In this document: piece after piece, positions 1 to 64,000 of the stretch | How positions within the stretch are numbered: position 1 is the first letter of the stretch | How the letters are laid out: each line of letters begins with the position of its first letter | Assembly: GCA_027485645.1 (NCBI GenBank) | Contig: JAIXQR010000005.1 | Location: forward strand, 1-64,000 | Direction of reading: 5' to 3' | Source of the DNA: a bacterium | Lineage (GTDB): Bacteria; Armatimonadota; Fimbriimonadia; Fimbriimonadales; Fimbriimonadaceae | Length of the DNA: 64,000 nucleotides | Notes under the pieces: model-generated | What the model was told of the DNA's origin: nothing | Databases searched by the model: none | What the model saw: only the letters and a program-made list of their open reading frames with translations | Position numbers and translations under genes: made by a program

Positions 1-135
1 AGCGAGTTCATCCACGGACTCACCATCGGTGGCATTCAGGTCAACCGAAAGATGCTCAGTGAGCTTGCAATCGCAGACATGGATGCGTTCAAAGCCGTCG
101 TCGCCCAAGCCAAAGCCGCTCGCGCTAAGGCCTAA
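1..135 (+). CDS. rplT: 50S ribosomal protein L20, C-terminal fragment
   Basis: The window opens inside this gene. The 44 visible residues (SEFIHGL... VNRKMLSELA... DMDAFKAVV) match the conserved C-terminus of bL20, which binds 23S rRNA early in assembly of the large subunit. The Lys/Ala-rich ending and the stop at 133-135 fit the family. Only the 3' part is present; its start and any infC/rpmI neighbours lie to the left of the window. A strong terminator follows 11 bases after the stop, so this is the last gene of its operon. Confidence 0.9.
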   Translation, partial: SEFIHGLTIGGIQVNRKMLSELAIADMDAFKAVVAQAKAARAKA

Positions 136-146
136 CCGAAGTAACC

Positions 147-187
147 AAGCCCGTCCGGCAGCTCAATCGCTGCCGGACGGGCTTTTT
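147..187 (+). terminator. Rho-independent terminator after rplT
   Basis: A perfect 16-bp stem (147-162 with 169-184), six-base loop, followed by a short run of T. It lies directly after the rplT stop and before the convergent regulator gene. Confidence 0.9.
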
Positions 188-286
188 CGTGTATCAGCTT
201 CGGTCGGTCAGCAGCTAGTAGCTACCGACCATTTCTATTTGAGGTCGGTCTTCCACTACTTTTGGATTACTGCGGCTGTGGCCAGA

Positions 287-1240
287 CTAGTTTTTCGACG
301 CGGAATTCTCGAGCTCGTTGGCCCGAGCATCCATGTTCGGTAGATGCTCTGTCGCGAACGACCGAAGGTCTCTCGCGGCGAAGTCTGCTCCGGCGGACAA
401 GAAGCGGGCGGGATCCTGATTGACCATCGCTCCGCCGACTCCAATCGTGTAGGGCTGGCGTCGGTCTCGGACTCGGACGAGTTCCTTCAGCAGCGTTTCG
501 GTATCCGCCGCGCTCTCTTCCGCGGCACAGCTCAGAAGGACTAACGTTGGCCGGTGATTGCGGACGGTCGTGATGAAGCTTTTAACCGGCACATTCGCGC
601 CGAGGAACAGCGTTCTCCATCCGTGAAGTCGAAGGTAGTCGGCAATCATTCGCAGGCCGATGACGTGCCAAGAGTTCGGGGCACAACCCAAAAGGGCAAC
701 TCGGCCGTGGCGGCGCATCGGTCCCATGATCTGCGACGTTCGGGCGAGCATGCGCTCCGTCACCGCGCTGGCCATGTGTTCTTGCGCTTCGTCAATGGCT
801 TCTACCTTCCACCAGTTCCCGACCATGGTCATGGCCGGAGCAAGAAGATCTTCATAAATCTCGATCAACGAAACCTGCGCTCGGAAGGCGGCATCCATGA
901 TTTCGGAGCAGGTTTGCTCATCGCCCTGAACCGCCGCTCGGGCGTACTCCTTCGCAAGCTCGCCTAGATGAACGTCGGCCGCTCGAAGCTCCGGCTGCGT
1001 GAACACCGAATTGACGATCGCCTCAATCTCTGGAGTGGCGAGGCTGTAATAGACCTGCCGGCCGGACTTTGTGGCACGGACGATCCCACGCGCTCGCATT
1101 CTGGCGAGGTGGTTGCTCACGTTCGGTTGCTTCAGATCGGTTGCTTCGCAAATTTCCGAGACGTTTCTATGCCCCGCTCGAAGCTCCGCCAGAATTTGGC
1201 GACGCGAAGTATCTCCGAGTTCTTCATAGACGTTTATCAT
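287..1240 (-). CDS. ArsR-type HTH fused to CarH-like B12-binding domain (putative light or cobalamin sensor)
   Basis: A 317-residue one-component regulator. Residues about 1-85 form an ArsR-type winged helix (recognition helix around QPNVSNHLARMR, beta-wing KSGRQVYYSL). Residues about 95-170 form a helical B12-binding cap, and 178-300 a Rossmann-type cobalamin domain. W144, E154 and H155 reproduce the Wx9EH motif of CarH/LitR photoreceptors, and H192 sits where the lower axial His of B12 is found, although the usual surrounding sequence is only partly kept. CarH proteins normally carry a MerR-type HTH, so the ArsR head is unusual. It is transcribed divergently from the acyl-CoA dehydrogenase; a 25-bp dyad lies between them and may be its operator. 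B12 binding is well supported; light sensing is inference. Confidence 0.85.
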   Translation of the reverse strand: MINVYEELGDTSRRQILAELRAGHRNVSEICEATDLKQPNVSNHLARMRARGIVRATKSGRQVYYSLATPEIEAIVNSVFTQPELRAADVHLGELAKEYARAAVQGDEQTCSEIMDAAFRAQVSLIEIYEDLLAPAMTMVGNWWKVEAIDEAQEHMASAVTERMLARTSQIMGPMRRHGRVALLGCAPNSWHVIGLRMIADYLRLHGWRTLFLGANVPVKSFITTVRNHRPTLVLLSCAAEESAADTETLLKELVRVRDRRQPYTIGVGGAMVNQDPARFLSAGADFAARDLRSFATEHLPNMDARANELENSASKN

Positions 1241-1279
1241 ATTGACCTAGACATATTACAATACGCACGACTGATATGT

Positions 1280-1304
1280 TTCGTCATAAAAAATTACTGA
1301 CGAA
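1280..1304. promoter_or_regulatory. Dyad in divergent intergenic region, possible operator
   Basis: Perfect 7-bp arms TTCGTCA and TGACGAA separated by an AT-rich 11-nt spacer, midway between the regulator start (1240) and the acyl-CoA dehydrogenase start (1383). Size and symmetry suit an ArsR-type dimer site. It could instead form an RNA hairpin in a leader of either gene. Confidence 0.4.
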
Positions 1305-1382
1305 TAAATCTGGGGGTCTAAAGGCAACCATGCCGGTAAAATAGCTGTAAATCCCAGGGAGAGATTCTCTCAAAGGCGAGCT

Positions 1383-2495
1383 ATGTATCTATCCATCCAT
1401 CCTGAAGAATCAACGTTTCTTGATCGTGTTCGCGAGTTCGTCGCGACTGACGTTTTGCCCAACACCCGCAAATGGGAAGAACAGACTGGCTTCGACGACG
1501 AAATTTGGGAGAAGCTCGGGAACGTTGGCCTGCTCAAGATGGGCCTGCCCGTTGACCAGGGCGGCGTCAGCTGTGCGGCGTACTGCGAAGCCGTTCGAGA
1601 ACTCGCCAAGGGCGATCCGGCACTTGCAATGAACGTTGCCGCCATCAACGCCCTTGTCGTGGCTCACATCGTCGCCTTCGGAACTCCGGAACAGAAGGAA
1701 AAGTATCTGGCCGACGTCACGGCGGGCCGAGTGAAGGTCGCCTGGGGTCTCACCGAACCAGATGCCGGTTCGGATGCCCGACGCGTTAAGACCGTCGCCG
1801 AGCCTATCGAAGGACGAGATGGCTTCTACAACATCACTGGCCGCAAGATGTTCATCACGAACGGCGGAAAGGCCGACCTCATCGTGATCATCGCTCGAAC
1901 GAGCGAGAAAGAACTCAGCGCCTTCCTCCTCGAGACCAACCAGCCTGGATTCACCCTCGAGAAGCGAATTCATACGGTCGGCGTTTCGGCCTCGAACACC
2001 GTTCAGTTCGGGCTCAACAACGCGGTTGGCTGGCACACCCCTTGTAAGTTTGAAGAAGCCATCGGCCTTCTCTATCGCGGCCGACTCGGTATCGCCGGAA
2101 TGGCGGTTGGCATCGCAGAAAAGGCACACGAGCTCGCCGTCGAGTACTCCAAGCAGCGAGAGCAGTTCAACCGACGCCTTTGCGACATGCAGAGCGTGCA
2201 AAACATGCTCGCCGACAGCGAAGTCGAAGTTGAAGCCGCACGGTTGCTTCTCCAAAAGGGCGCGCAGATGTTCGACATGGGCCTGCCGATCATCAAGGAA
2301 AGCTCGATCGCCAAGCTCTACAGCAGCGAGACCGCAAATCGCGTGACCAACCGCGCCGTGCAGATCCATGGCGGTCGCGGCATGACCCGAGAGTTCCTCG
2401 TGGAGAAGCTGTGGCGCGACGCCAAGCTCACCGAAATCGGCGAAGGCTGTTCGGAAATTCAGCGAATGGTCATCGCAAAGCAGATCACCAAGTAA
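1383..2495 (+). CDS. Acyl-CoA dehydrogenase
   Basis: A 370-residue FAD flavoenzyme of the acyl-CoA dehydrogenase family, which desaturates acyl-CoA at C2-C3 and passes electrons to ETF. Visible landmarks are the N-terminal helical domain, the FAD/substrate signature WGLTEPDAGSDA in the beta-domain, FITNGG shortly after it, and the C-terminal ...EIGEGCSEIQRMVIA, in which E354 aligns with the catalytic base of medium- and short-chain dehydrogenases. Length is normal. No other beta-oxidation gene is adjacent, so the substrate cannot be read from context. It is divergent from the B12-type regulator and may be under its control. A purine-rich GGGAGAGA stretch lies about 15-25 bases upstream of the start. 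Confidence 0.92.
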   Translation: MYLSIHPEESTFLDRVREFVATDVLPNTRKWEEQTGFDDEIWEKLGNVGLLKMGLPVDQGGVSCAAYCEAVRELAKGDPALAMNVAAINALVVAHIVAFGTPEQKEKYLADVTAGRVKVAWGLTEPDAGSDARRVKTVAEPIEGRDGFYNITGRKMFITNGGKADLIVIIARTSEKELSAFLLETNQPGFTLEKRIHTVGVSASNTVQFGLNNAVGWHTPCKFEEAIGLLYRGRLGIAGMAVGIAEKAHELAVEYSKQREQFNRRLCDMQSVQNMLADSEVEVEAARLLLQKGAQMFDMGLPIIKESSIAKLYSSETANRVTNRAVQIHGGRGMTREFLVEKLWRDAKLTEIGEGCSEIQRMVIAKQITK

Positions 2496-2550
2496 CCGTA
2501 GTCTCGAATAGGTGAGAATGCTATGGCGATGAGGAGATTGCTAGGCTAAT

Positions 2551-3615
2551 ATGTCTGGCATGAATCCCATCGCCATTCTGGCTTTCCTGAGCGCATTTCC
2601 GTACCAACAGACTCCGGCAAAACCGGTGACGCTCACCAGAAAGTACACCCTTGGCGAAAAGGCGGCATACCGAGTTCGTGCGGACATCCAAATTCAGAGC
2701 CGCCAAGGCGAACTGCGAACCTTTATTCCGGAAGACGAGGGCCTCGAATATGACTTCACGACGGAGGTCACGAAACTCAAACCAGACGGCATCGCGGATT
2801 TAATCTATCGACGCCCCACGATCAAGATCATCGAGGGAGAAACGTTCGATGCCGGCATCAAGACCACGACCGAGAAGATCAATCTCAACTATCTTCTCAC
2901 GATGTCGCCCATCAACGAAGTCTTGGCCGACAAGGACCTGAATCCGCCGAAGAAAGAAAAGGCTGGGCCGGACAAACTCAATCTGGCCAACCGGGCCGCC
3001 GTAACCCGAAGAGCCCAGAGCTTTTTCGACGGTTTCATCGAGGAGGTTCAGCGGCTCTCAGTTTTCATTGGATCGCTCGATTCTTCCCTCGACTTCAATC
3101 CTAAATTCCCGTTTGACGAAGTCGTCAGCGGAGATACCTGGAAGCGAACGGTTGGCTTCCAGCCACAAAAGCTCAAAGGCACCGATGGCAAACAGGCCGT
3201 CCAGCGGCTAGATATCACCTACACCTTCAAAGGCACGACCAAGCGGGGCCCGAAGGACGTGTACCGAATTGAAGCCGACTTGAACCACGAAACGGATCTG
3301 AGCCAGTTTTTGAACCAGCTTGCCGAAGTGGATTCGGAGATCACCGGCATCAAGCGCTTCCCGCTCCGTTTGAAGGCAAAAGTGACCTACGACATCGATC
3401 CAGCCACCGGACGCACCCTCGGGGCAGTTGCCGAGTCGGAGGGCGGGTACGAGGTTGTCCTGACCAGCAATGAAAACGATCCCATCGTGGAAGAAAAGTT
3501 GAAGGGCCGAACGACGATGTCGCTCCTCAGCTTGACCAACGTGTCGCAAGCCAAAAAAGCCCCGGCAAAGAAGACGCCAACAAAGACCAAAACGAAGGGC
3601 AAAGGTAAAGGCTAA
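2551..3615 (+). CDS. Secreted protein of unknown function with Lys-rich tail
   Basis: 354 residues, not recognised. The first 25 or so residues (MSGMNPIAILAFLSAFPYQQ) look like a short signal peptide; the second Met at 2560 is an equally good start. The body is a hydrophilic beta-rich domain with repeated YTLGEKAAYRV / DITYTFKGTTKR type strands, compatible with an exported beta-sandwich. The last 25 residues are almost only Lys, Thr, Ala, Pro and Gly. It lies 15 bases upstream of the membrane glycosyltransferase and is probably cotranscribed with it. Confidence 0.7.
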   Translation: MSGMNPIAILAFLSAFPYQQTPAKPVTLTRKYTLGEKAAYRVRADIQIQSRQGELRTFIPEDEGLEYDFTTEVTKLKPDGIADLIYRRPTIKIIEGETFDAGIKTTTEKINLNYLLTMSPINEVLADKDLNPPKKEKAGPDKLNLANRAAVTRRAQSFFDGFIEEVQRLSVFIGSLDSSLDFNPKFPFDEVVSGDTWKRTVGFQPQKLKGTDGKQAVQRLDITYTFKGTTKRGPKDVYRIEADLNHETDLSQFLNQLAEVDSEITGIKRFPLRLKAKVTYDIDPATGRTLGAVAESEGGYEVVLTSNENDPIVEEKLKGRTTMSLLSLTNVSQAKKAPAKKTPTKTKTKGKGKG

Positions 3616-3630
3616 GTACACTGCCCAATC

Positions 3631-5307
3631 GTGAATTCGCCGAAGAAGCTCAACCTGTGGATCGCCATCGGGCTGTTTGTCCTCGCGCTTGGGCTTCGTG
3701 GCTTTGGCATCGGCTGGGGACTACAAAACGAACTTCACAACCAGAGCTATCACCCGGATGAGCTCCCCATCTTCGGGGCGTCGCAGCAGATTGTTCCAAC
3801 CCAGGGCAAGTTCACGCCTGGGTTCTACAACTACGGCACGCTTTACTTGACCGTGCTGCGGGTAGCGTCCGACGCCGTCACCGCGTATACCGGGGGCCCA
3901 GTGGAGAATGATCCAAACAGCACTTGGGCTTGGGTGTCTCGCATCCACCTCGCTGGTCGCTGGCTAAGTGCGCTCTGCGGGGCCGGAACAGTCGTTTTCG
4001 TGTTCCTAACCCTGCGACGGTTTATCGGTCAGTTTGGGGCGGTCTTTGGGGCTCTGGTGCCCCTCGTGGCGCCGGCGTTCGTGGTCCATTCCCGCTTCCA
4101 AACGGTCGACGTGCCCGCAACGTTCCTCCTGGCGGCATCCACCTTCTTTGCCCTGCTCTTGCTACCAACGGAGAACGATCCAGAACCGAAAAACACGATG
4201 CGCTGGGCGATGCTCAGCGGTCTGTTTGCTGGCCTAAGTGCCGGCACCAAGTACACCGGCATCCTGGTTCTAGCCACCCTCGTCATTGCCGCCTTCATCG
4301 GGGCAAAGAAGGATTGGCTCAAGCTCTCCGCGACCGCCATCGGTGTCGCGCTCATGGCGTTCATCATCTGCACCCCGGGCGTCGTACTGGACACCACTGA
4401 GTTTCTCACCGACTTTAAGTACGAGATGGCGCATACCAGCACCGGGCACGGGCTGGTCTTCGTCGGAACCTCGTCTGGCTTTCTGTATCACATCAGTAAC
4501 GTCTTGGTCGGCGTTGGTCCGCTCCTAACCCTGCTTGGGCTGCTCGGACTGGGCATGGGGGCGCGGCAAAAGCAGCCCTGGATTTTCGCCATCCTTGCGT
4601 TTGCGCTGATCTACTTCGTCCTGATCGGTCGGGCCGAGGTGAAGTTCCTTCGGTACACCTTCCCGCTCATCGTCGGCCTCGCTGCCGGTTTTGGGTTCTT
4701 CATGGACTTCTGCGAGAAACAGCCCAACTTGGGTCGAATCGGCGCGGCGCTGGGAATCGCCGGAATCGGTGGCCTCGATCCGGGCGGCATGCGGCAAGCA
4801 ATCAACATGACCCTTTGGATGACCGGAGACGACCCACGCGACAGCGTTGTGCAGTACCTTCGATCCCAGCAAGGCAACGTTGGACTGGCCAGCCTGCCGT
4901 GGTTCTACACCGCCCCAACCTATCGAAACGCCACGCTCGGCCCCCAGGCCCCGCTGGAATCACGACTCGGGGAAATGCGTGAAACCGCCAACCCACCCAC
5001 TGTGTTCTTCGCCGAATCGATGGAGGATCCTTACGGCTTCAATCTGGGCTTGCTTGAGCAAACGAAGCCGGACCGCATCGTGATCAGTTCGTTTGAATAT
5101 GGCGACCCGCTCCGCATCAAAGCCGCGGGCATCGAGCCTAAGGATCCGGTCGAGAAACTCTTGGTCGATCGGGCGGTCACCTTCATGGAAGCCATCAAAA
5201 AAGACTACGAGATTGAAAAAGCCTTTGGAATCGACGGCATTCGCATCCATGATCTGGAATACATCCGTCCAGAGTTGATGATATGGAAGCGAAAGTCGAC
5301 GAACTGA
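3631..5307 (+). CDS. ArnT/PMT-like membrane glycosyltransferase (GT39/GT83 type)
   Basis: 558 residues starting at GTG. About ten hydrophobic segments occupy residues 8-375, followed by a soluble C-terminal domain. The first long loop contains SYHPDEL, the Asp/Glu motif that ArnT, PMT and related GT-C enzymes use to bind metal and polyprenyl-phosphate sugar donor. The family moves sugars from lipid carriers onto lipids or proteins on the outer face of the membrane. Substrate is unknown. The 3' end overlaps the recombinase gene by 25 nt. Confidence 0.8.
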   Translation: MNSPKKLNLWIAIGLFVLALGLRGFGIGWGLQNELHNQSYHPDELPIFGASQQIVPTQGKFTPGFYNYGTLYLTVLRVASDAVTAYTGGPVENDPNSTWAWVSRIHLAGRWLSALCGAGTVVFVFLTLRRFIGQFGAVFGALVPLVAPAFVVHSRFQTVDVPATFLLAASTFFALLLLPTENDPEPKNTMRWAMLSGLFAGLSAGTKYTGILVLATLVIAAFIGAKKDWLKLSATAIGVALMAFIICTPGVVLDTTEFLTDFKYEMAHTSTGHGLVFVGTSSGFLYHISNVLVGVGPLLTLLGLLGLGMGARQKQPWIFAILAFALIYFVLIGRAEVKFLRYTFPLIVGLAAGFGFFMDFCEKQPNLGRIGAALGIAGIGGLDPGGMRQAINMTLWMTGDDPRDSVVQYLRSQQGNVGLASLPWFYTAPTYRNATLGPQAPLESRLGEMRETANPPTVFFAESMEDPYGFNLGLLEQTKPDRIVISSFEYGDPLRIKAAGIEPKDPVEKLLVDRAVTFMEAIKKDYEIEKAFGIDGIRIHDLEYIRPELMIWKRKSTN

Positions 5308-6185
5308 AGCAAGACGTCGCTTGGTTCCTCGATCATCTCAAACACGAGCGGGGAGCCAGCGAACACACCCTTCTGGCGTACCAAAACGACCTGCACGTCA
5401 TCGCCGCACATTTTGGTGAACGGGGTCTTCCCCACTGGTCTCAACTGACCGTACCGATGCTGCTCAGCTTCGAAGCCACCCTTGGTCCCCCAATGGCGCG
5501 CACCAGCGCCCAGCGACGCGTAAGCGCCCTTCGTTCTTTCCTCAAGTTTTTGAAGCGGAACAACGCCGGGCCAGACATCGACCTTCCGAGTACCGGCGGA
5601 TTTAAGCCACCGAAGACTCTGCCAAAAGCACTGACCAAGCCGAAGGTGAACGACCTCCTCGCCGCAGCCGCACCAGACGAAGCCGCCACGTACCGAGACC
5701 GGGCCCTGTTCGAACTCATCTACGGAGCCGGACTCAGAATTTCGGAAGCAGTTGGGCTGACCCTTGACGCCGTCCGCCTAAATGAGCAAGTCATCCGCGT
5801 CACCGGAAAGCGAGGCAAGACGCGCGTTGTTCCCCTTCCAGATGACACCGCCAAATGGCTGCGGCAGTACCTCGAGGACGCGCGACCGAAGCTCCTGAAG
5901 AAACCGATGGAGCAGCTGATTATCAGCGATACCGGCAAAGTGATGGCTCGCCAAACCGCATACCAGCGCATTCGCCGAATGGCCACTATGGCGGGGATTG
6001 AGGGCCATCTTTCGCCGCACACCCTTCGCCACACCTACGCGGTCCACTTGCTACAAGGCGGCGCAGACCTACGGGCGGTTCAGGAACTACTAGGGCACGA
6101 ATCCATCGCAACGACCCAGGTTTACACGCAGCTGGAAATGGACGAGATTCAGAAGCGCTACCGGAATGCCCATCCTCGCCAGTGA
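5283..6185 (+). CDS. xerD: Tyrosine site-specific recombinase XerC/XerD
   Basis: 300 residues, the normal length for XerC/XerD. The N-terminal SAM-like core-binding domain covers about 8-95 and the catalytic domain 115-298. All catalytic residues are present: R152 (GAGLRISE), K176 (beta-hairpin GKRGKT), H246 and R249 (HTLRH), H272 (LLGHES) and nucleophile Y281 (VYTQL). It resolves chromosome dimers at dif with FtsK. The start overlaps the preceding glycosyltransferase gene by 25 nt. No integrase-type neighbours or att repeats are visible, so a housekeeping role is favoured; XerC versus XerD cannot be settled from the sequence alone. Confidence 0.88.
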   Translation: MEAKVDELKQDVAWFLDHLKHERGASEHTLLAYQNDLHVIAAHFGERGLPHWSQLTVPMLLSFEATLGPPMARTSAQRRVSALRSFLKFLKRNNAGPDIDLPSTGGFKPPKTLPKALTKPKVNDLLAAAAPDEAATYRDRALFELIYGAGLRISEAVGLTLDAVRLNEQVIRVTGKRGKTRVVPLPDDTAKWLRQYLEDARPKLLKKPMEQLIISDTGKVMARQTAYQRIRRMATMAGIEGHLSPHTLRHTYAVHLLQGGADLRAVQELLGHESIATTQVYTQLEMDEIQKRYRNAHPRQ

Positions 6186-6191
6186 GTCGGT

Positions 6192-6404
6192 TTAGGCGGC
6201 CTTACTCAAATCCGTATCGATCGAAAACGCCGTCTCGCCGGTCTGAAGCATTTTGAGGATGTACGGCTTGCAGGTTCCGCATTTCGTTCCGCAACCGAAC
6301 TTTTCGCTTGCCTCTTCCAACGAGGACACGCCCGCTTCCGCAAGTTTCGCGAAGGTTACGTCGAAGCAAACGCAACGGCGAACGGGGGTCGGATCGAAGG
6401 CCAC
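6192..6404 (-). CDS. BFD-like [2Fe-2S] ferredoxin domain protein
   Basis: A 70-residue protein with cysteines at 11, 13, 38, 42 and 45, in the CxC...CGTxCGTC pattern of the BFD-like [2Fe-2S] fold (bacterioferritin-associated ferredoxin, NirB/NasB central domain). Such small proteins donate electrons, for example for iron release from bacterioferritin; no bacterioferritin gene is visible here. It follows tsaD by 9 bases on the same strand and is probably the last gene of that operon. Confidence 0.8.
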   Translation of the reverse strand: MAFDPTPVRRCVCFDVTFAKLAEAGVSSLEEASEKFGCGTKCGTCKPYILKMLQTGETAFSIDTDLSKAA

Positions 6405-6413
6405 AATGAGAAG

Positions 6414-7460
6414 TTACGAAACTCGGACGGTGTTTGCGTCCCAAATATCCGCATTCGGCAGCGCATCCAAGTCAAAGTCCGATCTCTCCCCTCGCTCCAG
6501 CCGCCAGGACCCAGCTAGACCGATCATTGCGGCGTTGTCGGTGCAGAGGGAGAACGCAGGAACCGCGAACGCAATGCCTCGCTTTTGGGCCTCCGTGGAA
6601 AGACGCTCGCGAAGGGAAACGTTTGCCGCGACTCCGCCAACAAGCGACAGGGCGCGCACGCCGGTTTCTTCGATCGCAAGGAAAGTCCGTTTGGTCAGCA
6701 CGCTCACAATCGCCTCCTGCAAACTCGCCGCCGCGTCTGAAATGTTGATCTGGTCACCTTCAACTTCCGTCAGTCGAAGCATTGCTGTTTTCAATCCGCT
6801 GAAGCTGAATTGGGTCGTTTCGCCCCGCAGCCCGACCGGAAGCTTGTACCGCTTAGGGTTTCCCGACTTTGCGGCTTGCTGGATCGCCAGTCCGCCTGGG
6901 TAGCCCAGCCCCAATAGCCGCGCTCCCTTATCAAAGGCTTCCCCGGCGGCGTCATCAATCGTCGCACCGATCAAGTGGTACTGCCCGGGACCTTGTATGT
7001 GCACCAACTCGGTATGGCCACCCGAAACCACCAGGGCAACGTGCTCTAAAGGAAAATGCTCTTGCTCAGCAAAGATGCTGCAAAGGTGCCCTTCGAGGTG
7101 ATGCACTCCGAGGAAGGGAATATTTGCCGACATCGCGAGTGCTTTCGCGGCGGTAACTCCAACGCTGAGCGCACCGACCAGCCCAGGCCGGTTTGTGATC
7201 GCAATCCCGCCAATGTCAGAAAGGGCCAGACCAGCGATTTCTAGCGCTTCGCGGACAACCGGCACGATTGCTTCCACATGCGCTCGAGACGCGGCTTCCG
7301 GCACAACCCCGCCCCACTTCGAGTGAAGCTCAATTTGGCTGGCAATCACGTTGGAGCGAATGTCTCGACCAACCAAAACGGCCGCGCTCGTTTCGTCACA
7401 ACTCGACTCGATGGCGAGCAAGGGCTTCGAGAAAAAACTTAGGTCACGAACCGTACTCAC
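6414..7460 (-). CDS. tsaD: tRNA N6-adenosine threonylcarbamoyltransferase TsaD
   Basis: TsaD/Kae1/Qri7 family enzyme that transfers threonylcarbamoyl from TC-AMP to A37 of ANN-decoding tRNAs. Landmarks: AIESSCDETSAAV near the N-terminus, GGVVPEAASRAH, metal ligands in HHLEGH (His 121 and 125 from this start) and TDNAAMIG at the C-terminus. I chose the GTG at 7460 because it overlaps the rimI stop in a GTGA arrangement typical of translational coupling and leaves only a short extension before the family start. A GTG at 7499 would add 13 residues. The rimI-tsaD order is common in bacteria. Confidence 0.93.
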   Translation of the reverse strand: MSTVRDLSFFSKPLLAIESSCDETSAAVLVGRDIRSNVIASQIELHSKWGGVVPEAASRAHVEAIVPVVREALEIAGLALSDIGGIAITNRPGLVGALSVGVTAAKALAMSANIPFLGVHHLEGHLCSIFAEQEHFPLEHVALVVSGGHTELVHIQGPGQYHLIGATIDDAAGEAFDKGARLLGLGYPGGLAIQQAAKSGNPKRYKLPVGLRGETTQFSFSGLKTAMLRLTEVEGDQINISDAAASLQEAIVSVLTKRTFLAIEETGVRALSLVGGVAANVSLRERLSTEAQKRGIAFAVPAFSLCTDNAAMIGLAGSWRLERGERSDFDLDALPNADIWDANTVRVS

Positions 7461-7936
7461 CGGTAAGGTGGCTCCCAACTCTTCAGGTCGTACAGCCACA
7501 TGACAACGGCGTCTTCCTGATTATCGGGGTAGTACTTTCGCCGAACTGCGGCCTGCTGGAAACCGAGTCGCTCGTAGAGCCGAATCGCGACCTCGTTCCC
7601 GGCGCGAACCTCCAGCGTGCTGCAGAGCATTCCTTGATCTCTTGCCGCCGAAAGAAGCTCGATCACGAGGCGTCGGCCGATGCCTTGGCGCTGCGCCTCG
7701 GGCTTAACGGCTACGGTCGTGATGTGGGCCTCGTCGATGACAAGCCAGACGCCGCCGTAGCCGACGACTTCACCGTCTTGAATTGCCACCCGAAAAATGC
7801 CGTTGCTGTGGTTCAGCTCGTTGCGGAACGCTCGCTCAGACCACGGCGCGGTATTGACGGTCGGCTCGATCAGCAATAGTGCCGACAAGTGCGACTCATC
7901 GAATTTCTCAAGCCGAAGGGTGGATTTGCCGGACAT
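7457..7936 (-). CDS. rimI: Ribosomal-protein-alanine N-acetyltransferase
   Basis: A 159-residue GNAT acetyltransferase. The acetyl-CoA pyrophosphate loop is RRQGIGRRL-like (VKPEAQRQGIGRRLV), followed by EVRAGNEVAIRLYERLGF and RKYYPDNQEDAVVMWL, the signature of RimI (acetylates the N-terminal Ala of S18). It sits directly upstream of tsaD and overlaps it by 4 nt, the usual tsaD-rimI association. livF lies 18 bases upstream on the same strand. Confidence 0.9.
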   Translation of the reverse strand: MSGKSTLRLEKFDESHLSALLLIEPTVNTAPWSERAFRNELNHSNGIFRVAIQDGEVVGYGGVWLVIDEAHITTVAVKPEAQRQGIGRRLVIELLSAARDQGMLCSTLEVRAGNEVAIRLYERLGFQQAAVRRKYYPDNQEDAVVMWLYDLKSWEPPYR

Positions 7937-7954
7937 GTAAAACCTGCCGCGGCT

Positions 7955-8656
7955 TTAGCCGCCGAGGTACGCCTCTTTGACTTTCGGGTTGGCCAGTAGC
8001 GACTTCCCGGTATCCGAAAGAACGATCTTGCCGGTTTCCAAAACGTAAGCCCGGTGGGCAATTTCTAGCGCCCGGTTCGCGTTCTGTTCGACGAGCAGAA
8101 TTGTCGTGCCTTCTTTGTTGAGGTCCAAAACGATGTTGAAGATCTCGGTCACTAAGTTCGGCGCCAGACCGAGGCTGGGTTCGTCGAGAAGCAAGATTTC
8201 TGGGCGAGCCATCAAAGCTCGGCCGATGGCGAGCATTTGTTGCTCACCGCCAGACATCGTTCCAGAGTTCTGCTTGAACCGCTCACGAAGTCGGGGGAAC
8301 CGCTTCAAAACGTTCTCCATGTCGTCGGCCACGCCAGCGTCCTTCCGAATGAAGGCACCCAGTTGGAGGTTCTCATGAACCGACATGTTGGTGAAGATGC
8401 GTCGGCCCTCGGGCGAGTGGGAGATTCCTGCCCGCACGATGTCGTGTGGGGCCATCGAGGTGAGGTCCTGTCCCTTGAAGCTCATTGTGCCGGTTCGAGG
8501 GCGGAGAAGGCCGCTGATCGTGCGCAACAGGGTGCTCTTACCGGCGCCGTTGCTGCCGATAATTGCCACGATTTCGCCAGGTTCAACTTTGACGGTGACG
8601 TCTTCTAGCGCATGGATTGCGCCGTAGTAAACGTTGATGTTGCGAATGTCGAGCAT
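7955..8656 (-). CDS. livF: Branched-chain amino acid ABC transporter ATPase LivF-type
   Basis: A 233-residue ABC ATPase with Walker A GSNGAGKST, signature MSGGEQQ, Walker B ILLLDEPSLGL and switch His. The lengths between motifs and the phrase SPEGRRIFTNMSVHENL are typical of LivF, one of the two ATPases of high-affinity branched-chain amino acid uptake. The rest of the system (livG, livH, livM, binding protein) is not within the window, so this copy is separated from its partners. It is followed by rimI-tsaD on the same strand. Confidence 0.88.
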   Translation of the reverse strand: MLDIRNINVYYGAIHALEDVTVKVEPGEIVAIIGSNGAGKSTLLRTISGLLRPRTGTMSFKGQDLTSMAPHDIVRAGISHSPEGRRIFTNMSVHENLQLGAFIRKDAGVADDMENVLKRFPRLRERFKQNSGTMSGGEQQMLAIGRALMARPEILLLDEPSLGLAPNLVTEIFNIVLDLNKEGTTILLVEQNANRALEIAHRAYVLETGKIVLSDTGKSLLANPKVKEAYLGG

Positions 8657-8696
8657 CGGGAACCTTTGGTGATACCAGAACCGGGCGCCCTTGCGA

Positions 8697-9908
8697 CTAC
8701 AAACGCGCTAACCAGTCGGCGATAAACCGCTTCTCACGTTCATTTCGGGTGTATTGCAAGGCAGCGCTGAGCGCCTCTCGGGCCTCCGAGTTGCGCCCCT
8801 GGCGCTCAAGCAACCAACCGTGGATCGTGTGCGAATGCACATATTCGCTAAGCATCCGCCGGTCGCCCTCCACAACTTTCCGCCATAGCTCCAATCCCGC
8901 CTCCGTACCTTCGGCCATGGCAACGGCGACGCACTCATTCAATCGAGCAATCGGCGACGGGTACTTGCCCACAAGGTCGGCGAAGTACAGCCGAACCTCT
9001 TGCCAGTCGGTCTCTTCGAAGTTGGCCGCCCGTGCGTGACAGCCGGCAATTGCGGCCTCGATGTGATATCGGCTCAGCTCATTTCCGCGTAGCGAGGCTT
9101 CTAAGTACCGAAACCCGGCCGAGATACGAGCGCGATCCCAAAGGGACCGGTCCTGATCGGCAAGTTGAACCAAGCTGCCATCCTCCGCCGTTCGCGACGG
9201 TAGGCGAGAGCGGTGGAAAAGCAGAAGCGCCATCAACGCGTCTGCCGCGGGCGCATCCCCAATGCGCGAGGTCCGAAACCGTTCCACCAATAGAATCGCC
9301 TCATCGCAAAGGTCGGAGCGCACCAAGGCTTCGCCGGACGAAGCGAGATACCCCTCGTTGAACATGAGATATATCGCCCTGAGAACAAGTTGGCGTGCGG
9401 AGTCGAGTTGGTCACCAGCGGGAAAACTGAAACTTGCGCCGGCTTCCCGAAGTTTCCGCTTCGCGCGCACGATCCGCTGGGAAATGGCATCCGAACTGCT
9501 CAGTAATCCGGCAGCAATTTCTGAAACGCTCAAGCCGCAGAGGGTGTGCAGGATCAGACAGGTTGTCGAAGCGTCGTCCAGGCTTCGATGGCAACACATG
9601 AAAAGCATCTGCAACTCGGCGTCGTCCAGCGCGTCCGCGTCAAACTCGGTGGCCGGAATATCGGTTGACTCTGGGGCGTAAATGTGCTCCCGGCGTAACC
9701 CGTCGATCAGATTGTTTTGGGCCACGACATAGAGCCATGCGCCCGGATTCGGAGGCGTGCCTTGGGCGGGCCAGGCTTGCATCGCGCGCAGAAAAGCGAC
9801 CTGGACAGCATCCTCGGCCCGGTCTTGGTTTGCCAGGCCGAACCTTGACACCAACCGCGATAGGATGCGGGAGGCCTCGCGTCGAAACGAAACCTCCAAC
9901 TGCTGCAC
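8697..9908 (-). CDS. ECF42-like RNA polymerase sigma factor with C-terminal extension
   Basis: 403 residues. Sigma region 2 lies at about 5-75 (EDAVQVAFLRAMQAWP, PGAWLYVVAQNNLIDGLRR) and region 4 at about 100-165 (LCGLSVSEIAAGL). A long helical extension follows, including YLMFNEGY and DWQEVRLYFADL, as in the ECF42 (SigJ/DUF6596) group. ECF42 sigma factors have no anti-sigma factor; their C-terminal TPR-like extension is needed for activity, and they are genetically paired with DGPF/YCII proteins. Exactly such a gene lies 6 bases upstream, so they form an operon. Confidence 0.9.
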   Translation of the reverse strand: MQQLEVSFRREASRILSRLVSRFGLANQDRAEDAVQVAFLRAMQAWPAQGTPPNPGAWLYVVAQNNLIDGLRREHIYAPESTDIPATEFDADALDDAELQMLFMCCHRSLDDASTTCLILHTLCGLSVSEIAAGLLSSSDAISQRIVRAKRKLREAGASFSFPAGDQLDSARQLVLRAIYLMFNEGYLASSGEALVRSDLCDEAILLVERFRTSRIGDAPAADALMALLLFHRSRLPSRTAEDGSLVQLADQDRSLWDRARISAGFRYLEASLRGNELSRYHIEAAIAGCHARAANFEETDWQEVRLYFADLVGKYPSPIARLNECVAVAMAEGTEAGLELWRKVVEGDRRMLSEYVHSHTIHGWLLERQGRNSEAREALSAALQYTRNEREKRFIADWLARL

Positions 9909-9914
9909 GGGACC

Positions 9915-10247
9915 TCAGTAGCTCATCTGAGCTCGAAGCTCGATGGCTCCGCCGTACTGAAGGGCGGGGCAATCTTTGGCGATTGCGGTGGCCTCTTCCC
10001 AGTCGGCGGCGGTGAACACGTAGTAGCCGCCTACAAGTTCTTTTGTCTCGGCAAACGGTCCGTCGGTCACAACGCCATCGGAGCCGATGCTCACGATTTT
10101 TGCGTCCAGCCCTTCGGCATCAACGTAGCGTCCTTCCTCTCGAAGTCGAGCGGCGAATGCCTGGTACTTCTGGAGTCCTTCCTGCATCTGGGCGGGCGAG
10201 AGTTCGGCCCACTTATCTTCACCTTTGATCAAGATCACGAATTTCAT
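9915..10247 (-). CDS. YCII/DGPF-domain protein
   Basis: A 110-residue protein starting at ATG 10247, preceded by a good AAGGA ribosome site. It contains VTDGPFAETKELVGGYYVF, the DGPF signature of the YCII-related family, which has a dimeric ferredoxin-like fold. A longer reading frame exists upstream, but MKFVILIKGE is the conserved family start. Proteins of this group are the standard partners, and often the targets, of ECF42 sigma factors. The biochemical role is unknown. Confidence 0.88.
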   Translation of the reverse strand: MKFVILIKGEDKWAELSPAQMQEGLQKYQAFAARLREEGRYVDAEGLDAKIVSIGSDGVVTDGPFAETKELVGGYYVFTAADWEEATAIAKDCPALQYGGAIELRAQMSY

Positions 10248-10317
10248 GTTTTTCCTTCGAGCGCGCTGGCTCGTCGATTCTAGATCGAACGGTGGTCGAC
10301 CAAACCGACAACTTTTT

Positions 10318-11466
10318 TCAGATTTTTTCGAGCACGGGCAAAATTTGTTCGCTGACCGTCTTTTCGCCCACACCAAAACTCAAGGTCATCCCCGCGCCGC
10401 CGATGCTGCCGACGACGAAGACGTTCGGCTCCGGACGCAAAACCAAGTAAGGCTCGGTGGGGTGCTTTCCGTAGACGCCTTCCCAACGCTGAGAAATCGA
10501 AAACCGGTCGGTTGGCAAGAAGGAATCCAGGTAGCCAAGGATCATATCGTCCACCGCCTCGCTGGAGTAAGGCATGTGGTGCGGTCCGTAGTGGTGGGAG
10601 TCGCCGATCGTGAGCGAGCCGTCGCCATGCTGACTCACGAGCACGTGCACCCCGTTCTCGAGCAGCGGACCGTGCGCCTCTTCCATTCTGGATCGGAGCT
10701 GCGGCAAGGTCGCGCAGTCCCGGAAGCTCTGATAGTGGAGATACGTCAGTCCCGCGCAAAGGTGGGTTCCGATTCGGTAGCCGGGGTCGTGCGGAATGGC
10801 CCGCAGCATCTGCAACCGAACTTGGACCATGCCTTGCTCCACCAACAGGGGTCCGTATGCCCCGGTAACGCTTGCCCCCGGGCATACGATAATCGCCTTT
10901 GCCGAAATTCGGGCAGTATCGGTCACGAGTTCTCGATCGTCAACGACCAAGGCAGAATCTCCGAATCGGAAATCAACGTCAAACTTTCGCGTGAGGTAGG
11001 CGGCGATCTCCGAGACGGCAACGCGAGGATCGACACAGAGCTCGTGAGAAGACCAAAAACCCCCAAGAAGGCCCGATGCTCGTACTTGCGGCGCGCGCTG
11101 GAGTACGGCTTCCGCCGAAATCACTTCGCCGACGTCCTCGCCAGCACTGGCCGAGAACTCATGCAGCACTTGCAGTTCGTCGTCATGGTAGGCAAGGTGG
11201 AAAGAGCCACAAGCCTCGAACCACATTCCCGCATTAACGCAAACTTCACGCCACAAATCTCGACTTTGTAACGCCAAAGAACGCATCGCGCCAAGAGGTT
11301 GACCGATCGGCCAGACCATGCCGAAATTGCGAACGGAAGCCGACGATGCGAACGGATGACGCTCGACAACGGTAACGCGAAATCCTCGTTTGGCGAGCGC
11401 ATAAGCGTGAGCGAGGCCAACGATGCCTGCGCCAACAACTACCGCATCGGTCTGCACCTGAGTCAT
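10318..11466 (-). CDS. FAD-dependent oxidoreductase, TIGR03364 (HpnW-like) type
   Basis: A 382-residue DAO-type flavoenzyme. The N-terminal dinucleotide fold is VVVGAGIVGLAHAYALAKRGF followed by acidic ERHP; the C-terminal FAD motif is VVGSIGGAGMTLSFGVG. I place the start at ATG 11466, 53 bases from the divergent HAD hydrolase, since upstream sequence in this frame overlaps that gene. The family is known from phosphonate-degradation loci, where it occurs with the phosphonatase-like hydrolase TIGR03351; here that partner is the divergent neighbour. Probable substrate is an aminoalkyl compound or aminophosphonate; this is inference from context. Confidence 0.78.
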   Translation of the reverse strand: MTQVQTDAVVVGAGIVGLAHAYALAKRGFRVTVVERHPFASSASVRNFGMVWPIGQPLGAMRSLALQSRDLWREVCVNAGMWFEACGSFHLAYHDDELQVLHEFSASAGEDVGEVISAEAVLQRAPQVRASGLLGGFWSSHELCVDPRVAVSEIAAYLTRKFDVDFRFGDSALVVDDRELVTDTARISAKAIIVCPGASVTGAYGPLLVEQGMVQVRLQMLRAIPHDPGYRIGTHLCAGLTYLHYQSFRDCATLPQLRSRMEEAHGPLLENGVHVLVSQHGDGSLTIGDSHHYGPHHMPYSSEAVDDMILGYLDSFLPTDRFSISQRWEGVYGKHPTEPYLVLRPEPNVFVVGSIGGAGMTLSFGVGEKTVSEQILPVLEKI

Positions 11467-11519
11467 AAATCGGAGTCTACTGGGGCGGAATTCGTGACGA
11501 GGCGAGGTACAACGCGGAA

Positions 11520-12188
11520 ATGCTGAAATTGGCAGTTTTCGACTTGGCGGGTACCACGGTGAAGGACGATCCGGACGGTGTTGCCAAGTGCTTGGTTGAT
11601 GCCATTCTTGCCGGCGGCTTTGACACCAACTTTGAAGCCGCAAACGAGTACATGGGCATCAAGAAGATCGTTGCCATTGAAAAGCTTGCGCCAGAAGCGA
11701 CCCCGAGCCAGATCGCCGAGATGCACGAAGACTTTCGCCAGCGGATGCTGAGCTACTACCGGACCGAGCCGTCCGTCGGCGCTTACGAAGGGATCGACGA
11801 CCTCTTCCTAAGTCTCCAGGCCAAAGGCGTTAGGGTCGGAATTGATACCGGTTTCGACACCGAGACGGTCGACACGATTCTGGATCGGCTTAACTGGCAC
11901 GACAAGCTCGACGCACGAACCGCCAGCGACCAGGTCGCCGCAGGACGACCGGCTCCATTAATGATCCAAGCTCTGATGACGCAAGCAGGAGTTACCGAAA
12001 TGTCTGCTGTCGCCAAGATTGGCGACACCCCAAGCGACCTGCATGAAGGCACAAACGCGGGGTGCCCGCTGGTCATTGGTGTCACCTACGGAACCCACAC
12101 GCGCGAGCAGTTAGTAGTTCATCCTCACACCCACCTTGTGGATAGCGTCGAGGAATTACGCGACCTGCTTTTGGCTCACGCAGCCTAG
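11520..12188 (+). CDS. Phosphonatase-like HAD hydrolase (TIGR03351 type)
   Basis: A 222-residue HAD-superfamily enzyme. Motif I is VFDLAGTTV (nucleophile Asp9, base Thr in place of Asp as in PhnX), the cap contains MGIKKIVAI where PhnX carries its Schiff-base Lys region, and motif III is [16 protein letters not shown]. The family resembles phosphonoacetaldehyde hydrolase. It is divergent from the FAD oxidoreductase, a combination known from phosphonate catabolism. Its stop codon overlaps the mnmG stop on the other strand through a shared CTAG. Confidence 0.82.
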
Positions 12189-14068
12189 GCGGATTGGCTA
12201 GGTGCCCCGGCAACAACGCCTCGAAGGTAACCGACGAGCAACGCAATATCCGAAGGTCGCACGCCGGGCACGCGCGAAGCCTGCCCGACCGTCATCGGCT
12301 TCACTCGCGAGAGTTTCTCGCGGCTTTCGTAGCTCAAGCCGTTCATCGCGTGGTAGTCCCAATCTGCTGGGATCGGCATTTCGTCCAGCTTTTTCGACTG
12401 CCCGGCGAGCTTGGTCTGCTTGTCGATGTAGCCATCAAAAACCGCCGCAAGCTCAATTTGCTCAAGAACGTCACGATCGGTTGAGATCGCGAGATTCGGG
12501 AACATCTTGAGGACGCCGGCCAACCGCAACTCGGGTCGCTTCACGAGGTCGAAAAGCGAAGCCTTACTAGCGAGCGGATTGCTGCCAAACGCCTGCAGCA
12601 TTGCCGAATCGGCCGGGAAGACAAACCGATTTTCGAGTTCGGCCCGGCCACGGGCAATCGCCTCCTGCTTCGCCTCGAATCGCTCCCAGCGCAAGTCGGA
12701 GCAAAGGCCAAGCTCTCGCGCCATTGGCGTGAGGCGGACATCTGCATTGTCGTTTCGAAGCAAAAGACGATGCTCGGCGCGCGCGGTCAGCATCCGGTAA
12801 GGATCATCGACTCCCTTCGTCACGAGGTCGTCGACCATTACGCCAATGAAGCTGTTATCTCGCGGGAACCAAACCGGCGGCTCGTTGTTGGCGAACCTGG
12901 CCGCATTGATTCCGGCAACGATTCCCTGTCCACCGGCCTCTTCGTAGCCGCTCGTTCCGTTAAGTTGCCCGGCCAAGAACAAGCCAGGAACGTGCTTCGC
13001 CATCAAAGCAGGCGAAAGTTGCAGCGGATCGACCATGTCGTATTCGACCGCGTACCCCGGGCGAATCATCTCTACATTCTCAAGACCGCCAATAGTCTTC
13101 AGCAGCGCCAACTGCACGTCCGCCGGAAGACTGGTCGAAACGCCCTGAACATAGACCTCTTCTCCCGTCCAGGTTTCTTGCTCGAGCCAAACCGGGTGCG
13201 AGTCTTTATCGGCGAATCGAACAATTTTGTCTTCGATGCTTGGACAGTATCGCGGGCCGACACCCTCGATCTGGCCGCCGTACATCGCGCTTTGGTGGAG
13301 GTTATCGTGTACGACCTCGTGGGTCGCCAGCGAGGTGTGAGTCTGCCAACAAGGCAACAGGTCGTGCTTGGGCATCGTGCGCGAGTGAAGAAAACTGAAC
13401 GGACCAGCGTCATCTTCGCTCGGCGTTTCCAGGGTCTTCGAGAAGTCCACACTCGAAAGCCGAATGCGCGGCGTCGTTCCGGTTTTGAACCGGCGGATAT
13501 GAAAACCGAGTTCATGAAGGGAAGCCGACAAGCCGATAGACGCTTGGTCGCCATGGCGAGCCGCGACCGTCTTCTCTTTGCCGAGATGGCAAAGTCCGTT
13601 CAAAAACGTTCCCGTGGTCAGAACGACCGCCCGCGAGGAGATCACGGTTCCATCAGAAAGCTCGACGCCGGTCACTGCGCCGTTCTCCGTGATAACGCGC
13701 TCCACGCTAGCTGAAATGAGCGTCAGACCTGGCTGTGTCTCCACCACCTGGCGCATGTACTGCGGATAAAGGTCTTTGCAGACATGAGCCCGAATGGTTT
13801 GTACGGCTGGCCCACGTCCGGTTCCCACCCGGCGAATGTGCGTTAGCGTGTGATCGGTGGTGACGCCCATTTGGCCACCGATGGCATCAATCTCTCGAGC
13901 AATATGCCCCTTTGCGGGACCACCGATGCTGCAATTACAAGGGAGATATCCGATGCGATCAAGACGCAGTGTGATGCACGCCACCTTCCGGCCCATTCGG
14001 GCAGCAGAAAGTGCAGCTTCGATGCCCGCATGGCCAGCACCGACCACAATGACGTCGAACGAGTTCAC
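12185..14068 (-). CDS. mnmG: tRNA uridine 5-carboxymethylaminomethyl modification enzyme MnmG
   Basis: 627 residues, full length. FAD-binding [22 protein letters not shown] at the N-terminus, the conserved [33 protein letters not shown] and the C-terminal helical domain with [14 protein letters not shown]. With MnmE it installs the cmnm5 group at U34 of several tRNAs. It is encoded singly on the minus strand; mnmE is not in the window. Confidence 0.96.
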
Positions 14069-14091
14069 TCAGAAATTGTACTAGGTCGAAT

Positions 14092-14703
14092 CTATATCGA
14101 CGAATCTTCCCGCCCTTCAAGGCAGGCGAGCATGCAAGCAGCCGCCAGCCCGAGCCGACGATCAAACTGGCTCGGAGGCACAAGGTAGCGGATTTTCAGC
14201 CGGTAGGTCAGCGGGTTCCAGTTCTGGGTGTATTGAGCAACCGTGACCCCCGCAACCTTCAGGTCGTACTTTTGCGGAATCAGGTTGAAGAGAACTTTTC
14301 GAACGATGGAAAGGAGCAGGCTGTCCTCTCGGAGTGCCCCGATCTCCCGTCCCCACGCGTCGTAGACGCGAAAATCATCGTTTCCGACCTTGTGAATCAC
14401 CCCGATCTTTTGGTTCGACATAAGGTCGACGATGTAGTGCGGTTGGTAGCCAATCACTTGCGGCGCCGTGAATGCGCCAAGAACCGGCCGGGTTTGCGCT
14501 TCGTCAAGAAAAACTCGGATGGGTGCTTTGATCATGAGTCCTTCCTGCTCAACCGTCAGCACGACTTTGCCACGCTCTAGGATTCGGAGCTTTTTGCCGA
14601 GCAAGCGAACAACCTGCTTCTTAAGGAAAAGTTCGGAAGCGTTTAGGATTGCGGCAAACTGCGCCTGATCTCGGGGCGAAGGAACGAGCGGTGGGTAGTT
14701 CAT
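14092..14703 (-). CDS. Scramblase/LURP-one-like (Tubby-C fold) protein, copy 1
   Basis: 203 residues. The pattern LLGKKLRILERGKVVLTVEQ, TRPVLGAFTAPQV, YIVDLMSNQKIGVIHK and YDAWGREIGALRED fits the beta-barrel of phospholipid-scramblase / LURP-one-related proteins, ending in a hydrophobic C-terminal helix (RRLGLAAACMLACLEG). It is homologous to the gene immediately upstream (14734-15360), sharing YDAWxREIG, LxxNLxPQxxDL and LVPPxQFDRR. The family is thought to bind lipids; bacterial members have no proven role. No signal peptide. Confidence 0.65.
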   Translation of the reverse strand: MNYPPLVPSPRDQAQFAAILNASELFLKKQVVRLLGKKLRILERGKVVLTVEQEGLMIKAPIRVFLDEAQTRPVLGAFTAPQVIGYQPHYIVDLMSNQKIGVIHKVGNDDFRVYDAWGREIGALREDSLLLSIVRKVLFNLIPQKYDLKVAGVTVAQYTQNWNPLTYRLKIRYLVPPSQFDRRLGLAAACMLACLEGREDSSI

Positions 14704-14733
14704 TGAAAAGCTCCACCGCTCGCAGTTGAGTGT

Positions 14734-15360
14734 TTAGTTCTGGCGACCTTCGATGCAGCCGAGCAACAGGGCTCCCGCGATGGCAACGCGGCGATCAAAC
14801 TGCTCGGGCGGAACCAAAAACTGAATCTTAAGATCGTAAGTGAACGGGTTGAAGGTCTGCTTGAGATCCACCGCCCTTGCTCCGCCGACGGTCAGGTCAA
14901 AATTCTGAGGAACAAGGTTCGAGAGGAACCGCCGAACAAGCGCCAGGATCAAGTGATCCTCTTTGATCTGTCCGATTTCTCTTTCCCAAGCGTCGTAAAC
15001 AACCCAGGTGTCTTGGATGATGCTCTGAAATCCTTTGCGCTCAAAGACCGCAATCCGCTGATTTGTCTCCAGATCAACGACGTCGTACTTCGCGGAAAAA
15101 TCGATGATTTGCCGAGCAAAAATCCCGATCACGGGCTTCTTAAGCTCTTCATCCAAGCAGATTCGAAGTTCTTCCTTCCACTTAAATCCCTTCTGTTCCG
15201 CGAACAGCACCGGCTGATCACCGGCAAGGAAACGGAACTTCTTGCCGATCAGCTTCAGAATCTTTCGCTTCATGAAAAGCTCGGGATTATTGAGCACGCC
15301 GATCAAGTGCGAGTGATTGGCGGTAAGGGTTTGAACTTGCGAAATGCTCTCGGGCTGCAT
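14734..15360 (-). CDS. Scramblase/LURP-one-like (Tubby-C fold) protein, copy 2
   Basis: 208 residues, paralogue of the adjacent downstream gene, spaced by 30 bases. Repeating units KLIGKKFRFLAGDQPVLFAEQ, KKPVIGIFARQIIDF, DVVDLETNQRIAVFERK and VYDAWEREIGQIKED match scramblase-like barrels, followed by LSNLVPQNFDL and a hydrophobic C-terminus (VAIAGALLLGCIEG). The start follows the ASCH gene stop by two bases, so ASCH, copy 2 and copy 1 are one transcript. A recent tandem duplication that has diverged is the simplest reading. Confidence 0.65.
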   Translation of the reverse strand: MQPESISQVQTLTANHSHLIGVLNNPELFMKRKILKLIGKKFRFLAGDQPVLFAEQKGFKWKEELRICLDEELKKPVIGIFARQIIDFSAKYDVVDLETNQRIAVFERKGFQSIIQDTWVVYDAWEREIGQIKEDHLILALVRRFLSNLVPQNFDLTVGGARAVDLKQTFNPFTYDLKIQFLVPPEQFDRRVAIAGALLLGCIEGRQN

Positions 15361-15362
15361 AA

Positions 15363-15710
15363 CTACTCATCCACGCGGGAGAAGTAGATCACCGTCACTC
15401 GATGCTCTGGCGTGATCAGCTCGCCATAGATGCGGCTCATCATCGCTAGAACGTCGTCTCCGGATCGAAACTCTGGATTCTCTCGCTCGATATCTCGCGG
15501 ACTGAGCTCCGCAATTGTTTTGACTTCTACCCGATCTAAAATTGCACTGTAAAGCTTTTGCCGTCTGCCAAACCTTGGGCCGACCGTAATCCACACAATC
15601 ATCCCCGTCTTGTATTTGTCCGACTTATCCCCAAGTCGAATCGTGACGGTTTTGCGGTTGTTCCGGAGCACGTCTCCGTAGAGGTCAGTGTAAAAGTTCA
15701 GGGCGTACAT
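15363..15710 (-). CDS. ASCH-domain (PUA-like) protein
   Basis: A 115-residue protein with NNRKTVTIRLGDKSDKYKTGMIVWITVG, the substrate/RNA-cleft signature of the ASCH domain (a PUA-like barrel; known members bind RNA or hydrolyse N4-acetylcytidine). No fused domain. It heads the three-gene transcript with the two scramblase-like genes. RNA binding is from family knowledge only. Confidence 0.75.
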   Translation of the reverse strand: MYALNFYTDLYGDVLRNNRKTVTIRLGDKSDKYKTGMIVWITVGPRFGRRQKLYSAILDRVEVKTIAELSPRDIERENPEFRSGDDVLAMMSRIYGELITPEHRVTVIYFSRVDE

Positions 15711-15922
15711 AAGACTTTGGTCACAGGCGGACGGTCCGGCGGACTGCCCATTCTGAATGTTTTTTCAGGATATCGCAACCAAATACCGCAGAAACGGGAC
15801 CACGCGACGTCTATTTGAATGCGTAGAGTAAAGTCAACCCGGTCGGAATTCGCACGATGTAGTGCCCGCCGCTTGTCAAAAATACGGTTCAGAATGCAAC
15901 GCGGCGTTCAACTGCACACGAC

Positions 15923-16435
15923 ATGTGGAAACAAATCGCTCCTTGGCAACTGAAGCAGTTGCAGCGCCTTTCTTCGCTCGACCCTGAGCGTTGCGAAACG
16001 TTTCTTAACACCCTCTACCGTCAGGTGCCAGGGCTGTATGAAGATCTCGTGATCATGGCTGTCGATGCCAATGAGCTCACCGCCGAAAAGGCTGGCGAGC
16101 TTCTGCAAGTACCGAGCGCAGAAATCGACGCCCGTTTGCAGGTTTTCCGGCGGCTTGAAGCCGTGGCCGAACAGCAGATCACCCGTGACGGTGAGTCTCA
16201 AGTCGCACGACTCCAGTCTGGCGGCGTTGCCATTTGGGAGATCGTTCGGGAGCTCCGCAAACTCGGATCGGTAGAGCGACTTGAATCTAGCTTCCCTTCC
16301 CTCTCGCGCGGCGACATTGCGGCAGCCCTGCGGTATGCCCAAAATCATCCCGAAGAGATCGAGTCTCAGATTCGCAGATACGAAGACTCGCTGATGTTCC
16401 GGCGCTCGATGTACCCGAACGTGGTTCACCAGTAG
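15923..16435 (+). CDS. Two-domain protein with C-terminal DUF433-like HTH
   Basis: 170 residues. The N-terminal 90 residues are helical and unrecognised (LKQLQRLSSLDPERCETFLNTLYRQVPGLYEDLVIMAVD). Residues about 90-150 resemble DUF433, the VapB-type winged helix of some antitoxins: RLQSGGVAIWEIVRELRKLG followed by FPSLSRGDIAAALRYAQNHPEEI. No toxin gene is adjacent; lgt follows after 57 bases. It may be a DNA-binding regulator or an orphan antitoxin-like protein. Confidence 0.6.
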   Translation: MWKQIAPWQLKQLQRLSSLDPERCETFLNTLYRQVPGLYEDLVIMAVDANELTAEKAGELLQVPSAEIDARLQVFRRLEAVAEQQITRDGESQVARLQSGGVAIWEIVRELRKLGSVERLESSFPSLSRGDIAAALRYAQNHPEEIESQIRRYEDSLMFRRSMYPNVVHQ

Positions 16436-16492
16436 GCAAGAAGGGCCGAAGCAATTGGCGGCTAAAAAGGCCGCTGGTACACTCCGCTTTCC

Positions 16493-17296
16493 ATGTTCCC
16501 GACGCTCTTTAAGTCCGGCTCCTTTGAGCTACCGAGCTTCGGGCTCCTCATGGTCATCGCTTTCTTTTCGGGCCTTTTTCTTGCCCAAAAGCGGGCTCCA
16601 CGTTTCGGATTGACTTCGGAAGACGTGATTGATTCGTTCTTGCCGATGCTATTTGCCGGCGTCCTCGGAGCAAGAGTCGTCTTCATCGCGCAGGAGTGGG
16701 GCTACTACAAAGACCACATGAGCGAATTGCTCACGTTGCGATTTCAGGGGCTCACCAGCTTTGGCGGAATCCTGTTCGGCCTGATTGCTTGCATGATCTG
16801 GTGCAAGCGTAAAGGCTTCAGCTTCCCTCTTTATGGCGATCTTATCGCCCCGGCGTTCCTGCTCGGACATGCCATCGGACGCGTCGGTTGCTTCCTAAAC
16901 GGCTGCTGCTTCGGCGGAGTCTGCCCACCCAATTTTCCGCTCGGTGTAAAGTTCGTTGGGCAGGAGTTGCTTCACCACCCAGCGCAGCTTTACGATACGG
17001 CGATGAACCTCGTTGGACTTGCCGTGCTTCTCGCTTACGAGAAGCGTCCGCACAGCCCAGGACAGACCTTTGGCTTGATGTTCATCCTTCACGGAATGGC
17101 GCGATTCATCTATGAGTTTTGGCGCGCTGGCACCGTTGAGGATGTCGCGGCAGGAAAGGCGAGCTCTACGTACATGGCCTCTCTGCCGATCACCGAAGCC
17201 CAGGTGGCAGCCCTTGTTCTGGTCGTCATCGGCGCAGTTCTGATGGCAGTCTTCGGCCGTAAGGGCATGATTCAGCAAGAGTTGCGCACGGCATGA
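16493..17296 (+). CDS. lgt: Prolipoprotein diacylglyceryl transferase
   Basis: A 267-residue integral membrane enzyme that attaches diacylglycerol to the lipobox Cys of preprolipoproteins. Conserved elements: GARVVFI, the loop FQGLTSFGGILFG, and the Lgt signature HAIGRVGCFLNGCCFG (126-141), then YDTAMNL and ARFIYEFWR near the C-terminus. Seven hydrophobic segments. The 3' end overlaps the heptose kinase by 4 nt (ATGA), indicating a two-gene operon. Confidence 0.94.
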   Translation: MFPTLFKSGSFELPSFGLLMVIAFFSGLFLAQKRAPRFGLTSEDVIDSFLPMLFAGVLGARVVFIAQEWGYYKDHMSELLTLRFQGLTSFGGILFGLIACMIWCKRKGFSFPLYGDLIAPAFLLGHAIGRVGCFLNGCCFGGVCPPNFPLGVKFVGQELLHHPAQLYDTAMNLVGLAVLLAYEKRPHSPGQTFGLMFILHGMARFIYEFWRAGTVEDVAAGKASSTYMASLPITEAQVAALVLVVIGAVLMAVFGRKGMIQQELRTA

Positions 17297-18264
17297 CGTT
17301 CCGAGAACTCCTTCACTCTTTCCAGAACCGGTCCGTGCTGGTCATCGGCGACGTGATGCTGGACGAGTACATCTACGGAACCGCCACCCGCATTTCGCCC
17401 GAGGCTCCGGTGATGGTGATTCGGCACCGCGAATCAGCCGCCGTGCCCGGTGGCGCCGCGAACGTTGCCTTAAATGTGCTTGCCCTAGGCGGCCACGCGG
17501 CAATTCTAGGCGTGACGGGTGCCGATGCCGCGGCGACGGATTTCCAGAATGCCATCACGAAATCTGGGCTGGGCGGCGAGTTTTTGGTAGCCGACTCTGC
17601 CCGGCCCACAACCCGAAAAACGCGCGTGGTCGCCAATGCGGCGCATCAAGTGCTGCGAATTGACCATGAAGTTACGGCGGACATCGATCGCGAGGTTGAA
17701 GCTGCCCTGCTAGATCGCCTTGATGCGGCAATCTCCGTGCGTCAACCAGACGCAATTCTGGCCTCTGACTACCAAAAAGGCTGCCTGACCGATTTCGTGA
17801 TCGCAAGCGTTAAGGCACGAGCGCAATCGCTGGGTATTCCGTTTCTAGCAAATGCTAAACCAAGCACCGCAGATCGCTACGCCGGGGCGACGCTGGTGAG
17901 CCTGAACAAGCCTGAGACAGAAGCGCTGATTGGGCGCAGTATCCAGCGAGAAGACGCGATTCGTGCGGCAAATGAGCTCAAAGAACGTGTGCAATGCCAT
18001 CACGCACTAGTGACTTTGAGTGGTGACGGAATGGCCACGGAAGATTTCTTGGTCGATCCGATTTCGGTAAACGTTTTCGATCCCGCCGGGGCCGGAGACA
18101 CCGCCATCGCAACGATTGCGCTTGGCATTGCCTCGATTGGCTTCCAAAAAGCCTGCTTTGATCTCGCAGCGCAAACCGCTGGTGCGGTAGTTCAACGTAT
18201 CGGCGTGGCGGTTCCGACGTCCGAAGATTTGGAACGAATCGCGTCACGAGGGTATCCTTCTTGA
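17293..18264 (+). CDS. hldA: D-glycero-beta-D-manno-heptose-7-phosphate kinase (RfaE/HldE kinase domain)
   Basis: A 323-residue PfkB sugar kinase of the RfaE type. Landmarks are VIGDVMLDEYIYG and SPEAPVMV at the N-terminus, PGGAANVALN, ILASDYQKG, and the catalytic DPAGAGDT with base D269. RfaE1/HldA phosphorylates heptose-7-P at C1 in ADP-heptose synthesis for LPS or S-layer glycans. There is no fused nucleotidyltransferase domain, so HldC must be elsewhere. It overlaps lgt by 4 nt. Confidence 0.88.
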   Translation: MTFRELLHSFQNRSVLVIGDVMLDEYIYGTATRISPEAPVMVIRHRESAAVPGGAANVALNVLALGGHAAILGVTGADAAATDFQNAITKSGLGGEFLVADSARPTTRKTRVVANAAHQVLRIDHEVTADIDREVEAALLDRLDAAISVRQPDAILASDYQKGCLTDFVIASVKARAQSLGIPFLANAKPSTADRYAGATLVSLNKPETEALIGRSIQREDAIRAANELKERVQCHHALVTLSGDGMATEDFLVDPISVNVFDPAGAGDTAIATIALGIASIGFQKACFDLAAQTAGAVVQRIGVAVPTSEDLERIASRGYPS

Positions 18265-18286
18265 TCCAAGTTCAAGGGAACAATTT

Positions 18287-18451
18287 ATGAGAGTTCGAAA
18301 CAAAGAAATTCGGCAGCGACGACACCGCAAGCTGCAAAAGATCAAGGAATCTATCAAAGAAGCGATCGCTACCAAGGACGAGAAGAAAGCGTCCGCTCCT
18401 AAGGCTGCTAAGCCAGCCGCGAAGAAAGCTCCAAAGAAAGCGGAAGCCTGA
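18287..18451 (+). CDS. Small Lys/Ala-rich basic protein (54 aa)
   Basis: Preceded by CAAGGGAAC five to ten bases before the ATG. The first 28 residues form a very basic helix (RVRNKEIRQRRHRKLQKIK); the rest is a Lys/Ala/Pro tail with three AKKAP-type repeats like the tail of histone H1. It resembles tiny arginine-rich proteins of unknown function (DUF6800-like) seen in Planctomycetes and relatives; that match is tentative. Nucleic-acid binding is likely from charge. It lies between the heptose kinase and the secreted protein, only 5 bases before the latter. Confidence 0.7.
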   Translation: MRVRNKEIRQRRHRKLQKIKESIKEAIATKDEKKASAPKAAKPAAKKAPKKAEA

Positions 18452-18456
18452 TTCGA

Positions 18457-20619
18457 ATGCTAGGCCTCGTCTTGGGTTTAGCGGTTCTGCCTCTTGCTAC
18501 GGCAAACTCCCAGACAGAGTCGGCTTCTTTTAGCCGCGCCCAAGATACGCACATCGTCAGCCTAGAGCCCGACGAAAATTTTGGCGGCAGTGCAACGCTC
18601 AGCGGTGGACCGGATCGTACGATTCTGATCCGGTTCCCCGAAATCTCAACCCTCAACGGAAACCGCGTCAAGGTCAAGTCGGCCACCTTGCGTCTTTCAA
18701 TCGTTGCCGGGGATAAACCCGAGTTCCGACAAATCGGTGCACTAAAGACCCCTTGGTCAGAGGGACCGTTACGAACGTTCATCAAGAACTTTCAGGCAAA
18801 GCCTGCCGTGCCGCTCGGCACAAAGCAACTCGCACCGCTCAATGCAGCGACTTGGCGTGATCGGTTTGGCCAAAGAGCCGGCTGGCAGCGTCCCGGCGCT
18901 CAGGGCAACAACGATGCGGTTGAGATCCCAAACCTCCAAGTGACGTCTTCCGAATCGGAAGTCCTCATCGCGGGACTCGGCGCAACCGTACAGAATTGGA
19001 TTTCGACTCCAGAACAGAACTTTGGCATCGCTCTGAAGCTCGCGAACAAGTTCGAGTTTGCCAGCGCCCAGTCCACCATCGGCCAACCGACGCTGATCGT
19101 AGAATTTGAATCTGCGCCAAGCGCGACGGGCCCGGACTTGGCCATCGATTCCGTCGAGTCAGCCGGAGATAGCCTCAACGTCACCGTCACGAACCTTGGA
19201 ACCGAAGCCGCCAAATTCAGCCTCAGCGCGAACGGCGACGAACGAACCGGAAGTGAGATCGCCAGCGCATCTCCCCTCGCGCCCGGAAAGAGCGAGACCA
19301 TAAAGGTTTCAAAGCCAAGCCTATCGAAGCTGGCAGACGACTTTGCGAAGCCGATTCGAATTCAGCTTGCCACCGAAGGAACGGACGCCAACCTCGAAGA
19401 CAATCGATGGACTTACTACGATGGCGCGCCGAGCGTTCGAGTTGCTCCAGAGCAATGGTCTCAACTGAAGAAAACCGCTGGCTTGTTCAATGAGCTGTTG
19501 GTGCCGATGAGCCGCTACTCGTGGTGCCCAGCAGGAATCGCCGCCCGAGTGAACCCGTCGAAAGCTCCCGAGGCGACACTTCTGCCCGATAGCTCCATCA
19601 AATCGATTGCCCTGAGCCTCGGCGCGCCAGACTTCGGCCCGACAAACTTCAGCCAATCGAAGCCTCCGTTTTCGACTTCCAGTCGCGGCGCGGGCGACTT
19701 GGCCCCTGGGTTGACCGGGTACGGCGACACTCGGTTCGACGGAAGCTTGCCCGGAACGCTCACTATTCCGTACGAGCCTTCGTCTAGCCCGATCTTCGAT
19801 GTGACGCCTCTTTCGGTGCAATCACTCCTGCCCGCGACGGATATAGCGTTCATTGACGCCAAGCAGCGCGGTAAGACGGTTGAGCTACCCAAGACCACGA
19901 TAGTTCGAGTTCTCGATCTCGTCGGACGTCCGATTTCAAGTGCCGACTATGCGGTCTTGAACCCGAGCACCGGTGATCCTTTTGCCCAGGGCAAGACCGG
20001 CACCGGCAGCGTCGTGCTTCCGCCTACCACCGCAGGAGAACCAGCCGGCATGCGGCTTTTGCGCGTCACGAAGAACGGCGTGTCGGATGATTTTTGGATT
20101 AAGACCTGGCAGCTGATCGATACCGCGGCGCGTGGAAACCAGGCCGTCGCGTTCCTAGAGGCTCGATTGAACTTGCCGGACTTACCGATCGAGCAAACGG
20201 ATCTTGCGAAAGGCAAATCTATCTCAAACTCAGAAAATGACCCGCCGGCAAAGCTTGTGAGCTTGGTTGGGACGGGAGCGGCGAGCGGCGTAACCTTCTC
20301 TGGAAAGGATCGCGCTTGGATCGAGATCGATCTCGGGCGAGATCGAACGATCGCAGAAATCTCGCTGTTCTCGAACGGAGATTTTTGGAAGTCATTCCAA
20401 ATTCTCGGCTACGGAACCGGGCAACGAGTCGATGAAGCGTCGCCATTTGCCATTGAGGCCGACTTTAAATGGGCATTCGCGAATCGGAAAGATGCCGATG
20501 GTGCGGTTCGCTACCGGGGACCTGCGCCGCGAGTTCGATTCATCCGCATCATCAATCGCGGGAAGTCAGAAGGCCGATTGAACCGGATCGAGATCAAGCC
20601 TGCCCAGATTCCGGGCTGA
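18457..20619 (+). CDS. Secreted multidomain protein (DNRLRE-like, CARDB-like, discoidin-like)
   Basis: 720 residues with an N-terminal signal peptide (MLGLVLGLAVLPLATANSQ). About 22-215: DNRLRE-type domain (SFSRAQDTHIVSLEPDENFG, later TVQNWISTPEQNFGIALK). About 225-300: CARDB-like Ig fold (GPDLAIDSVESAGDSLNVTVTNLG). A middle region without clear homology follows. About 590-720: discoidin-like beta-sandwich (AWIEIDLGRDRTIAEISLFSNG, then FIRIINRG near the end). All recognised parts are extracellular adhesion or carbohydrate-binding folds; no catalytic domain is recognised. Confidence 0.72.
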   Translation: MLGLVLGLAVLPLATANSQTESASFSRAQDTHIVSLEPDENFGGSATLSGGPDRTILIRFPEISTLNGNRVKVKSATLRLSIVAGDKPEFRQIGALKTPWSEGPLRTFIKNFQAKPAVPLGTKQLAPLNAATWRDRFGQRAGWQRPGAQGNNDAVEIPNLQVTSSESEVLIAGLGATVQNWISTPEQNFGIALKLANKFEFASAQSTIGQPTLIVEFESAPSATGPDLAIDSVESAGDSLNVTVTNLGTEAAKFSLSANGDERTGSEIASASPLAPGKSETIKVSKPSLSKLADDFAKPIRIQLATEGTDANLEDNRWTYYDGAPSVRVAPEQWSQLKKTAGLFNELLVPMSRYSWCPAGIAARVNPSKAPEATLLPDSSIKSIALSLGAPDFGPTNFSQSKPPFSTSSRGAGDLAPGLTGYGDTRFDGSLPGTLTIPYEPSSSPIFDVTPLSVQSLLPATDIAFIDAKQRGKTVELPKTTIVRVLDLVGRPISSADYAVLNPSTGDPFAQGKTGTGSVVLPPTTAGEPAGMRLLRVTKNGVSDDFWIKTWQLIDTAARGNQAVAFLEARLNLPDLPIEQTDLAKGKSISNSENDPPAKLVSLVGTGAASGVTFSGKDRAWIEIDLGRDRTIAEISLFSNGDFWKSFQILGYGTGQRVDEASPFAIEADFKWAFANRKDADGAVRYRGPAPRVRFIRIINRGKSEGRLNRIEIKPAQIPG

Positions 20620-20637
20620 GCCCCACCTTTCAGAAAT

Positions 20638-20676
20638 AAAAAAGTCTTCCTTCAACGGAATACCGGAAGGAAGACT
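20638..20676 (-). terminator. Rho-independent terminator after tRNA-Ile
   Basis: On the minus strand an 11-bp perfect stem (20676-20666 with 20653-20643), 12-nt loop, and T6. The first base of the stem is the last base of the encoded CCA of the tRNA, so terminator and tRNA 3' end abut with no spacer. Confidence 0.8.
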
Positions 20677-20752
20677 GGTGGGCCCGACAAGACTCGAACC
20701 TGTGACCTCACCCTTATCAGGGGTGTGCTCTAACCAACTGAGCTACGAGCCC
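20676..20752 (-). tRNA. tRNA-Ile (anticodon GAU), CCA encoded
   Basis: 77 nt including CCA. Acceptor GGGCTCG pairs with CGGGCCC, D-arm AGCTCAGTTGGTTAGAGC, anticodon loop CTGATAAG with GAU, T-loop GGTTCGAGTC. It stands alone, not in an rRNA operon. Confidence 0.95.
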
Positions 20753-20772
20753 ACGCGATTTCAGAAGATACC

Positions 20773-21459
20773 TCAAAGTCCGACGCGCTGCAACAGGGGG
20801 CGGACCCAAATCTTGTAAGTCAACAACGGTGGACCGTCTCTGAAGCCCACAACAACCCGCGATAAGCGAAGAGGATCGGCGTCTTCGGCCACGAGCCCTT
20901 TGGTCAGGGTGACCCCGCGGACCAGGCCAATGCGCTTGGCGACCCGAACCGTGAGGTCGTTGTGAGAGCCGAACGGGTAGCAGACCGATGTGATGGAGAG
21001 GCCTGCATCCATGAGCGCCTGCTGAGCCAAAAGCAACTCTTCAAGCACGATTCTCCGCGTGAGCCCAGCTAAATGGGGATGACGAAAAGTGTGGTTGCCG
21101 ATTTCATGCCCAGCTTTCTCAAGGGCAATCAAGGTTTCCATCGACGCGAGCTTTCTGGCCCGCTTTCCGTCCCAAGAGGACTCATCCAACCCGGGCACCG
21201 CATAAAACGTCGCTGGCAGGCCGTGAGGCTGAAAGATGCCGGGAACGTGATCAACCGCGCACTGGTAGGCGTCATCGAAGGTGAATGCGATTTCACGGAC
21301 GTTTGGGGTCAAAGCGAGGCCACTGACCGTCTGCCCACGAAATCCGCGGCGAAGGAAGAATCGGACATGCTTCGCCAAAGTTTCGGGCGCGACATTCAAA
21401 AATCGACCTTCGGCCGACTCCGGTCCAACCTTGTGATAACAAAGAATGAGGCTCGGCAT
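20773..21459 (-). CDS. Polysaccharide deacetylase (NodB/CE4)
   Basis: 228 residues. CE4 motif 1 TFDDAY (catalytic base D62, metal D63), motif 2 HTFRHPH (H123 and H127), then YPFGSHND. Such enzymes remove N-acetyl groups from peptidoglycan or exopolysaccharides. No clear signal peptide (MPSLILCYHKVG is the start of the fold). It is encoded alone. Confidence 0.88.
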   Translation of the reverse strand: MPSLILCYHKVGPESAEGRFLNVAPETLAKHVRFFLRRGFRGQTVSGLALTPNVREIAFTFDDAYQCAVDHVPGIFQPHGLPATFYAVPGLDESSWDGKRARKLASMETLIALEKAGHEIGNHTFRHPHLAGLTRRIVLEELLLAQQALMDAGLSITSVCYPFGSHNDLTVRVAKRIGLVRGVTLTKGLVAEDADPLRLSRVVVGFRDGPPLLTYKIWVRPLLQRVGL

Positions 21460-21584
21460 CGCTCAAGCGTGACGCGGTGACCGCTTCGCGCGTCCCAAGT
21501 ATGACTGAGTGTGTCCGGTAGACATCCCGGGCGGGCTCTGACTACAATGTACGGGGGTGTTATCCCCGGAGACGAACGGTTACG

Positions 21585-23393
21585 ATGCGAAAAATGCGCA
21601 CTTTCACAACCGGCTTTATGGCCCTCTTCGCTACGGTCGCAATGGCCCAACTTGACGGACCAGCACCGCTTGCGTGGCGATGGCTGTACCCAACGACGGT
21701 CGCCCCCAGTGGCGCACCGGTGGTGGATGGAGACACCATGTACACCAGCGTCGGTGGTCGAGTTTTCTCGATTGAAAAGGCTTCTGGCAACCTGAAGTGG
21801 CGCTACCCACAACTCGACCCCATTGCAGGCGCTTTCCGATCCGCCCCGGTGAAGGCCGCGGGCGTTATCGTGGCCATCGGCGACAACAAGATCGCCTACG
21901 GAATTGACCCAGCAAAGGGTGAACCGAAGTGGACGATCAACACGCCAGGCTCTCCGATCGGGCAGCCGATCGTGATTGAAGACAAGTACGTCGTCTTCGC
22001 TCAGGCCAACAACACTTTGGTCGCGCTTGACGCGACAACCGGCGAAACGTCTTGGACCGCGCCTTTGGCCGTTCCTGGCGGCATCGCTGGTGGCTTGGCA
22101 GGATTCGCCAACAACATTCTCGTTTTCAACAACCAGCAGGAGCTTCTCTCGATCAACATCGCAACCCAGCGAGTGAATTGGAAGCAGCGATTCGAGCGAG
22201 TCGTTTCCGGTGCGGTACCAATCGTTGCCGCCGATACGATTTATGCAAACTCCGGTGGAGTTTTGGTCGCCCTCAATGCGGCAACCGGTAGCCCGAAGTG
22301 GCAGGTTGCAACCGGGCTTCAGTTGATCTACTCTCCGGCGGTTTCCTCCTCCGGAATCTTGGTCACCAGCGCTGACGGCCTTTGCAAGATTTACGATCTC
22401 AACCGAACGCTGATCTCTAAGGTCCCCGTGAAGTTGGGAAGCGGTCCAATTGCCGCTCCAACGGCTTCCGGCAGCAAGTACGTGGTTCTCACCGCAAACG
22501 GCGCAGTCAACCTCGTTGACCCAACCCAGAGCAAGCCAATCTGGAGCTACATCATTCGCCCACTTGAAGAGCCAGCAGGCGGAGCGGCCGGTGGCCGTGG
22601 CCCCGGTGCTGGTGGACCTGGTGCAGGCGGTCCTGGCGGCGGCTTCGGTGGAGGCGGCGGTGCAGGCGGATTCGGCGGCGCTGGTGGTGCTGGAGGATTC
22701 GGTGGTGCCGGTGGCGCTGGCGGATTTGGCGGTGCTGGTGGCGGTCGAAACGGCGGCGGTGGTCAAGGTGCTGGCGGCGGCGGACGAAACGGCGGTGGCG
22801 GCCAAGGTGGCCCTGGCGGCGGTGGTCCTGGTGGCGGCGGACCTGGCGGACAAGGTCAGAACACCCTTCCTCCAGTCTTCGTACAGGCTTCAGGCGCGGC
22901 AACTGTTTCCGGGAACACCTTGCTGGTTCCAGCTAAGGACGGAAGCGTTCTCGCCTTCGACAACCTGCTCGGCGTTGACCTCACGGCTCCACAGGTAACA
23001 ATGCTCTTCCCTAACCCGGGCGACCAGGTTTCGGGCCAGCCTCCTTTGTTCCTCGCGTTCAAGATTTCGGACGAAGCGTCTGGCTGGAACGAGAGCACGC
23101 TCAAGATCGAAGTTGACGGTCAGAAGCTGGACTACACGATTGGTCGAGATGGCCTGATCGTTGTGCGATTCAGCACGGCTGGAGCCAACCGCGTTCTCAC
23201 GAACGGGCGAAAGAAGTTCGTGGTCACCGTTCTGGACTGGCTCGGAAACGAAGCCAAGCAGGACTTTGCGCTCACCATCGATAACTCCCTCGCTCCAGTG
23301 AAGCTGCCAGGTTCGCAGAACAACGGTCAGCCTGGCGGTGCCGGTGGCGGCGGAATTGGTGGCGGCGGTGGCGGCGGCGGAATCGGCGGCTAA
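21585..23393 (+). CDS. Secreted PQQ-like beta-propeller protein with Gly-rich inserts
   Basis: 602 residues. Signal peptide MRKMRTFTTGFMALFATVAMA. Residues about 25-325: propeller of PQQ-enzyme-like repeats (FSIEKASGNLKWRYP, LVALDATTGETSW, LVALNAATGSPKWQ). Residues about 331-424: Gly-rich low-complexity segment. Residues about 425-585: one more propeller strand (GSVLAFDN) and an Ig-like domain (DLTAPQVTMLFPNPGDQVSG ... VVTVLDWLGN). The C-terminus is again Gly-rich. Probably a BamB-like or cell-surface scaffold. The Ser/Ala/Thr-rich reading frame on the opposite strand is a by-product of the Gly codons. Confidence 0.8.
   Translation: MRKMRTFTTGFMALFATVAMAQLDGPAPLAWRWLYPTTVAPSGAPVVDGDTMYTSVGGRVFSIEKASGNLKWRYPQLDPIAGAFRSAPVKAAGVIVAIGDNKIAYGIDPAKGEPKWTINTPGSPIGQPIVIEDKYVVFAQANNTLVALDATTGETSWTAPLAVPGGIAGGLAGFANNILVFNNQQELLSINIATQRVNWKQRFERVVSGAVPIVAADTIYANSGGVLVALNAATGSPKWQVATGLQLIYSPAVSSSGILVTSADGLCKIYDLNRTLISKVPVKLGSGPIAAPTASGSKYVVLTANGAVNLVDPTQSKPIWSYIIRPLEEPAGGAAGGRGPGAGGPGAGGPGGGFGGGGGAGGFGGAGGAGGFGGAGGAGGFGGAGGGRNGGGGQGAGGGGRNGGGGQGGPGGGGPGGGGPGGQGQNTLPPVFVQASGAATVSGNTLLVPAKDGSVLAFDNLLGVDLTAPQVTMLFPNPGDQVSGQPPLFLAFKISDEASGWNESTLKIEVDGQKLDYTIGRDGLIVVRFSTAGANRVLTNGRKKFVVTVLDWLGNEAKQDFALTIDNSLAPVKLPGSQNNGQPGGAGGGGIGGGGGGGGIGG
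22575..22860 (+). repeat. Gly-rich codon repeat in propeller protein
   Basis: About 95 codons, over 70 percent Gly. It contains a 9-residue unit GGAGGFGGA repeated about four times, then (R)NGGGGQG units and GGPGGGG units. Repeats are near-identical at DNA level, so slippage and copy-number variation are likely. Confidence 0.85.
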
Positions 23394-23404
23394 ACCCAAC
23401 CAAC

Positions 23405-24433
23405 ATGACGACGGAGTTCATTCAACAACTCCTCGCCAGCGAAGTATCGCCCGCCAAAGCGCGGGCGATACTTGCGTCTGAGGAAGATTTTTTCACGAGC
23501 CCTCTGCTAACCGAGGTCGAGCGAAATCGCGCCAGAAATGCGCCCCTAGACGCCTTGGCGGACGCTTTGCGAAATGGAGCCGAGCCCATTCGGCCCGTCG
23601 AGATGCCTGAATTGCTCCACGAGGTCGACATTCCGCCTCCTGCCCTATTCGCCTGGGGCCAGACGTGCTGCCTACATCGCCCTACCATCGCGATTGTCGG
23701 CACACGCGGAGCGAGCACCTATGGCAAAGCATGCGCGCAGAAATTCGCGGAAGCCTTCGCTCAGCGGGGCGTCACCGTCGTCAGCGGAGGTGCGCTTGGT
23801 ATTGACGCCGCCGCCCATAAAGGAGCATTAGCGGTCGAAGGAGCCACGGTTGCCGTTCTAGCCTGCGGAGTGGATGTCACCTACCCCGCCGCCCATGCCG
23901 GACTCTTCATGCAAATCCGCGAGCGGGGCGCGATTCTAAGCCAATTTGCTTGCGGCAGCAAGCCGAACGAATACAAGTTTTTGCAGCGCAACAGCCTCAT
24001 CGCCGCGCTGAGCCTCGCCGTTTTGGTGGTGGAAGCTCCATCTCGCTCTGGCGCACTAAGCACGGCGAACATCGCTAATGATCTTGGAAGACCGGTCTTC
24101 GTCGTGCCTGCAAACATCAATAATCCGAACTTTATGGGTTCGTTTGCCCTCATTCGGGATGGCGCCACCCTGGTTGATCACCCAGATCAAGTTCTGGAAT
24201 CGCTCGATCTCGAAACCACACCGTCTCTGTTTACCGCCAGCAGCTTTGCCCAAACCGACTCAGATTCTTTGGCTGGACGAATCCTGGCAGTGCTCACGGT
24301 TGAGCCTCAACCGACCGATAAAATTGTCGCCGCCGTTGGCGCCACGGCTTCGGACGTTTTGGGTGAGCTGACCATGCTGGAGCTGGATGGCAAAATCCTA
24401 CGCGACGGTCCGGGCTACGCTATAAAGCCATGA
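23405..24433 (+). CDS. dprA: DNA-processing protein DprA/Smf
   Basis: 342 residues. The Rossmann-fold DNA-binding domain (about 85-290) contains AIVGTRGASTYG, VVSGGALGIDAAAHKGAL, ACGVDVTYPA and FLQRNSLIAALS; a winged helix at about 290-342 (LAVLTVEPQPTDKIVAAVGATASDVLGELTMLEL). DprA loads RecA on incoming single-stranded DNA during transformation. It overlaps nagA by 4 nt (ATGA). No other competence gene is nearby. Confidence 0.92.
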   Translation: MTTEFIQQLLASEVSPAKARAILASEEDFFTSPLLTEVERNRARNAPLDALADALRNGAEPIRPVEMPELLHEVDIPPPALFAWGQTCCLHRPTIAIVGTRGASTYGKACAQKFAEAFAQRGVTVVSGGALGIDAAAHKGALAVEGATVAVLACGVDVTYPAAHAGLFMQIRERGAILSQFACGSKPNEYKFLQRNSLIAALSLAVLVVEAPSRSGALSTANIANDLGRPVFVVPANINNPNFMGSFALIRDGATLVDHPDQVLESLDLETTPSLFTASSFAQTDSDSLAGRILAVLTVEPQPTDKIVAAVGATASDVLGELTMLELDGKILRDGPGYAIKP

Positions 24434-25467
24434 AAGGCACATTCCGCGCAATCGGCCCATCGGGGTTTGGTACGTACAACGTGGACCTGGCTACGGAAAG
24501 TTGGTCGCTCATCGACGTTCCGCATGCACCATTGCTCGCCCCCGGATTTGTCGACATCCATTTTCACGGTGCTTTTGGCATCGACTTTATGACTTGCGAC
24601 GCCGACCAGCAGATGGAGCTGGCAAGTCAGCTCGACGCGATTGGCTACGACAAAGTTCTTTTCACGACCGTAACGGCCCTCGTGGAGGATGTCACCCGAG
24701 CCGTTGAGGGTCTGCCGACTCATCCGGTGGTTGCCGGTTTTCACTTGGAGGGGCCTTTCATTTCGCCCGTTTTCCCCGGCGCGCAGCCAGCAGCATTCAT
24801 TCAAAGCCCTGCTGAACACGCTGACAAGTGGGAAGACATCCTGAACCATCCGCTCCTGAAGCTCGTCACCTTGGCGCCCGAAATTCCGGGAGGCTATGAG
24901 TTGATTGGCCGACTCACAGACCGGCACGTGGTGACCAGCCTTGGACACACCAACGCAACTTTTGAAGAGTGCGTTCTCGCTGCCGACGCGGGAGCCCGTC
25001 ACACGACCCACACCTATAACGCCATGCGGCCGCTGCACCACCGAGAGGCGGGAACGGTTGGGTTTGCCCTTCTTGACGATCGCATTCGCGTCGAGTTGAT
25101 TTACGATCGGATCCATGTTTCTCCACCAGCGGCTCGTGTTTTGGCGCGAGCAAAGCCGGACAAGATCATTGCCGTAAGCGACTCCACCATGGCCTCCGGC
25201 CTCCGTGAAGGCACAGAGCTCTTCATGTGGGGATTGGAATGCGTGGTTGGAAAGGGCCAAGTTCGATTGAAGAATGGAACCTTGGCAGGCAGTGCCATCA
25301 CGCTGGCTCAGGCATTCCAAAACTTGGCAGAGGACTTCGGGCCAGAGATGGCGATCCGCTGCTGCTGTCTGAATCCAAGGTCGGTGGTCGGCAATCCGCC
25401 AATTCGCCAGTGGCTAGTCTTTGACGAAGAATTCAACGTAGTCGACCGGTACCGGATGGAAGCCTAA
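24430..25467 (+). CDS. nagA: N-acetylglucosamine-6-phosphate deacetylase
   Basis: 345 residues, amidohydrolase superfamily. Metal-site and catalytic residues are visible: H44 and H46 (DIHFHG), E107 (HLEGPF), H173 (SLGHTNA), H194 (HTYNAM) and catalytic D251 (VSDST). Converts GlcNAc-6-P to GlcN-6-P in amino-sugar recycling. It is translationally coupled to dprA (ATGA overlap), an unrelated function, and converges with tsaC across 4 shared bases at 25464-25467. Confidence 0.9.
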   Translation: MKGTFRAIGPSGFGTYNVDLATESWSLIDVPHAPLLAPGFVDIHFHGAFGIDFMTCDADQQMELASQLDAIGYDKVLFTTVTALVEDVTRAVEGLPTHPVVAGFHLEGPFISPVFPGAQPAAFIQSPAEHADKWEDILNHPLLKLVTLAPEIPGGYELIGRLTDRHVVTSLGHTNATFEECVLAADAGARHTTHTYNAMRPLHHREAGTVGFALLDDRIRVELIYDRIHVSPPAARVLARAKPDKIIAVSDSTMASGLREGTELFMWGLECVVGKGQVRLKNGTLAGSAITLAQAFQNLAEDFGPEMAIRCCCLNPRSVVGNPPIRQWLVFDEEFNVVDRYRMEA

Positions 25468-26348
25468 CCGACCATTCGACTTAGCCGGTCCCAAACGGCT
25501 GCCCACTCCGGAGTGCGTGGTGGCGTCTGGATTTCAATCTCTGGCGGGTTCATCTCCTCCAGCTGATGGAGCGCAGCGTACAATCGTGCAGCATACGCGC
25601 GGGGGTCTCGCGGCATCGGAATCTGCTTGACCGTCGCGCTTAGAATGGTCAGTCCGTACGCTTCTGGTGTCGGCGTGTCAACGAGCCTTACCGGAATCTT
25701 CGGTGCATAGTGCCTTTTGTACTGCCCAGGCACGCGGATATCGGAAGCGGAATCGATGACCGGAACGAACTGTTCAAGATCGGCCCGAGAGATTGAGCCA
25801 GATCGGAGGATGGCCACGGTGTCGGATCGACGGCAATCGACAATCGTTGACTCGATGCCAATCTCGCACGGTCCTCCGTCAAGAATGGTGAAGACCTGAC
25901 CGGCAATCTCGGAAGAAACGTCCTCCGCCCGGGTTGGCGAAAGGCGAGTAAACAGGTTCGCGCTCGGGGCGACCAGTGGCTCCCCGACCTGCTCCAACAG
26001 TCGCAGGGCCACCGGATGAGCGGGCATGCGGATGGCGACCGTTCCAAGCTCCGAGTCGCTCGGCAAGACTACGGTGAGCGGCCCGGGCCAGAACGCTGCG
26101 GTCAGCCGATCAGCCGTGTCAGTCCAGGTCGATGAAGCTTGCTTTGCGGACTCAATCGAACTCACGTGCAAGATGAGCGGGTTTTCGGACGGCCGACTCT
26201 TTACGTGGTAGATCCGGCGCACCGCTGAGGGATTGCGGGCTAAACCAGCAAGACCGTAAACCGTTTCGGTTGGCATGACCACCAATTCACCGGCAAGCAA
26301 CGCGGCGGCACACCGGGCAATGTTCTCGGTGTTCGCGTCGAGAATCAA
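25464..26348 (-). CDS. tsaC: L-threonylcarbamoyladenylate synthase (Sua5/YwlC/TsaC)
   Basis: About 294 residues. The YrdC domain shows ELVVMPTETVYGLAGLA, KSRPSENPLILH, FWPGPLTVVLP, MPAHPVALRLL and SANLFTRLSPT; a C-terminal Sua5-type domain begins at GQYKRHYAPKIPVRLV. It makes TC-AMP from Thr, bicarbonate and ATP for the t6A pathway shared with TsaD. The TTG at 26348 overlaps the aroE stop in a TTGA arrangement and gives the family-length N-terminus; another TTG at 26399 would add 17 residues. Confidence 0.9.
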   Translation of the reverse strand: MILDANTENIARCAAALLAGELVVMPTETVYGLAGLARNPSAVRRIYHVKSRPSENPLILHVSSIESAKQASSTWTDTADRLTAAFWPGPLTVVLPSDSELGTVAIRMPAHPVALRLLEQVGEPLVAPSANLFTRLSPTRAEDVSSEIAGQVFTILDGGPCEIGIESTIVDCRRSDTVAILRSGSISRADLEQFVPVIDSASDIRVPGQYKRHYAPKIPVRLVDTPTPEAYGLTILSATVKQIPMPRDPRAYAARLYAALHQLEEMNPPEIEIQTPPRTPEWAAVWDRLSRMVG

Positions 26349-27139
26349 ATTCCCACCGCCCGCCGCATCGGCTCGCGCGGGACCGGACGACCGAGCCAAA
26401 ACTCCATGGCAAGCGCGCCTTGGGCGACCAGCATCTCACGGCCATCCAACTTCGGACGATCGCCCGCGGAAGCCAGAAACACCGTTGGTTCCGCGCTGTA
26501 CATGAGGTCGTAAGCCAAAGCGTGCGGCTCCGCTTCAGACCAATCTAGGTTCAACCCGTCGCCGCCAAGGGACGCACTCGTTGCGTTGATCACGATGTCG
26601 GCATTCGCAACGCTTGGCTTATTCAGGACCGTTAAGCCAGGTACGAGCGCGGCAAGCTCGGTCGCCCGGGATTCCGTTCGGTTCCAAAGCCGGACTTCGT
26701 ACCCGGCCGCCGCGAGGGAAAGCACAACCGCCCGGGCCGATCCTCCTGCCCCGAGTACCGTTGCACGTCGTCCTGGATAAGCGGCGATTGTTTCCAAAAA
26801 GCCCGGTCCGTCGGTGTTGATGCCCGCGCGTGAGCCAAGCGCGATGGTGTTAACCGCATCTGCGGTAGCGGCAAACTCAGAAACCGTGCGGCACCAACGG
26901 CATGCGGCGGCTTTGTTCGGAACCGTGACATTGATCCCCTCAAATCCGAGGTCCGCGAGATGATCGAGCGCCGGCCCGACCTCAGATTCCGGCACCTGCA
27001 CCGCGATGTATTCCCCCGGCTCGGCGAGCTCGCGAAGCGCGGCGTTCTGCATCTTTGGCGACAGCGAATGGCTGACCGGGTCGCCGATTACGGCGAAGCG
27101 AGCCGAGCGCGCATGGCGCCAGGGATACACAAGGTTCAT
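26345..27139 (-). CDS. aroE: Shikimate dehydrogenase
   Basis: About 264 residues. Substrate-binding FAVIGDPVSHSLSPKMQNAAL, GINVTVPNK with the catalytic Lys, DAVNTIA, then NADP-binding VLGAGGSARAVVLSLAAAG with NRT (Arg contact), NATSASL, and QGALAMEFWLG at the end. Reduces 3-dehydroshikimate to shikimate. The ATG at 27139 overlaps the upstream YqeG-GtrA stop (ATGA) and gives the expected N-terminus. It sits next to yqeG as in many Firmicutes. Confidence 0.92.
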   Translation of the reverse strand: MNLVYPWRHARSARFAVIGDPVSHSLSPKMQNAALRELAEPGEYIAVQVPESEVGPALDHLADLGFEGINVTVPNKAAACRWCRTVSEFAATADAVNTIALGSRAGINTDGPGFLETIAAYPGRRATVLGAGGSARAVVLSLAAAGYEVRLWNRTESRATELAALVPGLTVLNKPSVANADIVINATSASLGGDGLNLDWSEAEPHALAYDLMYSAEPTVFLASAGDRPKLDGREMLVAQGALAMEFWLGRPVPREPMRRAVGI

Positions 27140-28194
27140 TCGGCCGAGGCTCGAAATGCGTAGTACCGCTGGCCGAGGAAGTTCCAAACCGCCACGATGG
27201 CGGCGGCAAGGACGTTTGCCATCAAAACGCTATCCCCGGGCAGCACGTTGAAGAAGAACGAAAACAGACCGATGTTTAGCAAAGCGGCAACTGTCGTGAC
27301 GACATAGAACTTTCGTACCTGCACGGCACGAGGGGCTTTGCCTACCGCCTCAAAAGTCCACGACCGGTTAAAGATCAAGCTGTTAAAGGTAGCGATTCCC
27401 CAGGCGATCAATCCGGCTACGGGCGAAGCCAACTTGAGCGGATCGGAACTGCGGAGGATTTCTTGAACGAACGTGCCCTGTAAAGCGCCGCCGATGAACA
27501 GGCCGAGACCGGTGAAGCGCATGATGACGAGCTTCACAAAGGTGTCGATGACAAACGACGTTCCGCCGACCACCACAAACCGCGAAAGCTGCTTGAGGAG
27601 CGTACGTTCCTGCGCCGCCGGTCCGCCCTCGCCTTCTTCTCGCATGATGAGTGCTTTATAGATCTGAGTTTTCAAGAATCCCTCGATGGCGCGGTTGAGG
27701 GCAGTGCCTTTGAACTCCGGGCCGTCCATCTTTTCAACCCAGATTGCGTCGATTCCGCTCCGGTTCGCGCCAAAAATGTCGGTAACTAATTGATCGCCGA
27801 CCATGATCGCTTCTTCGGGGGCGCAGTTGAACTTGACCAGGGCGAGGCGGAACATGGCTCGACTGGGCTTCATTCGACCACGTACCACCGGAATGTTGAG
27901 GGATTCAGAGAGGCGCATGAGCCGGGCTGGTCGGCGGGTATTGCTGATCAGGCAGAGCTGGAAGCCCATTTCCTGCGCTTTCTTGAGCCACTCGGCAACG
28001 CCGGCAGCGGGTGCTTCACCTTTCCATTCAACCAGAGTGTGATCGACGTCTAGCAGGATGAGCTTCTTGTTCCGGGCTTTCAGGCGATCAAGGTCAACTT
28101 CTTTTAGGCCGTGGACGGCTTCGGCTGGAGTGAACTTGCGGAAGCCTCGACCGACGAGGGCATGATCAAATTCGCCGGTTTTCCAAGTTTTCAT
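27136..28194 (-). CDS. Fusion of YqeG-type HAD phosphatase and GtrA-like membrane domain
   Basis: 352 residues. Residues about 10-180 are a YqeG-family HAD-IIIA phosphatase: LLDVDHTLVEW (D49, D51), SNTRRPARL, RMKPSRAMF and MVGDQLVTDIFGANRSG. Residues about 200-350 have four hydrophobic segments and the GtrA signatures RFVVVGGTSFVIDT, FNSLIFNRSWTF and WNFLGQRYYAF. YqeG enzymes dephosphorylate phosphatidylglycerophosphate-like substrates in some bacteria and plants; GtrA proteins flip polyprenyl-linked sugars. The single continuous frame makes a true fusion likely. It overlaps aroE and mltG by 4 nt each. Confidence 0.82.
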   Translation of the reverse strand: MKTWKTGEFDHALVGRGFRKFTPAEAVHGLKEVDLDRLKARNKKLILLDVDHTLVEWKGEAPAAGVAEWLKKAQEMGFQLCLISNTRRPARLMRLSESLNIPVVRGRMKPSRAMFRLALVKFNCAPEEAIMVGDQLVTDIFGANRSGIDAIWVEKMDGPEFKGTALNRAIEGFLKTQIYKALIMREEGEGGPAAQERTLLKQLSRFVVVGGTSFVIDTFVKLVIMRFTGLGLFIGGALQGTFVQEILRSSDPLKLASPVAGLIAWGIATFNSLIFNRSWTFEAVGKAPRAVQVRKFYVVTTVAALLNIGLFSFFFNVLPGDSVLMANVLAAAIVAVWNFLGQRYYAFRASAE

Positions 28195-29213
28195 TCTGTT
28201 AGACCTTGCCGTAATGCTCGCAATGCTCGTTGGGCTGTTTTCCTTGCTCGGATGTTCTTGCCGTGCTCTTCCATGCTGGCGGCGAAGCGCGATTCACCGG
28301 TCGGCATGGCCACGTAATACAAGTATGAATGTCGGGCGGGGTTTAGAGCGGCCTGGATGCTTTTGACGGTGGGTGAGCAGATTGGCGTGGGTGGTAGGCC
28401 GTCGTTTCGGTAGAGGTTGTAGGGCGAGTCGATGCTCTTGTATTCGCTCCGCAGAAGGGGTCGCCACTTTTGGATGCCGTAGTTGATGGCGGCGTCGATT
28501 TGGAGGCGCATGCCTTTGGCGATGCGGTTTTCGATGACTCCAGCGACGATGGGGCGCTCGTTGTCTTCCTTGACTTCTAGCTCGACTAAAGAGGCGATGG
28601 TGATGACCCGATGGAGGTCTTTGGGCTGATTCAACCCGTCCCAAACTTTCTTTTCGAAGTTGGCGAGTTGGCGGAGGATGACGCCGCGGGCGCCGAGGAG
28701 GGGTGGGAAATCGTAGGTGTCGGGGTAGAGATAGCCTTCTAGCGACTTCTCCGGAAGGGGGAACTTGACGACGTCCTTGAAGGCGGATGGGTCGTTCACC
28801 AGCGCCATGTATTCGTCGGCTTCGCAGACGTTCGCTTTTTGCAGCAGGTTCGCCGAGCGGCGGGCCCAGTTGGTTTCGGGCATGCGCACCATTTGGCGGA
28901 TTGGCTTTTGCAGGACTCGGAAGATTTCACCGAGTTCCATTCCGGGGCGGAGTTCGTAGGTTCCGGTTTGGACCGTTTGCGGGGTTCGCTCTAGACGCGA
29001 GAACAGGTTTGCGGCGAAGGCGTCGGTGATGAAACCTTCGGTCTGGAGTCGTCCGAGTGCGTTCTCCAGGCTTGTTCTGGATTCGAACCGGATGAGTTTC
29101 GGTTCGCCGTTTGGCTTTGGGGCGAGGCGGAACTTGAACCAGACGCTCGCTAGGATGAGGTCTACGACCAGGAACAGGCAGACACCTAAGATGATTAGCG
29201 GTCGGCGGTTCAT
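28191..29213 (-). CDS. mltG: Endolytic transglycosylase MltG (YceG-like)
   Basis: 340 residues. One N-terminal transmembrane helix (residues 5-26), a LysM-like region, then the YceG domain with SLEGYLYPDTYDFP, catalytic E211 in IASLVELE, and SPYNLYRNDGLPPTPICSPTVKSIQAALNP. Cuts nascent peptidoglycan strands at the membrane. It is coupled to ruvX upstream and the YqeG-GtrA fusion downstream (4-nt overlaps). The mltG-ruvX pairing is common in bacteria. Confidence 0.93.
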   Translation of the reverse strand: MNRRPLIILGVCLFLVVDLILASVWFKFRLAPKPNGEPKLIRFESRTSLENALGRLQTEGFITDAFAANLFSRLERTPQTVQTGTYELRPGMELGEIFRVLQKPIRQMVRMPETNWARRSANLLQKANVCEADEYMALVNDPSAFKDVVKFPLPEKSLEGYLYPDTYDFPPLLGARGVILRQLANFEKKVWDGLNQPKDLHRVITIASLVELEVKEDNERPIVAGVIENRIAKGMRLQIDAAINYGIQKWRPLLRSEYKSIDSPYNLYRNDGLPPTPICSPTVKSIQAALNPARHSYLYYVAMPTGESRFAASMEEHGKNIRARKTAQRALRALRQGLTE

Positions 29214-29620
29214 GCTTGCCCCCGGAAGAATCGCTCTAGGATTCGGCAGGCGGCTTCGCCGTCGCGGCGTTTTCGGCGTTCGGCTTCGGTCATATCGAGC
29301 CCGGCCATGGCCTCGGTGGCTTCGACACTCGTGAAGCTTTCGTCGACCATGTGGACTTTGTAGCCTAGATCTTCAAGGTTTGCGCCGAACTGGCGCATTA
29401 CCTTTGCCATGCGGCCCTCGGTGCCGTCTAGCTCTACCGGTAGGCCGACGACGATGCCGTCGACTTCTTCCACTTTGGCTTTGGCGGCGACTTGTTCGGC
29501 GTCGAGGGTCAGCTTGCCACGCGCGGTCAGGGCCGGGCGCGGCGAGACGACTTGGGGCGAGCTTTCGCCGATGGCCAAGCCGATGCGCTTTGTTCCCAAA
29601 TCTACGCCGAGCAGTCTCAT
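29210..29620 (-). CDS. ruvX: Putative pre-16S rRNA nuclease / Holliday junction resolvase YqgF
   Basis: 136 residues, family length. RNase H fold with GVDLGTKRIGLAI at the N-terminus, DGIVVGLPVELDGTEG, and VDESFTSVEATEAM. YqgF proteins mature the 5' end of 16S rRNA. It overlaps the inositol-phosphatase-type gene upstream and mltG downstream by 4 nt each. Confidence 0.92.
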   Translation of the reverse strand: MRLLGVDLGTKRIGLAIGESSPQVVSPRPALTARGKLTLDAEQVAAKAKVEEVDGIVVGLPVELDGTEGRMAKVMRQFGANLEDLGYKVHMVDESFTSVEATEAMAGLDMTEAERRKRRDGEAACRILERFFRGQA

Positions 29621-30390
29621 GCAGCCCGGAACATCTCGACGAGTTCGTCGTGGACCACGCCGTTGGTTGCCAGGGCAGCGTAGCCGCCGTTGGCGTCGAT
29701 GGGCGTGTAGCCGTCTCCGCCATCGGGCGTGGTGAACTTGCCGCCGGCTTCGGTGACGATGAGTCCGACGCTACTGACATCCCAGAGGGCGACGCGGGGG
29801 TCGATCATGGCTTCCGCTTTGCCCCAGGCAACGAGGGCATAGCCGTAGGCGTCGCCCCAGGTTCGGACGTCCATGGCGCGCTCGCCCGCCTTTAGATACG
29901 GATCGAGGCGGTTGAGGCGCTGCATGGTGCGGAGGCTGCCGCAGCAGAGGATGCTGCCATCGAGCCCTTTTTTGCTGACGTGAATCGGGCGGCCGTTGAC
30001 GTAGGCGCCTTCTCCCTTTTCGGCGAAGAACATGAGGTCGAGGCCCGGGAAGTAGGCGATGCCGAGGACGGGGCGGCGGTCGACTTCGTAGCTGAGCAGG
30101 GTGCTGTAGCTTGGAACTCCGGCGACGAAGGCTTTGGTTCCGTCGATCGGGTCGATGACCCAGCGGTCGGCTACGGCGGCGTCGCCACCCTCTTCTTCAC
30201 CGAGGATGTGGTCGTTCGGGAACTGCTTTTCGATCAGTTCGCGGATGATTCGCTCGGCGCCGCGGTCGGCGGCGGTTACCGGGGTGTCGTCGCTTTTGGT
30301 ATCCACCATCGTTCCGGTTTGGAACAAGGCGAGGGTGAATTTGCCGGCTTTGTGGGCCGCATCGAGGGCAAAAGCGAGTCTTGGCGACAT
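29617..30390 (-). CDS. Inositol monophosphatase-family phosphatase (histidinol-phosphatase-like)
   Basis: 257 residues. Li+-sensitive phosphatase motifs: KSDDTPVTAADRGAER, LGEEEGG, WVIDPIDGTKAFVAGVP and ALWDVSSVGLIVTEAGGKFT. The extended GTKAFVAGVPSYSTLLS loop resembles HisN-type histidinol-phosphate phosphatases, but inositol-1-phosphate or PAP cannot be excluded. First gene of the hisN-like / ruvX / mltG / YqeG-GtrA / aroE / tsaC operon, all joined by 4-nt overlaps. Confidence 0.85.
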   Translation of the reverse strand: MSPRLAFALDAAHKAGKFTLALFQTGTMVDTKSDDTPVTAADRGAERIIRELIEKQFPNDHILGEEEGGDAAVADRWVIDPIDGTKAFVAGVPSYSTLLSYEVDRRPVLGIAYFPGLDLMFFAEKGEGAYVNGRPIHVSKKGLDGSILCCGSLRTMQRLNRLDPYLKAGERAMDVRTWGDAYGYALVAWGKAEAMIDPRVALWDVSSVGLIVTEAGGKFTTPDGGDGYTPIDANGGYAALATNGVVHDELVEMFRAA

Positions 30391-30449
30391 GAGCCTCAGT
30401 TTGACACCGATCTAGTGAACTCTTGGCAAAATGGCCGGTCAATGCTGGC

Positions 30450-31217
30450 ATGCCATTTGTTGCCGTTGCCTTGCTGCTTTCCGTTTCTTCTGCCGAAGAA
30501 AAAGTGTATGACGTTGCCGGCGTTCAGCGCGAAGCGACGATCATTGCGCCTTCTCGCTCGACTCCGAATCCGCCGTTGATTTTTGGATTCCACGGCCATG
30601 GTGGTAACCGACGGAATGCGGCGCGGAGTTTCCGGTTGGAACAGCTCTGGCCAGAAGCAATTGTTGTTTACATGCAGGGCATACCGACGCCGGGGATGAC
30701 TGATCCTAATGGCGAAAAGAACGGCTGGCAGCAGAACGCGGGTGAGCAGGGCGACCGCGATTTGGCCTTCTTCGATACGGTTTTGAAGGACGTCTCCTCC
30801 CGATTTCGAGTTGCCCCTTCCCGAACTTTCTCGATGGGCCACAGTAACGGCGGCCGGTTCTCCTACCTGCTTTGGTCGAAGCGCGGCGACAAGTTTGCGG
30901 CTTTTGGACCTTCGGCCTCCCCGGTCGGATTGATGCCAATTGAACCTAAACCCGCCTTCATCATGGCCGGGGAGACGGATACGATCGTAAGCTTTGCGAG
31001 CCAGCGCCGATCGATCAACCGGGTACTTCGGATCGACGGCCATCGGGGAGACGGCAAGAAGATCGCCGAATACACCACGCGGTACGACGGGGCGACGCCG
31101 GTGATTACTTACGTCCATCCGGATGGGCACCGATTCACTTCGGAAGCGATGCCGATGATGATCACTTTCTTTCGCGAGATCGTGAGTGGTACAATTCCTA
31201 ATCGTTCGGGGGCATAG
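30450..31217 (+). CDS. Secreted PHB depolymerase/feruloyl-esterase-like hydrolase (LpqC type)
   Basis: About 255 residues from ATG 30450, which gives a clean signal peptide (MPFVAVALLLSVSSA); an ATG at 30423 would add nine residues. Alpha/beta-hydrolase fold: LIFGFHGHGGN oxyanion region, nucleophile S132 in SMGHSNGG, D177 in AGETDTIV and H227 in PDGHRFT. Close to esterase LpqC and PHB-depolymerase family. The stop codon (31215-31217) lies within the first ten bases of the following tRNA-Ala gene. Confidence 0.8.
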   Translation: MPFVAVALLLSVSSAEEKVYDVAGVQREATIIAPSRSTPNPPLIFGFHGHGGNRRNAARSFRLEQLWPEAIVVYMQGIPTPGMTDPNGEKNGWQQNAGEQGDRDLAFFDTVLKDVSSRFRVAPSRTFSMGHSNGGRFSYLLWSKRGDKFAAFGPSASPVGLMPIEPKPAFIMAGETDTIVSFASQRRSINRVLRIDGHRGDGKKIAEYTTRYDGATPVITYVHPDGHRFTSEAMPMMITFFREIVSGTIPNRSGA

Positions 31218-31283
31218 CTCAGTTGGTAGAGCATCTGCTTTGCAAGCAGAGGGTCAGGGGTTCGAATCCCCTTGCCTCCACCA
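31208..31283 (+). tRNA. tRNA-Ala (anticodon UGC), CCA encoded
   Basis: 76 nt with encoded CCA. Acceptor GGGGGCA pairs with TGCCTCC (one G-U), D-arm AGCTCAGTTGGTAGAGC, anticodon loop CTTTGCAAG, T-loop GGTTCGAATCC. Its 5' ten bases also encode the last codons and stop of the upstream esterase gene. Confidence 0.96.
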
Positions 31284-31675
31284 CTTCTCTTTCGGTCCGT
31301 TCTGGACCTTCCGCAGCCCATTCTTGGTCCGGGTTGGTTCGGATTTGTTCGGGGGTTCGGGTTCGTTTGAACCATTCCGGTCCTGTCCTTTATTCCCTTC
31401 ACCGCCCCGTCCAAGTCGGCGGTTGGATGGCCAAAAATTTATTTATTAATGCTCCCGCCTTAGGCGCGGAATGTAAATTTTTTGTTTTCGACTGAATTGC
31501 CCCACACTTCTGTAGGGGCGGCGGACAGGAAACGTCAACCTGCGATTTCTTGAATTGTCGAGGATTCGGTCGGAGAGAGGCTCCGGGACAGAAGCTCACT
31601 TCCAAAATTGAAGCTACGTGTTCTTCGGGAGCCAAGGGGCAAGCGTCAGGACTGAGCTGCGTCGTCTGATTTCGA
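31284..31675. other. Intergenic, no gene seen
   Basis: A GGTCC/GGACC hairpin at 31294-31308 and a GCCCC/GGGGC hairpin at 31499-31519 are the only structures; neither is followed by a convincing T run. A short GGTTCG-rich stretch lies at 31332-31367. Open frames here show no family features. Confidence 0.5.
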
Positions 31676-32737
31676 TCAGATTTTGACCAGCTGGACATGC
31701 TGAAACATGCGGTTGATGAGTTGGGCGGTCCATTCTGGGTTTAGGTCTTTCCATCCGCATAGCCGTGCCCAGTCCATTTCGTGGTGCATCTCTTTGATCA
31801 CGGCGAGACACATGGCGGCATCGAACGATCGTTCTAGTGTTGAACTCGGTTCACCGAACGCGCTCAAATAGGCAGCCTTCAATTCATCTTGAGTAGGTGT
31901 CCTTCGAATGTAGCCCCACGGCCCGCCCGAGTTGCCGGTGTCCATTCCCCAGCCGGAGGTGAGCAGCTTTTCCGCGGACAGGAAGGGATGGGAGATGCAA
32001 GCGTTTTCCCAGTCGAATATCAGGACCGTTCCGTCGCTCCGCAAAATCGCATTCCCGGAATGACAATCCCCGTGTTCAATCGACAGCGCGATTTCGGATT
32101 CCTCCAATAGTTGAACCCATCGACCCACATTCGGGCGCAAGTTCGAGAGCCGATTCAGAACGTCGGCCGCTGGAAAACCCATCGCTTTTTCTAGCTTGCC
32201 GTCGTCTGTCTGCCAAACCGGATAGTGGGCTTGAATATTTTCGAAGCACTCTTCAAACATCCGGGGAAGGTCCGCGGGCTCAATCGTTGTTAAACCGGCT
32301 TCCGAGTCCGATTCGGCGGTGCAATCAACCTGAATTCTTGCCAAGGTGCTGGCCATACCTCGGAGCGGTGCAGGTCCGGAGGCTGAATCGAACGGCGAAC
32401 CTTCGAACGTTGCCAACAGAATCATGGAACCCGTTCCAGTTTCCTCGGTTGCAATCACTTCGGGGACGTTCGCGGGAGAGCAACGGTGGACAAGTCGATG
32501 AGCCGCGGCTGAGCCAGACAGAAACGGAAAATGGTTGACCTTGACCACCACCTCCCGGTGGTTCGGATCGCCCACTTCGTAGCGTAGCGTTGCCCGCTGG
32601 TCCGGGCTGTCGTCGTACAGCGCATGCACCCCCGTCGGACCGCGAACGGACTTTGCGCTGGGAATCGCCCTTCGGATAAAGTCCGGCACGGCATCCAGCC
32701 ATGGGCGATTTGCAATCTGGAACTCGACATCGCCCAT
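31676..32737 (-). CDS. Aminoglycoside phosphotransferase (APH)-family kinase
   Basis: 353 residues, protein-kinase-like fold. Lobe 1 VVVKVNHF (ATP-binding Lys 66), catalytic loop EHGDCHSGN with D224 and N229, metal-binding D242 in LIFDWENA. The family phosphorylates small molecules such as antibiotics, choline, homoserine or methylthioribose; nothing here identifies the substrate. Stands alone on the minus strand. Confidence 0.82.
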   Translation of the reverse strand: MGDVEFQIANRPWLDAVPDFIRRAIPSAKSVRGPTGVHALYDDSPDQRATLRYEVGDPNHREVVVKVNHFPFLSGSAAAHRLVHRCSPANVPEVIATEETGTGSMILLATFEGSPFDSASGPAPLRGMASTLARIQVDCTAESDSEAGLTTIEPADLPRMFEECFENIQAHYPVWQTDDGKLEKAMGFPAADVLNRLSNLRPNVGRWVQLLEESEIALSIEHGDCHSGNAILRSDGTVLIFDWENACISHPFLSAEKLLTSGWGMDTGNSGGPWGYIRRTPTQDELKAAYLSAFGEPSSTLERSFDAAMCLAVIKEMHHEMDWARLCGWKDLNPEWTAQLINRMFQHVQLVKI

Positions 32738-33010
32738 GCGCCGATACTACCGCAGCACTAACGCGCCGCTTGTTACAATTTTCCTTCTTGTGTTTTTATG
32801 CCAAGTTCTAGTGCGTGTCCGTTAATCGTGGTCAAACCAAGCAGCATTTCAGGAAACCGGCATTTTCATTTACTCGTGGTCGCAAGCATTTCTGCAGCTA
32901 GCCGCGATGAACAACCAAAGGCGTTGAAGGAGGATGGAACCCTCACCGGCTGTCCGAGGCGTGCGGCGTGGGTGAAGCTCGCGGAGGCACGTGTGAGAGA
33001 AGAAGGTCCG

Positions 33011-33265
33011 ATGTCTGCAAGGCCGATTATGCAAGTTGGAAAGTTTGAAAACTACTGGACTGAGCTTGAACTCACCGGTCAGCCGGTCGTGGTTGCTCCG
33101 TCCAGCCGCCGCCCGTTGGCGCATTTGCGTTCGGGTGAGTTCTTGAGCCGAGACTTGGCACACCAGGTGAAGCTTGAGGGTGAGAAGGTGTTGGTCACCT
33201 GGTCTGGGCAGGGAACGGAGACTTTGCCGCCGATTGGGAATCATTCGGTGGTGCCCCAGCAGTAA
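33011..33265 (+). CDS. Small hypothetical protein (84 aa)
   Basis: Starts at ATG 33011, preceded by AGAAGAAGG at proper distance. The frame is open back to 32798 but the upstream part looks non-coding. MQVGKFENYWTELELTGQPVVV and QVKLEGEKVLVTWSGQG suggest a small beta-rich domain. Not recognised. A few dozen bases downstream the sequence becomes AT-richer, marking entry into the accessory block. Confidence 0.55.
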   Translation: MSARPIMQVGKFENYWTELELTGQPVVVAPSSRRPLAHLRSGEFLSRDLAHQVKLEGEKVLVTWSGQGTETLPPIGNHSVVPQQ

Positions 33266-33426
33266 TGTGCACGAAACAGCGACTTGCAGCCCGCCCCTAA
33301 ACATTCGACGATGAACAAAAAGATGGTCTGGGGATTCATCAACACCTGAATCATCTAGCTAGGCACGCCCGTCCTAGTGATCGTATAAACGTGCATATTA
33401 AGCACACCTGAGGATAAAACGATCAA

Positions 33427-34428
33427 GTGACAGACAATCAACTTATCGAGAGAGCGATCAAGCACAAACTTGACTATGTTCGAATGGCACTTGCAAATTC
33501 AGGACAGGCCAAAAGCGGCTCTCGTGACAAACTGCGTGAAAGGCTTAAAGTAGCCCTAGCCGAAACGCCTGCCATTCGAGGCACCCTTCAGCGCCTAGTC
33601 CAGGAGCATGACCGATGGGGAAACCAGAGCATATCCTTTTATTCTCTTTCTCCATCTCAGGTAGATGATCTCCAAAAAGTCCAAGATATTAGGGAGAAAG
33701 TCCGCCGATTACAGGACTCATTGCACAGGGAAATTGCGGAATCCGATACTCCCGAAAAGCAAGTGCTGACCCCTCCCGATCTAGATGTAGAAATAGCCGC
33801 AGATGCTAGTTTGTTGCGCGTAACAGCGACACGCAAGCACGTCCTTGAGGACTTACTTCGGGAGCCGGAGCCTTACCAAGACAAGAACGAGCCAGATGTA
33901 ATGTGGAAAGCATTTCGTCAGACACCGATTGAACTAACTTCTATGGTCGAGGTCCGGTTTCAAGAAGAACTCGTCATGACGTCTGAAAAGAGAATCTTCA
34001 CGAAAGGAAATTTGCAACGGTTTTCGACATTCATAAGGAGAATTCTAGCGGATGCCCTCAGCGTAACCCCACAAACATCTAGAGCATCAATCGCAATGGC
34101 AATAGCGAATCTCAATGACCCGGGCTTCAAAACCCATCCGCTCAAAGTCGTAAAGGCTCGGCGCAAGTTGATGAACTTTTACTTGGAAGCGCTAAGTGAG
34201 ACTAGCGAAGAAGATATTAGGTCGAATCCTGATTTATCTGCCGCGATGGCGTCACTAACTTCGGCGCCGAATTGGCTCTCGAATTGCTATTGGAGTACCG
34301 ACCAACATCTTAAGAATAGAGTCCACACCGTTCTCTTTGCAAAAGACGACTCTATCACAATTCTCGGCGAAGCGGAGGAAAGCGATGTTCGATGCGTACT
34401 TGACCGTATCCTCGAAGTTAATTCGTGA
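33427..34428 (+). CDS. Unknown protein with SAP-like N-terminus, first gene of accessory pair
   Basis: 333 residues from GTG. Residues about 12-45 (YVRMALANSGQAKSGSRDKLRERL) resemble an SAP/HeH-type DNA-binding helix pair. The following domain contains EHDRWGNQSISFYSL and, in the middle, IELTSMVEVRFQEELVM; I do not recognise it. The C-terminal third is helical with a final SITILGEAEESDVRCVLDRI. No membrane segment. It overlaps the zinc-ribbon gene by 44 nt, so the two are cotranscribed. The block is visibly AT-richer than its flanks. A DNA-associated sensor role is a guess. Confidence 0.6.
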   Translation: MTDNQLIERAIKHKLDYVRMALANSGQAKSGSRDKLRERLKVALAETPAIRGTLQRLVQEHDRWGNQSISFYSLSPSQVDDLQKVQDIREKVRRLQDSLHREIAESDTPEKQVLTPPDLDVEIAADASLLRVTATRKHVLEDLLREPEPYQDKNEPDVMWKAFRQTPIELTSMVEVRFQEELVMTSEKRIFTKGNLQRFSTFIRRILADALSVTPQTSRASIAMAIANLNDPGFKTHPLKVVKARRKLMNFYLEALSETSEEDIRSNPDLSAAMASLTSAPNWLSNCYWSTDQHLKNRVHTVLFAKDDSITILGEAEESDVRCVLDRILEVNS

Positions 34429-35179
34429 GAAGCCTCTAAAGACCGCCGACATTCGACGGCTCGATAAGTTCTTAGCCGGGAGAATCGCGCATTCGGCATT
34501 CCCAAGATTTCAACTCGCGGAGTTGTGCGCCGAAACGAACCTGACATCTGCAGAAGCGAAACCCCTTCTCGAATTTTTTCAGACCGCAGAGACAATATTT
34601 GAAGAGTTATGGCCAGAGTGCAGTAATTGTAATATCCCTTTTTCGCCAAATGATGCGCGATGTCCACGCTGCGAGAGCGACCAAAAATCTGGCGAATCGG
34701 TGACGTACTATGTCCTACAAATAGATGCTGTCGAAGCGATAGCGATAAAGTCCCGATTTACAGAAAATTCCGGACCTGAACTGATTTCCTCCGTTCAAAC
34801 GGTTATAATACAAAACATGGCTTCAGGTGCAAAATACGAGTTTAACTCAACGAACCAGCAGGTTCAAGTCGTTGAAGGCGGCGGTTCCGGTGGTCAAATG
34901 AATATGATCGCCGAAGAAGCTGCCCACGTGACGAAATTGGAACTGGACGAGTTGCTCGGAGCCTTTGAAGCTTCTCGGGCTGCGCTTCAAAGCACTCCCG
35001 AAGGGGACCTTCGCACAAAAGCTGAAGTTGCCTTAAATAAAGCGGAAGAAGCAGCAAAGGAGCCAAATCCTCTTTGGTCAAGCGTGAAGACGGCTGTATC
35101 GGCTGGAGGAGAAATCCTTCAGAAGATTTTAGTTAACATAGCTTCAGAATCCATAAAGAAAATTCTGTTCCCCGGTTAG
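34385..35179 (+). CDS. Unknown zinc-ribbon protein with hydrophobic C-terminal helix, second gene of accessory pair
   Basis: 264 residues from ATG 34385, which has GGAGGA eight bases upstream (an upstream ATG at 34337 lacks it). Residues 1-76: helical, HTH-like (RFQLAELCAETNLTSAEAKPLL). Residues 79-96: zinc ribbon C79-x2-C82-x10-C93-x2-C96. Residues 105-175: beta-rich with a Gly-rich turn (VEGGGSGGQ). Residues 178-225: charged helix. Residues 230-262: NPLWSSVKTAVSAGGEILQKILV, an amphipathic to hydrophobic helix like the C-terminal tails of several anti-phage effectors. Family unknown. It ends 11 bases before the convergent Shedu-like gene. Confidence 0.6.
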   Translation: MFDAYLTVSSKLIREKPLKTADIRRLDKFLAGRIAHSAFPRFQLAELCAETNLTSAEAKPLLEFFQTAETIFEELWPECSNCNIPFSPNDARCPRCESDQKSGESVTYYVLQIDAVEAIAIKSRFTENSGPELISSVQTVIIQNMASGAKYEFNSTNQQVQVVEGGGSGGQMNMIAEEAAHVTKLELDELLGAFEASRAALQSTPEGDLRTKAEVALNKAEEAAKEPNPLWSSVKTAVSAGGEILQKILVNIASESIKKILFPG

Positions 35180-35190
35180 CCGTCTGCGAG

Positions 35191-36198
35191 TCATATTAAG
35201 TCCAAAAGAGACTCTATTATCCTGCCAATGAATGATAGATTGTCACTAGTAGCGCTTCTGCACTCACGGAGTCGCTCTCCGGATATCTTCTGGGGGCAGC
35301 GGTCAATCGCAGTAGCCAAAAGCGAGAGCGTAGTACGGACGTAGATCTGTTCTCGCTCTCGTAAACGCAGTATCTCGGACTGTGAAGCACGATGTGAGCT
35401 GAAGTCAGTACTAATGTAAATTACGGCAGGTACATCTCTGGTCAACCCGTATAGACCCAGTCCATGCTCCGCTTTTGGCCGAGTCACATAATCTTCATTC
35501 GACTGGATCCAGGCCCGCCAATCGTGAATTTGATGAATCGCCTCACGCAAAGCAAGGGAAGGTCGCCCGCCTGCGGTGAATGCTTGGTCGGTCGGCGCTT
35601 CAAGCTCAACAATCTCCCAATTTAATCCCATCGAGTTGCACCCTGCAATCAAAAAGTCTGGAACATACTCGGCTCCTAGTCGTGGTTTTGAGATAGCATA
35701 TGTGCCGTGTCCTGCGAGCCAAGTCCGTGACAGTAAAGAAGGACAGGATTTAAGTACGCTGTGAAAAGCGTTCTCATCCTGTCTCTGATTGATAACGTCG
35801 AAGAGTAACTTGCATTCCTGGACAGAAGGGTTATCGATTAGATAATCAGATAACTCGTAAGTCGCAATCTCTGAAGCTGCACTACGCGAGGTTGATTGGT
35901 TGAATCCTAAAAGACCTCGAGCAGACTGAGACGACGAACGTTTCGTTAACAAAAAAGACCCAGTATCGTCAATCCCAACATAGGCATCATAATTTGCGAG
36001 ACGTAATCGGTCCAACTGCGCTCTAATATTCGCGGCAATATATTGTAGATCCAAGTCATCGGCAGTGATAGTTCTTCCTAATTCATGCAGAATATGCTCT
36101 GGTTTGTCGATCCAGCCGCAATTCTCGTGAACGCGCATTTTTCGACCATGCTCACAATAGAAATCATAAATTTGCTGGAACGTGTCCACTTGCTGCAT
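35191..36198 (-). CDS. sduA-like: Shedu-like DUF4263 protein, PD-(D/E)XK nuclease fold
   Basis: 335 residues. Residues about 140-235 match the Shedu/DUF4263 core: FHSVLKSCPSLLSRTW, then YVPDFLIAG (D181), WEIVELEAPTDQAFT with E198 and E200, and LREAIHQIHDWRAWI (Q223). This is the PD-(D/E)XK layout of the SduA anti-phage nuclease, except that the usual Lys is Glu (ELE instead of ELK). The N-terminal 130 residues, which carry specificity in this family, show no known domain. AT-richer than neighbours. Function as phage defence is inference from the family. Confidence 0.75.
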   Translation of the reverse strand: MQQVDTFQQIYDFYCEHGRKMRVHENCGWIDKPEHILHELGRTITADDLDLQYIAANIRAQLDRLRLANYDAYVGIDDTGSFLLTKRSSSQSARGLLGFNQSTSRSAASEIATYELSDYLIDNPSVQECKLLFDVINQRQDENAFHSVLKSCPSLLSRTWLAGHGTYAISKPRLGAEYVPDFLIAGCNSMGLNWEIVELEAPTDQAFTAGGRPSLALREAIHQIHDWRAWIQSNEDYVTRPKAEHGLGLYGLTRDVPAVIYISTDFSSHRASQSEILRLREREQIYVRTTLSLLATAIDRCPQKISGERLRECRSATSDNLSFIGRIIESLLDLI

Positions 36199-36583
36199 CC
36201 TGTTTCAAGTATCCCACAATTGTCGGCATCCAAAGTCGTTAGTGATGAAGCGTTCTCCCTTGAAATCTAGGTTTATAGCGGCCTGCTACAAGTACCTTCG
36301 TATTCGTGAATGAACGGAATTTCGGTCCCCACATTTCGAGACTGGCTTGAGCAAATGCGCGTGCTGACTGCGTAAAAATTCTCTGGAAGTTTGAGTCAGA
36401 TAGCTGAGGTTGCGTGATTCGCCGCTAAAGTCCACCGGCGCCACGGAATAGACCAGTGACTACGGTCAGGAAAAAACCGACACGAGTGGCGAGACATGGT
36501 GGTACTCCATCCGTGATCCGGCTCTTCGATTTGGCTCCTGGATTCAGTTCTTAATTTGCCGGTACGCTCGTCTCTCCTTTCTT
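36199..36583. other. Intergenic, AT-rich, no gene seen
   Basis: Upstream flank of the Shedu-like gene. Short open frames have no ribosome site or recognisable features. No repeat, transposase remnant or tRNA is visible. Confidence 0.5.
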
Positions 36584-37144
36584 TCACCTAAGAATCAAAT
36601 CGATCGAGCCCGCCCACCCCGTCACTGCCGCGACGATCTCGTGGTCACGCTCCTCATCGATCCCGTTCCGTTGCTCCAGAACCAGCAAATGAACCAAATC
36701 TGCCGAAAGGAGCAACTTCGGTGGTTGGCCTGCCAGGCCGAGTTGGATTTTGACCGTTAAGCCGAGCGAGTCGGGGTGGAGGGGGATTTTGCAGGCTAGT
36801 TTGCCGAACATGCGGGGTTCGTTGGAGCCGTCGACGTCCTCTAGTTCAACGTATTTGTCGATGACCGAATCATCGACTTCGCACCAGACACCCCATTTCC
36901 AGGCTCCGGCGCGATCGGTGTAGGGGAGTTCTAGGTCTCCGCGAAGGAACCAGCGGTCGTCGATTGAGCACCACTCGTACGACGAATCGAACTGCAGAAA
37001 CCAGCTTTTTCGAGACTTCTCGTCCAAGGCCCACACCTCGTCGGGCACTTGCCAGATGAATCCGGATGGTGGAGATTCGAGCAATTCTAGATCGGCGGCG
37101 AGGGTCCAAGCATTCACCGACCTTGACTTCTTCCAACCGGCCAT
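36584..37144 (-). CDS. DUF2199-like protein lacking the zinc finger
   Basis: 186 residues. WQVPDEVWAL, DDRWFLRGDLELPYT, WKWGVWCEVDDSVIDKY, DGSNEPRMFGKLACKIPLHPDSLGL and LEQRNGIDEERDHEI follow the DUF2199 pattern. It is closely related to the gene at 49865-50386, which keeps an N-terminal CxxC finger that this copy has lost (its first 30 residues have no Cys). Function unknown. It is encoded alone. Confidence 0.75.
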   Translation of the reverse strand: MAGWKKSRSVNAWTLAADLELLESPPSGFIWQVPDEVWALDEKSRKSWFLQFDSSYEWCSIDDRWFLRGDLELPYTDRAGAWKWGVWCEVDDSVIDKYVELEDVDGSNEPRMFGKLACKIPLHPDSLGLTVKIQLGLAGQPPKLLLSADLVHLLVLEQRNGIDEERDHEIVAAVTGWAGSIDLILR

Positions 37145-37273
37145 TGCCGAATTTTACGCAATGGTCTTCGAAGAATCGCGGCGGCAGTCTTATCGATGCG
37201 GGCAGCCGAGAGGCTTCTGCTCATCTCCTCTCTCTCCTTGTACCGCACTGAATATAAGGGCATTTCTGGTAAA

Positions 37274-37305
37274 CCACGGCCGGCCCGAAGGTGGGCCGGC
37301 CGTGG
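37274..37305 (-). terminator. Strong hairpin after GH30 gene, likely terminator
   Basis: Perfect 13-bp GC-rich stem (CCACGGCCGGCCC and its complement) with six-base loop, starting six bases after the GH30 stop on the minus strand and followed by TTTACC. The T run is short, so termination may be partial. Confidence 0.6.
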
Positions 37306-37310
37306 CGCGG

Positions 37311-39251
37311 TTATTGAACGGCCATTTCGGTTAAGTTCTTTGTCGCTTTCGGAGTCAGAACCAGGGTGATGACGCTTCTGGACGGGACTTCTACCGAGGC
37401 TAAGGAAGGGACGCGGAGGGGGGCGATGTTGTGGCCTGGTCGGTCGGAAGTGATCCACGCTTTGGCGCTATGCTTCCCTTCCACCGATACTTGAACTCGA
37501 TCCGATTGGGTTGCCGGGTTCACAAGGATGACAACTAACTCGGAAGTCTGCGGATTCTTGTACGCGCTGACAAGCGTTGCGGTGACATCTGCGAACGGCC
37601 CATTGATACTGATTCGCTGATAGCCTGGGCGAACGAAACGAGCAAACTGTCCCATTACCCACAGCGACTTTGATGCGTAGACTGAACCGTTTGGTTGGTA
37701 CAGATCATCGACATAGACTAGGCCATCCTTAAAGTCGGCATCACTGACGGCTAGCCACCATTGCCAGGCGGACGCGCCGACTTCTGTGATATCCAACTGC
37801 ATGAGACGAGCCATGTTTAGGGCGGTAGACATGCCTAGGTCGCGACCACGGCCGCCTTCTCCGTTTGGTCCTTGCAGGTGACAAAACTCAGTCATCCAGA
37901 CTTCTAGTGGGCCAGCTTTCTTGAGCTCGATTCCGAGCTTCGTTCGCACCGACTTCATATTGTCCAGCTTTTCGACAAAGTAGGAGTGGTAGCCATAGAT
38001 GGGCGCAACTTCCTTTCGCCATTCCTTTTGATCGGCAAAGAGGGACGAATAGTCGCCGTATTCGGCTCCGTACTTCTTGCTGATAGTCGGGTTCTTGTCG
38101 TAACCGATATAGGGGCTGGTTGCTTCTGGAGTCACGACCTTGATTCCTAGCCCTTTGCTCTTTGCTTCCTTTGCCAGTGCGGTCGTAATCTTCACGAGAT
38201 CTTCGTTGCTTGCACGGCAACCTTCCTGGGTGGTCGGGTTGGGGGCGCCGTTCCACTCGTAGTCTGGTTCGTTTATCGGACTGATGAACTTGAAAGGATA
38301 ACCTTGATCGACAAAGTGCTTAACGGCCCCGACAAGGTATTTTGCGAAAGCGCCTTCCGCACCTTCCTTAAGGTTCGTTGTGCCTAGGCCATCCGTGCAG
38401 TTGGTTAGGCCGTTTCTCGTCAGTCGCGTTGGGGGGCTGACTGCGTAGGCTAGCATGCTCTCAACGCCATAGTCTTTGGCCGCTTTCAGCATCCACCTTT
38501 GTCCAGGGACCTTTGTAAAGTCGAACTTGCCATCACCAGCGTCGTAGGTGTCGGCTTGGCGAAGGGCCATGGTAATGGACACATCGTTTAGCCCGCCACC
38601 CAGGTTATGCCTCCAACCGCTGAGACCTGCGCCCGTCTTCTTATCAAACAGTAAGCGGGCCACTTCTTTCCGCTTGTCTTCTGACCAATGGATCAGTGGT
38701 TCTACGGTCCATGAATCCGAGGCACCAAAGTTGCTCATGGTTTGGTGGGTTTCTCTTGGAAACAGGGTGAGAGGCTTCTTGTATCGCGTGGGTTCTGGCT
38801 TATTTCCATTATAGGTGAATGAAGTATCGAGCCAGTTGCCGTGGTCTTCTGCATCGCCGCTTCCACCATCTGACGTGACCAACGTGAGTTGTTTGACTCC
38901 CTTTAGATCCACATCAAACTTCACGGGGTCTGAACCGCCCCGGACGATTCCGCTTGTCCAGAGTTGCTTCGAATCTCCCCAAACTGAAAACTCGACGGAA
39001 CCTTTTCGACCGGTGTCGTTGATTGCGACCATGCCTCGGAGGGAAAGTACATCGCCATCTAGAAGGAAACTTGCTCCGCCATGGGCATGAGTTCCAATTC
39101 CGTTGGAATAGGTCACCCCTTTAACAAGTAACGGACCTCTTCCGACCGCTCGATTCAGCTGGGTTTGATCGAATCCAGATTGCCAATGTTCTACACCAAT
39201 ATCTGTAAGGAAAAGGATCTTCATGGTCGCTAATGCAAGGAGAGTGGTCAT
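37311..39251 (-). CDS. NPCBM-GH30-type glycoside hydrolase
   Basis: 646 residues. N-terminal hydrophobic stretch (MTTLLALATMKILFLT) may be a weak signal peptide. Residues about 17-150: NPCBM carbohydrate-binding domain (GIGTHAHGGASFLLDG, LTLVTSDGGSG). Residues about 165-545: GH30-like TIM barrel, acid/base E328 in ISPINEPDYEW and nucleophile E455 in VWMTEFCHL; beta-sandwich to the C-terminus. GH30 enzymes with this layout include endo-beta-1,6-galactanases and glucuronoxylanases. Last gene of the sugar operon; it overlaps GH2 by 4 nt (ATGA). Confidence 0.85.
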   Translation of the reverse strand: MTTLLALATMKILFLTDIGVEHWQSGFDQTQLNRAVGRGPLLVKGVTYSNGIGTHAHGGASFLLDGDVLSLRGMVAINDTGRKGSVEFSVWGDSKQLWTSGIVRGGSDPVKFDVDLKGVKQLTLVTSDGGSGDAEDHGNWLDTSFTYNGNKPEPTRYKKPLTLFPRETHQTMSNFGASDSWTVEPLIHWSEDKRKEVARLLFDKKTGAGLSGWRHNLGGGLNDVSITMALRQADTYDAGDGKFDFTKVPGQRWMLKAAKDYGVESMLAYAVSPPTRLTRNGLTNCTDGLGTTNLKEGAEGAFAKYLVGAVKHFVDQGYPFKFISPINEPDYEWNGAPNPTTQEGCRASNEDLVKITTALAKEAKSKGLGIKVVTPEATSPYIGYDKNPTISKKYGAEYGDYSSLFADQKEWRKEVAPIYGYHSYFVEKLDNMKSVRTKLGIELKKAGPLEVWMTEFCHLQGPNGEGGRGRDLGMSTALNMARLMQLDITEVGASAWQWWLAVSDADFKDGLVYVDDLYQPNGSVYASKSLWVMGQFARFVRPGYQRISINGPFADVTATLVSAYKNPQTSELVVILVNPATQSDRVQVSVEGKHSAKAWITSDRPGHNIAPLRVPSLASVEVPSRSVITLVLTPKATKNLTEMAVQ

Positions 39252-41857
39252 GGATTGTGTCGGAAGAGAAGGTCTAACTGGCCCAACTCTACTGTTTGCT
39301 GCGGACTGAAACTAGACGAATTGAGGTAGCTCCTTATTGAGCGCTCGAGCGGTTGGGCGACTACACGATTTGGAGTGTCGAAATCGATACATGTTACGAG
39401 AACCGAAGCAGAGCCGATCTTTGCTTCAAAGATGGCTCCCAACTTATAGTTACGCTCATAGCGATCAATTACCTGTAACATTGGCGAAAACTCTGCCGGG
39501 AACGAGCTGAGGTTGAGCGACTGCGACTTCATCAGTACCTCCCACCAGTGCCAGTCGGAATGGTTCTCGGTCGGGAACTCGGCAAAGGCGGGGTGCTCTG
39601 ACTTAATGAGGGTTCCTAGCGTGCCAACTTGCTCGACAAAATGAATTGGCGACCAAAAGGCGGGGGCGAAGCGTCCCGCTATTCCCATATGGCTCTTGCT
39701 TGGGTTAAGGCGTAACCAAACTTTTTCACCATTCAGAATTGCCTGTCGAGCATCTGCACGGTACCAGTGGAACACCTTTGCGCCAATGACTTCTGGAAGC
39801 ACCGGTTCGGGTTCAAAGCTCCAGATGGTCCAGACATTCTCGTGCTGGCCTACGGCGACTCTAACCTCATACCGCGCCGGTGCCGGCAAATCGGTGAGCA
39901 AAATTTCCAGCGTGCCGATCTCGTTTTCTCTGAAGGACTTGACGTCAAACCGACCGAGTGAACCGGAGCGCAAGCACTGATTGTTCTCATCGGATAGCGA
40001 CCATGTAGCTTCCTCATTGATGCTTGGACCACTGTGTGCGATTCTCACGGTCCCTTTCACCACCTCGTCCCTCGTCCAAACAAACTTCGGGAGACTGAGC
40101 AACGGAACCGTTGGGGATACGAAGCGCCGGAATTCCTCTCCTGAGACAAAACCTTTGGGTTCCCAAAAGGCGTTTAGCATTCCGATTGTGGCCGTACCTT
40201 GACCGGGGAAATCGGACAAACCAAGCAGTTGGTACCCGGCAAGGTTGGATGTCCGCATTAGCGTCTCAATTTCTTCTTTGTACAGCTTAGAGCTAAGGTG
40301 ACCAGAGGCGTTCGTGAAGTCTGCAGCTTGATCAAGCATTCCTCGCTCTTTCAGTTGCTCCGCGATCTTCTTGAAGTTTCGTGGTTCTAGGACGCCGTCG
40401 TACTTTGGTATCTCAGACAGATCCGGGAAAACGGCCCATTCTCCGACTTCATGCGCAATGACCGGGCGATCAAACTGATGTGCTGCCTTATCGCAATTGA
40501 GGATGGAACTTGGCGCTTCGCGGTCGAATCTTGAACCAACGCCGAACCAGGTACTGCCGCGTAGTGGCTCGTTATCGGCGCCAGGCTTACCGTTGTCGGC
40601 TTGCACATAGTAATCGCAAGCCGGGCTCAGATGCGTTCCGTGGCTCGAGAAGTTGAAGAGAATATGCGGATACTTCGTCTTAAGTGAATATAGTAGTGCA
40701 TCTACCGGAGGCTCTTCGCCATAGAATGACATCTCATTCCCAAGGCAGAAGAGGACGAATGAGGGATGGTGGGAATAGGCTTCCAAGATTCGGAATGCTT
40801 CTTCGCTGATGAAGCGCATCAGCTCCGGATCGGAGCTTAGCGCCCAGTGACCCGTCCAAAGTGGGCATTCGACTTGTAGAAGGACTCCTACTTCATCTGC
40901 GGCAAGGAAGGCGGCTTCTGGCGGGCACCAAGAATGGAAGCGAACGTGGTTAAGACCAAACTCCTTCACTCTCTTAAATAGTCCGGCCCATGACTCGGTA
41001 TCCATAGGAGGATAGCCTGTCTTTGGGAATATGCAGCACTCAAGCGTCCCGCGGAGGAAGACGAAATGGTCATTCAACTTGAAGAACCGGCCCTCTGCGA
41101 CAAAGGTCCTCCGTCCCAAGGAAAGTGAACACGATTCGGTTCCGTTACTCAGTCGAAGTTGACTTAGAGACGGGTTTTCGTCGCTCCACTCGGGCAATCT
41201 GTTTAGCGGTATGTCAATCTGAAATTCACCGCTTTCGGTCTGCTTTGAGTAGAGGGTTTCGCCATCAGACAACGCAATGTGAACCTCCCCAGTTGCCTTG
41301 CCACGGATGGAGAAATCACTGTGGGTCCGGCTGACACTCTTTAGTTTGATTCGGTCATCAATCGACCTAATGGTCATTTCGCCGATGATGCCGTTCCAAT
41401 TTGTTTGGGTCCAGTCTGTGAGCGCATGTCCAATTCGACCGATAGGAATGACTGGAGTGTTGTCAATCCTAATCGTGAGTTCTACTTGCTCACTTTCGGT
41501 TAGTTCAAATTCATAATGGTGCGCGACGCTCAGGCTTTCTCGGCGTCCAATGTGCACGCCATTGACCCAAAGATCGGAGAACCAGTGACAGCGTTCTAGC
41601 ACTAATTCGACTATTTGGTTGCGAAGCTCAGCGGGAACCGCTACGCTTCGTGTAAACCAGGCTGGACCAACATAAGAGACCTTTCGAGAGAGTCCTCCTA
41701 GATATCCTTGTTCGAGATTGACTTCGCCAATTCCGCTCTCATCTAGTGATCCAGGCAGCATGGCCGTTTGCGCTGGAACATTCTTGATTTGACTTTCGCT
41801 GAACTCCCCTTTGGGGTCAAGTGCAACTTGCCAGCTACCGGCGAGTGAAATCTGCAT
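39248..41857 (-). CDS. Glycoside hydrolase family 2 protein
   Basis: 869 residues from the ATG in the TAATG overlap with the upstream gene. Sugar-binding jelly roll (about 1-165: SLAGSWQVALDP, SYVGPAWFTR, DLWVNGVHIG), Ig-like domain, TIM barrel about 260-600 with acid/base E375 in CLGNEMSFYG and likely nucleophile E470 in VIAHEVGEW, then C-terminal beta-domains. Probably exo-acting on beta-linked galactose, glucuronate or mannose; specificity is not readable. No signal peptide, consistent with an intracellular enzyme acting on imported oligosaccharides. Confidence 0.88.
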   Translation of the reverse strand: MQISLAGSWQVALDPKGEFSESQIKNVPAQTAMLPGSLDESGIGEVNLEQGYLGGLSRKVSYVGPAWFTRSVAVPAELRNQIVELVLERCHWFSDLWVNGVHIGRRESLSVAHHYEFELTESEQVELTIRIDNTPVIPIGRIGHALTDWTQTNWNGIIGEMTIRSIDDRIKLKSVSRTHSDFSIRGKATGEVHIALSDGETLYSKQTESGEFQIDIPLNRLPEWSDENPSLSQLRLSNGTESCSLSLGRRTFVAEGRFFKLNDHFVFLRGTLECCIFPKTGYPPMDTESWAGLFKRVKEFGLNHVRFHSWCPPEAAFLAADEVGVLLQVECPLWTGHWALSSDPELMRFISEEAFRILEAYSHHPSFVLFCLGNEMSFYGEEPPVDALLYSLKTKYPHILFNFSSHGTHLSPACDYYVQADNGKPGADNEPLRGSTWFGVGSRFDREAPSSILNCDKAAHQFDRPVIAHEVGEWAVFPDLSEIPKYDGVLEPRNFKKIAEQLKERGMLDQAADFTNASGHLSSKLYKEEIETLMRTSNLAGYQLLGLSDFPGQGTATIGMLNAFWEPKGFVSGEEFRRFVSPTVPLLSLPKFVWTRDEVVKGTVRIAHSGPSINEEATWSLSDENNQCLRSGSLGRFDVKSFRENEIGTLEILLTDLPAPARYEVRVAVGQHENVWTIWSFEPEPVLPEVIGAKVFHWYRADARQAILNGEKVWLRLNPSKSHMGIAGRFAPAFWSPIHFVEQVGTLGTLIKSEHPAFAEFPTENHSDWHWWEVLMKSQSLNLSSFPAEFSPMLQVIDRYERNYKLGAIFEAKIGSASVLVTCIDFDTPNRVVAQPLERSIRSYLNSSSFSPQQTVELGQLDLLFRHNP

Positions 41858-44800
41858 TAGCTTAGCTCCTGCGCTAGATCGAGGGCGAATGGGCAATATG
41901 GATCGTATGCAAGTGCTAAGTTTAGCGCGAGCTGTGCAGATTCAAAGTTGCCTAAGCCCGTATGGGCTTGCGCAAGCATAAGATCGGCTGACTTGTTTTG
42001 TCTAGCCTGTAGATTATCTTTAAACAGAAGCATTGTTGGTAGCGATGTTGCGAAGTAATCGATTTTGGCCGTCATAGTCCGGAGCTGAATAGCGTAGTCT
42101 TTCAGGGCTAGAAGCATAATCTCCGCTTCGCCGGACCTCCCAAGTGCCTGAAGTGATCTAGCTTGGAAATAGGAAAGTTCCGAGTGCTGAAGAACGCTCA
42201 TCTCTTGAAAGTCACCTTTAAAGTTGGCAGCGCGTTCATAGTAGCTTTGAGCCAACGCATGGTCTCCCAGTGCCGCGTAGTGGGTCGCTGCGTGGTACCA
42301 GAGGTTGCTGGCGTTGGCTAGTGCATGTCGGCTTTCGCCGAGATTCTCGGGGGGATTGATTGCGGCAAGAATATGTTGCAGTTTTTGCTCAGGTTCCTCG
42401 GCTTCTCGGCTTAAAAGCTCTTGTGCTCTTGCCCAGGCACCAAGGGCGATACCTTCTCCGCCTTCCCAGGGAGTGAAAGTCTTGCTGCTCAGGACCTGTA
42501 CGGCTCGCCGCGGATTGCCGGTGATGTTGAGAAGAGTGGCGTACTCTAGCGTTAGATCATCTCGCATTGAGATGAGATCAGGCTTAGCTTCCAAGCGGGC
42601 TAATCGTTCTGTAGCGGGCGTTCCTAGCCGCTTGTCGAGTTGATCTCGTTCGTAGAGGAATCGAGCTTCTCCTGGATCAGCTTCCATCGCTGCTTCATAG
42701 CAAGTCATTGATGCTGTTGCGTCACCTTGGATGTTAAACTTGCCAATTCCGAGGTTCCTCCAAGCAACGGCCAAACTTGGGTTTGCTTCTACTGCCTTTT
42801 CCCAGCATACGATGCCCTCAAGGTGTCGCCGACGGTCGTAGTAGAAGTTCCCGAGCAACATCAAGGCGACAGCATCGTCTGTAAAATGCTCGACGTGAGA
42901 TTCAAGTTTCCTAAGTTCTTGAAGCCGATTTGGAAACAGGTCAGCCAGCTTCGCCGGTTGCGGGCACCGTTCTCCCAGAAATACTTTAGCCATCGGATCA
43001 ATGTCTGCGACTTGTCCGATGAGTTCGCGGGCTTCGAGTTCGGCCCCTACTTCTTCTAGGTTAATTGCCAAGTCTAGTCGAGCTTGGAAGTTCTCCAAAA
43101 CGGCGGTGTTATAACGCCGAGTGATATCATCCGAGGTCGAATCCGGGAGCATGTGGAGTTCGTAGAGCGCCCAATGGTCTAGCGGATCGACTTTGAGTAA
43201 GGGGTCGAGAACATCTTTTGACCTGGCTTGCCCACCGAGTTTGCGGAGGCAATGAGCTTCCATACAATGCAAGTCGTTCGCATCTCCGAGCGAGAGCTTT
43301 GCAGTGGACAGAAGGCTTAGTGCATGATCGTACTTGCCTCCTCGCATCGCAATACGCGCCATTGCCATATGCGAAGCTCCTTTCGTTGCGTAGTTCCAGG
43401 CGGCTTTGCCGAAGTGATTGTAGGCGGACCAATATTCGCCACACAACTCCTCCGTTACCCCGAGCAGATAGTAGGCATCTCCAGAATTTGGGTTCGGGTT
43501 CAGTTTTGTCTGTAATTCAATCGCAGATTTGAACCGATTCTTAGCTTCCGCCCACAGACCTCGCTGCAGGGCTCGTTTGCCAAGGCACACGTGACTCTCA
43601 ACGTGTCCAGGGTCACGACGGAGAGCCTCGTACCAGTAGTCCTCAGGCGCTCTAGTCGCGTGGCGGTACTGGTCTAGATGGACTGCGATGCGATGAAGCT
43701 CAGAAACGGATTCAACTTCTGACGGCAATTTTGGCTCTTGAGCCTGCACAGGTGCGGGCTGCGCACTGAGCGTAGAAAAGTCAAATGATACAAGCTCGAC
43801 CCCGTCTGCGGACACCAATGATGCGGAAAGAACTTCGGAATCGTAGATCCGGATGAGTGGGTCCTCTAGCGATAGGGTTACCGTCTCTTCGCGAGTATGA
43901 TCTCCATATCGCACGGTTAGGAGCGCTCCCGCGATGGGAGCGGAAGGACAGATTCCAACACGATTTCCTTCGACTGATAGCGCTGCATGTCGGGTTGCGT
44001 TTGCGGCTGGTCCGATTTTGCGGATAGGGTACCAAAACTGACTGAATACCTTTGTCTCGTATGGCGCAATGAAAGAAAAGTCGGGTTGGTTGTCGGTATA
44101 TACACCCGCCATTAGCTCAACATAGGGCCCGCCTTCATCGGTTAAGTTTCGATCCCACGCGTATCCAAACTCGTGATTTCCCCAGGTCCACTGCTTCTTG
44201 CCGGGCGAGATTGTTCGGTCGGCTACGTGGATAAATCCAGCTTCAGCCTGATGATCGTAGCCACCGAAAAACTCAAAGTCGGTCGCGGTGACCATGTACG
44301 ATGTGGGAACGGGAATATTTGCGTACCAGTCAAGTCGATTCGGATCAACACCTGCGAGGGGATTGAAATGATTTGGAACCTCATTCTCGGGAACCCCGGT
44401 TGAAGGACGCTCGCCGTAAGCAACGCCGTAATACGATGTATCGCAGGCTGGAAAGCTTGAGGTTGCTCGCTTTGCGTGATCGGCAACCGACGCGACATCT
44501 TTTGGAAAGAATGATTGATAGAATTCGTGAACGCGGGCTGCCACGTTTGCCCACCACAAAAAGGTCTGCGTTAGCGGCGTACGATTGTAGAGCCTTGCCT
44601 TGAGCTCAATGAGGCTACTATCGGGCCGCAACTTGAGACCATGCATCCCTTTCATCCGATTCATTGGTTCGTGCTCACTTAGCCAATAGATCTTCGAACC
44701 ATCTTCTTCAAGCTCAAGACACCATTCGCATGGCATGTAGGTGCTCGGCCGGTGATGTTGGGGCCAGTTAAATTCGACTCCACCCGAGATCCAAGGGCCA

Positions 44801-45132
44801 GCTAGTCCAACAAGGGCTGGTTTAATCACTTCCTGTCGATAGAAGAAGTCGTAGTTCGAAACCTTGTCGTATCCTATATGGATGCGTCCTCCAATTTCAG
44901 GAAGGATCATTAACTCGACGTACTTGTTCGCAAGCGAGAGTGCTTCGTAGCTCTTGGGAATCTTGGTTGTTGAGACTGAGCTATAGAATGGAAGAGGATA
45001 GACACGTCCACTGCTTCCTTGATACACCCGAGTTTCAAGGAACATTGGAGCTTGCTCGGGAGCGCCGACCGTGTACGTGTCGAACGTTACGATATGCGCC
45101 TTCGCGGTGACCTGATCTTTGGAAGCCATCAT
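41857..45132 (-). CDS. DUF5107 domain protein with TPR array
   Basis: About 1091 residues from the ATG overlapping the permease stop (ATGA; the next codon is also ATG). Residues about 20-430: DUF5107 domain (YVELMILPEIGGRIHIGYDK, GVEFNWPQHHRPST, TFLWWANVAARVHEFYQ), a galactose-mutarotase-like beta-sandwich. From about 520: TPR-like helical repeats (HVESHVCLGKRALQRGLWAEAKNRF, AVAWRNLGIGKFNIQGDATAS, SYFQARSLQALGRSGEA). Such proteins often sit in sugar loci beside GH genes. Whether it is an enzyme itself is not settled by the sequence. Confidence 0.82.
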   Translation of the reverse strand: MMASKDQVTAKAHIVTFDTYTVGAPEQAPMFLETRVYQGSSGRVYPLPFYSSVSTTKIPKSYEALSLANKYVELMILPEIGGRIHIGYDKVSNYDFFYRQEVIKPALVGLAGPWISGGVEFNWPQHHRPSTYMPCEWCLELEEDGSKIYWLSEHEPMNRMKGMHGLKLRPDSSLIELKARLYNRTPLTQTFLWWANVAARVHEFYQSFFPKDVASVADHAKRATSSFPACDTSYYGVAYGERPSTGVPENEVPNHFNPLAGVDPNRLDWYANIPVPTSYMVTATDFEFFGGYDHQAEAGFIHVADRTISPGKKQWTWGNHEFGYAWDRNLTDEGGPYVELMAGVYTDNQPDFSFIAPYETKVFSQFWYPIRKIGPAANATRHAALSVEGNRVGICPSAPIAGALLTVRYGDHTREETVTLSLEDPLIRIYDSEVLSASLVSADGVELVSFDFSTLSAQPAPVQAQEPKLPSEVESVSELHRIAVHLDQYRHATRAPEDYWYEALRRDPGHVESHVCLGKRALQRGLWAEAKNRFKSAIELQTKLNPNPNSGDAYYLLGVTEELCGEYWSAYNHFGKAAWNYATKGASHMAMARIAMRGGKYDHALSLLSTAKLSLGDANDLHCMEAHCLRKLGGQARSKDVLDPLLKVDPLDHWALYELHMLPDSTSDDITRRYNTAVLENFQARLDLAINLEEVGAELEARELIGQVADIDPMAKVFLGERCPQPAKLADLFPNRLQELRKLESHVEHFTDDAVALMLLGNFYYDRRRHLEGIVCWEKAVEANPSLAVAWRNLGIGKFNIQGDATASMTCYEAAMEADPGEARFLYERDQLDKRLGTPATERLARLEAKPDLISMRDDLTLEYATLLNITGNPRRAVQVLSSKTFTPWEGGEGIALGAWARAQELLSREAEEPEQKLQHILAAINPPENLGESRHALANASNLWYHAATHYAALGDHALAQSYYERAANFKGDFQEMSVLQHSELSYFQARSLQALGRSGEAEIMLLALKDYAIQLRTMTAKIDYFATSLPTMLLFKDNLQARQNKSADLMLAQAHTGLGNFESAQLALNLALAYDPYCPFALDLAQELS

Positions 45133-45989
45133 TTTAATCCCGTGGTGGAAATGCCTTGCACAAATGCCTTTTGGGCGACGAAGTAAACAACAATTACCGG
45201 CGCGATGACCATCAGAGACGCCGCCATCAGAAGGTTCCAGGGCGTTCCAGTGTGTTGATTTTGGAAAGCTTGCAATCCGAGTGAGACGGTGAAGTTTCGC
45301 TGATCCGTTAGATAAAGCAGGGGTCCCAGGAAGTCGTTCCAAGACCAAAGGAACGTGAAGACGGCCACAACGGTAAGCGCAGGCTTAGCAAGCGGGATGA
45401 TGACTTTAAGAAACACACCAAATGGGCTGGCACCATCAAGGACCGCAGCCTCGCTCAATTCCTTTGGAATTGCCATGAAGAACTGGCGGAGGAGGAAGAT
45501 GTTAAAGGCACTGCCAAAGAAGGTAGGAACCCACAGGGGTCTGAAGGTTCCAATCCAACCGAAGTCGCGAAACAGCTTATAGAGAGGAACAATTAGAATC
45601 GGACCGGGAACCATCATGGTTGCCAGAGTTAGCGCGAAGAGCCATCTCTTTCCTTTCCAATCAAGGCATCCAAACGCATATCCAACGAGACTGTTCGAAA
45701 TCACCGATCCGGTGATGCACAGAATCGCTAAAAGAACAGAGTTCTGTGCATAGCGCAGAAACGGGATGTATCCCAGCTCTTTAGAACCGTAAGTCACCGC
45801 GTCGGAGTAGTTCGAAACCTGAATTCTGTCCGGGATCCACTTTGGCGGACTCGTCATCGTCTCATCCAGCGGCTTTAAAGACGTCACAACCATCCAAACT
45901 AGCGGAAGCGCAAACAGGAAAGCCAGAAAGAGCAATGCTCCGAGCTGAAGAGCCTTTGTTAAAAGAATTTTTTGTTGCTTTGAAAGCAT
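45129..45989 (-). CDS. Carbohydrate ABC transporter permease, MalG/UgpE type
   Basis: 286 residues from the ATG overlapping the upstream permease stop (TAATG). Six hydrophobic segments; the EAA loop is EAAVLDGASPFGVFLKVIIPLAKPAL, which docks the ATPase. CUT1 subfamily, inner component. No ATPase gene occurs in the operon, so a shared MsmX-like ATPase elsewhere must energise it. Confidence 0.9.
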   Translation of the reverse strand: MLSKQQKILLTKALQLGALLFLAFLFALPLVWMVVTSLKPLDETMTSPPKWIPDRIQVSNYSDAVTYGSKELGYIPFLRYAQNSVLLAILCITGSVISNSLVGYAFGCLDWKGKRWLFALTLATMMVPGPILIVPLYKLFRDFGWIGTFRPLWVPTFFGSAFNIFLLRQFFMAIPKELSEAAVLDGASPFGVFLKVIIPLAKPALTVVAVFTFLWSWNDFLGPLLYLTDQRNFTVSLGLQAFQNQHTGTPWNLLMAASLMVIAPVIVVYFVAQKAFVQGISTTGLK

Positions 45990-46870
45990 TACGCTCCACC
46001 TCCGTAGTGGACATGCCGATCTCCCAATCGTAGGGAGACCCAAGAAAGGATCATCGTGGCAAGGAAAAGCACCCAACCCATGGCACTCGCATATCCCATC
46101 CGCTGATAGAGGAATGCATTGTCGTACAAGTACATTGCCACCACGTAAGTCGAGCGGGCCGGCTGACCTCCCGGGAACATGACGAACGGTAAAGCGAAGG
46201 TTTGCAGTGATCCAATGATGCCCATAATCACGTTGAACTGAATGACCGGAGAGATCATTGGTAACGTGATGCTCTTGGTCTTTTGCCACGCCGAAGCACC
46301 GTCGAGCTCGCCAGCCTCGTAGAGAGATTGCGGAACGTCTTGTAAACCGGCTAAGTAGATCACCATGGCATTCCCGCAGCCCCACATCGAAATCATGATG
46401 AGGGTAGCTTTGGCCCAACTTGGATCAGTCAGCCAAGGAACCGCTTTGATTCCGAACTTTGATAGCCCCTCATTGAGCAATCCATATTGACCATTGAATA
46501 TCCAGAGCCAAAGGACCGCCAACGCTACCGTCGGGACGAGAGACGGAATATAGAACAGCGTTCGATATAGGCTGATCCCTTTCCGTTTCGTATTGAGCAA
46601 CAAGGCAAGACAAATAGCAAGCGCAGTTGTGAGAGGGACACTTGCGGCACAGATGATCAGCGTGTTTGATAGCGCTTTCAGGAAGATTTCATCTTGCATC
46701 AACTCCTGATAATTACTCAGCCCAATCCATACTGGTGGCTTCAGAATCGAATAGCTAGTAAAGCTAAAGTACAGCGAAGATATCACCGGATAGAACAAGA
46801 AAATTGCCATCCCAAGAATCCACGGGCTGGCAAACAAAAGTCCAATGACGTTTTGGCGGTTGCTTCTCAT
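45989..46870 (-). CDS. Carbohydrate ABC transporter permease, MalF/UgpA type
   Basis: 293 residues, six hydrophobic segments. EAA loop EAGELDGASAWQKTKSITLPMISPVI. Partner of the following MalG-type permease in CUT1 importers. It overlaps the binding-protein gene by 4 nt (ATGA) and the next permease by 1 nt. Confidence 0.9.
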   Translation of the reverse strand: MRSNRQNVIGLLFASPWILGMAIFLFYPVISSLYFSFTSYSILKPPVWIGLSNYQELMQDEIFLKALSNTLIICAASVPLTTALAICLALLLNTKRKGISLYRTLFYIPSLVPTVALAVLWLWIFNGQYGLLNEGLSKFGIKAVPWLTDPSWAKATLIMISMWGCGNAMVIYLAGLQDVPQSLYEAGELDGASAWQKTKSITLPMISPVIQFNVIMGIIGSLQTFALPFVMFPGGQPARSTYVVAMYLYDNAFLYQRMGYASAMGWVLFLATMILSWVSLRLGDRHVHYGGGA

Positions 46871-48177
46871 TTACCCAAGACCTGCTGTTGATACTTGGCC
46901 CACATGGCAACCAGCCTCGACTGCGCTTGATCCAAGGCGGCTTGGGGAGTCAGTTCGCCAAGTTCCATTTGGTCAACCGCATTTCCAACTTCGGAACCAA
47001 TCTGGGCTCGAATTCCGAGCGGCACGGGTGGAACCGCCCTCGAACTCTTGGCTAGCTTATCAAAGAGCGCGATGGCTTTGTTCGGATGACTGGTTAGGAA
47101 CTTCTGGCTCGAATTGGATAGTGGTGAGTTGCACTGCTGATCCATGCACAGTTGTTCCATGTTCTTTTGCTCTTGCACAAAAGCAAGAAACCGAAAGGCT
47201 TCGCGTGCATGCTTTGCGCCCTTTGGAATGACGAGCGTGTTGAGATTCATCGTTGAAAAGCCTGCTAGTTCGGGGTGGTTGTCGGGGTATGGAAATGGCA
47301 CAGCAAACCAGTCCATCGAAGGTTTAAACATTCGTATGTAGTTACTAAACCAGGGCCCATCGGCATAGGTGGCTAGCTTTCCGCTCAAGAAAGGGTTCTG
47401 CGGAGAGGAGTAGTTTCCAAATCCACTCCGAAAAGACTTTGTTTCCGTCACTCCATAGCGGTCAGTAAAACTCTTAACCCAGGTCCATGCTTCTAGATCA
47501 TCTTTGCCATTGACATTGATCTGGCCATCTTGCAAGAATCCATCGCCAAAGACATAAGGCATATTCCAAAGTCCCCAGCCGTCGCGCGGCATAAACGATG
47601 CCACAAGCAGTTTTCCGGAAGGATCCCGCCGGTCAGTTTGCTCCGCAAACTTATTAAACTCCGAGATCGTTCTGGGAAAAGTCTCTGGACTTGCGTATTG
47701 AGGCGGAACAAGTTGACGGTTCACATACAACGCACCCGATCCTGGAGATGTCGGAAGCGCATACAATCGACCGTAAGCCGAGCAAATGCTCCAGTAAGCC
47801 GGAATATAGTTCTCTTCAACAACCCCAGCGTCTTTCGCCAGATCCGAAAGGTCGGTTAGAGCATTTAGATCAACGAACTGCACCACCTGATCGCCCCAGA
47901 GCCCGGCGATGTCTGGCGGTGTACCGCCACTCGTCGCGAGAAGCGTCTTGTCCGCAATTCCAGAAACGCTCAAGTACTTGACGTGAATTTCAGATTGAGA
48001 AGCGTTAAATTTGTCGACGATCCGCTTCATCGCCTCCATCTCCTCTCCCGTCCACTTTTCCCAGTACTGAACTTCGATCCTATCGGTTTTGCTCACAGAC
48101 ACCTGGGAGGACTCAAGCCCGCATGCACATGCGATGCCAAGGAGGACACAGAGTACGGCCGGTAGTGCGTTATTCAT
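46867..48177 (-). CDS. ABC transporter sugar-binding protein (UgpB/family 1)
   Basis: About 436 residues. N-terminus MNNALPAVLCVLLGIACACGLES reads as a lipoprotein-type signal peptide with Cys after GIA. Family-1 pattern: IEVQYWEKWTGEEMEAMKRIVDKFN, SGGTPPDIAGLWGDQ, KLATYADGPW and NTLVIPKGAKHAREAFRFLAF. ATG 48177 is preferred to a TTG at 48198. First gene of the six-gene sugar operon that runs to GH30. Confidence 0.88.
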   Translation of the reverse strand: MNNALPAVLCVLLGIACACGLESSQVSVSKTDRIEVQYWEKWTGEEMEAMKRIVDKFNASQSEIHVKYLSVSGIADKTLLATSGGTPPDIAGLWGDQVVQFVDLNALTDLSDLAKDAGVVEENYIPAYWSICSAYGRLYALPTSPGSGALYVNRQLVPPQYASPETFPRTISEFNKFAEQTDRRDPSGKLLVASFMPRDGWGLWNMPYVFGDGFLQDGQINVNGKDDLEAWTWVKSFTDRYGVTETKSFRSGFGNYSSPQNPFLSGKLATYADGPWFSNYIRMFKPSMDWFAVPFPYPDNHPELAGFSTMNLNTLVIPKGAKHAREAFRFLAFVQEQKNMEQLCMDQQCNSPLSNSSQKFLTSHPNKAIALFDKLAKSSRAVPPVPLGIRAQIGSEVGNAVDQMELGELTPQAALDQAQSRLVAMWAKYQQQVLGK

Positions 48178-48417
48178 GAGAGCAGCGTAGAGCACCAAGA
48201 CTTCGGCATTCTATTAGTTCAGAATCTATAAAATTGCGACAGCCCGAGTGGCCTGAGCGGATAACCGAACACGGCCGAATGGATGTAATGTTTTCTATCA
48301 GCCATAAACATCTGCTAAGCCCATGTTCAAAAGCATTTTCCTCTGCAGTTCGTCCGCCAAATGCGACGCTCAAGCGGGTTTGAGATGCCAGAGCACGGCT
48401 GTAGTGAAGCTGCGTCG

Positions 48418-49476
48418 TCATGATTCACTGTTCGTCATGCCTGACGTTCCGCTCGTTGTGCCCTGCACGAAATGAACTGGGGACAGTTCGTGGCGCACCG
48501 GGCAGTAAGGGTTGAGGATGACGTCGTCTAACAGCTTTGCCCCCACTTGAGCAAGGTGCCGCAGATTGACGGAAACCGAAGACACAACGTGCCTTGAAGT
48601 GGATGGCCAATGAATAGCGTCGTAGCCAAACACTGCTAGCTGATCTGGAATCTCGATCCCTAGCTCTTCACAGACTTCGATGAAGGCGTAAGCTCGGCGG
48701 TCATGCCAGCAAAATGCGGCAGTAGGAAGGGTGTTGGACTCTTGCATCTCAGAGAGTTGCTGGCGCATCTGTTCCGACTCGCCGTTCCAGCACGTGACAT
48801 GGGTGACGACACCTTCCTTCTGAAGACGCGAGCTCAAAAGTCGAATTCGCAGGTCAGCATCCCGGATATCCGAGTGGTCCGATGTCACCGCAAGGACTGA
48901 TCGGTGCCCTTCCCGAACGATCTGGTCCGCGACGGATTCCATTCCCGAGTAGACATCGTCCCCAACGGAACTGTACTGACCAAGGGGATCGTGACTGTTA
49001 AGAATCACCACTGGCGTTATCGAACTCCGAAGCAGCGCGACCAAGGGATCATCTGCAGCGGGAGCGAACATGAGCACCCCTTCAGCGATCCCGCCGTTCA
49101 AGAACTCAAACGTTTCTTGAATACTTCGGTTGAAGTTGCACTGGATCAGTACGTCGTAGCCAATTTCGCCGCATGCGGTTTCAACTGCCGAGGAGATCTG
49201 GTCCATGTAAATGTCCCCCCACTCGCGATGGCGAAATGTGCTGTAGAGCGAAACAATATGTGTCCTGCCCTTTCGAAGCGATCTCGTGAGCATGTTGGGA
49301 GCAAATCCCTGAAGCGCAGCCGCAGCTCGGATCTTGTTCGCCGTGGCTTCAGAGATTCGTCTCTCGGTTGATTTACCACTCAGGACGAGGGATGCCGTAG
49401 AAACTGAAACGCCGGCCGCAATTGCGACACTTGAGAGCGTCGGTCGATTTTTGTCTCTATCAGTTGGCATCATCAT
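48418..49476 (-). CDS. LacI-family transcriptional regulator
   Basis: 352 residues. HTH at about 12-35 (TLSSVAIAAGVSVSTASLVLSGK), hinge helix, and periplasmic-binding-like ligand domain (PVVILNSHDPLGQYSSVGDDVYSG, GHRSVLAVTSD, LAVFGYDAIHW). The sugar operon starts 240 bases downstream on the same strand and is its likely target. Two identical operator-like repeats lie immediately before its own start, suggesting autoregulation. Confidence 0.9.
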   Translation of the reverse strand: MMMPTDRDKNRPTLSSVAIAAGVSVSTASLVLSGKSTERRISEATANKIRAAAALQGFAPNMLTRSLRKGRTHIVSLYSTFRHREWGDIYMDQISSAVETACGEIGYDVLIQCNFNRSIQETFEFLNGGIAEGVLMFAPAADDPLVALLRSSITPVVILNSHDPLGQYSSVGDDVYSGMESVADQIVREGHRSVLAVTSDHSDIRDADLRIRLLSSRLQKEGVVTHVTCWNGESEQMRQQLSEMQESNTLPTAAFCWHDRRAYAFIEVCEELGIEIPDQLAVFGYDAIHWPSTSRHVVSSVSVNLRHLAQVGAKLLDDVILNPYCPVRHELSPVHFVQGTTSGTSGMTNSES

Positions 49477-49479
49477 CGT

Positions 49480-49497
49480 TGCTCAAACATTTGACCT
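49480..49497. promoter_or_regulatory. Operator-like repeat, copy 1
   Basis: TGCTCAAACATTTGACCT, containing the dyad TCAAA-CA-TTTGA. It ends four bases from the ATG of the LacI-type regulator, overlapping its ribosome-site region. An identical 18-mer lies 45 bp further out. Confidence 0.55.
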
Positions 49498-49524
49498 GAT
49501 AGGAACGAAGTTTGGCACAGATTC

Positions 49525-49542
49525 TGCTCAAACATTTGACCT
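49525..49542. promoter_or_regulatory. Operator-like repeat, copy 2
   Basis: Identical 18-bp copy of the sequence at 49480-49497, direct orientation, 45 bp apart (about four helical turns), suited to cooperative or looped binding of a LacI-type tetramer or of two dimers. Confidence 0.55.
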
Positions 49543-49864
49543 CAGCAAGGCTTTTTTCGATTGTTTTCCTCATGGCATTAACATCTTTCGTATTAAGACT
49601 GTGAATTGGTCGTATCCAACTTGCCAACTCCCGGCCGAAATCAAGCGCAGAACAGCAGGAAGTCAATGTAGGCGCCCCAAGGGTGATGCTCATCTCCTGC
49701 CTAGTTTAGGGAATTCGCCGCAGACCTCAAAGGACCATCAGGCCGTTAAAGCAGCCAAACCACGATGTACTGCCTGGTCGGACGCAACGTGAGCGTACCG
49801 ACGACGGTGGTATCGGAATCGCCAAACTCTCCTAGTTCACAACCAGAGAGAACCTGACTCCGTG
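49543..49864. other. Intergenic, no gene seen
   Basis: Between the LacI regulator promoter and the end of the MoxR-type operon. Contains an A/T-rich stretch at about 49550-49600 that could hold the regulator's promoter. No convincing gene, RNA or terminator. Confidence 0.5.
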
Positions 49865-50386
49865 TCAGCCCAAAACCGCCGTGACGATCTCGTGGTACCG
49901 CGCTTCATCGATCCCGTTCCGCTGCTCTAGGGCGAGGGGGTGGGTTGAGTCTGTCGAGAGGAAGAAGCTCGGGCGGAGGTCGGGGGGGCCGAATTGGATT
50001 TCGACGGGGAGGCCGACGGAGTCGGGGAAGAGGGAGATTTTGCAGGCGATTTTGCCGAAGACGCGGGGCTCGTTTGAGCCATCGAGCTCCCAGATTTCGG
50101 AGTACCGCTTCAGCACCGACTCATCGACTTCGGCCCAGAGGCCCCAGCCCCAGCGGCCGGGTCCGAACTTGTACGGCACTTCGAGCATTCCCCGGACGAA
50201 CCAGCGGCCATCGACAAAGGACATGTCCTCGGACCATTCGAGCATCTCGTTTCTGTGCTCTTCGCCCGCGGCCCAGACGTCATCGGGCAGTTTCCAAGCG
50301 TAGTCGGAAATGGCGCCTTCATGGGTTTTCCCGCAAACACCACACACCCACGAGCTCTGAGGCTTCTCTTTCTTCCACGGCCACAT
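49865..50386 (-). CDS. DUF2199 family protein with CxxC finger
   Basis: 173 residues. N-terminal CGVCGKTH zinc-finger-like pair, then YAWKLPDDVWAAG, DGRWFVRGMLEVPYK, WGWGLWAEVDESV and PRVFGKIACKISLFPDSVGL. Paralogue of the protein at 36584-37144. It starts 9 bases after the vWA gene and so is the last gene of that operon. Function unknown. Confidence 0.82.
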   Translation of the reverse strand: MWPWKKEKPQSSWVCGVCGKTHEGAISDYAWKLPDDVWAAGEEHRNEMLEWSEDMSFVDGRWFVRGMLEVPYKFGPGRWGWGLWAEVDESVLKRYSEIWELDGSNEPRVFGKIACKISLFPDSVGLPVEIQFGPPDLRPSFFLSTDSTHPLALEQRNGIDEARYHEIVTAVLG

Positions 50387-50395
50387 AGCGGCATT

Positions 50396-51514
50396 TTACG
50401 CTTCCATCATTGAATCCAACCGTTGGCCCTTGATGGCTTTTGCCATGAGTTCCGGGAACATTTCGGGCGTGCAGGCAAAGGTTGGAATATCGATGGAGGC
50501 CAGGAAGGCGGCGTTGTTTTTGTCGTACATTGGCGAGCCTTCGTCGCTGAGGGCGAGGAGGCAGATGAGGTTGACGCCGGAGGCTTTGATGTTGGCGGCG
50601 CGCTTTAGGAACTGCTCGTTGTCGCCGCCTTCGATGAGGTCGCTGATGAGGACCATGATGGTGTCGCTCGGGGCGCGGACGAGGCCCTGGGCATAGCGCA
50701 GCGCCTGCTCGATATCGGTGCCGCCGCCGAGCTGAACGCTGAACAGCATTTCGACCGGATCGTCGACGACGTCGGTCAGGTTCACCACCGACGTGTCGAA
50801 GGCGATGACTTGGGTGTTCACCGCGCGGATTGACGCGAGGGTTGCACCGAAGACGCCGGCGTAGACGATGGAGGACGCCATCGACCCGCTTTGGTCGAGG
50901 CAGAGGATGACATCGCGCAGGGCACGCCCGGTTCTTCCGTAGCCGACGAGGGTTTCCGGGATGATGGTTTTGTAGTCGGCTTGGTAGTGGCGCAGGTTGG
51001 CGCGGATGGTGCGGTTCCAGTCCATCTCGCGCAGCTTGGGCCGCAGGTTTCGGACCGACTTTGAGATGCTGCCGGCGACGGCCTCGCGCAGCGGGTTCGC
51101 GAGTCGCTTCTCGAGGTCCTCCACCACCCGGCGCACCACTTGTCGGGCGGTATCGCGGGTCTTGGCCGGTAAAGCGCGGCTGAGGGACATGAGGGTTGCG
51201 ACGAGGTGAACGTCGGGCTCGACGGCGGCAAGGCACTCGGGTTCTAGGAGCATCTTGTGCAGGTTCAAGCGATCCAGAGCGTCGCGCTGCATGACCTGGA
51301 CGACCGATTGGGGGAAGTATTCGCGGATATCGCCGAGCCAGCGGGCGACGTTCGGCGAGGATGGGCCGAGGCCACCGCGCTGATCGCTATCGTAAAGCGC
51401 TTCCATGGCTTGGTCGAGTTGGGCATCTCTTCCGGCGAGGATGTAGCCCGTGCCGTCGGCATCGCTTCCGCCCAAGATGAGCCGCCACCGCCGAATTCGT
51501 TCTGTTTCAGACAT
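50396..51514 (-). CDS. vWA-domain protein of MoxR module (CoxE-like)
   Basis: 372 residues. Helical N-terminal half (about 1-195), then a von Willebrand A domain with a complete MIDAS: DQSGS at 207-211, T266 in GGGTDIEQAL and D292 in LISDLIEGG. vWA proteins of this kind act as substrate adaptors for MoxR AAA+ ATPases. It overlaps the DUF5682 gene by 8 nt. Confidence 0.9.
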   Translation of the reverse strand: MSETERIRRWRLILGGSDADGTGYILAGRDAQLDQAMEALYDSDQRGGLGPSSPNVARWLGDIREYFPQSVVQVMQRDALDRLNLHKMLLEPECLAAVEPDVHLVATLMSLSRALPAKTRDTARQVVRRVVEDLEKRLANPLREAVAGSISKSVRNLRPKLREMDWNRTIRANLRHYQADYKTIIPETLVGYGRTGRALRDVILCLDQSGSMASSIVYAGVFGATLASIRAVNTQVIAFDTSVVNLTDVVDDPVEMLFSVQLGGGTDIEQALRYAQGLVRAPSDTIMVLISDLIEGGDNEQFLKRAANIKASGVNLICLLALSDEGSPMYDKNNAAFLASIDIPTFACTPEMFPELMAKAIKGQRLDSMMEA

Positions 51515-53759
51515 TTGTAAGCCCCAAAATTTGTCGGATTACGGGAAGAACGCGGTTCGCCCGCGCTTCATCGATTTCCGATTCTTGCACCTGGACCGAG
51601 ATTCCCCCGGTCAAGCGCTCGCCGATTTGTCGCCGTTCTGGCTTGGTGAAAAGGGAGAAGGTCCGCCGGATGAGCGGCAGGATTTCGTCGACGGTTTCGG
51701 TGTCGAGGTCCGTTACCCACGCATCGACCGCTGCTAACAGCGGGGCTTGGTGGAGCAAGATGGTGCCGGCACCGTCGAGCAGGCCCTCGACGAACATGGC
51801 AGTTTCTTGGGCGGTTGCGCCAGACGATGCCTCTTGCCCGAGGCGGATGGCAAGCTGGTCCCCTTCGATTACGCCGAGATCGAATCGGACGCGTTCGGCC
51901 TTGCCTTGGACGAGTCGGTGACCGCCGTGTTGGTCGGCAATGATGCGAAGGGCATCTAGCCAGAGGTCAGTTTTCGCGGGGTCGCCGAACAGGGAGACGA
52001 CGCTCGAGATGGCGGAGATCCGCTCGGCCATCACGCGGGCGGCTGCCTCATCGAGCGAGTGGCAGGCGGGCGGGAGGCCAAGGCAGAGGCGAGTGAAAAT
52101 CGCATCGAGCACGGGCACGACGAGGTCGGATCGCGTGCCTCGGACGGAGCCATATCGCACGACGGCGGCGAGGGGCGGGAGGGCACTGGCGAGGTCCGCC
52201 ACGTCGGCGGTGACGGCAGAAACGGCCTGGAGCTTGCTGACGGCGGCCTCAATGGCACCGGAAAGTTCGGCTTCGAGGACGTGCTCGACGAGACGGGCGA
52301 TTTCGGCGAGTGTCTCGGCCTCGCTGGCATTAGCGATTGCGCATCCGGTGGCGGCAGATTCGACGGTGTTGCCGTGGATGCTGGCTTCGATGAGGGCAAT
52401 CGTGCGCTCGGGGGTCCAGCGAAGAAGCCAATGCTCGTGGAAGGTGCCGCGCTTCCCGGTCGCGCGGAGGGGGATGCCCCAGTCCACGTTTAGAAGGGCG
52501 AGCCGGTGCAAAAGCTGGCTGCGTTCGAGGTCGGTGGCGTTTCGGAGGTCGAGTTCCAGCGTCTGCTCGACGTCGCTCACCTTCATTCGCAGTCGCTTTT
52601 GGAGGGCGGTGAGGTTGGCCTGCAGCGGAATCATCGGGATCGAGTCCGGCACGTGCCCCATGCGCTCGCCGACGATGAGGCGCTTTCCGATGAGGTTCCA
52701 GACGACGGCGTCTCGAATGAGGACGGAGTTTGCCGCGTCGCGAAGCTCGCGCAATCCGGGCTTCGGTCGGCCGCGGAGGGAGGCGAGGGCGTCGGCAAGG
52801 CGCACGGCCTCGATGACGCTGGCGGGAGAGGCGTCGAGGTCCTCTTCTCGCATGAGGCGAGCGACGGAGAGCAGCCAGCTTGTGGAGATGTCTTGCGGCT
52901 CCGACTTCCAAATCAGGTCGTAGAATGCGGGCGACCTTGCGCCGGCTCCGTAGCCGGAGGCGAACGTGAGTCGCTCGTAGGTCCACGGGACGATGGTCGA
53001 GCCGAATTTCAGCTTCGGCAGTCCCTTGAGGAGAGCGTCATCGGGTTTGGAGGGTTGCAGGACTTTTAGGGCCGGCACATGCCAGGCGCCGCATACGACG
53101 GCGATGCGCTCGTGCCCTTCGGCAAGCGCGGCGCGGATGGTGCGCCGCATGTGGGCTTCGCGCAGTTCGTTGAATTCAGCATCGGTGACTTTGCGGCGGT
53201 CATCGTCTTCGTTAGCGTCTTCGTTAGCGTCTTCGTCTTCGGTCGCATCTTCGCTCGATTCTTCTCGAAGCGCGCACATGAGGGTATCGATTCCGGCGAA
53301 GAGTTCATGCGCGTTCGATCGATGCTCGACGAGATGCTCCCACCAGTCCTCTCCGTCGTCGAATCCGGCGGCGGTGGCGATTTGCTCCATGGCGTCCGAA
53401 TTCGGCTTGCCGATGACGTTCAGGGCGAGCATGGTCGCGGAGGGCAGGTCCATAAAGGTCACCGGCACTTCGTGCGCGGCGGCCCAGCGAAAGGCTTGAA
53501 GTTCGGGCGAGAACTCGGCAAGGGGATAGTAGGAGGCGAGTCTGGGCGTTTCGAGGGCGTATTCCAGCATCGCGACCGGGGTCTCAACCGCCGGGTCGAG
53601 CAAAAACGAGATCAGCGACTCGGACCCGGATGGGCCTTCGACGAGGACGATTTGCGGCTGCCACTCATCGAGGGCAGCGACGAGCGAACGGGCCGAGCCG
53701 GGCCCGTGGTGACGAATCCCAAACAGGCGAACCGAATCGCTTACAGAAGTTCTCGACAT
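51507..53759 (-). CDS. DUF5682 family protein of MoxR module
   Basis: About 750 residues from ATG 53759 (MSRTSVSDSVRLFGIRHHGPGSA); an ATG at 53780 would add seven. The N-terminal third carries the DUF5682 signature GIRHHGPGSARSLVAALDEWQPQIVLVEGPSG and HERIAVVCGAWHVPAL, resembling a TraB/erythromycin-esterase-type core. It has a Glu/Asp-rich insert around residue 190. The rest is helical. Always found in MoxR-vWA loci; activity unknown. It overlaps the MoxR gene by 19 nt. Confidence 0.85.
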   Translation of the reverse strand: MSRTSVSDSVRLFGIRHHGPGSARSLVAALDEWQPQIVLVEGPSGSESLISFLLDPAVETPVAMLEYALETPRLASYYPLAEFSPELQAFRWAAAHEVPVTFMDLPSATMLALNVIGKPNSDAMEQIATAAGFDDGEDWWEHLVEHRSNAHELFAGIDTLMCALREESSEDATEDEDANEDANEDDDRRKVTDAEFNELREAHMRRTIRAALAEGHERIAVVCGAWHVPALKVLQPSKPDDALLKGLPKLKFGSTIVPWTYERLTFASGYGAGARSPAFYDLIWKSEPQDISTSWLLSVARLMREEDLDASPASVIEAVRLADALASLRGRPKPGLRELRDAANSVLIRDAVVWNLIGKRLIVGERMGHVPDSIPMIPLQANLTALQKRLRMKVSDVEQTLELDLRNATDLERSQLLHRLALLNVDWGIPLRATGKRGTFHEHWLLRWTPERTIALIEASIHGNTVESAATGCAIANASEAETLAEIARLVEHVLEAELSGAIEAAVSKLQAVSAVTADVADLASALPPLAAVVRYGSVRGTRSDLVVPVLDAIFTRLCLGLPPACHSLDEAAARVMAERISAISSVVSLFGDPAKTDLWLDALRIIADQHGGHRLVQGKAERVRFDLGVIEGDQLAIRLGQEASSGATAQETAMFVEGLLDGAGTILLHQAPLLAAVDAWVTDLDTETVDEILPLIRRTFSLFTKPERRQIGERLTGGISVQVQESEIDEARANRVLPVIRQILGLTNV

Positions 53760-54823
53760 GCGCGATAAAGGTCCTTCCACTCGCCCCGTTCCTTCACCAC
53801 GGTTTCGAGATACTCCTTCCAGGCCAGGGTGTCTTGGCTGGCGTCTTTGATCACGGCTCCGGTGAGGGCGCTGGCGAGATCGGAGGCGCGGAGTTTGCCA
53901 TCGCCAAAGTGGGCCGCCATTGCGAGTCCGCTGTTTAGTACAGAGATTGCCTCGGCGGTGCTAAGCGTGCCGGTGGGCACTTTTAGCTTCGTTTTCTTGT
54001 CGAGGGTCATGCCGTCGCGGAGCTCGCGGAAGATGGTGACGAGGCGATTGATGTCTTCGAGCGCGGGCGGTTCGGCGGGGAGTTCGAGGGCCCGGCCAAT
54101 GGCTTCGGAGCGTTGGCGCACGATCTCGGCTTCTTCTTCGAAGGTTTCCGGAAGCGGCAGGTGGACGGTGTTGAATCGACGTCGCAAGGCCGAGGAGAGA
54201 TCGTTCACGCCGCGGTCTCGGTCGTTGGCGGTGGCGATGACGTTGAAGCCTTTTCGCGCTTGGACCTCGTCGTTCAGCTCAGGGATCGGGAGCGATTTTT
54301 CGGAGAGGACGGTGATGAGGGCGTCTTGGACGTCGGATGGGATTCGGGTGAGTTCTTCAACGCGGGCGATCTTGCCGGTTTCCATCGCGCGCATGATGGG
54401 CGAGGGGACGAGGGCGGAGCGGGATGGGCCTTCGGCTAGAAGTTTGGCGTAGTTCCAGCCGTAGCGCAGAGTTTCTTCGCTGGTGCCAGAGGTGCCTTGG
54501 ACCAGAAGGGTGGAGTCGCCAGACGTTGCCGCGGCAAGGTGCTCGGCGAGCCAGGTTTTGGCGGTTCCGGGAACGCCGAGGAGGAGCAGCGCGCGGTCGG
54601 TCGCGAGGGTGGCGATGGCGACTTCGACGATGGTTCGGTTGCCGATGTACTTTGGCGTGACTTCGAAGCCGTTGGGCAGGGTTCCGCCGAGGATATACGT
54701 TGCCACCGCCCAGGGCGAGAGGTTCCAGCTCGGCGGACGCGGCCGGTCGTCGGCCTTGCCTAGCTCGGTGAGTTCGGACTGAAAGGCCTGTTCGGCGTGT
54801 TGGCGGAGGATAGGTTCATTCAT
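53741..54823 (-). CDS. MoxR-type AAA+ ATPase
   Basis: 360 residues. Walker A GVPGTAKT (83-90), Walker B position IARVEELTR (152-160) where the usual Asp-Glu is Glu-Glu, sensor 1 NVIATAN (194-200), arginine-finger region SALRRRFNTV (211-220) and a C-terminal lid. MoxR ATPases with vWA partners act as chaperones for assembling or remodelling protein or metal complexes. Fourth gene from the distal end of the module. Confidence 0.9.
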   Translation of the reverse strand: MNEPILRQHAEQAFQSELTELGKADDRPRPPSWNLSPWAVATYILGGTLPNGFEVTPKYIGNRTIVEVAIATLATDRALLLLGVPGTAKTWLAEHLAAATSGDSTLLVQGTSGTSEETLRYGWNYAKLLAEGPSRSALVPSPIMRAMETGKIARVEELTRIPSDVQDALITVLSEKSLPIPELNDEVQARKGFNVIATANDRDRGVNDLSSALRRRFNTVHLPLPETFEEEAEIVRQRSEAIGRALELPAEPPALEDINRLVTIFRELRDGMTLDKKTKLKVPTGTLSTAEAISVLNSGLAMAAHFGDGKLRASDLASALTGAVIKDASQDTLAWKEYLETVVKERGEWKDLYRACRELL

Positions 54824-54855
54824 GGTTCTGTACTCAGAGAATTAGGCGGGGAGAT

Positions 54856-56238
54856 CTAGGCGAGGGAATCTAGGCTGGATAGCAGGCGTTTTCGGAGGCT
54901 CAAAATGTTGCGCACTTCGAGGCGGGTGTCTTCGAAAGCGTGGTGCTCTTCGATTGGGACCTCGGTCCTCGAGATCGCATCGACATGCATGTAGAGGGCA
55001 AAGAAAGTAAGAATGGCGTGAGAATGGTTGTTCGTTTTCAAAGTGTCAATGAGGGTGCAGGAGAGCTCGAAGGATAGGGGACGCTTTGCCTCAATGATCA
55101 TCTGTACGACCAGGCCCGATTGATACTCCTCGCCGCGAAGGCCCTTAAGGGCAATTCGTTCGAACACTTCCGGACTCGCGTGGGCAGCGAGGTCTCGCCC
55201 CTTGTATTTGTAGATGTCCATGCGAGAAACGAGCAATTCGTACATCGCGTCGATCCACGGCTGATCCTTAAAGCGGACGGCGGCAACGATGAGCCCCTCC
55301 AGCATCGCCCTGTGATAGTCAGACTTACCGACGTGCTCAAAGAACTTTTCGCGGGACCCGTTGGTGACCCAGATAGACGGTGGGACGTTGCTGACGACGT
55401 CAATGAGGGCCATGGCCTTCGGGCCCATTCCATGGACCTCCGGCGATTTGGGCAGCCACTTTGGAAGCTCACTTCGGTCGGGGGCTTCGATAATGAGGCT
55501 GGTGCTCAGGAACGATTTCTTCCAAGTAAGGATAGGGGCCGCGAGCAGGGCGAGTTCGAGCGCAACATTGAATGATGCTTGGGAGGCCAGGAGCTCGAGT
55601 GCCGCCTCGCGGATCTCTTTTCGGCGATCCTTCAGTGCGATTTCTAGGATGGGTTCGTCGTGGATGCTGAGCTGGATTTGCAGTTGCTTGACGGCCTTTA
55701 GGCGCTCTTTCCAGTCCATTGCCTCGAACTCTGTGGTGAGCCATTCGCGGTAGGCAGCGGGGTCTTCGGTGCGCTTTGCGGCGAACTCCTCGTCGTCGGA
55801 TGGTGAGAGGTCTAGTCCTTGAAGCTGACCGAGCCAGTGGCCGCGCTCGCCGATGATGGGAAGTAGTTCTTCTCGGTGCTTCTTGACGAGGGGAAGAATG
55901 GCGGTGAGCAAAGCTGGCGGCAGAACCGCCCGAACCTGCCTCGCTTTCGCGGCCCATTCCAGGACGACGTGGATCATCTTTTTATTCAGGGCCTCGCTGA
56001 GCGGCGCCTCAGATGCTTGGGCCACGCGGCCGATTTCTTGCGGTGCGGTGGGGAGCGGTTTAACTGAATCTACGCCGACGCCTCCGGCCCGGCGCATCAG
56101 GTCGAGGGTGCCAGCTAGAACCAGGGCCCGCTTTTCAGATTTCTCGCCGGGAGTTTCCGGCAGGAGATCGACGTTGGGAAGCGTGGCCCGCTGGGTGCCG
56201 ACTTGGATGACGCTTGCAACTTCGCTAAGTGTTTTCAT
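54856..56238 (-). CDS. DUF5691 family helical-repeat protein of MoxR module
   Basis: 460 residues, almost entirely helical. LPIIGERGHWLGQLQ is the recognisable DUF5691 stretch; HEAT-like helices follow (DRRKEIREAALELLASQ). No catalytic motif. It starts 4 bases after the SWIM gene and ends 32 bases before MoxR. Likely scaffold or substrate-recognition subunit; that is inference. Confidence 0.75.
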   Translation of the reverse strand: MKTLSEVASVIQVGTQRATLPNVDLLPETPGEKSEKRALVLAGTLDLMRRAGGVGVDSVKPLPTAPQEIGRVAQASEAPLSEALNKKMIHVVLEWAAKARQVRAVLPPALLTAILPLVKKHREELLPIIGERGHWLGQLQGLDLSPSDDEEFAAKRTEDPAAYREWLTTEFEAMDWKERLKAVKQLQIQLSIHDEPILEIALKDRRKEIREAALELLASQASFNVALELALLAAPILTWKKSFLSTSLIIEAPDRSELPKWLPKSPEVHGMGPKAMALIDVVSNVPPSIWVTNGSREKFFEHVGKSDYHRAMLEGLIVAAVRFKDQPWIDAMYELLVSRMDIYKYKGRDLAAHASPEVFERIALKGLRGEEYQSGLVVQMIIEAKRPLSFELSCTLIDTLKTNNHSHAILTFFALYMHVDAISRTEVPIEEHHAFEDTRLEVRNILSLRKRLLSSLDSLA

Positions 56239-56242
56239 TGCA

Positions 56243-57517
56243 TTACGTCCAAGGATCGTCGGAGCCGCAGAGCACGTTTAGGCTGGAGCCATTCCATTCT
56301 CCAACGATTTCGATCGGTTGATTGCCAAAAAGGGCCACGAGATACCAAGGGTCTTCGCCCATTAAGGGAAGGGCTCGGCCTGAGGAGTCGATGACGAACC
56401 AGTCGGATTCTTTGCGGCCGAAGCTTCCGGCGGTGATGGGAATGGGTACGCGCTCCGCCCATGGGTTCTGCGACCAGACATCCGCCGCGAACTCTAAGCC
56501 GTCCGCAATGAGGCCGCCTTTGCGGGGCTGGAAGGGTTGAGGTTCGATTTCGGTTAAGTTGACCCGAAGGGGGTAGGCGGACGGGTAGTACTGCGCTTTT
56601 GCGTGGAATGCCGTTCCGATAAGCGGTTGAAAATCGAACGGTTGTCCGGCTGCGGAGAACGCGAGGTGTAGGGCCCACTTGCCGGTCGATCGTGCCTGGA
56701 GCCAGCTTCGGCAGGTGGTGATGCGATCTTCGGTTTCGATGGTGCTCCCAAGCACATCCCAAACGTCTTCGACCGGTTCCCCGGTGAGGTCCTCTTTTCG
56801 GAACGAGATCCCGACCGCAGTGCGGACGTCGGCCTTCAGACCTTCGGGGAGAGTTTCTATTCGCTTCGCGGCTTCAAGAAGTAGGGTTAGATTGCCGAGT
56901 TGGCCAGCGACGGTTGGGCCCCAGGCGTCGCCGACGCCGATGGCGTTGCCGATGCGCTTAAGTCGCGTTGCGATTCCGGGGGCTTGGGCATCGACCATGC
57001 GCGCGGCCATTTGGTCCCAACTTCGGGCGGATTGCGAGGCATAGAGTCCTTGGGAGACCGCGTCTTCGAGGAAGGATTCGCATTCCTCGATGCCAGCGAG
57101 GATTTTTGCCCAGCGCTTTTCGGTTCGCTTTTCCGCGTCTGCGGGAGACGCGGCAGGGGTGGAGGCGACTTTCTCTGCCTTTTGCTCCGATCGTTCGGCT
57201 CGCTTATCTAGCCATTCTTGGACCCAGGTCGGCGGCGTGCCGGGCTCGATTTCGGATTTTGCGTGGCGTAGGAGGAGCCCCAGCGCGTGCTTGCATGGGA
57301 GCTTTCGGCTCGGGCAGGAGCATTTGTACGCGATTTCGCGGAGGTCGACGGCGGTTTGGTAGGGGTTCTTTCCGCTGCCTTTTGCTTCTCCCCAGGCGGC
57401 AAGTTCGCTCTCGCCGATGCACGCCCACTTGGCCGGGTTGGCAAGTTCTCGCCCAGCACTGACGGCCGATGCATCCGGCGCAAGCGCAAAAACTTGTTCC
57501 GGGGTTAGGCGGACCAT
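56243..57517 (-). CDS. SWIM zinc-finger protein of MoxR module
   Basis: 424 residues from ATG 57517. SWIM finger C66-x-C68-x6-C75-x-H77 (YKCSCPSRKLPCKHALGL), a DNA- or protein-binding zinc site. A coiled, Lys/Glu-rich linker follows, then a beta-rich C-terminal domain (FVIDSSGRALPLMGEDPWYLVALFG). First gene of the module, divergent from GH43. Confidence 0.85.
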   Translation of the reverse strand: MVRLTPEQVFALAPDASAVSAGRELANPAKWACIGESELAAWGEAKGSGKNPYQTAVDLREIAYKCSCPSRKLPCKHALGLLLRHAKSEIEPGTPPTWVQEWLDKRAERSEQKAEKVASTPAASPADAEKRTEKRWAKILAGIEECESFLEDAVSQGLYASQSARSWDQMAARMVDAQAPGIATRLKRIGNAIGVGDAWGPTVAGQLGNLTLLLEAAKRIETLPEGLKADVRTAVGISFRKEDLTGEPVEDVWDVLGSTIETEDRITTCRSWLQARSTGKWALHLAFSAAGQPFDFQPLIGTAFHAKAQYYPSAYPLRVNLTEIEPQPFQPRKGGLIADGLEFAADVWSQNPWAERVPIPITAGSFGRKESDWFVIDSSGRALPLMGEDPWYLVALFGNQPIEIVGEWNGSSLNVLCGSDDPWT

Positions 57518-57665
57518 CAACTTAGTATTACACTCTCACAACCAGTTTGCAGCAGGGAATGCGCGATCCTTGGGGCGTACAATTTCGCCGTCGGGATACC
57601 AAGGGCGGCGGTGATATTTACGGGTAAATAGAAGCCATTGATGGGCTGGGGCCCGTCCAAGACTT

Positions 57666-59243
57666 ATGTTGCTCACCCTCTGCATCTGCGGCGCGGCGGC
57701 GCTGGCGTTTTCGACCACGGAGCTGAATATGGAAACCGCAAAACCTACAAATCCGATTCTTTGGGCTGATGTGCCAGATGTCTCGATTGTCCGGGTGGGC
57801 AAGGCTTATTACATGGCCAGCACCACCATGCACATGAGTCCGGGGTTGCCGATTATGAAGTCGACCGACCTTGTGAACTGGAAGCTGGTGAGCTATGCCT
57901 ACGAGACGCTTGGAGAGAACGAGGCGCTAACATTGCAGAACGGCAAGAGCGCCTACGGTAAGGGCTCTTGGGCACCGAGTTTGCGCTATCACAAGGGGAC
58001 TTTTTACGCCTCGACGTTCTCTTCCACCACCGGAAAGACCTACATCTTCAGCACGAAAAATCCGGAGAAGGAGGCGTGGAAAGAGATTTCGTTTTCACCT
58101 TCGTTCCATGACAGTTCCCTGTTCTTTGACGATGATGGGCGGGTGTATTTGGTCTACGGGGCCGGGGACATTCGACTGGTGGAGCTGAACGCGGATCTCT
58201 CGGGAGTGAAGCCAGGCGGAACCAACAAGGTCATTATCCGGAACGCCACGGCGGTTGCCGGTGGGCAGCCGGGGTTGCCTGCAGAAGGATCGCAGGTGTT
58301 CAAAGTGAACGGCAAGTACTACATTTGCCACATCACCTGGCCGCGGGGCGGGATGCGGATGGAGCTTGTACACCGGGCGGATCGCATTGATGGCGAATAC
58401 GAAGGTCGCGTGATGTTCCAAGATCGCGGCATCGCGCAGGGCGGGATGGTGGACACGCCAGACGGACGGTGGTTCAGCTATCTCTTCCGCGACACGGGGG
58501 CGGTGGGGCGAATTCCTTGGCTGGTGCCGATGACATGGGTCGATGGCTGGCCGGTGGTCGGAGTTGACGGCAAAGCTCCGGATGTCCTCGATCTGCCAGA
58601 TGCGAAGCTTGGGGTGAGCGGCATTGTCGCTTCGGATGAGTTTTCGCGGCGGCGCGGGCAGCGTGCCTTGCCCTTGGCTTGGCAGTGGAACCACAACCCG
58701 GACGATGCGAATTGGTCGGTCACCGCTCGACCGGGCTTCTTGCGATTGACGACGGGGCGAGTGGATTCCTCGGTCGTGCAAGCGCGCAACACGTTGACCC
58801 AGCGGACCTTTGGGCCGACAAGTTCGGCAACGACCTCCGTAGACGTCCTGGGCATGCGCGATGGCGACGTTGCCGGCATGGTTGCGCTGATGGGCCGATA
58901 CGGGTACGTCGGCGTGAAGCGGACGGGAGATGAGTTTTTTGTTTCGATGGTGAGCGCGGAAACTGGCGCGTCGGTTGAGGCGGAAAGCGTTCCGCTGAAA
59001 GGCAAGCGGGTGTATCTCAAAGTCGAATGCGACTTTCGAGACGTGCGGGACGAGGCCGCTTTCTTCTATAGCCTTGATGGCAAAAACTGGAACCGGATTG
59101 GCAAAACGGTGAAGCTTCGCTACGATCTCGCCCACTTTATGGGCTGTCGGTTTGGGTTGTTTAACTTCTCGACCAAGTCGGCGGGCGGCTACGCCGACTT
59201 CGATTTCTATCGACTCGGGAACGAGATAACGCCCAAGTCATAG
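57666..59243 (+). CDS. Glycoside hydrolase family 43 enzyme with C-terminal beta-sandwich
   Basis: 525 residues. Signal peptide MLLTLCICGAAALAFS. Five-bladed propeller about 25-320: base Asp in WADVPDVSIVRVG, pKa-tuning Asp in SFHDSSLFFDDDGRVYLVYG, and acid Glu in PAEGSQVFKVNGKYYI. Residues about 335-520 form a jelly-roll like the C-terminal domain of beta-xylosidases. Probably an exported exo-xylosidase or arabinofuranosidase. Confidence 0.87.
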   Translation: MLLTLCICGAAALAFSTTELNMETAKPTNPILWADVPDVSIVRVGKAYYMASTTMHMSPGLPIMKSTDLVNWKLVSYAYETLGENEALTLQNGKSAYGKGSWAPSLRYHKGTFYASTFSSTTGKTYIFSTKNPEKEAWKEISFSPSFHDSSLFFDDDGRVYLVYGAGDIRLVELNADLSGVKPGGTNKVIIRNATAVAGGQPGLPAEGSQVFKVNGKYYICHITWPRGGMRMELVHRADRIDGEYEGRVMFQDRGIAQGGMVDTPDGRWFSYLFRDTGAVGRIPWLVPMTWVDGWPVVGVDGKAPDVLDLPDAKLGVSGIVASDEFSRRRGQRALPLAWQWNHNPDDANWSVTARPGFLRLTTGRVDSSVVQARNTLTQRTFGPTSSATTSVDVLGMRDGDVAGMVALMGRYGYVGVKRTGDEFFVSMVSAETGASVEAESVPLKGKRVYLKVECDFRDVRDEAAFFYSLDGKNWNRIGKTVKLRYDLAHFMGCRFGLFNFSTKSAGGYADFDFYRLGNEITPKS

Positions 59244-59272
59244 TGATGCCTAGGATGTGCAAGACTTTTTAG

Positions 59273-60874
59273 ATGTTCGTTGCCGCTGCGCTTCTCTTTG
59301 CGACTCCCGCCGATCTACTCGTGATCAACGCGAAGATTTGGACCGATGGGGCGCTGAGTCAGAACACGGTTCTCGCTGTACGGAACGAGAAAGTCACTTA
59401 TGTGGGCAAAAGCTCGAAGGGCTTGCGCGGTCCGAAAACGCGCGTGGTGGATGCGAAAGGCCGAATCGTGACGCCCGGCATTATTGATGCGCACACTCAC
59501 CTGGCTCGGGCTGGGGTTGGGTTCAAATACGGTTTGGATCTGCGGGTAGCGAACTCGAAAGAGCAGTTCATCGAGCTTGTTCGCAAAAAGGTCGCGACCT
59601 TGCCTGCAGGGGCTTGGCTTAGCGGGAGAGGATGGTCCACCGAAAGTTATAAGGTCAAGGAAACGCCTCATCGCGATTGGATCGATTCGGTGACCGGCGA
59701 TCGTCCGGCGGTGCTCACCCGAATGGACGGGCATAGCCTGCTGGCGAACTCCGCCGCGCTGAAGCTTGCCGGAATCACCAAAGATGGCCCGGCCGATCCG
59801 CCAGGAGGAAGCATTGAGCGGGACCCCAAGACGGGAGAACCGACCGGCATTTTGGTTGACGCGGCGATGCCGCTGATTCAGACCCCGCCACCTTCGCGAC
59901 TTCAGCTACGGGAAGGGCTAAAAGCGGTGGTGGCGGAGGCGAACCGGTTTGGGGTCACGGCGGTCGGGGACATCATGGACCCGCTGGCGCTATCGACGGT
60001 TCGCGAGTATGCCGCGAACCCGGCTCGGTCGATCCGTTTTGGGGTTTATCTTCAGTTTGAGTCACCGATGGTTGTGGGTATGGCGACGGAGGCCAAGCCT
60101 ATTCCAGGCTGGTTCGAGCCTCGCGGCATCAAGCTGTACATGGACGGTTCTCTCGGTTCGCGCAGCGCCTATATGGCGGCTCCGTTCAGCAAGCCGCTCC
60201 CGACCCAGCCGGCCGACTGGCGTGGACTACCGCGGATTGGAGCGACGAACGGACTTTACGCGCAGTTAATCAAGAGCGCCGCAGACGCGAACATTCAGGT
60301 CATTACCCACGCAATTGGTGACCAAGCGAACAAGGACGCGCTCGACCTCTACGCGAAGGTGCCAGGACTTGCTCGCCGACGCTTCCGGATTGAGCATGCC
60401 CAGCATTTGCTGCCGTCAGAAATCGGGCGTTTTGCAAAGCTGGGAGTTTTGCCATCGATGCAACCTTTCCATAAGGCAGACGATGGTCGGTACTGCGATG
60501 ACGTGATCGGCAAGGATCGGAGTCGAAGCAGCTACACCTTCAGGACGTTCCTCAAATCGGGAGCAAAGCTCACCTTCGGTAGCGACTTTCCGGTGGTGAC
60601 GATTGATCCTTGGATCGGGATTCACACGGCGGTGACCGGTGAGATTCTCGGGGGCTCGATTTGGATGCCCGAGCAGAACATAAGCTTCGACCAAGCGCTC
60701 GATGCTTACACCCGAACGAGTGCGTACGCGATCTTTCGGGAGAAGGACCTCGGGCGGTTGGTGCCGGGGTACCAGGCGGACTTTGTGATTCTAGAAGGAT
60801 CGCCGTACCAAAAGAACGGCACGAATAACCTTCGCCCCGCCGCAACTTACGTCGCCGGTCGAAAGGTTTTCTAG
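59273..60874 (+). CDS. Amidohydrolase family 3 protein (YtcJ-like)
   Basis: 533 residues. N-terminus MFVAAALLFATPADLL is hydrophobic and may be a short signal peptide. ADLLVINAKIWTDG and IVTPGIIDAHTHL give the first metal site; HAIGDQANKDALDLYA, RIEHAQHL and FGSDFPVV the others. Family members hydrolyse amides in small molecules; substrate unknown. It follows GH43 by 29 bases on the same strand. Confidence 0.86.
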   Translation: MFVAAALLFATPADLLVINAKIWTDGALSQNTVLAVRNEKVTYVGKSSKGLRGPKTRVVDAKGRIVTPGIIDAHTHLARAGVGFKYGLDLRVANSKEQFIELVRKKVATLPAGAWLSGRGWSTESYKVKETPHRDWIDSVTGDRPAVLTRMDGHSLLANSAALKLAGITKDGPADPPGGSIERDPKTGEPTGILVDAAMPLIQTPPPSRLQLREGLKAVVAEANRFGVTAVGDIMDPLALSTVREYAANPARSIRFGVYLQFESPMVVGMATEAKPIPGWFEPRGIKLYMDGSLGSRSAYMAAPFSKPLPTQPADWRGLPRIGATNGLYAQLIKSAADANIQVITHAIGDQANKDALDLYAKVPGLARRRFRIEHAQHLLPSEIGRFAKLGVLPSMQPFHKADDGRYCDDVIGKDRSRSSYTFRTFLKSGAKLTFGSDFPVVTIDPWIGIHTAVTGEILGGSIWMPEQNISFDQALDAYTRTSAYAIFREKDLGRLVPGYQADFVILEGSPYQKNGTNNLRPAATYVAGRKVF

Positions 60875-60876
60875 GG

Positions 60877-61152
60877 CTAGCGCATTTGACTGATGAGGGC
60901 CACGTAGCCCAGAACGCTCACGGACGCGGCGATCCAGAAGGCAACTTTGAAGGAGCCCTTTTTCGTCTTGTGCCGGAACAGCTGCTGCGCCAGGAACGAT
61001 CCTGGCCATCCGCCGAGAGCGGCGACTAAGAAAATGTCCCGCTCCGGGATGCGTCGCTTTCCCTCCTCCGCCTTGCGCTTGTCAACGTAAATTTGCATGA
61101 ACGCAAATGTATTGAAGAGCAAAAGTAGAATCGCGACCATCGACGGTGACAC
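60877..61152 (-). CDS. DUF1294 small membrane protein
   Basis: 91 residues. Two or three hydrophobic segments and the DUF1294 signature VDKRKAEEGKRRIPERDIFLVAALGGWPGSFLAQQLFRHKTKKGSF. Function unknown. Encoded alone, convergent with the amidohydrolase. Confidence 0.88.
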   Translation of the reverse strand: MSPSMVAILLLLFNTFAFMQIYVDKRKAEEGKRRIPERDIFLVAALGGWPGSFLAQQLFRHKTKKGSFKVAFWIAASVSVLGYVALISQMR

Positions 61153-61268
61153 CTTACCAGTAGGTAAACGATCGCCTCGGCTATCTTCGGGTTAGACGGA
61201 TTTGCGTTTCACCTAAAGAAAATCGCAAGGTGTCTTGGCAATTACTCATCCGGTGCCGACCATATAGC

Positions 61269-63998
61269 GTGAGCCTGATCGTAGCTTTATCGTGTCTGAC
61301 CGTCTTTACACCACAATCCTCGACGGGCTTTGGTGAAGCTCCCGGCCTTCTGCAGCAAGTTGAGCGTGCAGAAAGAGTCTTCGAACGATCGGGCAACAAC
61401 TTCCTCGCACAGGCTCCGAGACAACGGTATTCGGCCTCTTTCGCGGCTAGCGGCCAGGTGACGATCCAGGCGGATACAGCCAAGGTGAATCTGAAACTGA
61501 CCTCCTTCGGATTTGGCGCAGACTCGAACCGGACAGGGGTGCCCTCGCGCGCGATTGGTAAAGACGCCGAGGGATGGCCGAAATTGACTTACTCCCGCCC
61601 TGGCATTTCTGAGTGGTACGTCAATGAAAAGAACGCCATCCACCACTGGATGCAGATTGCCCACCGACCCAAAACCGCAAACGGAAATCTTTGGGTTAAG
61701 TTGAGCGTCTCCGGTGCGGACGCGATTCGCTCGCTGTCGGACGAGGCCGTGGAAGTTAGCGCAGACGGCACAAAACTCACCTACCGAGACCTTAAGGTTT
61801 GGGACGCAAGTGACCGTTTGGTGCCGGCGCGACTTGAAGTTTCGGGACAGTCCGTTTACTTCAACATCGAAGATTCGCAGGCGCACTATCCGATCACGAT
61901 TGATCCGATTTGGACCCAAGAAGGCAAACTGACGGCCAGCGATCCGGTGGCGAGCGACAATGCTGGGCACGCTGTTGCCCTTGATGGCGACACCGCCGTC
62001 GTGGGGTCGTACAACGCTGACCTTGGCGTGAACCTCGGCAACGCAGGTGCGGTTTACGTATTCAAGCGCAAGGGCACGAGCTGGGCACAAGAAGCCAAAC
62101 TCTCGGCGCTAAGCCCAGGACGGAACGGCCGATTTGGCACTTCGGTCGATATCGAAGGTGATCAGGTCATCATCGGCGCATCGACGGCCCAAGTGGGAAT
62201 TGCTAGAGACGCGGGCCTCGCGTACATTTTCACGCGGAAAGATGGCACGTGGACGCAAAAGGCGATCCTTTCTGCACCGGACATCGCGCAATCGGACCAA
62301 TTTGGCTCATCGGTCGCGATCAACGGAACGACCGCCGTTGTCGGTTCGCCGCTGGAAGATCCTGGCAACATCTCGAATGCCGGTTCCGCGTATGTCTTCA
62401 GATTGAGCAAGGACGCGTGGGCTTACGAAGCCAAACTAGGAGCGAGCGACCCTGCATCGTCCGATAACTTTGGCGTTTCGGTCGACGTCCTTGACACCCG
62501 GATTGTCGTTGGCGCAAGCGGGGCGAGCGCGGCTTACACCTTCAATTTTCGAGATCCGAATTGGGAGCAAGAAGCGATTCTTACGGCAAAAGATACGTTG
62601 TCGGATGATGCGTTCGGACGCTCGGTCGCGCTTGACGGAAGCCGATGCGTGATCGGTGCGAACAACGCAGATGTCGATGGCGCAGCGAACGCTGGTGCGG
62701 CTTACGTTTTCTCCTACTCGAGTCCAGACTGGTCACAGGAAGAAAAGCTGACCGCTTCAGATGCATCCGACGGAGCGCTTTTTGGCTGGGATGTCGCTAT
62801 TTCTGGCTCGACCATCGCCGTGGGAGCCTACTTAGCCGATCCGGAAAAAGTAACCGATGCCGGCTCGGCCTATGTCTTTACAGATGAGAGCGGTTCTTGG
62901 ATAGAGGATGCCGTCATATTCTCATCTGACAAGGCTAGTAGCGACCGTTTCGGCCATTCGGTTGCCATCGACGGCACAACCCTTTTGGTGGGTGCGCCGT
63001 TCGCGAACATCGGAGCCACATCCGATGCGGGTGCCGCTTATGCCTTCTTGGCAGCGACGTCGATATCCACGACCGTTACATTCCCTACTGCCGGAGTTAC
63101 CGGAACGAAAGGCACGACGGGAACCGTTACGTTGGCGAGCCCGGCCATTAGCGACACGGAAGTAAGCCTCGCCAGCAACGTTCCGTCGCTGATTGTGCCC
63201 GCCAGTGCGACGGTCTCAGCGGGTAAGTCCACGGCGACTTTTGCCGTCCGATCTACTGCCGTTACGAGCGATACCACGGCGACAGTGACGGCTTCGGGGA
63301 CGGGGATCACCAGCAGTCAAGGTTCATTGATCGTACGAACACCGAGAGTTGGCAAAGTTGCTTACGACAAGAGCTCCCTCAGCATGGGTCAAACGGCGAT
63401 CGGAACCGTCACGCTGCAAGCCGTTGCGCCAGCTGGTGGAACCGCAGTAGCGCTGACTTACAGCGGATCTGGCATCACCGGACCATCCAGCATTACGATC
63501 CCCGCTGGTGCATCTAGCGGAACGTTTAGCGTGTTGGCCGGAAGCGTTGCGAGCGAAAGCATCGTAAAGACGGAAGCGTTCCCGAGCTTCAGCGAGAAGT
63601 CCACAACCATTACGGTTAGCCCGCTGGCGTTCGGAATCAGTAGCGCAGATAGCGTCTTGCTTCAGAGTCAAGAAACTACGGGCACCCTGACTCTGGCAAC
63701 TCCGGCGCCAGTCGGCGGGCTGACATTCAGCTTGAGCTCTACTCAGAATCGCTTCATCTTGCCCGCATCGGTGACGGTGCCCGAGGGTGAGTCCACAGTT
63801 ACCTTCCCAGTGCGAGCGGGCTCGCTACCAATCGCCTCGGGAACCATTACGGCAACCATGGCTGGGCTATCGCAATCGATGACCATCTCGATTATCGAGT
63901 TGGATGTTCAATCGGTTTCTTTAAGTCCAAGCACAGTCTCCGCTGGTTCGTCCACAACCGGAACCATCACCCTTACCGCAGCTTCTCCGACCGATACG
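61269..63998 (+). CDS. Large secreted FG-GAP propeller protein with Ig-like repeats, 3' end beyond window
   Basis: Open for 910 codons to the window edge with no stop. Start uncertain: GTG 61269 gives signal peptide (V)SLIVALSCLTVF; GTG 61230 would add a basic n-region. Residues about 215-596: seven FG-GAP-like units (for example DQFGSSVAINGTTAVVGS, DRFGHSVAIDGTTLLVGA), enough for one closed seven-bladed propeller. Residues about 600 onward: Ig-like repeats of about 85-100 residues built on GTVTL ... VPASATVSAGKSTATFAV; at least three complete and a fourth beginning. No catalytic domain so far. Probably surface-anchored adhesin-like protein. Confidence 0.8.
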   Translation, partial: MSLIVALSCLTVFTPQSSTGFGEAPGLLQQVERAERVFERSGNNFLAQAPRQRYSASFAASGQVTIQADTAKVNLKLTSFGFGADSNRTGVPSRAIGKDAEGWPKLTYSRPGISEWYVNEKNAIHHWMQIAHRPKTANGNLWVKLSVSGADAIRSLSDEAVEVSADGTKLTYRDLKVWDASDRLVPARLEVSGQSVYFNIEDSQAHYPITIDPIWTQEGKLTASDPVASDNAGHAVALDGDTAVVGSYNADLGVNLGNAGAVYVFKRKGTSWAQEAKLSALSPGRNGRFGTSVDIEGDQVIIGASTAQVGIARDAGLAYIFTRKDGTWTQKAILSAPDIAQSDQFGSSVAINGTTAVVGSPLEDPGNISNAGSAYVFRLSKDAWAYEAKLGASDPASSDNFGVSVDVLDTRIVVGASGASAAYTFNFRDPNWEQEAILTAKDTLSDDAFGRSVALDGSRCVIGANNADVDGAANAGAAYVFSYSSPDWSQEEKLTASDASDGALFGWDVAISGSTIAVGAYLADPEKVTDAGSAYVFTDESGSWIEDAVIFSSDKASSDRFGHSVAIDGTTLLVGAPFANIGATSDAGAAYAFLAATSISTTVTFPTAGVTGTKGTTGTVTLASPAISDTEVSLASNVPSLIVPASATVSAGKSTATFAVRSTAVTSDTTATVTASGTGITSSQGSLIVRTPRVGKVAYDKSSLSMGQTAIGTVTLQAVAPAGGTAVALTYSGSGITGPSSITIPAGASSGTFSVLAGSVASESIVKTEAFPSFSEKSTTITVSPLAFGISSADSVLLQSQETTGTLTLATPAPVGGLTFSLSSTQNRFILPASVTVPEGESTVTFPVRAGSLPIASGTITATMAGLSQSMTISIIELDVQSVSLSPSTVSAGSSTTGTITLTAASPTDT

Positions 63999-64000
63999 GT

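Follow-up and report, generated by a model that had tools for sequence, protein, structure and literature searches.

We analysed a 64,000-nucleotide stretch of bacterial DNA (the window) in which a 317-aa ORF on the negative strand encodes a putative B12-dependent regulator, with an acyl-CoA dehydrogenase gene diverging from it (Table 1). Pfam placed three domains in the protein, all above cut-off: HTH_5/ArsR at residues 11-55 (E 1.4e-11), the B12-binding_2 cap at residues 96-166 (E 5.8e-15) and B12-binding at residues 182-288 (E 3.2e-19). The head also matched the NCBIfam model HTH_metalloreg (ArsR/SmtB) with 74.9 bits (cut-off 55), and neither Pfam nor NCBIfam gave any match to a MerR-type DNA-binding domain, in agreement with the sequence-only reading, in which the head had been assigned to the ArsR and not to the MerR type. 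The NCBIfam equivalog for CarH stayed below its cut-off (49.5 bits vs 400). In the family alignment the head was near-invariant in its recognition segment, QPNVSNHL; a metal-binding Cys/His set was missing from it, and its single cysteine, C31, was mostly Val in the homologs. No bilin-binding globin-like domain was present: there was no Pfam match past the Rossmann domain and no room left in the protein.

The regulator is not a chance ORF, since a near relative (record L003) carries a 97% identical protein and full-length homologs, ~30-64% identical, occur throughout the family and phylum. Record L003 is titled Chthonomonas calidirosea, a name that may be a mislabel. Of 291 genomes, 55 matched the regulator at E ≤ 1e-25, a few of them partially; the full-length homologs were distributed over many same-family genomes and four other families of the phylum. 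A scan of genome-contig proteins returned one near-identical record only, and the plasmid collection contained no record with a single match covering at least 80% of the query. In L079 (G005) and L080 (G094) only the B12 part matched the regulator and the N-termini differed. Standalone ArsR matches in G028, G032, G072 and G077, located away from acyl-CoA dehydrogenase, were taken as other ArsR genes.

Table 1 Features of the regulator locus (window coordinates)
Feature	Position	Strand	Evidence
ArsR-B12 regulator gene, 317 aa	287..1240	(-)	ORF, Pfam, homologs
ArsR-type winged-helix DNA-binding domain, residues 1-75	1016..1240	(-)	Pfam HTH_5, NCBIfam HTH_metalloreg, conservation
B12 cap four-helix bundle, residues 96-166, with G141, W144, E154, H155	743..955	(-)	Pfam B12-binding_2, TtCarH alignment
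B12-binding Rossmann domain, residues 182-288	377..697	(-)	Pfam B12-binding
W144 codon (= CarH W131)	809..811	(-)	TtCarH alignment
E154-H155 codons (= CarH E141-H142)	776..781	(-)	TtCarH alignment
H192 codon, expected lower cobalt ligand (= CarH H177)	665..667	(-)	TtCarH alignment
Predicted dyad operator ACATATCAGTCGTGCGTATTGTAA, 15 nt before regulator start codon, 18.2 bits	1256..1279	(-)	Palindrome search and matrix
Possible sigma-70-like promoter of regulator, ATGACG-N18-TATTGT, operator-overlapped	1258..1287	(-)	Weak, read by eye
Divergent acyl-CoA dehydrogenase, conserved neighbour, doubtful target	1383..2495	(+)	Pfam, neighbourhood comparison, operator scan

The cobalamin site and its nearest relatives

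The regulator and 44 family sequences were aligned with CarH of Thermus thermophilus (TtCarH, from plasmid pTT27). CarH W131, E141, H142 and H177 corresponded to W144, E154, H155 and H192 of the regulator, and CarH G128, G199 and P203 to G141, G214 and P218. Three differences absent from the earlier reading were found as well: CarH H132, G174 and E175 were replaced by K145, N189 and S190, respectively. E154, H155 and H192 were kept in 43 of the 44 aligned sequences. The position of W144 was Trp in only 11/44 and Tyr in 29/44, so that the Trp of the Wx9EH motif proposed earlier is not a family feature, although in the regulator it matches TtCarH together with the other three residues of that proposal. 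His was not found at the position of K145 in any of the 44 sequences. The sole exception to the conservation of E154, H155 and H192 was a homolog in G012 (L066, 8367-9323), which has lost all three and kept the ArsR head; the operator upstream of the ECF gene of that genome (see below) is also kept. This homolog may function independently of B12, much as class II LitR does in comparison with CarH.

The signature of light-responsive cobalamin domains defined with SignatureFinder comprises GxxW, EH, GxxH and GxxxP, and its residues have been linked experimentally to the AdoCbl light response in other proteins (PMC11796333). Three of these four elements were present in the regulator, GxxW (G141-W144), EH (E154-H155) and GxxxP (G214-P218); the GxxH element was broken (N189-S-W-H192), and the Gly in question was present in 27 of 44 homologs. 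The single-sequence AlphaFold model of the regulator (pLDDT 53) was too poor for residue distances or a fold search.

Since the position of CarH H132 is occupied by Lys here and never by His in the family, the bis-His light state of CarH cannot form in the regulator. CtMerR, with Arg at this position, is light-responsive (PMC11796333), so photolysis does not require the upper His; and CarH H132A is mostly still tetrameric after light (PMC10442372). For these reasons the light step of the regulator, if any, should differ from that of CarH and would have to follow the type known from CtMerR and the photocobilins. The CarH-like core on an ArsR head of the earlier description was confirmed, and a light- or B12-dependent repressor with a different operator (see below) is the most probable reading. 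Compared with CarH and class I LitR, the regulator has the same B12 cap and Rossmann core, the same W/E/H/H residues and, putatively, the same repressor logic; it differs in its ArsR head in place of a MerR head, in the 24-bp dyad operator, in the lack of H132, and in the W position, often Tyr in the ArsR-headed family.

Among solved structures (phmmer against the PDB) the top match was CtMerR (8jbs, 82 bits), followed by the photocobilins 8j2x and 8j2w (72 bits), a corrinoid methyltransferase subunit (39 bits) and MetH (~26 bits), with a weak match to AerR. The best solved matches of the regulator are therefore validated B12 photoreceptors and not methyltransferases. CtMerR (PDB 8JBS/8JBT, SignatureFinder), the closest of them, shares the absence of the upper His while being light-responsive, but has a MerR-type head and belongs to another organism. 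The photocobilins SasPcob and AbDPcob have the AQEHxA cap motif and the FLGAxVP stretch in common with the regulator, which, unlike them, ends after the Rossmann domain, with neither a bilin-binding nor a diguanylate cyclase domain. The MetH/MtaC corrinoid modules share the cap, the Rossmann fold and HxxG; however, the MtaC-type match was far weaker than the photoreceptor match, and MetH of this genome, its only other protein with a B12 cap domain, has the enzyme-type LPFVLQSA replacing EH.

The operator and the ECF sigma gene

A palindrome search in the upstream regions of 34 homologs revealed a common 24-bp dyad, ATATATCA-N8-TGATATAT. Its score was 106 over 16 columns, against 68-76 in resampled sequences, and 127 over 20 columns, against 77-91. 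The 24-bp form rests on a seeded run, since the unseeded 24-column search settled on a different pattern, which possibly arises from the coding ends of the upstream stretches. When upstream regions were scanned with the resulting matrix, sites of at least 11.4 bits were found in 21 of 44 homologs, the window included, the majority lying 13-41 nt ahead of the start; the other 23 had no strong self-operator. Homologs held out of training presented sites of 18 bits (L069) and 16 bits (L062), and in L072 a perfect 25.5-bit site was located just downstream of the regulator, fronting a fasciclin gene. The possible promoter of the regulator was below the threshold of the promoter scan and was not reported by it. 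A whole-genome pattern search was done in 12 genomes, two of which (G030 and G063) are represented by part of their matches. Among the matches listed, zero-mismatch copies lay at the regulator itself in G001, G015, G018 and G036 and elsewhere only at two other promoters, both in G031, and one- and two-mismatch copies recurred upstream of an ECF sigma gene.

Orthologs of this sigma gene were collected from a set of relatives, and their upstream DNA was scored with a matrix trained on regulator-proximal sites only. Where the regulator was present (30 genomes, including two known from partial copies only and one degenerate), the gene was preceded by a site of at least 13 bits in 30/30; where it was absent, such a site was seen in 0 of 12 (highest, 10.0 bits), a pattern that is not phylogenetically independent (two well-supported contrasts, eight on the best tree). 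The exception was G007 (77% complete), which has a site of 20 bits and in which the regulator was not found. The genome of the window has the operator before its own ECF sigma gene, which is unlinked to the regulator; the sigma-gene site in G000 is on C3, upstream of 105,663. At the first sigma loci, column-permuted matrices averaged 5.7-8.1 bits vs 18.9 for the true matrix. On the sigma tree, well-supported branches carried at least two losses or gains of the regulator and the best tree about eight, and operator and regulator went together in every supported contrast; as two contrasts alone cannot reach significance, the strength of the case lies in the matrix test and not in the tree counts. 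From these comparisons, the regulator most likely represses its own gene and the distant ECF sigma gene. At L154, L155, L139 and other ECF loci, a gene for a conserved ~120-aa protein (MKFVVI..K) that matched neither Pfam nor NCBIfam lies divergent to the ECF gene, the operator region being common to both. In G036, whose ECF ortholog is weak, a 19.9-bit operator-like site (L117, 3667-3690) precedes a different, sigma-factor-looking gene.

In G031, a genome without this ECF gene, one copy of the operator precedes a fasciclin gene, and a second copy lies 2 nt before an FAD amine oxidase/oxidoreductase-DUF1365-CMAS (UfaM-like) operon. The light-inducible LitR region of Pseudomonas contains an FAD oxidoreductase and UfaM (PMC9758184), and by analogy the putative targets in G031 resemble known light regulons. 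Photolyase and phytoene synthase loci were rejected as direct targets: no operator was found at photolyase loci, nor at phytoene synthase/carotenoid loci, with the single exception of G018, where a crtI-like gene has a 17.2-bit operator (L243, 4004-4027) ~24 nt upstream. A putative promoter, TAACY-N15-17-CGTA(G/T)A, was common to the photolyase genes of G000, G001, G014 and G018 (L159, L160, L168 and L169), whose copies differ in spacer, and occurred also at three fasciclin promoters (L184, L187 and L191) and one regulator promoter (G020, L020); it was not found at carotenoid loci. The pattern, defined after most of its matches were seen, occurred just eight times over 1.56 Mb of loci, always 4-50 nt before a gene start; random sequence is estimated to yield about nine chance matches, so their number says little and the position before gene starts is the unusual part. 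A step from this particular sigma factor to the photolyase and fasciclin promoters is thus a lead, given that the pattern is post hoc.

Proposed function and alternatives

We favour, with moderate confidence, the view that the regulator is a transcriptional repressor that binds AdoCbl, is released by light and, using the DNA logic of ArsR proteins, governs a LitS-like sigma cascade. In the dark, AdoCbl coordinated by H192 beneath the four-helix cap would keep the protein as a DNA-binding oligomer, whose ArsR heads would occupy the 24-bp dyad (12-0-12) in two promoter regions, that of the regulator gene itself and that of the unlinked ECF sigma gene, repressing rather than activating these genes. 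Light would cleave the Co-C bond, the protein would leave the DNA, and the sigma factor would be made and would switch on protective genes, the candidates being photolyase and fasciclin. In favour of this view are the domains and residues, the photoreceptors among the solved matches, the adenosyltransferase of this genome (see below), the self-operator, the site at the ECF sigma gene and the G031 targets; against it are the missing H132, Tyr for W144 in most homologs, the broken GxxH element, the near absence of operators from photolyase and carotenoid loci, the post hoc promoter motif, the few independent contrasts and the 23 homologs with no strong self-operator. The predicted dyad operator and self-operator and the winged helix are shared with the ArsR/SmtB metalloregulators; unlike these, the regulator lacks conserved metal-binding cysteines and has an extra B12 sensor of ~240 residues.

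The same residues and operator would also fit a sensor of B12 availability that acts as a repressor at high AdoCbl levels and leaves the DNA once AdoCbl runs short, light being irrelevant in the cell. CarH needs AdoCbl for its DNA-binding tetramer (PMC4557120), and AdoCbl can be made by this genome, since it encodes a PduO-type adenosyltransferase. We regard such a role as unlikely: in the whole-genome pattern search no operator lay, among the matches listed, at cobalamin, methionine or ribonucleotide reductase genes, the putative targets being the ECF sigma gene and, for G031, the fasciclin gene and the UfaM-like operon. Moreover, this genome and most of its genus lack methylmalonyl-CoA mutase, the obvious AdoCbl partner of the acyl-CoA dehydrogenase, and a link to it was rejected. 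The missing upper His ligand, the photo-oxidative kind of the G031 target genes and the AerR match could instead suit a sensor of redox state, oxygen or singlet oxygen working through cobalamin (AerR-like or by cob(II)alamin chemistry) with no direct AdoCbl photolysis; such a sensor seems improbable, as both the EH motif of the cap and the nearest structural matches are of the AdoCbl photoreceptor type.

Local metabolic control of the acyl-CoA dehydrogenase is suggested by the arrangement of the locus, as this gene is the divergent neighbour in most same-family loci examined and the operator lies within the shared intergenic region. However, the operator hugs the start of the regulator and not that of the dehydrogenase, and no operator was found upstream of the dehydrogenase in any of the seven genomes where the two genes are apart (0/7, vs 30/30 for the ECF sigma gene), which makes this explanation very improbable. 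In ten genomes without the regulator, the DNA upstream of the dehydrogenase had no site at 13 bits and one at 11.0. As it carries no operator when located elsewhere, the dehydrogenase is probably not the main target and was rejected as such; in the window it may be co-regulated. The neighbourhood probably reflects conserved order and autoregulation and not the purpose of the regulator. The dehydrogenase named in the sequence-only reading is thus a conserved neighbour, but probably not the conserved target.

B12 photoreceptors of the CarH type, and light-responsive B12 domains fused to an HTH, are known as a class; no ArsR-headed B12 photoreceptor was found in the open literature searched. LitR is connected with LitS in Streptomyces. 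Light-induced carotenogenesis in that genus proceeds via the ECF sigma factor LitS (Takano 2005, as cited in PMC9758184). We propose, more tentatively than the light-released repressor itself, that the ArsR-headed B12 photoreceptors may be a separate family in one phylum, with no bis-His switch and with a light-ECF sigma-photolyase/fasciclin cascade analogous to LitR-LitS but independent of it. With no upper His ligand and a variable capping Trp, the ArsR-headed family offers an experiment of nature on the residues that a light switch needs, and the operator and the sigma target are concrete enough for direct testing. If this proposal is true, a B12 light-sensing core would have acquired a DNA-binding head of a second, unrelated class and been set above a sigma factor, and there would be a light-response pathway for a phylum where the literature searched shows none.
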